Source of the DNA: Candidatus Roizmanbacteria bacterium
Lineage (GTDB): Bacteria; Patescibacteriota; Microgenomatia; UBA1406; GWC2-37-13
Assembly (NCBI GenBank): GCA_902200405.1
Contig: CABIKN020000045.1
Coordinates: forward strand, 1 to 33,697
Length of the DNA: 33,697 nucleotides
Direction of reading: 5' to 3'
Position numbers and translations under genes: made by a program. The notes under the pieces are model-generated. The model had not been told where the DNA came from. It searched no databases and saw only the letters and a program-made list of their open reading frames with translations. Shown here one piece after another: positions 1-33,697 of the stretch; positions within the stretch are counted from its first letter, which is position 1, and the number at the start of each line of letters is the position of its first letter.

Positions 1-60
1 GTAATAAAATAAAAAAAACTAAACCTACTAAAGTCCAAAAAACATTGAAGTTAATTTCAT
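1..60 (-). pseudogene. Duplicate fragment of ICMT-like methyltransferase gene (5' part)
   Basis: These 60 bases match 3903-3962 with one mismatch that I can see (59/60). The match is the 5' coding part of the methyltransferase-like gene at 3497-4045. Identity stops abruptly at 60/61 (here hairpin repeat A begins; in the other copy tRNA-Trp-proximal sequence follows). The gene would continue leftward out of the window, so it may be a second full copy or a remnant. No in-frame ATG is visible upstream of the first membrane segment in this copy. A repeat at a contig end produced by assembly cannot be excluded. Confidence 0.6.
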
Positions 61-172
61 AAAGCAGACTCTTGTGGACGATTTCCGAACTGCTAATTGG
101 CTACAATTATGTAAACTAATTGTAGCTGGCTGGAAATCGTCCCTTATCCAGAGTTAGTATATCAAAAATCAA
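61..172 (+). repeat. Hairpin repeat element, copy A
   Basis: A 112-nt unit that aligns over its length with copy B (1251-1362); 91-152 is identical to 1281-1342 (62 nt). It folds on paper into a two-storey hairpin: outer stem GGACGATTTCC (76-86) with GGAAATCGTCC (132-142), inner stem GCTACAATTA (100-109) with TAATTGTAGC (117-126). It could be a small mobile palindromic element, a structured RNA or a terminator. Nothing in it codes for protein. Confidence 0.8.
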
Positions 173-236
173 TACAGTTTTTAAATTTTTAAAAGTTAGA
201 TATAATCTAATAAAATTTATATTAATGAGACAACAC

Positions 237-599
237 CTAAATCAATTGGTTCCAGTCAACGCTAAAATCATGTTCTGTAACATCTTGACCATTTTCCTTT
301 ACAAACTGTACGGTCCTTTTATTTTTCATGTAGTTGTTGTATGCTAAATCAGATTTGCTTTGACCATTTACTATAACATAACTATGCAAATCTTTTTTTA
401 CCCACCATATTCTTGCATTAGTCGGACCTCCATATTGAGTAACTATTAATCTAGAAAAAAATCTACAACTTACACCGTGTTCTAATATTTGATGATTCAT
501 ATCTGGAACTAATTGAGCTATTATTGGAATAAAATATGCCGTTAACTTACCTTGTCCTAAATTTGGTACTAATTTTTCAACCATAATAGTTACAAGCAT
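237..599 (-). CDS. Hypothetical protein
   Basis: A 120-aa protein that I do not recognise. The ATG at 599 or the in-frame ATG at 584 (giving MVEKLVPNLG) may be the start; the second resembles the start of the next gene upstream (MVEQFDF at 1172). No signal peptide, clear membrane segment or catalytic motif is evident. There is a short hydrophobic stretch (TAYFIPIIAQLV) near residues 20-31 and an aromatic RIWWVKKDLHSYVIV segment in the middle. It is followed on the same strand by repeat A and preceded by another unknown gene, so the two may form a cassette. Coding status rests on the open frame and its position only. Confidence 0.5.
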   Translation of the reverse strand: MLVTIMVEKLVPNLGQGKLTAYFIPIIAQLVPDMNHQILEHGVSCRFFSRLIVTQYGGPTNARIWWVKKDLHSYVIVNGQSKSDLAYNNYMKNKRTVQFVKENGQDVTEHDFSVDWNQLI

Positions 600-668
600 A
601 TCAGAGGTTAATGAATAATTAAAGTTTCTGTATAAATCGCATACATTTGAGACTCTGGGTTACTATGC

Positions 669-1172
669 TCAAGAAGTAATAAGCTTAAAACCAGCAGGTA
701 TTGACGGTCGTAGGATTTCTAAAGAAACTTGACGAGCAGGATTATCATATGGAGGAATATGAAGAGAGCTTGAGTTTCCACTTAGTTGAAAGGTTTTTTT
801 ATTATTTAAACATGCGAGACTACCACCATCTTGAGGAAGATACATGCCAGCTGCTAAAGCGTAGTGAATATGCATGAGCTTTCCCGGTTTATCTTTAAAA
901 ATAATAGTTTTTTTATTTTCTCGTACAAATTTATATGGCATTGATTTAGTGGTGGCAAGTTCAGCCATTGTTTCGATACTTGCTGTGATTATTTTAGACT
1001 GAAGTGAATCTATTACCTCTGTAGAAGTTTTCGCTTTGACGCTTCTCATTAAATATCGACGCATTACTGTTATACCAAATGGATCTTTAATCGTATCCAT
1101 ACTCATAAGTAACCTTTCTAAATCTGGTAAACTCATCGTGTCAATTTTTTCAAAATCAAATTGTTCAACCAT
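669..1172 (-). CDS. Hypothetical protein
   Basis: A 167-aa soluble protein of unknown function. The N-terminal ~90 residues look helical and charged (FEKIDTMSLPDLERLLMSMD), the C-terminal half is richer in Gly, Pro and Ser. No known motif is seen. A TATAAT box on the minus strand (1179-1184) lies 6 nt before the ATG, supporting this start and a leaderless transcript. It is separated by 69 nt from the unknown gene at 237-599 on the same strand and is divergent from the zeta toxin gene, with hairpin repeat B between them. It lies in the repeat-bounded island, so it is probably accessory. Confidence 0.6.
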   Translation of the reverse strand: MVEQFDFEKIDTMSLPDLERLLMSMDTIKDPFGITVMRRYLMRSVKAKTSTEVIDSLQSKIITASIETMAELATTKSMPYKFVRENKKTIIFKDKPGKLMHIHYALAAGMYLPQDGGSLACLNNKKTFQLSGNSSSLHIPPYDNPARQVSLEILRPSIPAGFKLITS

Positions 1173-1178
1173 TACTAA

Positions 1179-1184
1179 ATTATA
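1179..1184 (-). promoter_or_regulatory. -10 box before the 669-1172 gene
   Basis: TATAAT on the minus strand, 6 nt before the ATG at 1172. No good -35 at 17-nt spacing is visible. The distance implies a leaderless mRNA. Confidence 0.5.
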
Positions 1185-1250
1185 TCAACAACTTATAGTA
1201 TTTTCGAGAGCAATTCAGATATTAATTAATATAGACCTTCAAGAAGCTCT

Positions 1251-1362
1251 AAAGAAGGCTCTCGTGGGCGACTTCTGAATTGCTAATTGGCTACAATTAT
1301 GTAAACTAATTGTAGCTGGCTGGAAATCGTCCCTTATCCAGAAATAGTTTACCAAAAATCAA
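1251..1362 (+). repeat. Hairpin repeat element, copy B
   Basis: Same 112-nt unit as copy A. The inner stem is conserved perfectly; the outer left arm differs at three positions, two of which keep G-U pairs, so a weaker outer stem remains. The 40 nt at 1323-1362 match copy C (2362-2401) with one mismatch. Ten bases just upstream (AGCAATTCAG, 1209-1218) are an inverted copy of 1276-1285. The element fills the divergent intergenic region between the unknown gene at 669-1172 and the zeta toxin gene. Confidence 0.8.
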
Positions 1363-1406
1363 TGATGTTTTTGAATCTTCAAGAGTAATGTTGTTTTTTA
1401 TACAAA

Positions 1407-2144
1407 ATGATAAAATGTTTTTGTATGGATGTACCACAAGAAAAGAAAATAATTGACGAATCCATTTTGTATATCAAACACAATAAAAAACTTCTTTGTT
1501 CCGAATTTGCCAGTATCGAAGAGTTTCCTCCTACTAATCGTCCATTCTCAATATTTATGGCTGGATCTCCTGGGTCAGGCAAAACAGAATTTTCGACCTC
1601 TTTTATAAAAAATTTTACAAACATCGACGAAAAAATAAAAGTTGTGAGGATTGACGCAGATGAAATTAGAAAAATTTTACCCCATTTTACTGGTAAAAAT
1701 TCATATTTGGTTCAACCCGCAGCTGCCTTAGGAGTAGAAAAACTCTATGACCATGTCCAGGATTATAAGCAAAATGTAATCGTTGATTCAACTTTTGCAG
1801 ATTATAAAATTGCGCATAGTAATGTAAAAAGAGCAATAGATAAAAATCGAAGAGTCGGAATAATTTATCTGTACCAAGATCCATTAATAGCTTGGGATTT
1901 TACAAAAAAAAGAGAGGCGTTGGAAGGAAGATACGTTCCAAAAAATATCTTCATTGATGCTTTTTTTAACGCTAAAGAAAATGTTAATAAAATAAAGGTT
2001 GAATTTGGGAAAAAAATTATGTTATCTTTAGTTATTAAGGATTTTCAAAATAAGGTTGAAAAAACTAAATTAAATATAGATAAGATTGATAATTTCTTGA
2101 AATTATCTTATAATAAAGAAGAGTTATATAACGCACTAAAATGA
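1407..2144 (+). CDS. Zeta-toxin-family kinase
   Basis: A 245-aa P-loop protein. Residues 53-62 hold the Walker A motif GSPGSGKTEF. DADEIRK (83-89) matches the position of the catalytic Asp and following Arg of zeta/PezT toxins. VIVDST follows at ~125-129, and KREALEGRYVP (168-178) resembles the Arg-rich substrate/ATP-binding segment. Zeta toxins phosphorylate UDP-N-acetylglucosamine and related sugars, which blocks wall synthesis; that activity is family knowledge, not shown here. A TATACA box at 1399-1404 sits just before the ATG. The stop overlaps the start of a 54-aa gene by 4 nt (ATGA), the expected partner. In classical epsilon-zeta and PezAT loci the antitoxin comes first, so the order is reversed. 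A cellular zeta-like kinase without toxin role is the alternative. Confidence 0.85.
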   Translation: MIKCFCMDVPQEKKIIDESILYIKHNKKLLCSEFASIEEFPPTNRPFSIFMAGSPGSGKTEFSTSFIKNFTNIDEKIKVVRIDADEIRKILPHFTGKNSYLVQPAAALGVEKLYDHVQDYKQNVIVDSTFADYKIAHSNVKRAIDKNRRVGIIYLYQDPLIAWDFTKKREALEGRYVPKNIFIDAFFNAKENVNKIKVEFGKKIMLSLVIKDFQNKVEKTKLNIDKIDNFLKLSYNKEELYNALK

Positions 2145-2305
2145 TAAAACTATTTTTCGTAAATAAAAAGGTTACACCAAAAAAGGATTTCTTTGATCTT
2201 AATTCAAAAGAAAAAGTAAAGATTATAAGAAAGTCTGCGAGAGAAGCTAATGAACTTCAGTTGGGTCTTGTGAAAAAATATAACCTTGTTTACAACAATA
2301 AATAG
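2141..2305 (+). CDS. Small protein, candidate zeta antitoxin
   Basis: A 54-aa ORF beginning at ATG 2141, overlapping the zeta kinase stop by 4 nt, and ending with TAG at 2303-2305. It is lysine-rich, starts MIKLFFVNKK and has a helical second half containing KSAREANELQLGLVKKY. Its tight coupling to the toxin gene and its size fit an antitoxin. I recognise no sequence family with certainty. Translational coupling would tie its synthesis to the toxin. The function is inferred from context only. Confidence 0.6.
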   Translation: MIKLFFVNKKVTPKKDFFDLNSKEKVKIIRKSAREANELQLGLVKKYNLVYNNK

Positions 2306-2337
2306 ATAAATTTGATTATCAACCAAGTGAATCTTAA

Positions 2338-2401
2338 GCATGAATAGCTAACAACCTGTTAGAAATCATCCCTTATCCAGAAATAGTTTACCAAAAATCA
2401 A
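2338..2401 (+). repeat. Hairpin repeat element, copy C (partial)
   Basis: The right part (2362-2401) matches copy B at 39 of 40 positions. The left arm of the family is missing and replaced by a compact hairpin, CTAACA (2348-2353) with TGTTAG (2357-2362) and a 3-nt loop. It separates the zeta module from the next gene. Confidence 0.7.
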
Positions 2402-2472
2402 AGCAATTTCTTCAATTTTAACTCCGTTTATGTATTCAAACCACAATAAGTTTGTATATAATAAATACAAAA

Positions 2473-3042
2473 ATGGGTAGACAAAAAATAGAGTTTAAAC
2501 TTCAACAAGCGGTGCAAAGAGGATTTAAAAAAGAAAGCGATGTTTTCTATGTAATAGCTCAAATAAGAAAATATTTTGAATTAATTTACCCAAATAAAGT
2601 AGAAGGAGAATTAAAATACCCAACTTTTTATTTAATTGCTGATTGGATTCTTCATTCATCATTAGATCGAAAATTAGCATTAAAAAAAATTCAGGAATTT
2701 GAGGCTTTTTTCAAAGATCATCAAAGCGACCAAATGTTTAATTTTATGAAAAGTGGTTTTACCCTTTTTAAGGATTTAAAAAAAGATATGGAGAAAATTT
2801 TTGTAACACTCCAACTAGATAATTTTATATTTTCTAATAGAAAAGAATGGCTTAAATTTGTTGGATTACTTATCGAAATACTCAAAGATTTACCTTTGTT
2901 AAGTAAAGGCAAAATTAAATCATTCAAGTTTGACGAAGGTTTTTTTGTAGGCGATAAACGAGCAGTTTCCTTTACTATTCATTTTGCAGACTGTTCGAGC
3001 AAAAGTTTTACCATGGATCTTGAGCTGGTTGATTCAGATTAG
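2473..3042 (+). CDS. Hypothetical protein
   Basis: A 189-aa protein from the ATG at 2473 (MGRQKIEF). The frame extends further left, but a TATAAT box at 2457-2462 lies 10 nt before this ATG, so transcription probably starts too late for the upstream codon. The sequence is helical, rich in Lys, Phe and Leu, with no signal peptide and no motif known to me. The last ~50 residues (FKFDEGFFVGDKRAVSFTIH) look like beta strands. The gene is convergent with the HExxH protein at 3075-3488 and lies in the repeat-bounded island next to the zeta module. Function unknown. Confidence 0.6.
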   Translation: MGRQKIEFKLQQAVQRGFKKESDVFYVIAQIRKYFELIYPNKVEGELKYPTFYLIADWILHSSLDRKLALKKIQEFEAFFKDHQSDQMFNFMKSGFTLFKDLKKDMEKIFVTLQLDNFIFSNRKEWLKFVGLLIEILKDLPLLSKGKIKSFKFDEGFFVGDKRAVSFTIHFADCSSKSFTMDLELVDSD

Positions 3043-3074
3043 TTTAGGTCGATATAATAACGTAAATTGACATA

Positions 3075-3488
3075 TCAAAACTTTTTTAACTCTAAGAGAG
3101 CTTTTTCATAAGAAACACACCATAAATAAAGGTATGATGATAATCTTTTCGCCCTCAATTCTAAATCTAAAGTTAAATTAAGTTTTTTTAAATATTTTAT
3201 TTGTTCTTTAAAAGCCAATAGCTCTTCGTTGAAGCGAAATTTTGAAGAAATGATATATAAAATGCTCCATTGAACAATTCCTTTTTCTTTTTGTCTTTCA
3301 AAATGAACTTTTTCGTGTAAAAGAACTGCTACTGACTCTGATTTTGGGGTTGGAGAAATAAGATCTTTATAAATATCTTCCGGCAAAAAAATAAAAGGAT
3401 AGATACACTGAGCCGTTTTAGTCGATATGATTTTTGGCAAGAATTTCCACAAGCCAATTTTAGGCTTTATGTTTGCTGTTCGTTTCAT
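3075..3488 (-). CDS. Small HExxH-containing protein, putative metalloprotease
   Basis: A 137-aa protein with HEKVH at residues 58-62 (LLHEKVHFERQKEKG), the zinc-binding HExxH signature, and a possible third ligand in NEELLAF (Glu88/89), about 27 residues on. This spacing is like M48/M56-type or DUF4157-like gluzincins, but the protein is only the catalytic core. There is no signal peptide; the segment around residues 72-82 is hydrophobic and may be a membrane or buried helix. It lies 8 nt downstream of the methyltransferase-like gene on the same strand, so they may be co-transcribed. Substrate unknown. Confidence 0.6.
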   Translation of the reverse strand: MKRTANIKPKIGLWKFLPKIISTKTAQCIYPFIFLPEDIYKDLISPTPKSESVAVLLHEKVHFERQKEKGIVQWSILYIISSKFRFNEELLAFKEQIKYLKKLNLTLDLELRAKRLSSYLYLWCVSYEKALLELKKF

Positions 3489-3496
3489 TTAATTTT

Positions 3497-4045
3497 CTAT
3501 AACCACCTCGGGATTTTTTTAAAATACTCTTGATAACTTTTCCCAAATCTCTTTTTCAAAATCGGTTCTTCGTGAAAAATAACATATATATTTATTCCAA
3601 TTATTGCGAGAAAAAAATATATCAATAGCAAAAATTCTCCGAAAAATAAGAACTCACCTTGTAAGATCATAAAATAACCAATATAAATGGGGTTTCTTGT
3701 ATATTTATAAAGTCCGCTTACTACCAATTTTTTAGGAGGTTCAACTGGCACCGGCGTCCCTTTACCAAATATTAAAAACAGACGTGAACAATATAAAAAT
3801 AAGCCAGCTCCGATGAACAAGAAAATCATTCCTAAGACTTTAAGTAGATAATGTGAATAAACCGGTAGTAAAAAATAGCTGTTAAGTTGAACAAAAAAAT
3901 AAGGTAATAAAATAAAAAAAACTAAACCTACTAAAGTCCAAAAAACATTGAAGTTATTTTCATATCTTGTCTTTCTTCGCCCCGCTGAGCAGGATAATGC
4001 AGGGTCGTCAGGACTTGAACCTGAAAAATTGGTTTTGGAGACCAA
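3497..4045 (-). CDS. Isoprenylcysteine carboxyl methyltransferase-like membrane protein
   Basis: An integral membrane protein of the ICMT/PEMT methyltransferase family. The C-terminal half has the family signature: GTPVPVEPPKKLVVSGLYKY, then TRNPIYIGYF, then a membrane hairpin, then HEEPILKKRFGKSYQEYFKK. Four to five hydrophobic segments are visible. Bacterial members methylate unknown small molecules or lipids with S-adenosylmethionine. The start is problematic: the only upstream ATG (4045) lies inside tRNA-Trp (4000-4070), and no ATG, GTG or TTG occurs in frame between there and the first membrane segment. The next ATG is near residue 72, after two membrane segments. The 5' end therefore looks rearranged, and a near-identical fragment lies at 1-60. 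The gene may be broken or use a rare start. Confidence 0.75.
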   Translation of the reverse strand: MVSKTNFSGSSPDDPALSCSAGRRKTRYENNFNVFWTLVGLVFFILLPYFFVQLNSYFLLPVYSHYLLKVLGMIFLFIGAGLFLYCSRLFLIFGKGTPVPVEPPKKLVVSGLYKYTRNPIYIGYFMILQGEFLFFGEFLLLIYFFLAIIGINIYVIFHEEPILKKRFGKSYQEYFKKIPRWL

Positions 4046-4070
4046 TGTGATACCATTTCACCACGACCCC
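4000..4070 (-). tRNA. tRNA-Trp (anticodon CCA)
   Basis: Full cloverleaf by eye: acceptor GGGGTCG with CGACCCT, D stem GTGA/TCAC, anticodon stem TTGGT/ACCAA with loop CTCCAAA, T stem TCAGG/CCTGA with loop TTCAAGT, discriminator G. CCA is not encoded (G is followed by CA). TGA acts as a stop in this window, consistent with CCA as the Trp anticodon. Confidence 0.95.
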
Positions 4071-4072
4071 TA

Positions 4073-4735
4073 TCATTTACTAAAATTACCTGTAAACACA
4101 TTATAAATAAAAGTAAGTTCTAAAGCAATTTTATAATCGTAATAGCGAATACTAATTGTCCCCTTGTATCCTTCTTTTGAATTCTTACCTGTGTGAGGTT
4201 TTAAATAACTTTTGGTAAATTGTGAAAGTGGAATTTTAGTTATTTTTGACCAGTAGTTTTTTATTTCATTTTCATTATGGTATTCATGGATATGGATCAA
4301 AGCTCTAAATTTTCTTTCTTCTAATTTAAATGATGTTCTCAATAAAGTTAAAAAGGTTATTATCATCTCCTGACTAGAATTTGTAAAAGTTAGTGAATTT
4401 GTATTTTTTGATCCTTCTCCCCAGTATAAAAATGAGCACAACAATTTTTTCATTCCTATATTTAAATGTGTTTCGCTTATAGATTTAATCGCTAATGTTT
4501 TTATTTGTTTTCTTGTCTGTGCTCTATTCTTTTTTAATACTTTTAAGCCCTTCTGACGGGACAGAATCCTTTTATTATTTAATTTTTTTAAAGCTTTTTC
4601 GTCTAGCTCGACTCTTTTTACCCATAAATGAGCTGTGCTTTTTGCAATTTTTAATTTGTTTGCAATTTCTCCGAAAGAATAACCTTGATTTCTTAATCTC
4701 TTTGCTTCGACAATTATATTTGTATTATGAGTCAT
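4073..4735 (-). CDS. HTH protein with 'LYWGEGSK' domain, possibly LAGLIDADG-related
   Basis: A 220-aa protein. Residues ~8-40 form a helix-turn-helix (GYSFGEIANKLKIAKSTAHLWV). A basic helical linker follows, then LYWGEGSK near residue 103, NSSQEMIITFL, a central IHIHEYH, and WSKITKIPLSQF. The same domain order occurs in the protein at 24123-24746. The motif with an acidic residue in GEGS followed by N-S and a later W-x-K-h-T-x-h-P vaguely recalls LAGLIDADG folds, but I cannot confirm homology. The stop codon lies 2 nt before the first base of tRNA-Trp on the same strand. A TTGACT (4773-4778) and TATAGT (4752-4757) with 15-nt spacing may be its promoter. DNA binding is likely; nuclease or regulator role is unproven. 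Confidence 0.75.
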   Translation of the reverse strand: MTHNTNIIVEAKRLRNQGYSFGEIANKLKIAKSTAHLWVKRVELDEKALKKLNNKRILSRQKGLKVLKKNRAQTRKQIKTLAIKSISETHLNIGMKKLLCSFLYWGEGSKNTNSLTFTNSSQEMIITFLTLLRTSFKLEERKFRALIHIHEYHNENEIKNYWSKITKIPLSQFTKSYLKPHTGKNSKEGYKGTISIRYYDYKIALELTFIYNVFTGNFSK

Positions 4736-4810
4736 AGTTATATAACTTAAGACTATAGTATTATTTTTTGGAAGTCAAGAAGTGTTTATATCTGTTAAAA
4801 TATTATTCAT

Positions 4811-4882
4811 GCTCTTGTAGTTCAACGGATAGAATAGAGGTTTGCGGAACCTCTGATAGCAGTTCAATTCTGCTCGAGAGCA
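4811..4882 (+). tRNA. tRNA-Arg (anticodon GCG)
   Basis: Acceptor GCTCTTG with CGAGAGC, D stem GTTC/GAAT, anticodon stem GAGGT/ACCTC with loop TTGCGGA, T stem AGCAG/CTGCT, discriminator A, no encoded CCA. The anticodon reads GCG, for CGC/CGU codons. Most bacteria use ACG (edited to ICG) here, so this is unusual. The convergent DUF2207 gene ends 7 nt beyond its 3' end. Confidence 0.9.
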
Positions 4883-4889
4883 CAAATTT

Positions 4890-6650
4890 TCACCAGCTTC
4901 CTCCTCCTCCACCTCCGCCACCACCCCCTGAAAACCCACCAGAAAATCCTGAAGAAAATCCGCTTGATGATCTGGTAGGTGTTGCCGCAGTTGCAAAACT
5001 TTTCATTGAGGAATTTAAACTGTTGACTAATAAATAACTATTAAAGTTTGTTGAGTTATAACCGCGATACCAATTTGGTTGAATAATATTTAGGTTTTCA
5101 AATCTTTTAGCCCAAATCCGTTCAACACCAAAAGCAACAGCATATGGAAGCAACTTTTCAAACATCATTTGTTTGTCCGCTTGAAATTCCAGCTGTTTTT
5201 TTTGGCTTGTCAAAAAATTTTTTAAGGAAAAAGCGACGTTTTTTGCTTCAACTCCAAAGACGGTTTTTCTCGGCATGGCTCGGCCAAAAAGAAAAGCCAC
5301 GATCGCCAAAAAGAAATTACTTGTAAAAAGGGTTATTCCTGCCAGTACATAATATTTCGTCCGTGTTGTTTGTGGATTTCTATCAAACAATCTATCTTCA
5401 ACCACCTGTTCATACATTTCGTTTTTTATTTGAGCCACTTCGGATGACAGCTCTTCATCTTTTATTCTTATTTCTTTTTCATTTTTAAAGAACTTTGTTA
5501 GGATAGATTTTTCATAATTTAATAAACTACTATCAACGATTTTATTTTTAATTAAATAATAGTCCCCTTTCTTTCTCTCATCTATTATCAAATATCCACG
5601 GCGGGCAAGATCAACGATAGTTGCCGAGATATCCTTCATATCAACAGTTTCATCCCCCAATGTCCCAACTTCGCCAGGAGTCAAAAATCTTTTCCCATCT
5701 TGAGTCTTTGGCGGATCAAACCAAGCGGATACCTCTCGCGAGTTCGTCGAAGGATCTCTGCCCGTTTTAAACCATTTATAAATAATATAAAAAGGTAAAA
5801 AAACATACCAAATTACTCCAATAAGTCCCATTAGTCCCATCACAAATTTACCCAAAAAACTGTCCCAAAAACTGACAAATTCCTTTGGCTCCAAAACCGC
5901 CACAATATTCTTCGGAAAACTGACCGCGATACTTAGCCCTTCCCCATTACCTAGAACATCGTTGTTCTTTATTATCATTTTAGATTCGCCCCCCGAAGAT
6001 TGTTCAACCTTACATAAACTTTCTTTTGAACCAGCTACACCGGTGTAACAAGCGGTTTTAATGTCCTCATTTTTTATGCCATCCGGAATTCTAACCTCGG
6101 AGGTTAGAACTGCGATTGGCACCTCCCACTCGTTTCCCGTCACATTCCAATAAAGTTCATCATGGTCGGAAAAATAGGTCACAGCTCCAGATACTTGATA
6201 AGAAATTACATAATTATGAATTCCGGTTATTAGTTTATCAGCATCACCAATTTTCAACCTGATTAACTTTTCATTTACCAAAGACTTTACATATTTATAC
6301 GAAATACCATTTTTATCAGTAACAGAAAAATTGCTTAGTTCTAATTTATATTTTTTTCCATCCTGATTAGTTTTAATGAATGGAATTTCCCTGTAAATAC
6401 CATGCTTACTTAAATCACTAAAATCATATTTAATATTTTCATTAACGTCAATCGTTCCATCTTTATTGATTACTATTTTTGAATGAAAGGATTTTATATG
6501 CTCTCCAATAACGTTATTAGTAGCTGCAACTGAATCTGTTGGATAAATCGCATCTAAATTAACAGCGTCGGGTTGAATATCGTCAAACTGAGCAGATACA
6601 GGAAAAATTAAGCTAAAAAATAAAAGAAGTCCAATCAATATTTTTTTCAT
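4890..6650 (-). CDS. DUF2207-family membrane protein with poly-Gly C-terminus
   Basis: A 586-aa exported membrane protein. It has a signal peptide (KKILIGLLLFFSLIFPVSAQF), a large extracytoplasmic beta-rich N-terminal domain (roughly residues 50-255; SKIVINKDGTIDVNENIKYDF is the DUF2207 start), membrane segments near 268-290 and 430-455, a cytoplasmic region between them (DLARRGYLIIDERKKGDYYL), and a Gly/Ser-rich tail ending in GGGGGSW. This layout is typical of DUF2207 proteins, common in CPR and Firmicutes; their biochemical role is unknown. The gene is divergent from the metallopeptidase at 6677 across only 26 nt. The long CCA/CCT runs on the opposite strand at 4900-4930 are simply the poly-Gly codons. 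Confidence 0.9.
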   Translation of the reverse strand: MKKILIGLLLFFSLIFPVSAQFDDIQPDAVNLDAIYPTDSVAATNNVIGEHIKSFHSKIVINKDGTIDVNENIKYDFSDLSKHGIYREIPFIKTNQDGKKYKLELSNFSVTDKNGISYKYVKSLVNEKLIRLKIGDADKLITGIHNYVISYQVSGAVTYFSDHDELYWNVTGNEWEVPIAVLTSEVRIPDGIKNEDIKTACYTGVAGSKESLCKVEQSSGGESKMIIKNNDVLGNGEGLSIAVSFPKNIVAVLEPKEFVSFWDSFLGKFVMGLMGLIGVIWYVFLPFYIIYKWFKTGRDPSTNSREVSAWFDPPKTQDGKRFLTPGEVGTLGDETVDMKDISATIVDLARRGYLIIDERKKGDYYLIKNKIVDSSLLNYEKSILTKFFKNEKEIRIKDEELSSEVAQIKNEMYEQVVEDRLFDRNPQTTRTKYYVLAGITLFTSNFFLAIVAFLFGRAMPRKTVFGVEAKNVAFSLKNFLTSQKKQLEFQADKQMMFEKLLPYAVAFGVERIWAKRFENLNIIQPNWYRGYNSTNFNSYLLVNSLNSSMKSFATAATPTRSSSGFSSGFSGGFSGGGGGGGGGGSW

Positions 6651-6666
6651 TATAGAAATGTTATCA

Positions 6667-6672
6667 TATAAT
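6667..6672 (+). promoter_or_regulatory. -10 box between divergent genes 4890-6650 and 6677-7048
   Basis: TATAAT 4 nt before the ATG at 6677, in a 26-nt divergent intergenic region. The spacing fits initiation at or next to the start codon. Confidence 0.5.
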
Positions 6673-6676
6673 CTTT

Positions 6677-7048
6677 ATGAATTACAAACGGGCACCGGAA
6701 ATTAAAAGACAGATTAGAGTTTTGGTTAAAGAACTAAAGTTTATACATATTAAACCTAATCAAATTTGGTGCATCCGTAGTTTTGATGCCAAAACACGCG
6801 CCTATGCCCGGATTTGGGGCATGTCCCGACTGTTTAAGGAAGTGGCCGGTCTGGAACCGAATTACATCATTGAAGTGATTGCTCAAAGATTTGATAAATT
6901 ATCCGAACGGGAAAAAATTAAAACATTAATTCACGAGCTCATGCACATCCCAAAAACTTTTTCCGGCGCATTACTTTCTCATCGTGGCCCACATCATGAA
7001 ATTAATGATCGAGAAGTGGAAAAAATCATAAGAAGCATAAATAAATAA
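6677..7048 (+). CDS. Putative metallopeptidase, HELMH type
   Basis: A 123-aa protein with HELMH at residues 86-90 (IKTLIHELMHIPKTFSGALLSHRGPHH) and further histidines at 102, 106 and 107 that could give the third zinc ligand. The pattern fits the 'putative phage metallopeptidase' domain family. The preceding part (RAYARIWGMSRLFKEVAGLEPNYIIEV) agrees with that family in my memory of it. No signal peptide, so it probably acts in the cytoplasm. Protease activity and substrate are not demonstrated. Confidence 0.75.
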   Translation: MNYKRAPEIKRQIRVLVKELKFIHIKPNQIWCIRSFDAKTRAYARIWGMSRLFKEVAGLEPNYIIEVIAQRFDKLSEREKIKTLIHELMHIPKTFSGALLSHRGPHHEINDREVEKIIRSINK

Positions 7049-7059
7049 TTCAAAACAAT

Positions 7060-7148
7060 GTCATTCCCGCGTAGGCGGGAATCCAAGCTAAATATACTTT
7101 ATAATAATGTAATAAATAGTCTGGATCCCCGTCTTCACGGGGATGACC
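7060..7148 (+). repeat. Paired REP-like palindromes (TCATTCCC...GGATGAC)
   Basis: Two hairpins in a mirrored pair: ATTCCCGC/GCGGGAAT with loop gtag (7063-7082), and ATCCCCGT/ACGGGGAT with loop cttc (7125-7144), flanked by TCATTCCC and GGGATGACC ends. This is a BIME-like layout. The same family lies inside the gene at 28010-29578. The AT-rich interior contains TATACT and TATAAT boxes that could start the LCP transcript. The frame of the LCP gene runs open through it, so an upstream ATG at 7058 is misleading. Confidence 0.85.
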
Positions 7149-7159
7149 GCACAACACGT

Positions 7160-8287
7160 ATGAAAAAAATTATAATCATAATTGCCGGAATTTTACTTGC
7201 AATAGGGGTATTTTATTTTTTAAAAACTAATTTGTTTGAGAATAAGGAAGCATCTAAACTTGCCGTAAAACCAAAACAAGAAAAAACTGCTTATAATTTT
7301 CTTCTTTTAGGTTATGGTGGTGGGGCTCATGAGGGAACATATCTGACTGACACCATAATGGCAGTCAATGTCGATACAAAAACAAAAAAAATTACACTTT
7401 TTTCAATTCCTCGTGATCTTTGGGTACCACTTCCAACTAAATCAGGGGCTGATTTTCATACAAAAATCAATGCTTTATATCAGTTGGAACTTTTTCCCAA
7501 GGATTATCCTGACCTTAAGCAAATAAAGGCAAAAACAATTATTTCCAAAATTACTGGTCTCCCGATTGACGGTTATGTCAGCGTTAATTTTGAAGGTTTT
7601 ACCAAGGCGATTAATATTTTAGGAGGAATCGATGTCGAGGTCAAGAAATCATTTACAGATCCGGAATACCCTATTGACGGCAAAGAAAAAGAATTATGTG
7701 ACAAAGATACTGAGGAGCTTTTTAAGAAAGCTGAACCATTTATCACCCCGGGATTTAATCCGGACGAACGAAATCAACAGTTTAAAGACAACCCAAAATT
7801 AGAAGATTTCGTCAAAAACGCTACCGATTCGCCTGAGCTTGCCTTTCCCTGCCGATACGAAAAATTGGAATTTAAAAAGGGTCCAAATCATATGGATGGA
7901 ACTACTGCTCTAAAATTTGCCAGGTCCCGTCATTCACCTGACGACGGAGATGATTTTAATCGAGCCATCCGCCAACAACTGGTAATTGAAAGTATAAAAG
8001 ATAAAGTTATCAGCCTTGGCTTTATTCCCAAAATAATTCCTTTAATGAACGAATTTAAAAAAGATGTCAAGACTGATATTGGCTTAGATATTATTAAAAA
8101 ATTAATCGGCCAGACAGATAAAATCAAAGAATATGGGATAACCACATTCGTTTTGACCGATGAAAATGTTTTGAAAAATGCTGTATCTGACGATAAACAA
8201 TATATTCTCATTCCCAGGGAAGGAATAGATAATTGGAAGGGTATACAAAAAATAATTAATGCTTCATCTTCAGCCGCATTAAAGTAG
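7160..8287 (+). CDS. LytR-CpsA-Psr (LCP) family protein
   Basis: A 375-aa membrane-anchored protein. I place the start at ATG 7160 because the 34 codons upstream are encoded by the REP-like repeat. Residues 3-21 form a membrane anchor. The LCP domain follows: LLGYGGGAHEGTYLTDTIM, FSIPRDLWV (conserved Arg), GYVSVNFEGFTKAINILGGIDVEV, and ALKFARSRHSPDDGDDFNRAIRQQ with the conserved Arg/Asp cluster. LCP enzymes transfer polyprenyl-linked glycopolymers to the cell wall. It is convergent with the small gene at 8302. The WecG/TagA-family gene at 18364 could supply such glycopolymers; this link is inference. Confidence 0.93.
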   Translation: MKKIIIIIAGILLAIGVFYFLKTNLFENKEASKLAVKPKQEKTAYNFLLLGYGGGAHEGTYLTDTIMAVNVDTKTKKITLFSIPRDLWVPLPTKSGADFHTKINALYQLELFPKDYPDLKQIKAKTIISKITGLPIDGYVSVNFEGFTKAINILGGIDVEVKKSFTDPEYPIDGKEKELCDKDTEELFKKAEPFITPGFNPDERNQQFKDNPKLEDFVKNATDSPELAFPCRYEKLEFKKGPNHMDGTTALKFARSRHSPDDGDDFNRAIRQQLVIESIKDKVISLGFIPKIIPLMNEFKKDVKTDIGLDIIKKLIGQTDKIKEYGITTFVLTDENVLKNAVSDDKQYILIPREGIDNWKGIQKIINASSSAALK

Positions 8288-8301
8288 TCTCCTTGAAAGA
8301 T

Positions 8302-8628
8302 TTATTTTTTAATTTTTCGATTAGAATCCGTAGACATTGTCATTCCTGCAGAAAATATTGAAATTGCACCAGCTGCCAAAACACCTTCTGGACTCTGATA
8401 TAAAGCCGCTATAGCCCCTGTTGATATTCCAGCCAAAAGACCAAATATCGTCAGTCCAACAGTTTTTGTTTCTCCTATTTTTTGTTTAAGGAAATCACCT
8501 GTTTTTTTTCCAAGATACATTAGAGCCGCAGCCGCTAATGCTATTCCAGGAAGAGATATTCTTCCATCTACTCCTTGAGACAACTCAACTCCTTTTCCAC
8601 CAAGATTTAAAAGACTACTAGGGAGCAT
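8302..8628 (-). CDS. Small hydrophobic protein of unknown function
   Basis: A 108-aa protein with three hydrophobic segments (ISLPGIALAAAALMYLG, VGLTIFGLLAGISTGAIAAL, GVLAAGAISIFSAGMTM) and a basic C-terminus (NRKIKK). No family recognised. It is last in a same-strand run of four small genes (9454 down to 8302) with gaps of 14-27 nt, so they are probably one operon. The size and layout recall holins or small channel subunits, but nothing specific supports that. Confidence 0.6.
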   Translation of the reverse strand: MLPSSLLNLGGKGVELSQGVDGRISLPGIALAAAALMYLGKKTGDFLKQKIGETKTVGLTIFGLLAGISTGAIAALYQSPEGVLAAGAISIFSAGMTMSTDSNRKIKK

Positions 8629-8655
8629 ATTTATTTTTTAGCAAAAATCAAAAAA

Positions 8656-8871
8656 CTAAAACAATCCGCTTTTAACCGCCAACGCAATTAATGCACCAGC
8701 AACCATAGCGAATCTTATATTTGCATCAGTGATGTTGAAACATTCATATTTGCTTCTTGTTGAAACTTCAATATCATAACCTTTCTTATTCATCCTGTCG
8801 TGAGGATGAAGAGCCTCTTCAGGTTTAATTTCTGTTCGTCTTCTCGTTATTACTACTTTGGGTATTTCCAT
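8656..8871 (-). CDS. Small single-pass membrane protein, unknown
   Basis: A 71-aa protein. The N-terminal 50 residues are polar and charged (KVVITRRRTEIKPEEALHPH) and the last ~20 are hydrophobic (FAMVAGALIALAVKSGLF), so it looks tail-anchored. One cysteine (YECFN) is present. Third gene in the small-gene run. No homolog recognised. Confidence 0.5.
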   Translation of the reverse strand: MEIPKVVITRRRTEIKPEEALHPHDRMNKKGYDIEVSTRSKYECFNITDANIRFAMVAGALIALAVKSGLF

Positions 8872-8897
8872 ATTCTGTTTTTGAAATTTATTAATAA

Positions 8898-9185
8898 CTA
8901 TCTCCCCTGTAATTTTCTTACGTTTCCAAAAAATCTTCTATCCATTTCTTCATTTTTTCTATCAGTAATTCTAAACTGGCGAAACATTTCTAAAATTCCA
9001 ATCGCCGTTGGCCCCAACATTGTTACTAGAGGGGGAATTATTCCTAGTTCAGGGTGGGTTAAATTTTGATAAACGGCTCCTCCTAATCCAATCATCATTG
9101 GAATCATTACAGCCATTCCTGATCGAATAACATTTCCTACTCCGCTTTCCGGATTTCCATTGAAAATTGTTTTTAATTTATCCAT
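8898..9185 (-). CDS. Small two-pass membrane protein, unknown
   Basis: A 95-aa protein with two hydrophobic segments (MAVMIPMMIGLGGAVY and LVTMLGPTAIGILEMF) joined by a short HPELGIIPP loop, then a strongly charged tail (RQFRITDRKNEEMDRRFFG). The helical hairpin plus charged tail resembles holin-like topologies, but I recognise no family. Second gene in the small-gene run. Confidence 0.6.
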   Translation of the reverse strand: MDKLKTIFNGNPESGVGNVIRSGMAVMIPMMIGLGGAVYQNLTHPELGIIPPLVTMLGPTAIGILEMFRQFRITDRKNEEMDRRFFGNVRKLQGR

Positions 9186-9199
9186 ATATATTTATTAAT

Positions 9200-9454
9200 T
9201 TACTTATTGTGTAAATCATAATTATCGTGCGAAGTATGTGCTGAGCCCGCTCTTTCGACAAGTGCTATAGCCCATCTGAAACCATTTTTTTCCACCAGAT
9301 TTCTTACTTTACTACTCAACAATACTTTCTCATATGTTGCACAGCTTGAAGGATTTTGATCTATAGGTACTATGATTTTATAAATCTCAGTTAAGTCAAT
9401 TTTTTTATCAGTGATTTTTAAAATACCTATTCGTTTCGCTTTTTCTCCGCTCAT
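9200..9454 (-). CDS. Small soluble protein, unknown
   Basis: An 84-aa protein, first in the run of four small same-strand genes, without membrane segments. Visible features are TEIYKIIVPIDQNPSSC and a His/Asn-rich end. No family recognised. It is divergent from the winged-helix gene starting at 9575; the 120-nt region between them contains the promoter and palindrome at 9538-9566. Confidence 0.5.
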   Translation of the reverse strand: MSGEKAKRIGILKITDKKIDLTEIYKIIVPIDQNPSSCATYEKVLLSSKVRNLVEKNGFRWAIALVERAGSAHTSHDNYDLHNK

Positions 9455-9537
9455 ATTAATTTTAAGTAAATTTTAAAAACTTAAAGTATTTTATTCCCTC
9501 CGATTCATTTCCGCTTGACGGCAAATCTGACGGAATC

Positions 9538-9566
9538 TTGTCATTTTGACAAAAATTTGATATACT
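9538..9566 (+). promoter_or_regulatory. Promoter with overlapping palindrome, before 9575
   Basis: A -35-like TTGTCA (9538-9543) and -10 TATACT (9561-9566) with 17-nt spacing; the start point would fall next to the ATG at 9575. The -35 is one arm of an inverted repeat, TTGTCA-ttt-TGACAA (9538-9552), a plausible operator. The TTGACA at 9546-9551 is only 9 nt from the -10 and is probably just the other arm. Confidence 0.6.
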
Positions 9567-9574
9567 ATGGGGCT

Positions 9575-10678
9575 ATGGGAAAATCTATACCCCCAATTTC
9601 CGAAAAAACTTTCTCACACTTTTGTGGTTTTATTGATGATGTTATAAAAAGAATTGAAAACGGCAGTGTTATAGGATTGAATCGAAGAGAGCAAAGTTAT
9701 CGAATTAATCAACTCACAAAAAATAAGTCCTCGAAGATTATTGATTTAAAAAGCTATTTTCTTGACGACCCAGAAGATCTAAAATTACCTAACGTAAATA
9801 GTAATGATAAAACTGCTTATCTAATTACTAACGCTGATAGCTTGTTTGAAGAAAAACAGTCTTTCTTGGCTTTTTTTAATAACTTAGTCAAAAAAAATAG
9901 TAAGTTCTCGTTGATATTTTTTTTTCAACATAATATTACCTATCCTTGGAATATGAAAGTATTGTCCTCTTATCAATATTTATTTCAAAATATCTATTTC
10001 TACCCAAAATATGAAAAGGATGACTTAAAACAGTTCCTTATTTATTTGGGAAATAAATTCAAAAATAAAATTCCAACTAACACTAAAAATCTAATTCTTA
10101 GTCATTGTGGAGGAAACCTTTGGCTTATTAAAGAAGCAGTAAGATATTACGTAAAAACAAAAGATATAAAGAATATTTTTGACCATCAGGAAATGATTTT
10201 TCGACTCAAAGTTATTTATGATGAACTTGAAGAACAGGAAAAACGGGTTTTTAAAAAACTTATTAAACAAGAAGCAAATTTCACAGACGATGAAAAATTA
10301 GTTATCGACTATTTAAATAAAACTAATTACATTTCTCCTCTTTTAAAAAAATTTGTCAGCCAAAAATTAGCATATGAGAATTTTTTATCTTTAAACCAAA
10401 ATAATATATTTCTTAACTCGATTCCAATCGACACTTTTTTTAGTCGGTCAGAAAGGAAAGGATTAAGGTATTTATTATCTTTTTCAAATAAATTAATCAC
10501 GCGAGATGAACTGGCCAAAACTTTATGGAGCGGAAATGACGATTATACAGACTGGGCTTTAGACCAATTTATAAAACGATTAAGAAACAAACTAATTAAA
10601 TTAGGGTTGGATCGCCAACTTATCAAGACGAAAAAAAATCAAGGGTTTGTACTAATTAATAGTTTCATAAATTTATGA
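9575..10678 (+). CDS. Winged-helix protein with degenerate ATPase-like region
   Basis: A 367-aa protein from ATG 9575 (MGKSIPPI), chosen because the promoter places transcription at this codon; a longer frame from 9515 would start upstream of it. The middle (AYLITNADSLFEEKQSFLAF, then FSLIFFFQHNI) resembles the Walker B and sensor region of AAA/STAND ATPases. Where a Walker A loop should be there is VIGLNRREQSYRINQL, with no GxxGxGK. The last ~90 residues (FFSRSERKGLRYLL, KLITRDELAKTLW, LDQFIKRLRNKLIKLG) are an OmpR/PhoB-type winged helix. Its TGA overlaps the next ATG by 4 nt. It is likely a DNA-binding regulator that controls its own operon. Confidence 0.7.
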   Translation: MGKSIPPISEKTFSHFCGFIDDVIKRIENGSVIGLNRREQSYRINQLTKNKSSKIIDLKSYFLDDPEDLKLPNVNSNDKTAYLITNADSLFEEKQSFLAFFNNLVKKNSKFSLIFFFQHNITYPWNMKVLSSYQYLFQNIYFYPKYEKDDLKQFLIYLGNKFKNKIPTNTKNLILSHCGGNLWLIKEAVRYYVKTKDIKNIFDHQEMIFRLKVIYDELEEQEKRVFKKLIKQEANFTDDEKLVIDYLNKTNYISPLLKKFVSQKLAYENFLSLNQNNIFLNSIPIDTFFSRSERKGLRYLLSFSNKLITRDELAKTLWSGNDDYTDWALDQFIKRLRNKLIKLGLDRQLIKTKKNQGFVLINSFINL

Positions 10679-12201
10679 CTGAACGTAAACATATAATTGA
10701 AAAATCAACGTCACCTGAGAAACTTAAAACTATCGGGTTTAAGCGCTTTATTGAAGATCTTTATCCTACTTGCAAAGGTAATCACGTTGCTGATTTTGTT
10801 GTTAATATTGCCTCTGAGCTAGAGAATGTTGTTGGAAAAAACCCTTTACATTCAAAGTCTCCAAGACTTCAGGAAAGTTTTCTTGGTTTGCGGGGAAGCA
10901 GTATCAAAAGAGCTAATCTCGGTACTCCACCAGGCTATTGGAGTATCCCAAGATTTTTTCAATCCGAAATAAAATCTAATTTGGATCCGTTAACACAAGA
11001 AATTGTTCAACAACTACGTGGCGGCCCAGATTTAGATATTATTTTTGAACCCAAACAAAATCTTTCCGCCAGAGATGTTTTTACAACAACTATTGCTTCA
11101 CTACAAAAACAGGGATTTTATACTCAAACAAACAAAGACGACTCAATGACATTAGAAAGAATCGGTCACAAAACAAGTCTGCCATACGATGACTATATGG
11201 TCACTGTTGACTATAAAGAAATCGGCGATAAAAATTCCAGTCCTGTCAAAGTTGTGGTGGTTGATTTTAGTTTTTATGGAAATAATGTTTTAAAAGTTGA
11301 TTTTGTCCAAGCGCCAGAAAAAGAAGAACATTACACAAATTTTCGACTTTCAGGAGCAGCGCCTACTTTTGATATAGTCTCCTTTGGTTATATTCACAAA
11401 ACTAGTGATAAAAAAATGCTAGCAACGTATGATACTGCCCAATCTAGTCTTTTAGAATCAAATCAATTATTTAAATCTTTTTATAAAAATAGTCCAAATT
11501 TATATTTAAATACTTATAACGCCCGTATACGAACTGCATATCAAAGAACTATGTGGTTTAATAATTTTATTGATAAATCTCAAGCATTTTATGGTAACTA
11601 TTCTTTACCAGAGATTCTAAAACAAATTAACTTAGCATGGGCTAATCAACATGCGGTTACAGAAGAAGGATGGTTAAAATCATTAAAAGACGGTAATCAA
11701 TTACAAACTAGGTTATCTGGTATTATTTCTGGTTTTTTAGTCGGACTTACATACGATCCATTCCTATTTCTTAAACTTGCATTTGAAACAAAATTACTTA
11801 CTTTTCTTCCAATTGGTCAAGTTATGAAAAAGCCTTCTGATTTATTAAAAATTACCAGCTTAATGGCAAAAGAATATGGTTCAATGCGTTTGAACGAATA
11901 TAATCATATCCCCTACGAAGAACTTTATAATCAGGATCCAACTAATACGCTTCCTTTGCTTTCTGCCGCTTATCAAACACATGTTTTACAGGATAATAAT
12001 AGGCAAATCAAATATACAGGTTCTTTTATCTTCCTGCGAGCATTAAATATTTTTCTGCAAGAACAAGGGCTACCAATTGTAGAAGAATCAATATCGGGTA
12101 TTATCAATTTATTTAATCCGATGATTTTTTACAAACAACTATCTGAATCCCAAATATCCACAAATCTTCACGCCACTTTGGTTGAAAGCGAATTAATTTA
12201 A
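10675..12201 (+). CDS. Nucleotidyltransferase-like protein, unknown role
   Basis: A 508-aa protein, translationally coupled to the regulator upstream. I see a possible Pol-beta-type nucleotidyltransferase pattern: GLRGSS (71-76), then RGGPDLDIIFEP with the D-x-D pair at Asp119/Asp121, then a third acidic residue in VLKVDFV (Asp209) on a strand. The ~45-residue gap between GSS and DLD is longer than usual, so the match is tentative. The C-terminal 280 residues are mainly helical, without membrane segments or known motifs. A regulator plus nucleotidyltransferase recalls AbiEi/AbiEii organisation. Other readings, such as a tRNA or antibiotic nucleotidyltransferase, are possible. Confidence 0.6.
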   Translation: MTERKHIIEKSTSPEKLKTIGFKRFIEDLYPTCKGNHVADFVVNIASELENVVGKNPLHSKSPRLQESFLGLRGSSIKRANLGTPPGYWSIPRFFQSEIKSNLDPLTQEIVQQLRGGPDLDIIFEPKQNLSARDVFTTTIASLQKQGFYTQTNKDDSMTLERIGHKTSLPYDDYMVTVDYKEIGDKNSSPVKVVVVDFSFYGNNVLKVDFVQAPEKEEHYTNFRLSGAAPTFDIVSFGYIHKTSDKKMLATYDTAQSSLLESNQLFKSFYKNSPNLYLNTYNARIRTAYQRTMWFNNFIDKSQAFYGNYSLPEILKQINLAWANQHAVTEEGWLKSLKDGNQLQTRLSGIISGFLVGLTYDPFLFLKLAFETKLLTFLPIGQVMKKPSDLLKITSLMAKEYGSMRLNEYNHIPYEELYNQDPTNTLPLLSAAYQTHVLQDNNRQIKYTGSFIFLRALNIFLQEQGLPIVEESISGIINLFNPMIFYKQLSESQISTNLHATLVESELI

Positions 12202-12222
12202 CAAACTAACTTATTCTCTTTG

Positions 12223-12822
12223 TCAAAACAGCTTCTCTTCTTTTACCTCAAACCTCTCCCCATCAAATTCAACAATAAGATATCCGGCATTTTTCATTGG
12301 TCTTTCTGTATATTCGGGAATTTTATAATCAACATAGCTTAAAAATGCTCGTAATAACCCACCATGGGTGACCATTAATACGTTTTTTCCAAGATAGTTA
12401 CTGGCTATTTTTTTCATAAAAGGAATTAAACGAGCAATAATACCTTCATCATTCTCTACATCAAAAAGTTGTAATTTTTTTTGCTTTTCTACTGTGATCA
12501 ACATTACTTCTCCAAACGTTTTTCTCAATTCAATCAAATGCTTTCCCTCAAATCTTCCAAAATTTCTCTCTCTTAAGGCTTTTATTGTTATAACTTTCAA
12601 TTTTTTTTCTGAAATAATAATTTCCGCAGAGTTTTTCGCCCGAAGAAGGTCAGAAGAAAAAACCGCGTCAAAATGAATATTTTTGAGCTCTTTACCCAAC
12701 TCCTTAGCTTGTTTTTCGCCTTTTTTATTTAGAGGAACATCCGTATGCCCTTGTATTAATTTTTTTTCATTCCAGTCTGTCTCCCCATGACGGGTAAGAT
12801 AGATAGTGCAGTATTTTTTCAT
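12223..12822 (-). CDS. Histidine phosphatase family protein (phosphoglycerate-mutase-like), paralog 1
   Basis: A 199-aa member of the histidine phosphatase superfamily: LTRHGETDW with catalytic His12, RERNFGRFEGK with the acid residue, and VTHGGLLRAFL with the second His. The size fits small cofactor-dependent phosphatases such as CobC/GpmB-like enzymes, so broad phosphatase activity is more likely than true glycolytic mutase. It overlaps its upstream paralog by 1 nt (TAATG). The two share the RHGE...QG...PLNKKG layout and arose by tandem duplication. Confidence 0.9.
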   Translation of the reverse strand: MKKYCTIYLTRHGETDWNEKKLIQGHTDVPLNKKGEKQAKELGKELKNIHFDAVFSSDLLRAKNSAEIIISEKKLKVITIKALRERNFGRFEGKHLIELRKTFGEVMLITVEKQKKLQLFDVENDEGIIARLIPFMKKIASNYLGKNVLMVTHGGLLRAFLSYVDYKIPEYTERPMKNAGYLIVEFDGERFEVKEEKLF

Positions 12823-13421
12823 TATTTTATCCCCTTTGTTTTCTCAATCTCAAAACTAACACCATCACTTATTAGTTGAACGTAAGATAAATTATTAATA
12901 TTACCTTCCGATAAATTTTTATAAATTCTAAAGCTCAAATTGATCAGAAAAAGCCTTATTGGACCGGCATGAGTGACTATTAAAATAGTTTTATCCAGAT
13001 TTTGAATAGAAACTTCACGTATGTAATTAATAAAACGTTTAATCACTTTTTGTTCATCTTCTACTTTTGCGTCCTTTTTTTCGTTTGTCTTTAAGTTATT
13101 AATAATTTCAAAAATTGCTTTACTTTTTTTAAAGGAAACTCCCTGGTATTTGCCAAAATGTCTTTCTCGAAGGGCTTTTGATTTAATTATCTTTAACTCT
13201 CTTTTACCGGCGATTATTTTAGCCGTTTCCGACGCCCTTTTTAAATCCGAAGAATAAATTAGGTCAAATTTTATTTTTTTTAATTTTTCGGATAATTTTT
13301 CCGCTTGCTCTTTCCCTTTTTTATTAAGAGGAATATCATTTTGTCCTTGAATCAGTTTTTTTACGTTCCACTCCGTCTCTCCATGCCGGGTAAGATAGAT
13401 GGTACAGTAATTTTTCTTCAT
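12822..13421 (-). CDS. Histidine phosphatase family protein, paralog 2
   Basis: A 199-aa protein with LTRHGETEW (catalytic His13), RERHFGKYQG and VTHAGPIRLFL, all hallmarks of the histidine phosphatase superfamily. The middle (residues ~95-130) differs most from paralog 1, which suggests a different substrate. Its start overlaps the stop of the deoxyribosyltransferase-like gene by 4 nt (ATGA), and its stop overlaps the start of paralog 1, so all three are translationally coupled. A role in nucleotide clean-up fits the neighbour, but is inference. Confidence 0.9.
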   Translation of the reverse strand: MKKNYCTIYLTRHGETEWNVKKLIQGQNDIPLNKKGKEQAEKLSEKLKKIKFDLIYSSDLKRASETAKIIAGKRELKIIKSKALRERHFGKYQGVSFKKSKAIFEIINNLKTNEKKDAKVEDEQKVIKRFINYIREVSIQNLDKTILIVTHAGPIRLFLINLSFRIYKNLSEGNINNLSYVQLISDGVSFEIEKTKGIK

Positions 13422-13771
13422 AAAAAGGAACTTAATTTTTTAATTAGATCATCAGAATCTTTATAGACAATAAATTTATCAGTTAATTTATTCAAAGAAT
13501 TTGAAAAGTTACTACCTTCTCTATGAGCACAAATTATTGGAATATTAAAAATATTACCCCAACCAAGTTCTATCCCCTGACCTGTTGAAGGATAAGAAAC
13601 TTCGGCAACAATGATATCTACATTTTTAATATCCTCTTTTGTGATAATTTTTTTTCCATTTTCTTGGGGAAGAAAGATAATATGTTTTTTATTTAATTCG
13701 GATTTTCTTAAAGGAATATACAATTTATTTTTAAAATCAAAATTACTTGAGTGAGCTACAAATATTTTCAT
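13418..13771 (-). CDS. Nucleoside 2-deoxyribosyltransferase-like protein
   Basis: A 117-aa protein of the nucleoside deoxyribosyltransferase-like fold: MKIFVAHSS at the N-terminus, VDIIVAEVSYPSTGQGIELGWG in the middle with the Glu expected to be catalytic, then IPIICAHREGS. The family cleaves or transfers nucleoside N-glycosidic bonds; short members are often of unknown specificity. The A of its ATG (13771) is the base after GCC at the 3' end of tRNA-Ser(ACU), so the start codon overlaps what would be an encoded CCA tail. It leads a coupled three-gene operon with the two phosphatases. Confidence 0.75.
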   Translation of the reverse strand: MKIFVAHSSNFDFKNKLYIPLRKSELNKKHIIFLPQENGKKIITKEDIKNVDIIVAEVSYPSTGQGIELGWGNIFNIPIICAHREGSNFSNSLNKLTDKFIVYKDSDDLIKKLSSFL

Positions 13772-13773
13772 GG

Positions 13774-13861
13774 CGGAGAGGGCGAGATTTGAACTCGCGG
13801 ACCCGCTGAGCGGGTCGGAGGTTTAGTAAACCTCTGCACTAGGCCACTATGCGACCTCTCC
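13774..13861 (-). tRNA. tRNA-Ser (anticodon ACU)
   Basis: Class II tRNA: acceptor GGAGAGG/CCTCTCC, D stem GCAT/GTGC, anticodon stem GAGGT/ACCTC with loop TTACTAA, long variable arm with GACCCGC/GCGGGTC, T stem GCGAG/CTCGC, discriminator G. The next three bases are CCA, whose A starts the downstream ATG. The anticodon ACT is very unusual in bacteria; a normal Ser(GCU) gene lies next to it. Confidence 0.9.
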
Positions 13862-13873
13862 AATACTACTCTG

Positions 13874-13959
13874 CGGAGGAGGTGGGATTTGAACCCACGC
13901 GAGTCTTACGACTCAGGAGTTTAGCAAACTCCCCGAATTGACCACTATCGGACTCCTCC
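13874..13959 (-). tRNA. tRNA-Ser (anticodon GCU)
   Basis: Class II tRNA: acceptor GGAGGAG/CTCCTCC, anticodon stem GGAGT/ACTCC with loop TTGCTAA, variable arm GAGTC/GACTC, T stem GTGGG/CCCAC, discriminator G, no CCA encoded. It lies 12 nt upstream of the Ser(ACU) gene on the same strand. Confidence 0.95.
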
Positions 13960-13998
13960 ATTTTTTAATATTTTACATTAAATACGATTATTATGCTA

Positions 13999-14027
13999 TT
14001 GACAGCTATGGATTAATAATATAACAT
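13999..14027 (+). promoter_or_regulatory. Promoter of the vapBC module
   Basis: TTGACA (13999-14004), 17-nt spacer, TAACAT (14022-14027), 10 nt before the antitoxin ATG at 14038. Confidence 0.65.
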
Positions 14028-14037
14028 ACACATACAT

Positions 14038-14283
14038 ATGTTGACTAAACGTACAAACATCTTATTTGAAGAGGAAGTATTTAGATATTTGGTTGCTTTG
14101 GCAAATAAAAATGGTACGTCCGTTGGTGATTTAGTCAGAAAGGCTGTGATTAAAGCCTATCCTAAAAAAATTAATGACAAAAGAATGGACGCTTATAATA
14201 AAATAATTAAATTAAAAAAAGGCTTAGGTAGAATAAGCGCTAAAGAAATAAAAGCGCTGGTAAACTATGGACGTCGATATTAA
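14038..14283 (+). CDS. vapB: Ribbon-helix-helix antitoxin (VapB-like)
   Basis: An 81-aa protein with a ribbon-helix-helix N-terminus: RTNILFEEEVFRYLVALANK gives the strand and first helix, NGTSVGDLVRKAVIKAY the turn and second helix. The basic C-terminal part would wrap the toxin. It has its own promoter and overlaps the PIN-domain gene by 17 nt, the usual antitoxin-first order. It likely represses its own promoter with the toxin as co-repressor, as is known for VapB proteins. The gene name follows from the PIN partner and is a class name, not an ortholog call. Confidence 0.85.
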   Translation: MLTKRTNILFEEEVFRYLVALANKNGTSVGDLVRKAVIKAYPKKINDKRMDAYNKIIKLKKGLGRISAKEIKALVNYGRRY

Positions 14284-14650
14284 AAATACTTTCGTGATTG
14301 ATGCTTCTTTTGTTCTCGCTTTTCTTTTGGATGAACATAATACTAGGGTGGAATCTATTTTTAAAAAACAGGCCCGAAGAGAAATTAATTTTATTGCTCC
14401 ATCAATTTTAAAATACGAAGTTGGAAATAGTTTGAGAACAAAACTTTTGAGAAAAAAACTAAAAAAAGAAAGAGCTCAAAAATTATATCAATCTTTTTTA
14501 GCGATCAATATTAAAGAAGAAGCACTAGATTTTTATGACGTCTTAGGTGTGGCTTTAGAAAAAAACCTGTCTTTTTACGATGCCTCTTATTTGTATTTGG
14601 CCAAAAATAATAAGATTAGTCTTCTATCTTTGGATCACTCGTTAAAGTAA
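14267..14650 (+). CDS. vapC: PIN-domain toxin (VapC-like ribonuclease)
   Basis: A 127-aa PIN domain with the four conserved acidic residues: Asp12 (FVIDASF), Glu51 (KYEVGN), Asp105 (FYDASY) and Asp123 (LDHSL). VapC toxins are Mg-dependent RNases, many of which cleave tRNAs. The gene ends 1 nt from the 3' end of tRNA-Leu(CAG), which is convergent, and the pair is bracketed by tRNA-Ser and tRNA-Leu genes. Activity looks intact because all acidic residues are present. Confidence 0.9.
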   Translation: MDVDIKNTFVIDASFVLAFLLDEHNTRVESIFKKQARREINFIAPSILKYEVGNSLRTKLLRKKLKKERAQKLYQSFLAINIKEEALDFYDVLGVALEKNLSFYDASYLYLAKNNKISLLSLDHSLK

Positions 14651-14651
14651 G

Positions 14652-14734
14652 TGTCAGAGGGGAGAGTTGAACTCCCACGCCCTTGCGGGCACACGCTTCT
14701 GAAGCGTGCTTGTCTGCCATTCCAACACTCTGAC
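14652..14734 (-). tRNA. tRNA-Leu (anticodon CAG)
   Basis: Class II tRNA: acceptor GTCAGAG/CTCTGAC, anticodon stem CACGC/GCGTG with loop TTCAGAA, variable arm GCCCGCAAGGGC, T stem GGGAG/CTCCC, discriminator A, no CCA encoded. Confidence 0.95.
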
Positions 14735-15068
14735 TGTATTTCGTGCCAACACTGTGGCAACTAATCAATATTATACTATCTAATATATTGGTTTGATAGA
14801 TTTAAAAATTCTCCGTTCGTATTTTTTGATGAAGTCCATCTAAATCTCACAAAAGTGAAATTTATTAACAAGACTATTGTAGTAGTCTAAATTAAAAAGT
14901 CAAGTGAAAAATTTCAAAAAACTGAATTCTCATATTATGAGGCTTAAATACTTGAATCTGTTTTAAATTTTCTTCAGGATATTCTATAATATTTAACCAA
15001 TTAGCAGTTCTAAAATCGTCCCATGCTCTCCGCTTGATTTTATAATTTAATTATGAGTAAATAATAGT
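14735..15068. other. Intergenic region of 334 nt
   Basis: No gene seen. It contains a minus-strand TATAAT (14770-14775) that could serve tRNA-Leu, a small hairpin TGCCA/TGGCA (14744-14759) between that box and the tRNA, a half copy of the hairpin repeat (14997-15022), and a plus-strand TATAAT near 15040 that may serve the SIMPL gene. The rest is AT-rich without visible structure. Confidence 0.6.
14997..15022 (-). repeat. Hairpin repeat element, half copy D
   Basis: On the minus strand it reads GGGACGATTTTAGAACTGCTAATTGG, closely matching the left arm and spacer of copy A (76-100). The inner stem and right arm are absent. It shows that the repeat family is not confined to the island at the left end. 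Confidence 0.65.
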
Positions 15069-15767
15069 ATGTTCATTGATTTTAAAAAGATTTTTTCCGT
15101 CTTATTGATTTTAATTATTGGAGCTGGAATTGGCATTGGCACTGTTAAAACTATTGAAAGCTTCAAAGCTCCCAAACAAACTGTTTCGGTTGTTGGCACA
15201 GGTGAAGTCGATGCGACGACCGATCAGGCGACCATTAGTGTTCAGGTGACAAATAAAAAAGATGCCCAAACTTTGAAAAATTCTTTAATTAAATTTGGAA
15301 TCCCCGAAAGTCGAATTACTCAATCAAGCTACGGTGGTACTGCACCGATAGAGATAATGATCTATCCCCGACCTAATCCGACTACAAATATTAATTTTAC
15401 CGTTGTCCTGGATTCCTTAAAAGATATCAAAAAGGTTTTTGCTGCCATAAACGCTAATCCAAATACTCAAATTACTAATACTTATTATTCTTTAAACAAC
15501 AAAAAAATATGGGAATCAAAAGCAAAAGAAGAAGCTTTAAAAGACGCTCGAAGCCAGGTTGAATCAATCGCTAAGATCAATCGCCTTAGAGTTGGTAAAT
15601 TATTGACTGTTGTGGATGGCAATAATCCAAGACCATACCCGATGGGATTGAAAGGAATGGAAGGCGCAACTCAGGATGTAGTTCAGACAGCAGATAACAG
15701 CACAACTTACAGCGAACAAACTGTAAAAATTACATCTTCATATACCGCCACATACGAACTTTACTAG
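15069..15767 (+). CDS. SIMPL domain (DUF541) protein
   Basis: A 232-aa protein with an N-terminal membrane anchor or signal (VLLILIIGAGIGIGTVKTI, residues ~11-29) followed by a SIMPL/DUF541 domain: VSVVGTGEVDATTDQATISVQV, LIKFGIPESRITQSSYGG, and the later SKAKEEALKDARSQVESIAKINRLRVGKLLTV. These proteins are exported and of poorly known function (oxidative stress or surface protein handling has been reported for some). It is immediately followed by the GT-B-like gene. Probably faces the outside of the membrane. Confidence 0.9.
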   Translation: MFIDFKKIFSVLLILIIGAGIGIGTVKTIESFKAPKQTVSVVGTGEVDATTDQATISVQVTNKKDAQTLKNSLIKFGIPESRITQSSYGGTAPIEIMIYPRPNPTTNINFTVVLDSLKDIKKVFAAINANPNTQITNTYYSLNNKKIWESKAKEEALKDARSQVESIAKINRLRVGKLLTVVDGNNPRPYPMGLKGMEGATQDVVQTADNSTTYSEQTVKITSSYTATYELY

Positions 15768-15782
15768 TTGTATGATGAAATA

Positions 15783-17087
15783 ATGGATCGATCGTTATTA
15801 ATTTGTTTTGCTTATGCTCCGGCCGGTTTGGGACATCTTCGCGTTACCGATGCCTTATATCACGGCTTGCCAAAAGGAACCAACACCCCTCTTCTCTTAG
15901 GCTCACAAGATAAGACAATTACATATTTACACCGCTTTATGAGTCTAAACCCATTTGTCCGCAACCTGACTACGTGGGCAGAAAAAGGTTTTCTCGAAAA
16001 TCTAACTACTTTCATTTATAAATATCTTTTACGCTCCCATACCGATCTGCTATATGAACAGATGAAAACTATAGTTAGCGAAAGTTATGCGCTACCTTCA
16101 AAAATTCTTATCATCGCTACTCATTTTGGTTTGGCCCATCAACTTTCGGCCATAAAAGAAAGACTGGAAAAGGATACTAGAATCAAAGTCATATTAGTTG
16201 TCCAAGTAACCGATGATTCGCCCCATCATATTTGGTATATTCCAGGCGCTGATTTGATTTTTGTTCCAAGCGAGAAAACTCAGCGGGAACTTTCGCAATA
16301 TGGAAAAAAAATTAATAGTGTCGTTGTACCCATTACCGTCAATCCCTACCCGATCAGTCCGATTTTAAGCAAACCATTGACCGAAGGTCAATATAAAGAA
16401 AAGCTTGTGCAGGTTGACAATAGAAACCCTACTCTACCCATCCAAGTTATTATCCCAATTTCCGGCGCGGCGGTCGGGACTGATTATTTTACTATCTTGA
16501 CGGCGGAATTAAATAAAAGATCATCGCGTTTTCTTTTCCATATAATCTGCAAAGATGCTCCTTTTACTAAAAAATTTATCAGTGAAATCGCCGTTCATGA
16601 ATACATCAGAATTTATGGCGCTCAAGAAGACCGCAAAGTGATAAATATTTATGAAGATGTTTATCAAAAAAATATAATTTCTATTGAAATTACCAAACCG
16701 AGTGAACAATCATTCAAAGCCCTTTTAGATTGTAAAGCGAAAAATGCTCCGTTGCTTTTATTTACGGAGCCTATTGGTCGCCAAGAATATGATAATCTTG
16801 ATTTTCTTAAACGTCATAAATTAATTCCCAATAATCAAGACCAAGAGATATTGATGCAAATGAAAATTAGTCCTGAAATTTTGGCAAAAGCTTCTTCCTG
16901 GAGAGGGATAAGGCTGATAAGAGATCCAGTCAAAGCTGCCCAATTTATTTACTGGTGCCTGGAATCTGAAATATTTTCCAAAATGATGAGATATAAGCCT
17001 GTATTTACGAATGATCACCTACATCAAAATGAACTCGCTCCCGATGGAGTAAAAAAATTCTGGGAAAAAGTCGCTGATTTGTTATAA
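15783..17087 (+). CDS. GT-B-like glycosyltransferase (MGDG synthase/MurG-like), putative
   Basis: About 434 aa from ATG 15783 (MDRSLLICF). An in-frame TTG at 15768 directly after the SIMPL stop is the alternative. The N-terminal AYAPAGLGHLRVTDAL matches the glycine-rich loop that opens MurG/MGDG-synthase-like GT-B folds. ILIIATHFGLAHQLSAI and VVQVTDDSPHHIWYIPGADLIFVPSEKTQREL fit the N-domain lipid-side region (in MGDG synthases a similar 'TD' segment). The C-terminal half (VIIPISGAAVGTDYF; SEQSFKALLDCKAKNAPLLLF; GRQEYDNLDFL) looks like the nucleotide-sugar-binding domain. Substrate unknown; glycolipid synthesis is a reasonable guess. Confidence 0.7.
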   Translation: MDRSLLICFAYAPAGLGHLRVTDALYHGLPKGTNTPLLLGSQDKTITYLHRFMSLNPFVRNLTTWAEKGFLENLTTFIYKYLLRSHTDLLYEQMKTIVSESYALPSKILIIATHFGLAHQLSAIKERLEKDTRIKVILVVQVTDDSPHHIWYIPGADLIFVPSEKTQRELSQYGKKINSVVVPITVNPYPISPILSKPLTEGQYKEKLVQVDNRNPTLPIQVIIPISGAAVGTDYFTILTAELNKRSSRFLFHIICKDAPFTKKFISEIAVHEYIRIYGAQEDRKVINIYEDVYQKNIISIEITKPSEQSFKALLDCKAKNAPLLLFTEPIGRQEYDNLDFLKRHKLIPNNQDQEILMQMKISPEILAKASSWRGIRLIRDPVKAAQFIYWCLESEIFSKMMRYKPVFTNDHLHQNELAPDGVKKFWEKVADLL

Positions 17088-17094
17088 ATAATGT

Positions 17095-17100
17095 TATAAT
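17095..17100 (+). promoter_or_regulatory. Extended -10 before 17110
   Basis: TGtTATAAT, with TATAAT at 17095-17100, 9 nt before the ATG. No -35 is evident; the TG one base upstream makes it an extended -10. It supports separate leaderless transcription of the next gene. Confidence 0.55.
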
Positions 17101-17109
17101 GTAAAAATT

Positions 17110-17406
17110 ATGGACGACTCAGTAAAAGTAATTTTAAAAAAATTAGACGAGATAGATAACCGATTAAGATCAATTGAAGGTGTTAAGGTCACAGCTGTCA
17201 CAACCCAGAGAGTTTCAGAGGCCAAAGAAGCTAAGATCGAACGTGATCCCTTATTTAGCAAGGCTCTTGAGATGATGGATAAGTTTGATGAAATGTCATC
17301 TAAACAGTTAGTTGAAGCTCTAAAGATTGATACAAAGCGGGCCGAAACTATCCTCGATCAACTTGAAATTGCCGGACTTGGAACCTGCTACATGAAAGAG
17401 GTCTAA
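17110..17406 (+). CDS. Small protein with coiled coil and winged-helix-like C-terminus
   Basis: A 98-aa protein. Residues 3-24 (SVKVILKKLDEIDNRLRSIEG) predict a short coiled coil; residues ~48-95 (LFSKALEMMDKFDEMSSKQL, RAETILDQLEIAGLG) resemble a small helical or winged-helix domain. No family is recognised. Its stop TAA (17404-17406) overlaps the stop of the convergent gene (17403-17405 on the minus strand). It could be a DNA-binding protein, but there is no direct evidence. Confidence 0.65.
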   Translation: MDDSVKVILKKLDEIDNRLRSIEGVKVTAVTTQRVSEAKEAKIERDPLFSKALEMMDKFDEMSSKQLVEALKIDTKRAETILDQLEIAGLGTCYMKEV

Positions 17407-18353
17407 ATTTTTATCTTCTTTTCGAAATCATCCGGATGAAACCAGAGCTGAGTATTTGAAATAAGTTCTGTAGTTTGGTGATTTCTTATAATTTTTAGTT
17501 GAAAATTTTTAAGCAGTCGTTCGATTTTATTGGTGAAAGTATTAAGTATTAAGTAGTAGGTATTAAGCTGTTTTTTTTGTTTTATACTTGATACTTGATA
17601 CTTACTACTTACTACTCCCCTCGCATTTGGAAATAATTTATAAACCCATCGATTAGCCTCTAAAAACCTCTCATAAATATTACCTTTAATAATAATCGGC
17701 TTCATCTGAAGCACTTCGTGACCGACGAACTCTGTTTGTTTGAAGTGTGGAACTTTAAGATGGTTTTCATCGAAAAAAAGATTTAGGCAGACTTTGTCTT
17801 TATGGTATTGAGACGAGCCGTGGTCATTTTTTATCACACGAGAGTCTCTCCCTTCCCTTCCTTCGGTCGGGCGGGCCCCTCTCGAAAGTGAAAAAAATTC
17901 CCCCGCCTCGTCCTCTGAATAATTTCTTTTTCTTCTTAAACCTAATAACTGTGCTAAGACTAAAGCAATAAATCTCCCTGTAAATAATCTGCTCTTGGCT
18001 GTGATGATAAATAGGTCGATATCATCATCCTCCCCCGCATTCATCATTGAGATCGACCCAGAAAGCCCAACGAGTTTGATTTGGGGCGTTAGAGAAAGTA
18101 ATTTAACATAAATTTTGAATCGCCAGTTTCCCAGTTTTATCTTTGATATTTGATATTTACTTGCCCCACGAAGCCTTGGCGAAGTGGGGATACTATACTG
18201 GGGTGGAGTATATTTCAGGCTTTTTAACTCCTTTTTAAGCTCACTTCTACTTATTTTGACCTGTACAAAGGTGTGAATTTCCTCCAACGTAGGGTAATAA
18301 GCAAAAAATGAGAAGTATTTGATCGTTTTTAAGATTTCTTTGTTAATATTCAT
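17403..18353 (-). CDS. Nucleotidyltransferase-fold protein with repeat-derived insertions
   Basis: A 316-aa protein with a Pol-beta-type nucleotidyltransferase pattern: KLVGLSGSISMMNAGEDDDIDLFII gives the GS and D-x-D elements, and KVCLNLFFDENHL could carry the third position. The N-terminal ~70 residues look like a helical, possibly DNA-binding, domain. Three stretches are low-complexity or palindrome-encoded and look inserted in frame: PTSPRLRGASKYQ (18164-18189), SRGARPTEGREGRDS (17839-17884), and SSKYQVSSIKQKKQLNTYYL (17537-17617). They fall outside the conserved motifs. It lies 10 nt after the WecG/TagA gene on the same strand, so it may be co-expressed with it. Substrate unknown. Confidence 0.7.
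   Translation of the reverse strand: MNINKEILKTIKYFSFFAYYPTLEEIHTFVQVKISRSELKKELKSLKYTPPQYSIPTSPRLRGASKYQISKIKLGNWRFKIYVKLLSLTPQIKLVGLSGSISMMNAGEDDDIDLFIITAKSRLFTGRFIALVLAQLLGLRRKRNYSEDEAGEFFSLSRGARPTEGREGRDSRVIKNDHGSSQYHKDKVCLNLFFDENHLKVPHFKQTEFVGHEVLQMKPIIIKGNIYERFLEANRWVYKLFPNARGVVSSKYQVSSIKQKKQLNTYYLILNTFTNKIERLLKNFQLKIIRNHQTTELISNTQLWFHPDDFEKKIKI
17537..17617. repeat. Imperfect inverted AT-rich repeat (AAGTATTAAGTA type) inside a gene
   Basis: Short tandem units (AAGTATT-AAGTATT-AAGTAGT) at 17537-17566 face inverted units (ATACTTG-ATACTTG-ATACTTACTACTT) at 17584-17613. The open frame continues through. A related TTTGATATTTGATATTTACTT run lies at 18141-18161. Confidence 0.7.
17839..17884. 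repeat. GC-rich palindromic repeat inside a gene
   Basis: CGAGAG (17839-17844) pairs with CTCTCG (17879-17884) around a GC-rich core (CCTTCGGTCGGGCGGGCC). It is much richer in GC than the host gene and encodes the SRGARPTEGREGRDS stretch. Confidence 0.6.
18164..18189. repeat. Palindromic repeat inside a gene
   Basis: CCCCAC (18164-18169) pairs with GTGGGG (18184-18189), with GCC/GGC inside. It encodes TSPRLRGAS, in frame, beside a low-complexity KYQISK segment. Confidence 0.6.
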
Positions 18354-18363
18354 TAAATCTTTA

Positions 18364-19137
18364 TTATTTTTTTAGTTTTTGTTTAATAATTAACCAAATA
18401 AATTTTAGTAATCTTAACTGTCTTTTCCAACGCCAAGGTTGAATAACCAAACGATATAACCACTCAAGTCCGATTTTTTGAATAAAAGTTGGAGAACGAT
18501 TAACATTTCCACTTAGATAATCAAAAGCTCCTCCGACGCCCATAGCTACACAATTGGTGAGTTTATTTTTGTGACGCTCTATCCATAATTCTTGGGCTGG
18601 TGATCCAAACGCAACAAATACTAAATGGGGCTTATAAGCGGTCACTATTGAGAAAATCTTATCTTCTTCGTCTTCACTAGGATCTTGGATATCAACTATC
18701 CCTTGAATACCATTAAACTTAGCCTCAATATATTTCTCTTGATAGCACTGAGCAAGTCGAAGTGCTAAATTTTCTTTTCCTCCAATCATCAGCACTCTTA
18801 AGCGTCTGTCTGACGCCATCTTTAGTAGGTCTTCCATCAACCCCACTCCTGTCACCCTCTCACCAGTCTCTACACCAAGCCATCGGCCTGCCAGAACAAC
18901 CCCTATCCCGTCAACTATCTTTATTTGAGCTGTCTCAACAACCTTTTTGAATATTTCGCTCTCAGTGGTAGCGATTAGGTTTTCTGGGTTAAGGGAGACA
19001 ATGTGAAAAAAACAGGTTGGTTTACCTATGTATAATAAAATTTTCTCTAGGATACTTGTTCTACTTTCCAGATTTATAGTTATTCCTAAAATTTTGTTTG
19101 TCTTCATATTTGCTGATTTACTATAAGAATTTATCAT
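18364..19137 (-). CDS. WecG/TagA/CpsF family glycosyltransferase
   Basis: Up to 257 aa; the ATG at 19107 (MKTNKILGITI) is the more typical start and would give 247 aa. The WecG/TagA signature is clear: SLNPENLIATTES, KIVDGIGVVLAGRWLGVETGERVTGVGLMEDLL with the catalytic-region Asp, MIGGKENLALRLAQ, FVAFGSPAQELWIERHK, and AMGVGGAFDYLSGNVNRSP. The family (GT26) transfers N-acetylmannosamine-type sugars to lipid-linked GlcNAc in teichoic acid or enterobacterial common antigen synthesis. The LCP protein at 7160 could act later in such a pathway. It is downstream of MreB after a 236-nt AT-rich gap with no visible gene. Confidence 0.93.
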   Translation of the reverse strand: MINSYSKSANMKTNKILGITINLESRTSILEKILLYIGKPTCFFHIVSLNPENLIATTESEIFKKVVETAQIKIVDGIGVVLAGRWLGVETGERVTGVGLMEDLLKMASDRRLRVLMIGGKENLALRLAQCYQEKYIEAKFNGIQGIVDIQDPSEDEEDKIFSIVTAYKPHLVFVAFGSPAQELWIERHKNKLTNCVAMGVGGAFDYLSGNVNRSPTFIQKIGLEWLYRLVIQPWRWKRQLRLLKFIWLIIKQKLKK

Positions 19138-19373
19138 TTTTCATTTTTCATTTATCATTGGTCTTTTTGTTCAAATTATTTTATGATAATTTATATTATC
19201 TTATCAAGGACAACTTATATTTACTAGCAAAAACATAAAGTTAATAATAAATATTACTATAAACCTATTTAAAAATTATTGTTTTAAAATTGATTAAAAA
19301 TTAAAAAATAAAAATTAAAAATTACTTTATACTATCGGACTATCTATTAGGGTCGGTATAAAACCTACCCCTA

Positions 19374-20384
19374 CTATCTGATTGCCTCCTTGAATGAATC
19401 TAAATTCTCAATTGCCATACCAACACCTCGAATAACACAAAATAAAGGTTCGTCAACTACAAATGAAGATACCCCGGTGTAATAAGTAATATAGCGGTCT
19501 ATATTAGTCAGCAGGGCGGTCCCACCCGATAAAACAATTCCTTTGTCTACAATATCAGCAGCAAGTTCCGGTGGGGTTTGTGATAAAACTTCTTTTATCC
19601 CGTCAAGAATTGCTTTTAAAGGTTTGATCAAAGCTAAATTAACATCTTTTTCACCGATTTCGTATATTTTTGGCAGCCCGCTTTGAAAATCACGTCCTTT
19701 AACTTCCATTTTCCTCTCCTCTATCTCTTGCTTATCGTTTATTAGAGCATTGCCAATTTTAATTTTAATGTCTTCTGCAGTCCGTTCACCTATGATCATA
19801 TTGTGTTTTTTTCGAAGTTCGGTCATTATCGCCTCATCTAATTTTGTTCCCGCAACTCTAACGGTTTTATATACTACTAACTGACCTAACGAGATCACAG
19901 CAATCTCGGTCGTTCCACCGCCAATATTAACTATCATCTGTCCAGAGGCTTGAGAGATCGGTAATTTAGCTCCAATTGCAGCCGCCAGAGGCTCCTCAAT
20001 TAAATAAACGTCAGATGCTCCTGCCTGCTTACATGCCGCAACAACCGCCCGTTTTTCTACCTGAGAGGAGCCACCCGGAATTGAGATCATAACTTCCGGC
20101 CAAAAAATAGCTGATCTCAAACCTTTCTTTAAAAAATAAGTGATCATGGCCGAAGTGGTTGTATAGTCAGCAATTACCCCTTCCTTCATCGGTCGGGAGG
20201 CCACGATTGACCCTGGTGTCCGACCTATCATTTCTCTTGCATCTTCTCCAACCGCTAATATTTTTTTGTCATCTAAGGAATAAGCAACGACCGTTGGCTC
20301 ATTTAAAACAATACCTTCACCTGCAACGTAAACTAAAGTATTTGCTGTCCCTAAATCGATACCAATTTTTTTGCGAAAGAACAT
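19374..20384 (-). CDS. mreB: Rod-shape protein MreB/Mbl
   Basis: A 336-aa actin-fold ATPase of normal MreB length. Visible motifs: KIGIDLGTANTLVY (phosphate 1), RPMKEGVIADYTTTSAMI (connect 1), VMISIPGGSSQVEKRAV, LIEEPLAAAIGA, MIVNIGGGTTEIAVISLG (phosphate 2), GERTAEDIKIKIG, and KGIVLSGGTALL (adenosine). It organises wall synthesis at the membrane; the N-terminal MFFRKK may act as the membrane-binding segment. It is divergent from the PEGA gene, with only 28 nt between start codons. No mreC or mreD follows, unlike in many bacteria. Confidence 0.97.
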   Translation of the reverse strand: MFFRKKIGIDLGTANTLVYVAGEGIVLNEPTVVAYSLDDKKILAVGEDAREMIGRTPGSIVASRPMKEGVIADYTTTSAMITYFLKKGLRSAIFWPEVMISIPGGSSQVEKRAVVAACKQAGASDVYLIEEPLAAAIGAKLPISQASGQMIVNIGGGTTEIAVISLGQLVVYKTVRVAGTKLDEAIMTELRKKHNMIIGERTAEDIKIKIGNALINDKQEIEERKMEVKGRDFQSGLPKIYEIGEKDVNLALIKPLKAILDGIKEVLSQTPPELAADIVDKGIVLSGGTALLTNIDRYITYYTGVSSFVVDEPLFCVIRGVGMAIENLDSFKEAIR

Positions 20385-20412
20385 AGATATAAATATTGTA
20401 TAATATATAACT
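20385..20412. promoter_or_regulatory. Compact divergent promoter region mreB / PEGA gene
   Basis: Only 28 nt separate the two ATGs. On the plus strand TATAAT (20399-20404) lies 8 nt before the ATG at 20413. On the minus strand AT-rich boxes such as TATATC lie next to the mreB ATG. The -35 regions must lie inside the opposite genes, and both mRNAs would be leaderless or nearly so. Confidence 0.5.
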
Positions 20413-21558
20413 ATGAAAATCTTATTGAAATTGATGTTCTTTGTTCTATTTGTGATGGTTTTAGCTATAGTGATTGGTTACGCCAGAGGATATCGATTCG
20501 ATATAGAAAAAAAATCGTTGAAGTCAACCGGCATAATTTCTGCGACCTCAAATCCCAAGGCAGCTAAGATTTTTATTAATGGAGAATTAAAAGGAGTCAC
20601 TGATACTAATATAACTCTTCCACCTGAGAACTATTTTGTCGAAATAAAAAAAGAAGGCTATACCAGTTGGAGTAAACAGATAAATTTAAAGGGAGAGTTG
20701 GTTATTAATGTTGACCCAATCCTTTTTCCAATCAATCCATCGCTTTCACCACTTACAAATCTTGGGATTATTAAGGCTATCCCAACCGACGATGGTGATA
20801 AGATTGTTATTATAGCCAGCGGATCTGCCTATCTTTTTGATGCCGGTAAAAAAACCCTGCCATTTTTCCCACCGTTGAACAAGATAGTTGACCTATCTTT
20901 ATTTTCAAATTTTATTGATTTTAAGGATATCGAAGTAACTTTTTCACCAGATCAAAAACAAGCAACTTTTTCTTCAGTTGATTCAGAATCTTATTTATTA
21001 TCACTTGATCAGGACAATCTAAATCCACTAAATGTTACCCTTTCAAAAAAAACCTTAATTCAAGCATGGCAGAATGAAAAAGAAAAGAATTACGCTAAAA
21101 TTTTAGAAACTTTTCCCAAAGACTTTGATAAGATCGCGTCTGCTTCATTTGAAATTATTGCTTTTTCTCCGAATGAAACAAAAGTACTTTATAAAGCGAA
21201 CGATACTGTTGTGCTGCCTTTGATGATCAAACCACCTCTAATTTCGACGAACCAAACCACGGAGGAACGATCAGTAATAAAAAATAAAACATATGTCTAT
21301 GACCGCAAAGAAGATAAAAATTTCCCTATTTCACAGCCTAATCTAAAATGGTTCTATGATTCCCGCCACTTTGTAGTCGAAGAAGATAAAAAGATCTCTA
21401 TTGTTGATTATGACAATACAAATAAACAAACTATTTACTCCGGACCGTTTGAAAGCTCGTTTTTTAATCCAACCAGTGACGGAAAGATTATCGTCCTAAT
21501 TAACCTTAATTCCCAGGTGAATGAACTTCCGGATTTGTATCTAGTAGGTATTCGTTAA
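20413..21558 (+). CDS. PEGA-domain membrane-anchored protein
   Basis: A 381-aa protein: N-terminal membrane anchor (residues ~4-24, LKLMFFVLFVMVLAIVIGYA), then a PEGA domain at ~45-95 (GIISATSNPKAAKIFINGELKG ... LPPENYFVEIKKEGYTSWSKQI), then a ~280-residue beta-rich part with repeated 'KIVII', 'FSPDQKQATF', 'FSPNETKVLYK' strands that resemble beta-propeller (TolB/WD40-like) blades. It is probably exposed outside the membrane. PEGA domains are linked to S-layer or surface proteins. It ends in a strong hairpin shared with the convergent sortase gene. Confidence 0.85.
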   Translation: MKILLKLMFFVLFVMVLAIVIGYARGYRFDIEKKSLKSTGIISATSNPKAAKIFINGELKGVTDTNITLPPENYFVEIKKEGYTSWSKQINLKGELVINVDPILFPINPSLSPLTNLGIIKAIPTDDGDKIVIIASGSAYLFDAGKKTLPFFPPLNKIVDLSLFSNFIDFKDIEVTFSPDQKQATFSSVDSESYLLSLDQDNLNPLNVTLSKKTLIQAWQNEKEKNYAKILETFPKDFDKIASASFEIIAFSPNETKVLYKANDTVVLPLMIKPPLISTNQTTEERSVIKNKTYVYDRKEDKNFPISQPNLKWFYDSRHFVVEEDKKISIVDYDNTNKQTIYSGPFESSFFNPTSDGKIIVLINLNSQVNELPDLYLVGIR

Positions 21559-21624
21559 AAGCGAAAATATCAAATTTTTTTCGGTTTGATGTTTTCCGAC
21601 AAAAAATTTCGATATCGAGCTTTT
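21557..21624. terminator. Bidirectional hairpin terminator
   Basis: A long AT-rich hairpin between convergent genes: AAAAGC (21557-21562) with GCTTTT (21619-21624), ATATC (21567-21571) with GATAT (21611-21615), AAATTTTTT (21572-21580) with AAAAAATTT (21601-21609), and CGG (21582-21584) with CCG (21596-21598), loop of 11 nt. Its ends touch both coding regions. Confidence 0.75.
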
Positions 21625-22381
21625 ATTCCACTTCTCTAACAGCAAAAATTAATAGTCTCTTTAACGTCGTTCCAGGAGGCCAACAGGTTTGTAAGGTTAA
21701 GAACTCCCGATTGGTTTTTCTCGTTAGGTATTGAACTTGGGATGGGTCGACGGTTTCCTGCCCAATCACTCGATAGACATAACGTTGGCCCTGATAAAAA
21801 ATGTTCACTTCGTCATTTTTTTCTAATTTATACAGAAGATAAAAGATTGCATTATAGGTCGCCACATTCCAAAAATAATTGGTTGAGTGGGCAAAAAGAA
21901 AGATATGCCCGCCCTCTCCAGGAAAAGCCGTTCCCAATGTATGAGCTACTCCCTTATTTAAAGCATCCAAATATATTTTTTGATCTGAGGCGTCAATATT
22001 TGGTTGAACTTTAGCATTGGCACCAATTTTTGGAATAACTATACTGAAATTTGGATCTACAGGTGTTAAAATCTCAACTGGTTTAATATTAAAAGCTTTC
22101 GCCAATAAACCCTTATTTAAGGACTGTCCTTGTAAGGACAGTCCTTGATTCTTCAAGTCACCAGACACAACATACTTCTTCTGTATCTTAACGTTAACAA
22201 AATATATCAACTCTTCTTTAACAGGCTGCCAAAATGTTTTGACGATCATAAACAAAGAAGAGAATAATAAGAAATTTCCAATCGTACGAAGAATAAGAAT
22301 TCTCGCATATTCGCTCGTTTTTATGCGATGAATATGATGGCGGATTAGGTGTCTTTTAGAAAGTTTTGTTGAGTTTTTCAT
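21623..22381 (-). CDS. Sortase family protein
   Basis: A 252-aa transpeptidase with a single N-terminal membrane segment (~residues 34-50) after a basic tail (RHLIRHHIHRIK). Catalytic residues are all visible: His165 (FLFAHST), Cys233 (TLQTCWPPGT) and Arg242 (LKRLLIF). The LQTCWPPGT context is like class D/E sortases of CPR and Actinobacteria. Sortases attach surface proteins or build pili. Residues ~79-88 (QGLSLQGQSL) are encoded by a perfect inverted repeat (22119-22146), located in the spacer between anchor and catalytic domain. It begins 1 nt after the stop of the TrmB-like regulator, so the two are coupled. Confidence 0.93.
   Translation of the reverse strand: MKNSTKLSKRHLIRHHIHRIKTSEYARILILRTIGNFLLFSSLFMIVKTFWQPVKEELIYFVNVKIQKKYVVSGDLKNQGLSLQGQSLNKGLLAKAFNIKPVEILTPVDPNFSIVIPKIGANAKVQPNIDASDQKIYLDALNKGVAHTLGTAFPGEGGHIFLFAHSTNYFWNVATYNAIFYLLYKLEKNDEVNIFYQGQRYVYRVIGQETVDPSQVQYLTRKTNREFLTLQTCWPPGTTLKRLLIFAVREVE
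22119..22146. repeat. Inverted repeat AAGGACTGTCCTT-gt-AAGGACAGTCCTT inside the sortase gene
   Basis: Two perfect 13-nt reverse-complementary arms (22119-22131, 22134-22146) with a 2-nt spacer; each arm is itself nearly palindromic. The same arms occur, in the opposite order and with a 16-nt spacer, in the prepilin peptidase gene (27603-27644). Both copies keep the frame open. Confidence 0.9.
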
Positions 22382-22382
22382 A

Positions 22383-23123
22383 TTAACTAACTGATGACCA
22401 TATCATATCAAAAAGTATTGACTGAGTTTGGGCAAGTTCTTCATTCCAAATCTCAGTTGCAATCACGTCAGACGCTGAATAACCAACTAAGTAAATTTTC
22501 TGCTGGGTAATTATCGTGTCTGATGAAAATGTTATTGCCCGTGGCAACAAGGCAATTTGATGGTTGTCCGACTGATAAAGACTGATATATTCTTCTGCTT
22601 CTTTACATCTGATCAAAAGTTCCTTTGCCTTTCCCCCGTTTGATTTGAGTGCTTGCGGGATTTTGTGAAAATATTCTGGCATACTCGCTTTTACTCTTTC
22701 CGGATGAAAGAACGCCTTAAAAGATTTTTCCTTGATTACCTCCTCATACATTGTCTCAACCCGGCTTTTACCTTCAAAAAAACGTACTTTGGGTTTGATA
22801 TTATGGGTTTTTTCAAGCTTTTGTAAATCTGGTAAATTACTTATAAAAAGATCTCTGGTTTTTTTCACCATCGTTTCTTTGTCATAAAGAAGAGCCGGTA
22901 TTTCGGCCATAGGTACAGCCTGAACGTGTAGTATGCCTTTATGAGTAAATGTTGTTACTAATCCTTCTACTAAAAATCGTTCAAGTATTACATACATTGA
23001 AGATCGGTTGATACCGCTGTTCTTTGCCCAAATACTGACCGGACTGGCTCCAAGCGAGATAAGTTCAAGAAAAATTTTGCTTTCTTTTTTGGTAAGACCA
23101 AGCTGAATAAATAAATTATCCAT
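22383..23123 (-). CDS. TrmB-like transcriptional regulator
   Basis: A 246-aa protein from ATG 23123 (MDNLFIQLGL); an upstream in-frame TTG at 23144 lies within the operator palindrome. Residues ~1-75 are the TrmB winged helix (LGLTKKESKIFLELISLGASPVSIWAKNSGINRSSMYVILERFLVEGLV). A coiled linker (KKTRDLFISNLPDLQKLEKTH) and a C-terminal sensor-like domain (VRFFEGKSRVETMYEEVI) follow, as in TrmB proteins from CPR and Archaea. It is co-transcribed with the sortase gene (1-nt gap). A consensus promoter and a perfect 7-bp-arm palindrome precede it, consistent with autoregulation. The ligand is unknown. Confidence 0.88.
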   Translation of the reverse strand: MDNLFIQLGLTKKESKIFLELISLGASPVSIWAKNSGINRSSMYVILERFLVEGLVTTFTHKGILHVQAVPMAEIPALLYDKETMVKKTRDLFISNLPDLQKLEKTHNIKPKVRFFEGKSRVETMYEEVIKEKSFKAFFHPERVKASMPEYFHKIPQALKSNGGKAKELLIRCKEAEEYISLYQSDNHQIALLPRAITFSSDTIITQQKIYLVGYSASDVIATEIWNEELAQTQSILFDMIWSSVS

Positions 23124-23125
23124 AG

Positions 23126-23146
23126 TGTTGTTGTATATTAACAACA
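23126..23146 (-). promoter_or_regulatory. Palindromic operator candidate of the TrmB-sortase operon
   Basis: TGTTGTT (23126-23132), 7-nt spacer, AACAACA (23140-23146): perfect arms, ending 2 nt before the regulator ATG and downstream of the predicted start point. Confidence 0.6.
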
Positions 23147-23159
23147 GTTATAATAGCCC

Positions 23160-23188
23160 ATTATAGCTTCATATATTGTATTTGTCAA
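23160..23188 (-). promoter_or_regulatory. Consensus promoter of the TrmB-sortase operon
   Basis: On the minus strand TTGACA (23183-23188), 17-nt spacer, TATAAT (23160-23165): a perfect match to the housekeeping sigma consensus, with a leader of about 30 nt that contains the palindrome. Confidence 0.85.
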
Positions 23189-23207
23189 GCGATTATGTTG
23201 TAGAAAA

Positions 23208-23236
23208 TTGACATACGTGTATTATCAAGATATACT
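23208..23236 (+). promoter_or_regulatory. Promoter of gene 23289-24047
   Basis: TTGACA (23208-23213), 17-nt spacer, TATACT (23231-23236). The leader would be about 45 nt. It is divergent from the TrmB promoter, 20 nt away. Confidence 0.8.
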
Positions 23237-23288
23237 ATCCCATAACATTATTAATTAAGTCATTTCACAAACTCAAAAAGTTTGAAAG

Positions 23289-24047
23289 ATGACGGAATAT
23301 AAAAATATGGATAAACAAACAGATAGATATGATGAAATAACGCCATTTAAGGATGCAGATATTTTGATGGATGGTGGAAAATCTCTCGGTATTGCAATGC
23401 AGGGCTTAGCACTTCCGGAATTTGTGGGTGTGGTAAGAACAATTTTAGAAATGAGAGGATCATCAGAGCTAAAAACGCTTATAGATAGTTTAGAAATACA
23501 AGCTACGCAAACAGCTTTTCGTGAAGAAAACAAAGGCCAAGTAAAGATTTTAGAAACTGTAGCTGGTAAATATCCGTTTTCTAAGTGGTTGGAATCACAA
23601 GGGGTAGATGCTAAAAATGCAGATCGACGGGATTTAATTGACTGGTGGGATACTATGATGCTTATGGCTGGAGAACATGGGTATGTTGTTCCAGGACATG
23701 AAGGAATTGATTCGACTAGTCTTCAAATGGATCTTTGGAAAGCAACTGGCTCATTGGCAAGGAAAATGCAAGATAATCCAGCATCTTATCGTTATTTGCC
23801 GCCTTTACTTATAAACTATCCAACTGAAGTAGCAAGGGTGCTTGGTGAAATTAACGATGCAGAACCTTTTATTGAAGTGTTAACGGGTGAGAAATTTGAA
23901 GATATGAGACAAAGTCCCGTCTTTTTAGGATCAATGTCACTTATCAGTGGTAAAGGGGGAAAGATTACTCGTACAATTCCGGATGCGCTTTACAGCGTTA
24001 AACTGATTCTCCAACGAGAATCTCGACCTAGAATAGTAAAAAAATAA
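23289..24047 (+). CDS. Hypothetical protein with strong promoter
   Basis: A 252-aa soluble protein of unknown family (ATG 23289; ATG 23307 is an alternative). It is acidic and helix-rich, with Trp-rich DLIDWWDTMMLMAGEHGY and a basic tail (RESRPRIVKK). No signal peptide or membrane segment. A near-consensus promoter gives it an independent transcript, divergent from the TrmB-like regulator, which may therefore control it. It ends 4 nt before the 3' end of the convergent tRNA-Arg(CCU). Base composition is a little less AT-rich than the left island. I do not recognise a function. Confidence 0.7.
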   Translation: MTEYKNMDKQTDRYDEITPFKDADILMDGGKSLGIAMQGLALPEFVGVVRTILEMRGSSELKTLIDSLEIQATQTAFREENKGQVKILETVAGKYPFSKWLESQGVDAKNADRRDLIDWWDTMMLMAGEHGYVVPGHEGIDSTSLQMDLWKATGSLARKMQDNPASYRYLPPLLINYPTEVARVLGEINDAEPFIEVLTGEKFEDMRQSPVFLGSMSLISGKGGKITRTIPDALYSVKLILQRESRPRIVKK

Positions 24048-24051
24048 CTTG

Positions 24052-24123
24052 TATCCCCAGGCGGAATTGAACCACCATCGTAGGTTTAGGAAACCTATGC
24101 TCTATCCGTTGAGCTATGAGGAC
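24052..24123 (-). tRNA. tRNA-Arg (anticodon CCU)
   Basis: Acceptor GTCCTCA/TGGGGAT (two G-U pairs), D stem GCTC/GAGC, anticodon stem TAGGT/ACCTA with loop TTCCTAA, T stem GGTGG/CCGCC, discriminator A, no CCA encoded. Its first base is the last base of the stop codon of the upstream HTH gene. Confidence 0.93.
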
Positions 24124-24746
24124 TAAAACAAACCAACAACCCTATTCTTTAGGGCTCTGATATATTTTAGCACATCCGCACCTTTTGTTACTCTTACTCT
24201 ACACATACCATATAGAAGTTTTCCATTCTTTTTTCCATCTAAGACGTTAACACTGACAAATTTTGAAACTGGAACTTCCGTAATCTTAGACCAAAACTTT
24301 AGACATTTATCCTTATCCAAATCCCTATAAATTCTAATACTTATTCTTAATCTATCAGTCCTTATTTTAAAAACTTCTTTTAACCCGAGCACAAAAACTT
24401 TAATTAAATCAGGATCACTATTGGTTAATCCGAAATCCCCCTTACTTCCCTCTCCCCAATACAAAGCTGATAAAAAAATCAATTTTTCTTTCTCTGACAA
24501 CCTAACGATATATTCATCTGCCTTTTCTTCAGCTTTTTTTTCTGCTAATTTCATCCGCTTAAAACTTCCCCCTCTTTTTGAGTGCCAAATTTTTCTATAC
24601 TCCGGTAAAATTTCCACTCCTTGAATATATCTAAATACAGATCCATGACCTACGTTAACTACTTTTTTTATTTCAGGCAAGCTATACCCCTTCTGTCTTA
24701 ATAATTTAATTTGTTTTATTATTTCTTTTGGAATGAGCTTAGGCAT
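24123..24746 (-). CDS. HTH protein with 'LYWGEGSK' domain, paralog of 4073-4735
   Basis: A 207-aa protein: N-terminal HTH (residues ~8-45, KLLRQKGYSLPEIKKVVNVGHGSVFRYI), basic linker (RGGSFKRMKLAEKKAEEK), then ALYWGEGSK, TNSDPDLIKVFVLGL, IRIYRDLDKDKCLKFW and SKITEVPVSKF. Every block has a counterpart in the protein at 4073-4735. A promoter (TTGACT 24776-24781, 17-nt spacer, TATATT 24753-24758) sits 6 nt before the ATG. The stop TAG overlaps the first base of tRNA-Arg(CCU) by 1 nt, so the gene and tRNA are likely on one transcript. DNA binding is likely; whether it is a homing nuclease relative or a regulator is open. Confidence 0.78.
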   Translation of the reverse strand: MPKLIPKEIIKQIKLLRQKGYSLPEIKKVVNVGHGSVFRYIQGVEILPEYRKIWHSKRGGSFKRMKLAEKKAEEKADEYIVRLSEKEKLIFLSALYWGEGSKGDFGLTNSDPDLIKVFVLGLKEVFKIRTDRLRISIRIYRDLDKDKCLKFWSKITEVPVSKFVSVNVLDGKKNGKLLYGMCRVRVTKGADVLKYIRALKNRVVGLF

Positions 24747-24752
24747 AATTTA

Positions 24753-24781
24753 AATATAATTTATTGGAACTATAAAGTCAA
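24753..24781 (-). promoter_or_regulatory. Promoter of 24123-24746 (and probably tRNA-Arg)
   Basis: TTGACT (24776-24781) and TATATT (24753-24758) on the minus strand with 17-nt spacing; the ATG is 6 nt beyond the -10, so the mRNA would be leaderless. Confidence 0.7.
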
Positions 24782-24826
24782 TATACAACTTATTAGCTCT
24801 TTCATTAAAATTTTAATTTTTAATGT

Positions 24827-24832
24827 TATAAT
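24827..24832 (+). promoter_or_regulatory. -10 box of the tmk-ndk operon
   Basis: TATAAT, 6 nt before the ATG at 24839; implies a leaderless mRNA. No good -35 is visible. Confidence 0.55.
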
Positions 24833-24838
24833 AATTTT

Positions 24839-25432
24839 ATGTTTATTGTCATCGAAGGTATCGACGGAGCAGGTTGTGAAACCCAAGGTAAAAATCTCAT
24901 AAAAATGTTGTTAGAGTCAGGGAAAAAAGTTTCTTTGATAAAATATCCCGATTATGAAAGAAACGTTGGAAAAATTATCAGGGATTTTCTTTATGAAAAT
25001 AAAGGTCTGACGGCTCAACAGCAATTTTTACTATATACGATGCAGTTTGTGATGGATAAAAAAATGATTACAGAAAAAAGAAAGGATGAAATTTTGATTG
25101 CTGATCGATATTTTTCAACCACTCTCTGTTATCAAACACTTGAAGGAATAGATATAAAGATGGCTCTTGATTATGCTAAAAATTTTCAAATTGAAGTTCC
25201 CGATGTTGTTTTTTATCTGAATGTCGATCCTGATATTGCTATCAAACGAAAATATGGTGAAGACAAAGAAAAAAATTTCCGGGAGAAGGATTTTGATTTT
25301 ATCCGAAAAACCCACAAAAAATATAAAGAATTAGTCGATCAACAAATTTGGGCCAAGTGGGTGGAGATTGATGGAAATAAAGGAATTGAAGAAATAACAA
25401 AAAACATTTATAATGAAGTCCTAAAAATATGA
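24839..25432 (+). CDS. tmk: Thymidylate kinase-like protein with altered P-loop
   Basis: A 197-aa thymidylate-kinase-family protein of normal length. IEGIDGAG opens the P-loop, ILIADRYFSTTLCYQT is the DRY/substrate motif, VVFYLNVDPDIAIKR and FREKDFDFIRKTHKKYKEL form the core and lid. The P-loop reads GIDGAGCETQGK: where the family has Lys-Ser/Thr-Thr, there is Cys13-Glu14-Thr15. The invariant Walker A lysine is therefore missing or displaced to Lys18. It is first in a coupled operon with two Ndk paralogs (ATGA overlap), which makes a role in dTDP/dTTP supply plausible. Either the activity is altered, or another residue replaces the lysine. Confidence 0.85.
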   Translation: MFIVIEGIDGAGCETQGKNLIKMLLESGKKVSLIKYPDYERNVGKIIRDFLYENKGLTAQQQFLLYTMQFVMDKKMITEKRKDEILIADRYFSTTLCYQTLEGIDIKMALDYAKNFQIEVPDVVFYLNVDPDIAIKRKYGEDKEKNFREKDFDFIRKTHKKYKELVDQQIWAKWVEIDGNKGIEEITKNIYNEVLKI

Positions 25433-26010
25433 TAGAAAAAACTTTAATCATCCTAAAACCTGACGCAGTTAAACGCGGATTGATTGGTAAAGTAATTGAG
25501 ACCTTTGAAAATACCGGTCTTAAATTAATGGCCGGTAAAATGCTCAGGCCTTCTGCTGATGTAATAAAAAATCACTACCCTGGAACACCTGAATGGATAA
25601 AAGAAATGGGAGAAAAAACCCTTTCTTCTTTCAAACAATCAGGAGATGATGTTCAAAAAATATTTAAAACGGATGATCCTGAAAAGCTCGGGGCTTTTGT
25701 GTACGAACGTTTAATTAAATATTGGATGGAAGGTCCTATCGTTGTTATGGTTTGGCAAGGTCCAAATGCAGTAACTGTCGCAAGAAAATTACGCGGACAT
25801 ACGATTCCAGCTTTGGCAGTTCCGGGAACTTTATTAGCACAATTTTCTTTTGATTCTTCTCCCCTATCAGCATCGCTTGACCGAGTCGTAAAAACATTTA
25901 TTCATGCATCTGGTTCTACAGACGAAGCAGATAGAGAAATAAAATATTGGTTTAAAGATACAAAATTTAAAGACTATGAGAGAGAGGTTGATCAGTTGTA
26001 TTTAAAATAA
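25429..26010 (+). CDS. ndk: Nucleoside diphosphate kinase, divergent paralog
   Basis: A 193-aa Ndk-family protein: TLIILKPDAVKRGLIGKVI at the N-terminus, KLRGHTIPALAVPGT, and catalytic His159 in FIHASGSTDEADREI. It is ~50 residues longer than standard Ndk because of an insertion between residues ~50 and 100, shared with the next gene. The usual GTxRGDF nucleotide-binding segment is replaced by GTLLAQF, and the Asn before the catalytic loop is missing, so nucleotide handling may differ. It overlaps tmk by 4 nt and is followed by its paralog after 1 nt. It may form a hetero-oligomer with it. Confidence 0.88.
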   Translation: MIEKTLIILKPDAVKRGLIGKVIETFENTGLKLMAGKMLRPSADVIKNHYPGTPEWIKEMGEKTLSSFKQSGDDVQKIFKTDDPEKLGAFVYERLIKYWMEGPIVVMVWQGPNAVTVARKLRGHTIPALAVPGTLLAQFSFDSSPLSASLDRVVKTFIHASGSTDEADREIKYWFKDTKFKDYEREVDQLYLK

Positions 26011-26011
26011 T

Positions 26012-26596
26012 ATGAAAAAACAAAAAGCATTATTGATTATAAAACCTGATGGAGTTCAACGAGGATTAATTGGAAAAATAATTACACGTTTTGAGTCAGT
26101 TGGACTTAAAATTATCGGGTTAAAATTTGAAATGGCCACTTCTGATAAGGTGATAGCTCATTATCCTGAAACTGAGGCTTGGTTTAAAAAGGTAGGAGAA
26201 CGAACGTTAACTAATTATGCTAAAAAAGGTCTTGACGCTAAAATTGTCTTTAAAACTGACGATGCAGTTTCTATCGGAAAAATTGTCAAAGGCTGGTTGG
26301 TAACTTATTTCCAAGAGTCCCCTGTCTTTATGGCTGTGGTTGAGGGTTATGATTGTATTGAGATCGTCCGTAAACTTTCCGGAAATACTATACCAGTTCA
26401 AGCTCTGCCTGGAACAGTCCGCGGGGATTTTTCACATGACACAATTGACTTAGCTAATGAACAAAATCGACCGCTTCGCAATATTATTCATGCTTCCGAC
26501 GCTCCTGAAGACGGCGAAAAAGAAGTCAATCTTTGGTTTACGAAAGAAGAACTATTTTCCTACGAACTGGCTGGGGAAAAGTTTATGTATAAATAA
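26012..26596 (+). CDS. ndk: Nucleoside diphosphate kinase, canonical-type paralog
   Basis: A 194-aa protein with ALLIIKPDGVQRGLIGKII, KLSGNTIPVQALPGTVRGDF (Arg137, Asp139 retained) and catalytic His160 in RNIIHASDAPEDGEKEV. It carries the same ~50-residue insertion as its upstream paralog. Ndk transfers the gamma phosphate from ATP to NDPs through a phosphohistidine. With Tmk and the kinase at 26552-27148 it forms a small nucleotide-phosphorylation cluster. The 3' end overlaps the convergent kinase gene by 45 nt. Confidence 0.93.
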   Translation: MKKQKALLIIKPDGVQRGLIGKIITRFESVGLKIIGLKFEMATSDKVIAHYPETEAWFKKVGERTLTNYAKKGLDAKIVFKTDDAVSIGKIVKGWLVTYFQESPVFMAVVEGYDCIEIVRKLSGNTIPVQALPGTVRGDFSHDTIDLANEQNRPLRNIIHASDAPEDGEKEVNLWFTKEELFSYELAGEKFMYK

Positions 26597-27148
26597 CTTC
26601 TCCAACTTCTTTTCAAAATCTTTAACATCTTTATTATTCGTCAGCACATAATCAGAATAAGCTAAACACTTCCCTACTTGTTGTCCGGATTTGTTCTGCC
26701 CTACACCAATGTCACGTCTGTCGATTTTTAAAAAATCCTCATATGTTTTTGGGTCCCATTCTTTTCCCCGTAAAAGTAATCTTTTAAATCGAAGTTCACG
26801 ATTAGCCTTAACTCCGATTAAAATAAAGTTAGGATTTTTTTTGAGAAATTTAATCTCGGCCGGATTACGAATCCCTTCGACTACAATCTTTTTATCCACT
26901 TTTTGACCCTTGATAACCTCAAGAATACGACGCGCGAGAACTTCATCCCCATACTCACGTCTTAGATCATTACCCACCTCCTGAAGCATTTGACGGGTAT
27001 ATTTTTTAATACCTTTTTTATTTAATTCTGCGTGGACAATTGAAGATAGTGAATATGAAGAAAAGTCCAGTTTTTCAGTTAAATAATTTACTAATATCCC
27101 CTTTCCAGCAGCGATTTGTCCTACAACACCAATGATTTTAAAATCCAT
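26552..27148 (-). CDS. P-loop nucleotide kinase (CoaE/dNMP-kinase-like)
   Basis: A 198-aa kinase with P-loop GQIAAGKG (10-17) and VVEGIRNPAEIKFLKKNPNFILIGV, a motif seen in AAA_18-type and CoaE/phage dNMP-kinase-like proteins. RRDIGVGQNKSGQQVGKCLAYSDYVLTNN resembles the C-terminal part of archaeal and CPR 'dephospho-CoA kinase-related' proteins. The neighbours favour a nucleoside monophosphate kinase; I cannot tell substrate from sequence. Its 3' end overlaps the convergent ndk by 45 nt, and its start overlaps the end of the prepilin peptidase by 11 nt. Confidence 0.8.
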   Translation of the reverse strand: MDFKIIGVVGQIAAGKGILVNYLTEKLDFSSYSLSSIVHAELNKKGIKKYTRQMLQEVGNDLRREYGDEVLARRILEVIKGQKVDKKIVVEGIRNPAEIKFLKKNPNFILIGVKANRELRFKRLLLRGKEWDPKTYEDFLKIDRRDIGVGQNKSGQQVGKCLAYSDYVLTNNKDVKDFEKKLEKLFIHKLFPSQFVGK

Positions 27149-27917
27149 ATACCCTCTTTATAATTTCCATAATCTTCTCTCCCCAAAACAACATCACGAC
27201 CGTACCAATTACTAAGAAAGGTCCGAAGGCGATTTTGCTTTTTAATTTTTTCTTTTTAAAAATAATTATGATTAACCCAAAAATTGCGCCTGTGACAAAT
27301 GCAATGTACAGAGCCAGAAAGCCAGCTTGCCAACCAAGTAAAAAGCCCATAATTGCCGCCAGATAAACGTCACCCAAGCCCATGGCCCGTTCTTTGGAAA
27401 CGAAATAAATAAGCCAGATCGGCAGAGCAACAATCAGACCGGACAATATATCAATCGTTAAAGCATGGATTCCGCTGAGCGGGGTGACAAACTTCAATAG
27501 AATAGAAAAAATAAATAGAGCTAACAGAATATAGTCAGAAATTAAGTGATATTTAAGATCAGAAACGAAGATGACGATAAAACATGAGAGGATAGATAAC
27601 ATAAGGACAGTCCTTGTCAGCGACTCAACATAAGGACTGTCCTTGATGACTACAACAAAGATAACGCCCGTGATGAACTCGATTAACGGATATTGCCATG
27701 ATAATTTTTTATTACAACAACGACTTCTTCCTTTCAAAATAAAGTACGAAAATACCGGAAACATATCGTACCAATTTAATTTTTTCCCGCAATAGTCACA
27801 ATGAGATCTACCATTGATGTTTTCTTCCTTCGGTAAACGGTCAATCAAGACATTAAGAAAGGAACCTATTGAAGCCCCAATAATAAAAATAAATAATTCA
27901 AAAAATATTTTTTCCAT
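27138..27917 (-). CDS. Prepilin peptidase (A24 family)
   Basis: A 259-aa membrane protease from ATG 27917. GASIGSFLNVLIDRLP and HCDYCGKKLNWYDMFPVFSYFILKGRSRCC make up the N-terminal methylase-like domain with its zinc site; the first pair is C-x2-C, but the second pair appears as adjacent cysteines instead of C-x2-C. Catalytic aspartates are in FVSDLKYH (about Asp120) and GLGD (about Asp183). Several membrane segments follow. It cleaves and methylates type IV pilin precursors. The VIKDSPYVESLTRTVLM segment includes an in-frame inverted repeat (27603-27644). No pilin genes are in the window. Confidence 0.93.
   Translation of the reverse strand: MEKIFFELFIFIIGASIGSFLNVLIDRLPKEENINGRSHCDYCGKKLNWYDMFPVFSYFILKGRSRCCNKKLSWQYPLIEFITGVIFVVVIKDSPYVESLTRTVLMLSILSCFIVIFVSDLKYHLISDYILLALFIFSILLKFVTPLSGIHALTIDILSGLIVALPIWLIYFVSKERAMGLGDVYLAAIMGFLLGWQAGFLALYIAFVTGAIFGLIIIIFKKKKLKSKIAFGPFLVIGTVVMLFWGEKIMEIIKRVYGF
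27603..27644. repeat. Inverted repeat AAGGACAGTCCTT/AAGGACTGTCCTT inside prepilin peptidase gene
   Basis: Arms at 27603-27615 and 27632-27644 (perfect 13-nt reverse complements), 16-nt spacer. Same family as 22119-22146. It lies in the loop between the zinc-binding domain's membrane segment and the catalytic core. Confidence 0.88.
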
Positions 27918-28009
27918 CAATACTTTTAATATAACAAAATCATTACAGATTATCCAATAGACCTATAAAGCTTAAAATTTTTAGGCTTGGCAAAGCCCAA
28001 TAAATATAT

Positions 28010-29578
28010 TCATTTTTTGTTTTTTTCTTGAAAATAAGTATTTATCAATAGTAAATTTTCATTTTCCGGTAATAATCTTAAAGCCGTCTGCAAAAATTCT
28101 TCCGTCTTTTCCTGATCTTTTCCATGTAAAACTAATATTTTAGCCAAATTTTCATAGGCCAAATAATACTGGCCGTTGTCAATCGCTTTCTGATAATACT
28201 CAGCGGCTGTCTGATAGTTTTTTTCACGTTCGTAAATTGCGCCTAAATTATTCCAGTTTGTCCACCAAAAAGGGGCGATCTTTGTCGAATTTTTAAAATG
28301 AATCTTGGCGTTTTTATAATCCCCCGCTCTAAAAAGTTCCACTCCTAAATTATTTTCCAAATCAAAGCTGCCTGATACTATCTTAATGTCTTTAGAAAAA
28401 AGAGTTAGACCATTTTTCCAGTCTAAGGTCCTAACAAAACTTCTGAGGGATAAAGTGATAATTACTAACATAATTATAATATATTTGGATTTTGTCATTT
28501 GGATTTTGGATTTATCAAACAAGCTTCCTATCATCCCCAATAATCCAATCATTGGAAAATAAAACCAACGATCGGCCACCGTCATATCCAGCGAGACTAA
28601 CTGCAGATGCATTCCCAAACCTATTACAAACCAAAAAAGAAAAAATATGTATAAAAGATTAAAACTGGATTCCCTCCCCTGCTTGCGCAGGCAAGTACGC
28701 GGGAATGACATGAAAATCAATATTAAAAAAAATATTAAGACGGTAAATAATGGGCCCCAAAAGTTCTGAAAATCTAAAGTTCGAACTGCCCAATGTTGAC
28801 TAATTCCAAGGTTTACCGGATAAAAAAAGTTTTTCAAATAATAAAATATTATTTTCGGTATTGAAATCAATCTTTCCCAAAAAACCATTCTTGAGATCGG
28901 AGACAGTCCGTGTTTTTGAAAAAAAATCCCGGCTACGGCAAGTCGAAGAAATAAATAAGTGAATAAAGAAAATAACAGATAAGGTAATGTCTTTTTTTCT
29001 TTTTTGAATAAAAATAGATACATTATGATCACGAAAAAAAATCCGATGGCCGTCTCTTTCGAAAGTAGGGCTAATAAAAGAAAAAGCCCGACCAAAAACG
29101 ATGATTTATCTTTAATAAGATAATAAAAACTTATCAGTCCAAAAAATAAGAACATTGCGTCCTGTAGGCTGGAAATATAGGCAACCGTCTCGACGTTGAT
29201 CGGATGAACTAGAAATATCAAGGAGGTAAAAAAGGCAATTGGATTGGAAAAAAATTGTAAAAAAATTAAATATATCAGGATACTGCTGCCGATATGTAAG
29301 GATAAGGACAAAAGATGAAAGAAAAACGGCTGTGGCCCAAAAATCGAATAGACCAAAGAAAATCCAATCGTCATCATTGGTTTGTAGTAAAGACCTGCGA
29401 GACTATTAGTTCCTCCGGAATTGAAAGTGCTTCCCTGAAAAAATTGGGGCAAATTGCTGATTGAATGAACAACTTGATTATTGACAACCTGTTCTTCATC
29501 ATCCCAAACAAATCCATTAAACAAAGAGTAACTATAGATCAATAAACCTAAAAGAATAATGATCAGGATTTTCTTCAC
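28010..29578 (-). CDS. GT-C-type membrane glycosyltransferase with TPR repeats
   Basis: A 522-aa protein starting with GTG (29578). About nine to ten membrane segments occupy residues 1-380. The loop after the first segment has FNGFVWDDEEQV, with the Asp pair (26-27) typical of the catalytic acidic motif of GT-C enzymes, followed by YYKPMMTIGFSLVY and HLLSLSLHIGSS. The C-terminal ~130 residues are TPRs (NNLGVELFRAGDYKNAKIHF, NNLGAIYEREKNYQTAAEYYQKAI). This domain order matches TMTC-like O-mannosyltransferase relatives. Between two membrane segments, about residues 289-305 (MSFPRTCLRKQGRESSF) come from a REP-like palindrome, an insertion in a loop. It probably glycosylates exported proteins. 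Confidence 0.85.
   Translation of the reverse strand: MKKILIIILLGLLIYSYSLFNGFVWDDEEQVVNNQVVHSISNLPQFFQGSTFNSGGTNSLAGLYYKPMMTIGFSLVYSIFGPQPFFFHLLSLSLHIGSSILIYLIFLQFFSNPIAFFTSLIFLVHPINVETVAYISSLQDAMFLFFGLISFYYLIKDKSSFLVGLFLLLALLSKETAIGFFFVIIMYLFLFKKEKKTLPYLLFSLFTYLFLRLAVAGIFFQKHGLSPISRMVFWERLISIPKIIFYYLKNFFYPVNLGISQHWAVRTLDFQNFWGPLFTVLIFFLILIFMSFPRTCLRKQGRESSFNLLYIFFLFWFVIGLGMHLQLVSLDMTVADRWFYFPMIGLLGMIGSLFDKSKIQMTKSKYIIIMLVIITLSLRSFVRTLDWKNGLTLFSKDIKIVSGSFDLENNLGVELFRAGDYKNAKIHFKNSTKIAPFWWTNWNNLGAIYEREKNYQTAAEYYQKAIDNGQYYLAYENLAKILVLHGKDQEKTEEFLQTALRLLPENENLLLINTYFQEKNKK
28665..28711. repeat. REP-like palindrome inside the GT-C/TPR gene
   Basis: A hairpin with outer ends TGGATTCCC and GGGAATGACA and inner stem CCTGC/GCAGG. 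It is the same family as 7060-7148 and is inserted in frame within a membrane protein loop. Confidence 0.85.
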
Positions 29579-29599
29579 AATATTTATTGTACCATTCCA

Positions 29600-30877
29600 T
29601 TAGATATTGAGGATGTTTTCGAAGTCCTTCGTCTCAAAGGGTCCGATTAAAGCAAAGTTAAGATTCTTTAAGACAAATATATCGTTTGCCAGCTTTGCAA
29701 TTTCATCAACGGTTACCGCTTCAATTTTTTTAATTATTTCATTTGGGGTTAATATTTTGTTTTGAAGAATCTTTTTAGTGCCAAAGAATGAGGCAACGTT
29801 CATCGAGTCTTCCATTGAAAGCATGAGTCGTCCTTTTATCATTTCTTTTGCCTTTAACAGTTCCTCAGGTTTTATATCACCTGTCTTAATTTTATTATGT
29901 TCTTCCAAAACTGTTTTGACTGCCTCTTTAACTTTTTCTAAATTATTAGTTACTCCCGCCTGGGTAACGAAGCTACCACAGTCATGATAAAACTCACCGC
30001 CGGATGAAATATAGTAACAAAGACCTCGTCGTTCACGCACCTGCATAAATAAACGAGAAGACATTCCTCCACCCAAAATCGTGGCAAGTAGATTTAATGC
30101 GTATTTACGATCGTCTTCAAAAGAAAAAGACCGGTATCCTAAAACAAAATGGGCCTGCTCGGTTTTCTTATATTTAATCAACATTTCAGGTTTTGTTTGG
30201 CTTTCTACTATCTTCTCGAACGTTGACTTTTTATTTGATTTCCAATTTCCAAACTTTTCTTCGATTATTTTTAAATACTCTTTTATGGGTGAAGATAGCC
30301 CCCCAGCTACGACCAAGACTGCATTATTCGGATGATAAAGACTGCTTATATAATCTAAAAACGTCTTACGTGTAAATTCTGTCACAACTTCTTTTGTACC
30401 GGCAATATCATATCCCAACGGATGATTTGGATAAAGAAGATTTTCAAAGATCTCCCCTACTTTTCTTTGTGGCATATCCTCATACATATTAATCTCTTCT
30501 CTGATAACACTTTTTTCTCTTTCAATTTCTTCAGCTAATAACTTAGGAGTTTGAATCATGTCTGCTATCACGTCGATCATCTTATCAAAGTGTTCTGTCG
30601 TAGCTTTTATCCAATATCCCGTATGATCTTTTGAAGTAAAAGCATTAAAAACTCCTCCGAATCCCTCGACCGTCGAGGAAATGACGAAAGAATTTGGATA
30701 TTTTCGACTGCCTTTGAAAGCCATATGTTCAAAAAAATGGGCTATGCCATTATTTTTTTCTGTTTCATATCGACTGCCGGCTCCGACCAAAAGCAGTGTC
30801 GTCAATGTTGGAAAGGTTTTAGTATCAACAAAAATCACTTGAAGGCCATTTTTTAATGTAATTTCCTGTGGTTTCAT
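29600..30877 (-). CDS. M16 family zinc peptidase (insulinase-like)
   Basis: A 425-aa inverzincin: HFFEHMAFKG with the H-x-x-E-H site (His47, Glu50, His51), and REKSVIREEINMYEDMPQ providing the third ligand (Glu127/128), about 77 residues on. GYRSFSFEDDRKYALNLLATILGGGMSSRLFMQVRERRGLCYYISS is the R/Y-containing C-terminal domain motif. The length fits one M16B subunit (PqqL/Mpp type). No signal peptide, so it is cytoplasmic. It is 2 nt downstream of the brnA-like gene and 21 nt upstream of the GT-C gene. Peptide degradation or processing is likely. Confidence 0.95.
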   Translation of the reverse strand: MKPQEITLKNGLQVIFVDTKTFPTLTTLLLVGAGSRYETEKNNGIAHFFEHMAFKGSRKYPNSFVISSTVEGFGGVFNAFTSKDHTGYWIKATTEHFDKMIDVIADMIQTPKLLAEEIEREKSVIREEINMYEDMPQRKVGEIFENLLYPNHPLGYDIAGTKEVVTEFTRKTFLDYISSLYHPNNAVLVVAGGLSSPIKEYLKIIEEKFGNWKSNKKSTFEKIVESQTKPEMLIKYKKTEQAHFVLGYRSFSFEDDRKYALNLLATILGGGMSSRLFMQVRERRGLCYYISSGGEFYHDCGSFVTQAGVTNNLEKVKEAVKTVLEEHNKIKTGDIKPEELLKAKEMIKGRLMLSMEDSMNVASFFGTKKILQNKILTPNEIIKKIEAVTVDEIAKLANDIFVLKNLNFALIGPFETKDFENILNI

Positions 30878-30879
30878 AA

Positions 30880-31167
30880 TTATTTTGTTTTATATTGTCC
30901 TTTAATGTCAGATAAACGATCCGCCAAGTATACCTTAATCAGAGATTGATAAGGCATATCATTTTTATTAGCCTCCATTTTAATATTATCTATCATCCAT
31001 TCTGGAAGTCGAATGCTTATAGTCTTAGTTGATAATTTAAGATTAGGAAATGATATTTTAACAGCATGGCGCATATCAAAATAATCAACCACACTATGAG
31101 TTGACCAAAAATCTCTTTCTTCATCTTCGCTCTTAAAAACCGGTAGTTTTCTAAGTTTTTTTTTCAT
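30880..31167 (-). CDS. brnA: BrnA-type antitoxin
   Basis: A 95-aa protein whose C-terminal half is the BrnA/CopG-type ribbon-helix-helix: TKTISIRLPEWMIDNIKMEANKN and MPYQSLIKVYLADRL, as in BrnA antitoxins. The acidic N-terminus (FKSEDEERDFWSTHSVVDYF) is the usual toxin-binding region. It follows the BrnT toxin by 8 nt, the standard toxin-first order. It should bind the palindrome at 31496-31516 and repress the operon together with BrnT. Confidence 0.9.
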   Translation of the reverse strand: MKKKLRKLPVFKSEDEERDFWSTHSVVDYFDMRHAVKISFPNLKLSTKTISIRLPEWMIDNIKMEANKNDMPYQSLIKVYLADRLSDIKGQYKTK

Positions 31168-31175
31168 ATTTGTTA

Positions 31176-31493
31176 TTATTTTGATAATTTATAATAATTA
31201 TTTTTATAAAATGCTTTTTCTTTTTTATCTTGGTTCCTTGCGATAATTACTCTAATTTTTCTAGTCCTAATTGTAAAAGTAATTATGAGCGATCTCTTTT
31301 TAGTTGTTTCTCCAAATACATAAAACCTTTCCTCTATTTTCGAATGTTTAATATCTCGAATATATAAGGGCTTATCAAAAAACACCTGTTCACATTCTTT
31401 GTAATAAACTTTATGCTTAATCTCATTCTTTTTATTGTTAGCCTTGTCCCATTCAAAACCTTCAATATCGTCAAGATTCAACTGAATAAACAT
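31176..31493 (-). CDS. brnT: BrnT-type ribonuclease toxin
   Basis: About 105 aa from ATG 31493 (MFIQLNLDDIEG); a TTG at 31517 lies inside the operator and is less likely. The BrnT (DUF497) pattern is clear: GFEWDKANNKKNEIKHKVYY, QVFFDKPLYIRD, EERFYVFGETTKKRSLIITFTIR, KIRVIIARNQDKKEKAFY. BrnT is an RelE-like RNase that halts translation. The family's conserved E-R and R-x-I-x-A-R features are present, so it looks functional. It is not in step with the flanking transporter and peptidase genes and is likely an accessory addition. Confidence 0.92.
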   Translation of the reverse strand: MFIQLNLDDIEGFEWDKANNKKNEIKHKVYYKECEQVFFDKPLYIRDIKHSKIEERFYVFGETTKKRSLIITFTIRTRKIRVIIARNQDKKEKAFYKNNYYKLSK

Positions 31494-31495
31494 AC

Positions 31496-31516
31496 TGTAT
31501 ATAATGGTAATATACA
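31496..31516 (-). promoter_or_regulatory. Palindromic operator candidate of brnTA
   Basis: TGTATAT (31496-31502), 7-nt spacer, ATATACA (31510-31516), perfect arms, 2 nt before the brnT ATG. A TTGACA (31527-31532, minus strand) overlaps the stop of the MFS gene; at 17-nt spacing lies a weak TACCAT within the palindrome. Confidence 0.7.
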
Positions 31517-31528
31517 ATTACTCATCTG

Positions 31529-32728
31529 TCAATAGGTTTTAACCCGCCTTTCTAAATAGGCAAACAAGGCTACTTGAAAAACACTTAAAATAACAGGGGT
31601 AAAGCGTAAAGAATTTACCACTCCATAAGAATTTGCGATGAGCAAACAAATAGTCAATGCAATTATCCTCCCCGCATTTAAAAAAATTTCCGAGTCCAAT
31701 ATGTAGCTAAATCTTTTTTTTTCAATCTGCCCTACTTCAAAATCAATATTTTTTAAAACGGGAGGAGCGAACGTCAGCCATATAAAACTGATTGTCAGAC
31801 CATTTAAAAGTGAATAGATGACCACAGTTAATTTGTTGTAAGAAACGGCTATTAGCAGTGCTGTCAATAATGTTAGTAATGTACTGATAATAAAATAAGT
31901 CTTGTGATCTTTGGAGTGTGATTTTCGTCCATAGTAGTAAATTAATACGGCTGAAATGATTGATGAAATGGCCGTAAGCGTCCCTAAAATCCCCTCATTG
32001 CCAAGAACAGTTAATATTAATAGTCCAGGAATGACATAAGACAGGCCTTCAACTAATCCTATTCCCAAATAAATAAATCTTTTTCTAATCCAGATATAAG
32101 AAGGGTCGCGAATAAATAATTTACCGATTATAGGTGTTTTATAACTATCTTTAAAAATAATAAATCCGGAAAATAAAATTAAACCAAAAGATATTATAAT
32201 CAACAGCTGATATGACATCCCAAATACTATCAACCAACCTATAAGTAAGGTGACAACTAGTCCAATTAGAGTTGAAAAAGAAAATAATAAGCCAAAAAAA
32301 TAACTGCGATTATTATCATCTGTTTCTCTCATCGTCAGATAACTTCTATTTACCCAGTAAAGCCCAGTCCCTATTCCTAATAAAATTCCCATTATCAAAA
32401 ATCCTATGGTCGTTTCATTTTTCAAAAATATTATTAAGACGCTGCTTATGGCAGTAAGAATTGAACCAATAAAATAAAGCCAATTAATTTTTGTAAATTT
32501 CAATAAAATTCCACCTAATAAAAAAGCCAATGGAATTATCAAAAACTGTCCTGCGCGAAAAAAAATTAGATATGAAATATTGTTGTTGTTTTTCCAAATA
32601 AAAGCATTGACAAATATTGATACCATCGGATAAGCGGTCGAATAAAAGAAAAAGGAAATCAGTAACGTCTGTGCTTTTTTTGGCAGATTTTTAAAATGCG
32701 AAATTTCTGATTTTATAAAATTTATCAT
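31529..32728 (-). CDS. MFS-like membrane transporter
   Basis: A 399-aa protein with about 12 hydrophobic segments and MFS-type internal layout: TM1 after KKAQTLLISFFFYSTAYPM, a central charged loop near residues 190-215 (FKDSYKTPIIGKLFIRDPSYI), then six more segments. The typical loop 2-3 motif is weak (KFTKINWLYFIGS). The substrate cannot be inferred. It precedes brnT on the same strand with a 35-nt gap from the brnT ATG, and follows the EamA genes at 25 nt, so it may share their transcript. Confidence 0.8.
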   Translation of the reverse strand: MINFIKSEISHFKNLPKKAQTLLISFFFYSTAYPMVSIFVNAFIWKNNNNISYLIFFRAGQFLIIPLAFLLGGILLKFTKINWLYFIGSILTAISSVLIIFLKNETTIGFLIMGILLGIGTGLYWVNRSYLTMRETDDNNRSYFFGLLFSFSTLIGLVVTLLIGWLIVFGMSYQLLIIISFGLILFSGFIIFKDSYKTPIIGKLFIRDPSYIWIRKRFIYLGIGLVEGLSYVIPGLLILTVLGNEGILGTLTAISSIISAVLIYYYGRKSHSKDHKTYFIISTLLTLLTALLIAVSYNKLTVVIYSLLNGLTISFIWLTFAPPVLKNIDFEVGQIEKKRFSYILDSEIFLNAGRIIALTICLLIANSYGVVNSLRFTPVILSVFQVALFAYLERRVKTY

Positions 32729-32753
32729 AGTTCGATTTCACTCACTACGAGTA

Positions 32754-33602
32754 TTACCTCAATAAAAACACCCCAACCACGGCAATAATTCCGGCTAGTA
32801 CTTTTTTGAACAGATTACTTCTTTCATTAAGTAAAAATATTCCAACAATTACTGTGATAATGGTTGATAATTGTATAACAGGAATGACCTTAGTCGCATC
32901 AGCTAAAATAAACGCTTTTAAACTTAGATAAAAACCAATAAAATTAAAGAAAGAAAGTAAGATAATCTTCCATGAAAATTGCTTAAACTGATCTTTAATC
33001 TCTTTAAGTTTGATACCTGGAACATAAAGAATGATAAGAGGGGCTACCCAAAGCAATAAATTATAAACTTCCGGGTTAAAAAAAGTTGCGCCTTTTTTAT
33101 CCAGTCCCATGGCGATTCCAGCAGCGATACTAGCAACCAATCCAACCTTAAGACCTTTAAAAGAAATTTTAGATTTCTTTTTTTCAATAACCATTAAAAG
33201 TGATCCTAATATTAAAGATGATCCAAATAATTTTGATAAGGTTAATACCTCTTTATATAAAAATATCGAAATTGTAAAAGCTATAATAACGGCAATGTTT
33301 CCAATAATGGAATATATCGAAGCATCTAACATTTTTGTAGCTAAAAATCTATATCTTTCAAATATTCCATAAAAAAAGGCTGCGATCATGAAATATATCC
33401 AGGCATCCGTTTGGGTTGGAAGTGATAGGTTTTTATATGATCCGGTCAGTAGTAATAAAACCACTGCCATAACACTTGAGACAAGATTGAAGGCGATCGA
33501 AAGTGCCCTTGGATTCTTACTATTAACTGATACAACGCGAGAAAATATATTCAAGCACGCATAGCATACAGCAACTCCCAGAGATAGATATAGCCATGTC
33601 AT
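32754..33602 (-). CDS. EamA/DMT family transporter
   Basis: A 282-aa protein with ten hydrophobic segments in two EamA repeats (MTWLYLSLGVAVCYACLNIFSR ... GSLLMVIEKKK; then SFKGLKVGLVASIAAGIAMGLDK ... LAGIIAVVGVFLLR), the drug/metabolite transporter fold. Substrate unknown. It starts 4 nt after the stop of another EamA gene, so the two are coupled and may form a heteromeric transporter. Confidence 0.9.
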   Translation of the reverse strand: MTWLYLSLGVAVCYACLNIFSRVVSVNSKNPRALSIAFNLVSSVMAVVLLLLTGSYKNLSLPTQTDAWIYFMIAAFFYGIFERYRFLATKMLDASIYSIIGNIAVIIAFTISIFLYKEVLTLSKLFGSSLILGSLLMVIEKKKSKISFKGLKVGLVASIAAGIAMGLDKKGATFFNPEVYNLLLWVAPLIILYVPGIKLKEIKDQFKQFSWKIILLSFFNFIGFYLSLKAFILADATKVIPVIQLSTIITVIVGIFLLNERSNLFKKVLAGIIAVVGVFLLR

Positions 33603-33606
33603 GGGT

Positions 33607-33697
33607 TTATTTCGCCAGGCTAATTATTATTGCACCGGCTGACATGAGGATCGCTCCAAAAACTATCGCAAAATTTATTTTTTCTTTAAGGATGATC
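33607..33697 (-). CDS. EamA-like transporter, C-terminal end only (cut by window edge)
   Basis: The last 29 codons of a gene that continues past the window: IILKEKINFAIVFGAILM, then SAGAIIISLAK and TAA at 33607-33609. The LKEK-x-h...GAxLhxxGhhhh pattern is the last membrane segment of an EamA/DMT repeat. It lies 4 nt before the complete EamA gene on the same strand. Small EmrE-like halves are possible too. Confidence 0.75.
   Translation of the reverse strand, partial: IILKEKINFAIVFGAILMSAGAIIISLAK

What the first reader, a model, noticed from the sequence alone, without database searches (positions are those of the whole stretch)
13774..13861. tRNA-Ser with anticodon ACU beside a normal tRNA-Ser(GCU)
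The loop TTACTAA on a sound GAGGT/ACCTC stem gives ACU. A34 in the Ser AGY/Arg AGR split box is nearly unknown in bacteria: if edited to inosine it could read AGA (Arg) as Ser. The neighbouring gene with TTGCTAA differs at exactly position 34, so this is probably a duplicated copy that changed its anticodon.
Basis: partly seen in the sequence, partly recalled or inferred. Interest (0 to 1): 0.55.

Follow-up and report, generated by a model that had tools for sequence, protein, structure and literature searches.

The report
Extra serine tRNA for AGU codons
This tiny bacterium carries a real extra serine tRNA whose anticodon starts with a plain A, a base that textbook bacteria almost never use there; the same gene recurs in many related bacteria and in some phages, and it most likely reads the serine codon AGU directly instead of by wobble.

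Summary
In detail: 13771-13861 (minus strand) is a sound type-II tRNA-Ser with anticodon ACU, beside tRNA-Ser(GCU). It is not a sequencing slip. The same tRNA occurs in 44 of 373 genomes sampled from the window's class (31 of 279 genera) and 23 of 379 sampled from its phylum; 116 of 116 stretches returned by a capped scan of GTDB genomes were confirmed, 91 bearing Patescibacteria (CPR) names. It also occurs in viral contigs and Salmonella phage Munch. Stems covary, G73 is kept, and with the anticodon masked 124 of 126 distinct genes have another ACU gene as nearest neighbour. It is therefore an old isoacceptor, not a recent copy of the neighbour (62% identical). The inosine reading is not supported: the window's genome has no detected TadA and no tRNA-Arg(ACG), and a published ACU test tRNA in E. 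coli was unedited, reading AGU but not AGC or AGA. Carriers use AGU over AGC more than non-carriers (+6.5 points given GC3, p=0.002; +7.5 with family effects, p=0.005); no other U/C codon pair shows this significantly. Best explanation: an unedited A34 tRNA dedicated to AGU, supplementing tRNA-Ser(GCU). No expression, charging or modification data exist.

The parts
13771..13861 (-). tRNA-Ser(ACU), CCA encoded; the gene of the finding
   Evidence: ARAGORN; Rfam RF00005 50.5 bits for 13774-13861; fold
13825..13827 (-). anticodon ACU; A34 is base 13827
   Evidence: sequence; ARAGORN anticodon position 35
13873..13959 (-). tRNA-Ser(GCU), the ordinary reader of AGC/AGU, 11 bases upstream
   Evidence: ARAGORN; 62% identical to the ACU gene outside the anticodon
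24051..24123 (-). tRNA-Arg(CCU), cognate reader of AGG and a competitor against misreading by ACU
   Evidence: ARAGORN
4811..4883 (+). tRNA-Arg(GCG), which takes the place of the inosine-edited tRNA-Arg(ACG) of most bacteria
   Evidence: ARAGORN; no ACG among the genome's tRNAs

Best explanation
The gene makes a serine tRNA with an unedited adenosine at the wobble position. Seryl-tRNA synthetase charges it through the long variable arm and G73, not through the anticodon (established knowledge). A34 pairs by Watson-Crick rules with the U of AGU, so the cell reads AGU without the G-U wobble that tRNA-Ser(GCU) needs; tRNA-Ser(GCU) still reads AGC. The usual danger of A34, conversion to inosine and misreading of AGA, does not arise because the editing enzyme TadA appears to be absent. 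Dedicated tRNA-Arg(UCU) and tRNA-Arg(CCU) compete for AGA and AGG. Shown here: gene, structure, conservation, co-occurrence with GCU, no detected TadA in this genome, and the codon-use association. Inferred: expression, charging, unmodified A34 and the decoding itself.
For: 1) Maintained gene: over 129 distinct ACU tRNAs, standard pairs at 900 of 903 acceptor, 644 of 645 anticodon and 640 of 645 T-stem cells, with many two-sided changes; G73 in 128 of 129; A37-A38 in 129 of 129 (A37-A38, the first acceptor bases and part of the T arm were demanded by the search pattern for nearly all). 2) Own lineage: with the anticodon masked, 124 of 126 distinct ACU genes have an ACU gene as nearest neighbour; 11 state changes on a 269-tip tree against a mean of 90 with shuffled labels. 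3) Supplement, not substitute: tRNA-Ser(GCU) found in 41 of 45 carrier genomes (32, 9 more). 4) No editor in G000: no match to the TadA model at E 1e-5; Arg tRNAs are GCG, UCG, CCG, UCU, CCU. PMC8629427 (passages) states that the CPR appear to lack tRNA-Arg(ACG). 5) In E. coli an orthogonal tRNA with anticodon ACU was unedited and reassigned AGU 9.4%, AGG 0.36%, AGC and AGA below detection (PMC11066159). 6) AGU/(AGU+AGC) is higher in 41 carriers than 38 non-carriers: +0.065 given GC3, p=0.002; +0.075 with family fixed effects, p=0.005; the six other U/C pairs show no significant pooled effect. 7) Codon count in the window: AGU 127, AGC 64.
Against: No RNA data of any kind. The codon-use effect is small and only marginal in the second, independent set of genomes (+0.061, p=0.083). 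Non-carriers manage without the gene, so it is not essential. Ten of 45 carriers have weak, sub-cut-off TadA-family matches, four of which I looked at and could not assign. The cut-off is no clean test, since only 5 of 14 control genomes passed it. Some carriers have low AGU use yet keep the gene.
Confidence: 0.75

Rival explanations
1. A34 is edited to inosine by a TadA-like enzyme, so the tRNA reads AGU, AGC and also AGA (Arg) as Ser, giving ambiguous translation.
For: A34-C35 is shared with tRNA-Arg(ACG). Ten of 45 carriers have weak matches to the TadA model.
Against: No match in the window's genome; 0 of 80 genomes over the cut-off. No ACG tRNA in G000. E. coli TadA left an ACU tRNA unedited and AGA reading was below detection (PMC11066159). 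AGA/Arg use does not differ between carriers and non-carriers (pooled effect -0.011, p=0.63). In two conserved window proteins, AGA codons fall on Arg/Lys columns of homologues at four sites and I saw none on Ser (read by eye).
Confidence: 0.06
2. The gene is a decaying or silent duplicate with no role in decoding.
For: Patchy distribution (44 of 373 and 23 of 379). No expression data. No terminator-like site found nearby, and promoter-like sites little above the shuffle mean (9 against 5.2, sd 2.3).
Against: Near-perfect stems with compensatory changes and G73 across 129 sequences; own lineage across many families; the window gene folds at z -5.0; codon-use association.
Confidence: 0.07
3. 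A34 is kept because it makes the tRNA resistant to an anticodon nuclease (VapC-like toxin or defence nuclease) that cuts tRNA-Ser(GCU), as proposed for phage tRNAs; AGU reading is secondary.
For: A PIN-domain toxin-like gene lies between tRNA-Ser(GCU) and tRNA-Leu(CAG) in the window and in a same-genus genome. Viral contigs carry the ACU tRNA. PMC10264068 (abstract and passages) proposes nuclease evasion by phage tRNAs.
Against: The PIN gene was found at 3 of 150 ACU loci searched, two of which are the same genome. The window's own tRNA has no similar phage tRNA at E 1e-5. Carriers keep the GCU gene.
Confidence: 0.07
4. The gene came into these bacteria from phages by recent transfer.
For: ACU tRNAs exist in viral contigs: 13 of 120 stretches in a scan open to A or G at position 34 (7 of the 80 rows listed are ACU; the rest inferred).
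Against: Of 129 CPR ACU genes, 128 have another CPR gene as nearest neighbour; the window's best viral match is 74% against 93% for CPR.
Confidence: 0.05

Closest known systems
tRNA-Asp-AUC of Streptomyces (PMC9262613; discussion section read)
   Same: A34 in a two-codon box, alongside the normal G34 isoacceptor, in bacteria lacking a helpful G34 modification; shown to aid GAU reading.
   Different: Different amino acid and box; there 0.7% of Streptomyces libraries and an odd anticodon stem, here a regular stem and a lineage spread over many families of Patescibacteria. Function there was tested, here not.
Orthogonal M. jannaschii tRNA(ACU) expressed in E. coli (PMC11066159; sections 12-13 and passages read)
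   Same: Same anticodon; unedited A34, reads AGU and not AGC or AGA.
   Different: Engineered tRNA with another body and amino acid, not a natural gene.
tRNA-Arg(ACG)/(ICG) edited by TadA
   Same: Bacterial tRNA gene with A34.
   Different: Edited to inosine in a four-codon box; in the window's genome neither it nor its enzyme was found.
Unmodified A34 tRNA-Thr of Mycoplasma (cited in PMC11066159, section 13)
   Same: Unedited A34 in a reduced genome.
   Different: Four-codon box, part of a shrunken tRNA set; here an addition to a full set in a split box.

Membership tests
bacterial tRNA-Ser | type-II cloverleaf with long variable arm | tested here: met
   7-bp variable arm
bacterial tRNA-Ser | discriminator G73 | tested here: met
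   sequence; 128 of 129 ACU genes
bacterial tRNA-Ser | charged by seryl-tRNA synthetase | not testable with these tools
   no biochemical data
inosine-34 tRNA (TadA substrate) | A at position 34 | tested here: met
inosine-34 tRNA (TadA substrate) | TadA encoded in the genome | tested here: not met
   no match in G000 at E 1e-5; assembly 93% complete, so a missed gene is possible
inosine-34 tRNA (TadA substrate) | ACG-type anticodon loop recognised by TadA | tested here: not met
   anticodon ACU; ACU unedited in E. coli, PMC11066159
unedited A34 tRNA in a split box (tRNA-Asp-AUC kind) | A34 in a two-codon box with the G34 isoacceptor also present | tested here: met
   41 of 45 carriers
unedited A34 tRNA in a split box (tRNA-Asp-AUC kind) | improves reading of the U-ending codon | tested here: inconclusive
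   codon-use association only
unedited A34 tRNA in a split box (tRNA-Asp-AUC kind) | expressed, with unmodified A34 | not testable with these tools
   no RNA data

The most novel reading that the evidence does not exclude
A natural, unedited tRNA-Ser(ACU) is a stable, lineage-spanning part of the decoding set of Patescibacteria (and recurs in phages), and because A34 also reads AGG weakly it brings a low level of AGG-to-Ser misreading that these genomes pay for by using AGG less. They would be a natural experiment on why A34 is otherwise shunned in split boxes. The AGG shift was seen in the first set of genomes (-0.047, p=0.017) but not reproduced in the second (-0.013, p=0.48).
Probability: 0.15. 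Interest if true: 0.75.

Novelty: new variant of a known kind. Interest (0 to 1): 0.52.

Why it matters
The paper read on this point says that unedited A34 tRNAs are essentially absent from living cells and asks why (PMC11066159, section 13). A natural A34 serine tRNA in a split Ser/Arg box, kept across many families of a group reported to lack tRNA-Arg(ACG), offers wild carriers and non-carriers in which the cost and benefit of A34 can be measured. It also warns that tRNA annotation should not discard Ser(ACU) calls in CPR genomes or phages.

Tried and rejected
Recent duplication of the neighbouring GCU gene: rejected, 62% identity. Sequencing error at A34: rejected, recurrence in other genomes. 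Link to the neighbouring toxin-antitoxin-like pair: only at 3 of 150 loci, two being the same genome. Link to the 117-aa ORF that starts on the tRNA's last base: no relative at the other loci. AGG avoidance: not reproduced. CGU/Arg and Phe effects seen in the first set also did not reproduce.

Failed tools: the first pattern for GCU tRNAs had a wrong fixed spacing and was replaced. The pattern for Arg R34-CG missed the window's own gene, so one search is a weak census; it gave G34 in all but three matches, all in one genus, and in the two of these that lie in held loci (L083, L084) ARAGORN calls no tRNA there. Two genomes (G034, G011) were dropped from the codon test after the first run because they had never been tested for the ACU gene with the pattern, and G242 for too little sequence. 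Literature searches for a natural bacterial tRNA-Ser(ACU) found none; the two Rafels-Ybern surveys that might list it are not held, so absence from print is not established.

Full report
What is there. The minus strand at 13771-13861 holds a complete type-II tRNA-Ser with anticodon ACU, G73 and an encoded CCA; 11 bases upstream lies tRNA-Ser(GCU). Rfam gives 50.5 bits and the RNA folds into the cloverleaf at z -5.0.

Whose genome. The window is one contig of a 1.18-Mb, 93% complete genome. A same-genus genome (G002) has a carrier contig that matches Candidatus Roizmanbacteria PEVZ01000061.1 in length and match position, so the window is very probably a Roizmanbacteria-like member of the Patescibacteria/CPR (inference). 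The 47 Rfam tRNA places in this genome were read with ARAGORN (one sub-threshold place was not called). Serine: GCU, ACU, GGA twice, UGA, CGA. Arginine: GCG, UCG, CCG, UCU, CCU. ACU is the only A34 tRNA found; there is no tRNA-Arg(ACG).

Conservation. In a first BLAST-type search 31 of 57 related genomes had some match, and ARAGORN on the 30 loci showed ACU in G002, G031 and G054 besides the window. In G002 the order ACU, GCU, Leu(CAG) is kept. A pattern for Ser-type tRNAs with YUACUAA then hit 44 of 373 genomes of the class (41 of 299 good ones, 31 of 279 genera; the reversed control pattern hit none) and 23 of 379 of the phylum, 8 of 32 in the window's class and 15 of 347 outside it. These are lower bounds, as the pattern demands GGAG and fixed loop bases. 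ARAGORN confirmed 30 of the 30 class loci given to it, of 44. Their record titles name Patescibacteria lineages in 91 by my count; 25 say only 'bacterium'. That most of these names belong to the CPR is recalled, except Elulimicrobium. Whether other phyla carry it is not settled, because the scan was cut off.

A real isoacceptor. Over 129 distinct CPR ACU tRNAs, pairs are standard in 900 of 903 acceptor, 644 of 645 anticodon and 640 of 645 T-stem cells, with changes on both sides at many pairs; G73 holds in 128 of 129. With anticodons masked, the nearest relative is another ACU gene for 124 of 126, and the best other class on average is UGA, not GCU (five other Ser genes were left out there because the anticodon could not be located by rule). 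On a 269-tip tree the ACU state changes 11 times against 90 for shuffled labels. Such short genes resolve poorly, so the number of origins is uncertain; a few ACU genes have different D-arms.

Not a copy of its neighbour. Window ACU and GCU genes agree at 52 of 84 positions; the ACU gene agrees 93% with ACU genes of other genomes and 87% with a tRNA-Ser(UGA).

Together with GCU. Of 45 carriers, 41 also have tRNA-Ser(GCU) (32, 9 more confirmed); two more (G304, G319) show a likely but unconfirmed match, and two (G235, G326) none.

Editing. With the NCBIfam TadA model, 0 of 80 genomes passed the cut-off; 35 of 45 carriers and 28 of 35 others had no match at E 1e-5, the window's genome among the former. 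Ten carriers had weak matches, several of RibD length; four checked remained unassigned deaminase-like proteins. The cut-off is harsh (5 of 14 controls passed, 12 rang). PMC8629427 (passages) says the CPR appear to lack tRNA-Arg(ACG) and use GCG instead. In E. coli, an ACU tRNA was not edited; it read AGU at 9.4%, AGG at 0.36%, and AGC and AGA below detection (PMC11066159, sections 12-13 and table). So the inosine path is unlikely.

Codon use. With a simple ORF caller on one or two stretches per genome, 41 carriers were compared with 38 non-carriers. AGU/(AGU+AGC) was 0.622 against 0.549; given GC3 +0.065 (p=0.002), with family fixed effects +0.075 (p=0.005). None of the six other U/C codon pairs reached p 0.05 in the pooled data. 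The first set (21 v 19) gave +0.069 (p=0.008), the second, new genomes (20 v 19), +0.061 (p=0.083). Many codons were tested, and CGU/Arg (+0.037, p=0.012) and AGG/Arg (-0.030, p=0.023) also differed in the pool but faded in the second set. I take AGU as moderate support.

The code is not changed. In MreB and an M16 peptidase of the window, AGA sites at MreB 50, 90, 176 and peptidase 120 align with Lys or Arg in solved homologues; others fall in variable places; I saw none on Ser (read by eye).

Phages. The same pattern hit at least 120 stretches of viral contigs, 120 of 120 confirmed, often inside tRNA arrays. In a scan open to A or G at position 34, 13 of 120 stretches are ACU (7 of 80 listed rows, 6 inferred from already-held loci; 107 of the 114 read are G). 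Salmonella phage Munch has one; three other phages checked had UGA instead. CPR and viral ACU genes form separate groups (128 of 129 CPR nearest to CPR; 60 of 71 viral nearest to viral).

Verdict. A new variant of a known, very rare kind: an unedited A34 tRNA in a split box, here for serine AGU, widespread in one large bacterial group. The closest tested precedent is tRNA-Asp-AUC of Streptomyces (PMC9262613, discussion read). My literature searches found no report of a natural bacterial tRNA-Ser(ACU), but key surveys are not held.

Noticed in passing
window 14040-14650, + strand: A small DNA-binding-like protein and a PIN-domain (PF01850) toxin-like gene, probably a VapBC-type pair, sit between tRNA-Ser(GCU) and tRNA-Leu(CAG); the same arrangement occurs in same-genus genome G002 (L004).
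   Followed up: partly
L061 (G143), L073 (G350), L085 (G227): Some CPR tRNA-Ser(GCU) genes have C instead of the near-universal U at position 33 (UCGCUAA loop).
   Followed up: no
viral loci L339-L458: Viral contigs carry tRNA-Ser(ACU), often in tRNA arrays, and a few other A34 tRNAs by ARAGORN: Leu(AAG) 7, Arg(ACG) 3, Asn(AUU) 2, Thr(AGU) 1, Gly(ACC) 1.
   Followed up: partly
window 13418-13771, - strand: A 117-aa ORF with no Pfam match starts with the last A of the tRNA's CCA; no relative at the other ACU loci.
   Followed up: partly
window 12223-13421, - strand: Two similar 199-aa ORFs in tandem; the second (12822-13421) is a histidine phosphatase (PF00300).
   Followed up: no
L094 and L095 (G000 contigs C20 and C70): The genome has two tRNA-Ser(GGA) genes, each on a contig with a tRNA-Leu(UAG) nearby; with 4.8% estimated contamination this may be a mixed bin or a duplication.
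   Followed up: no
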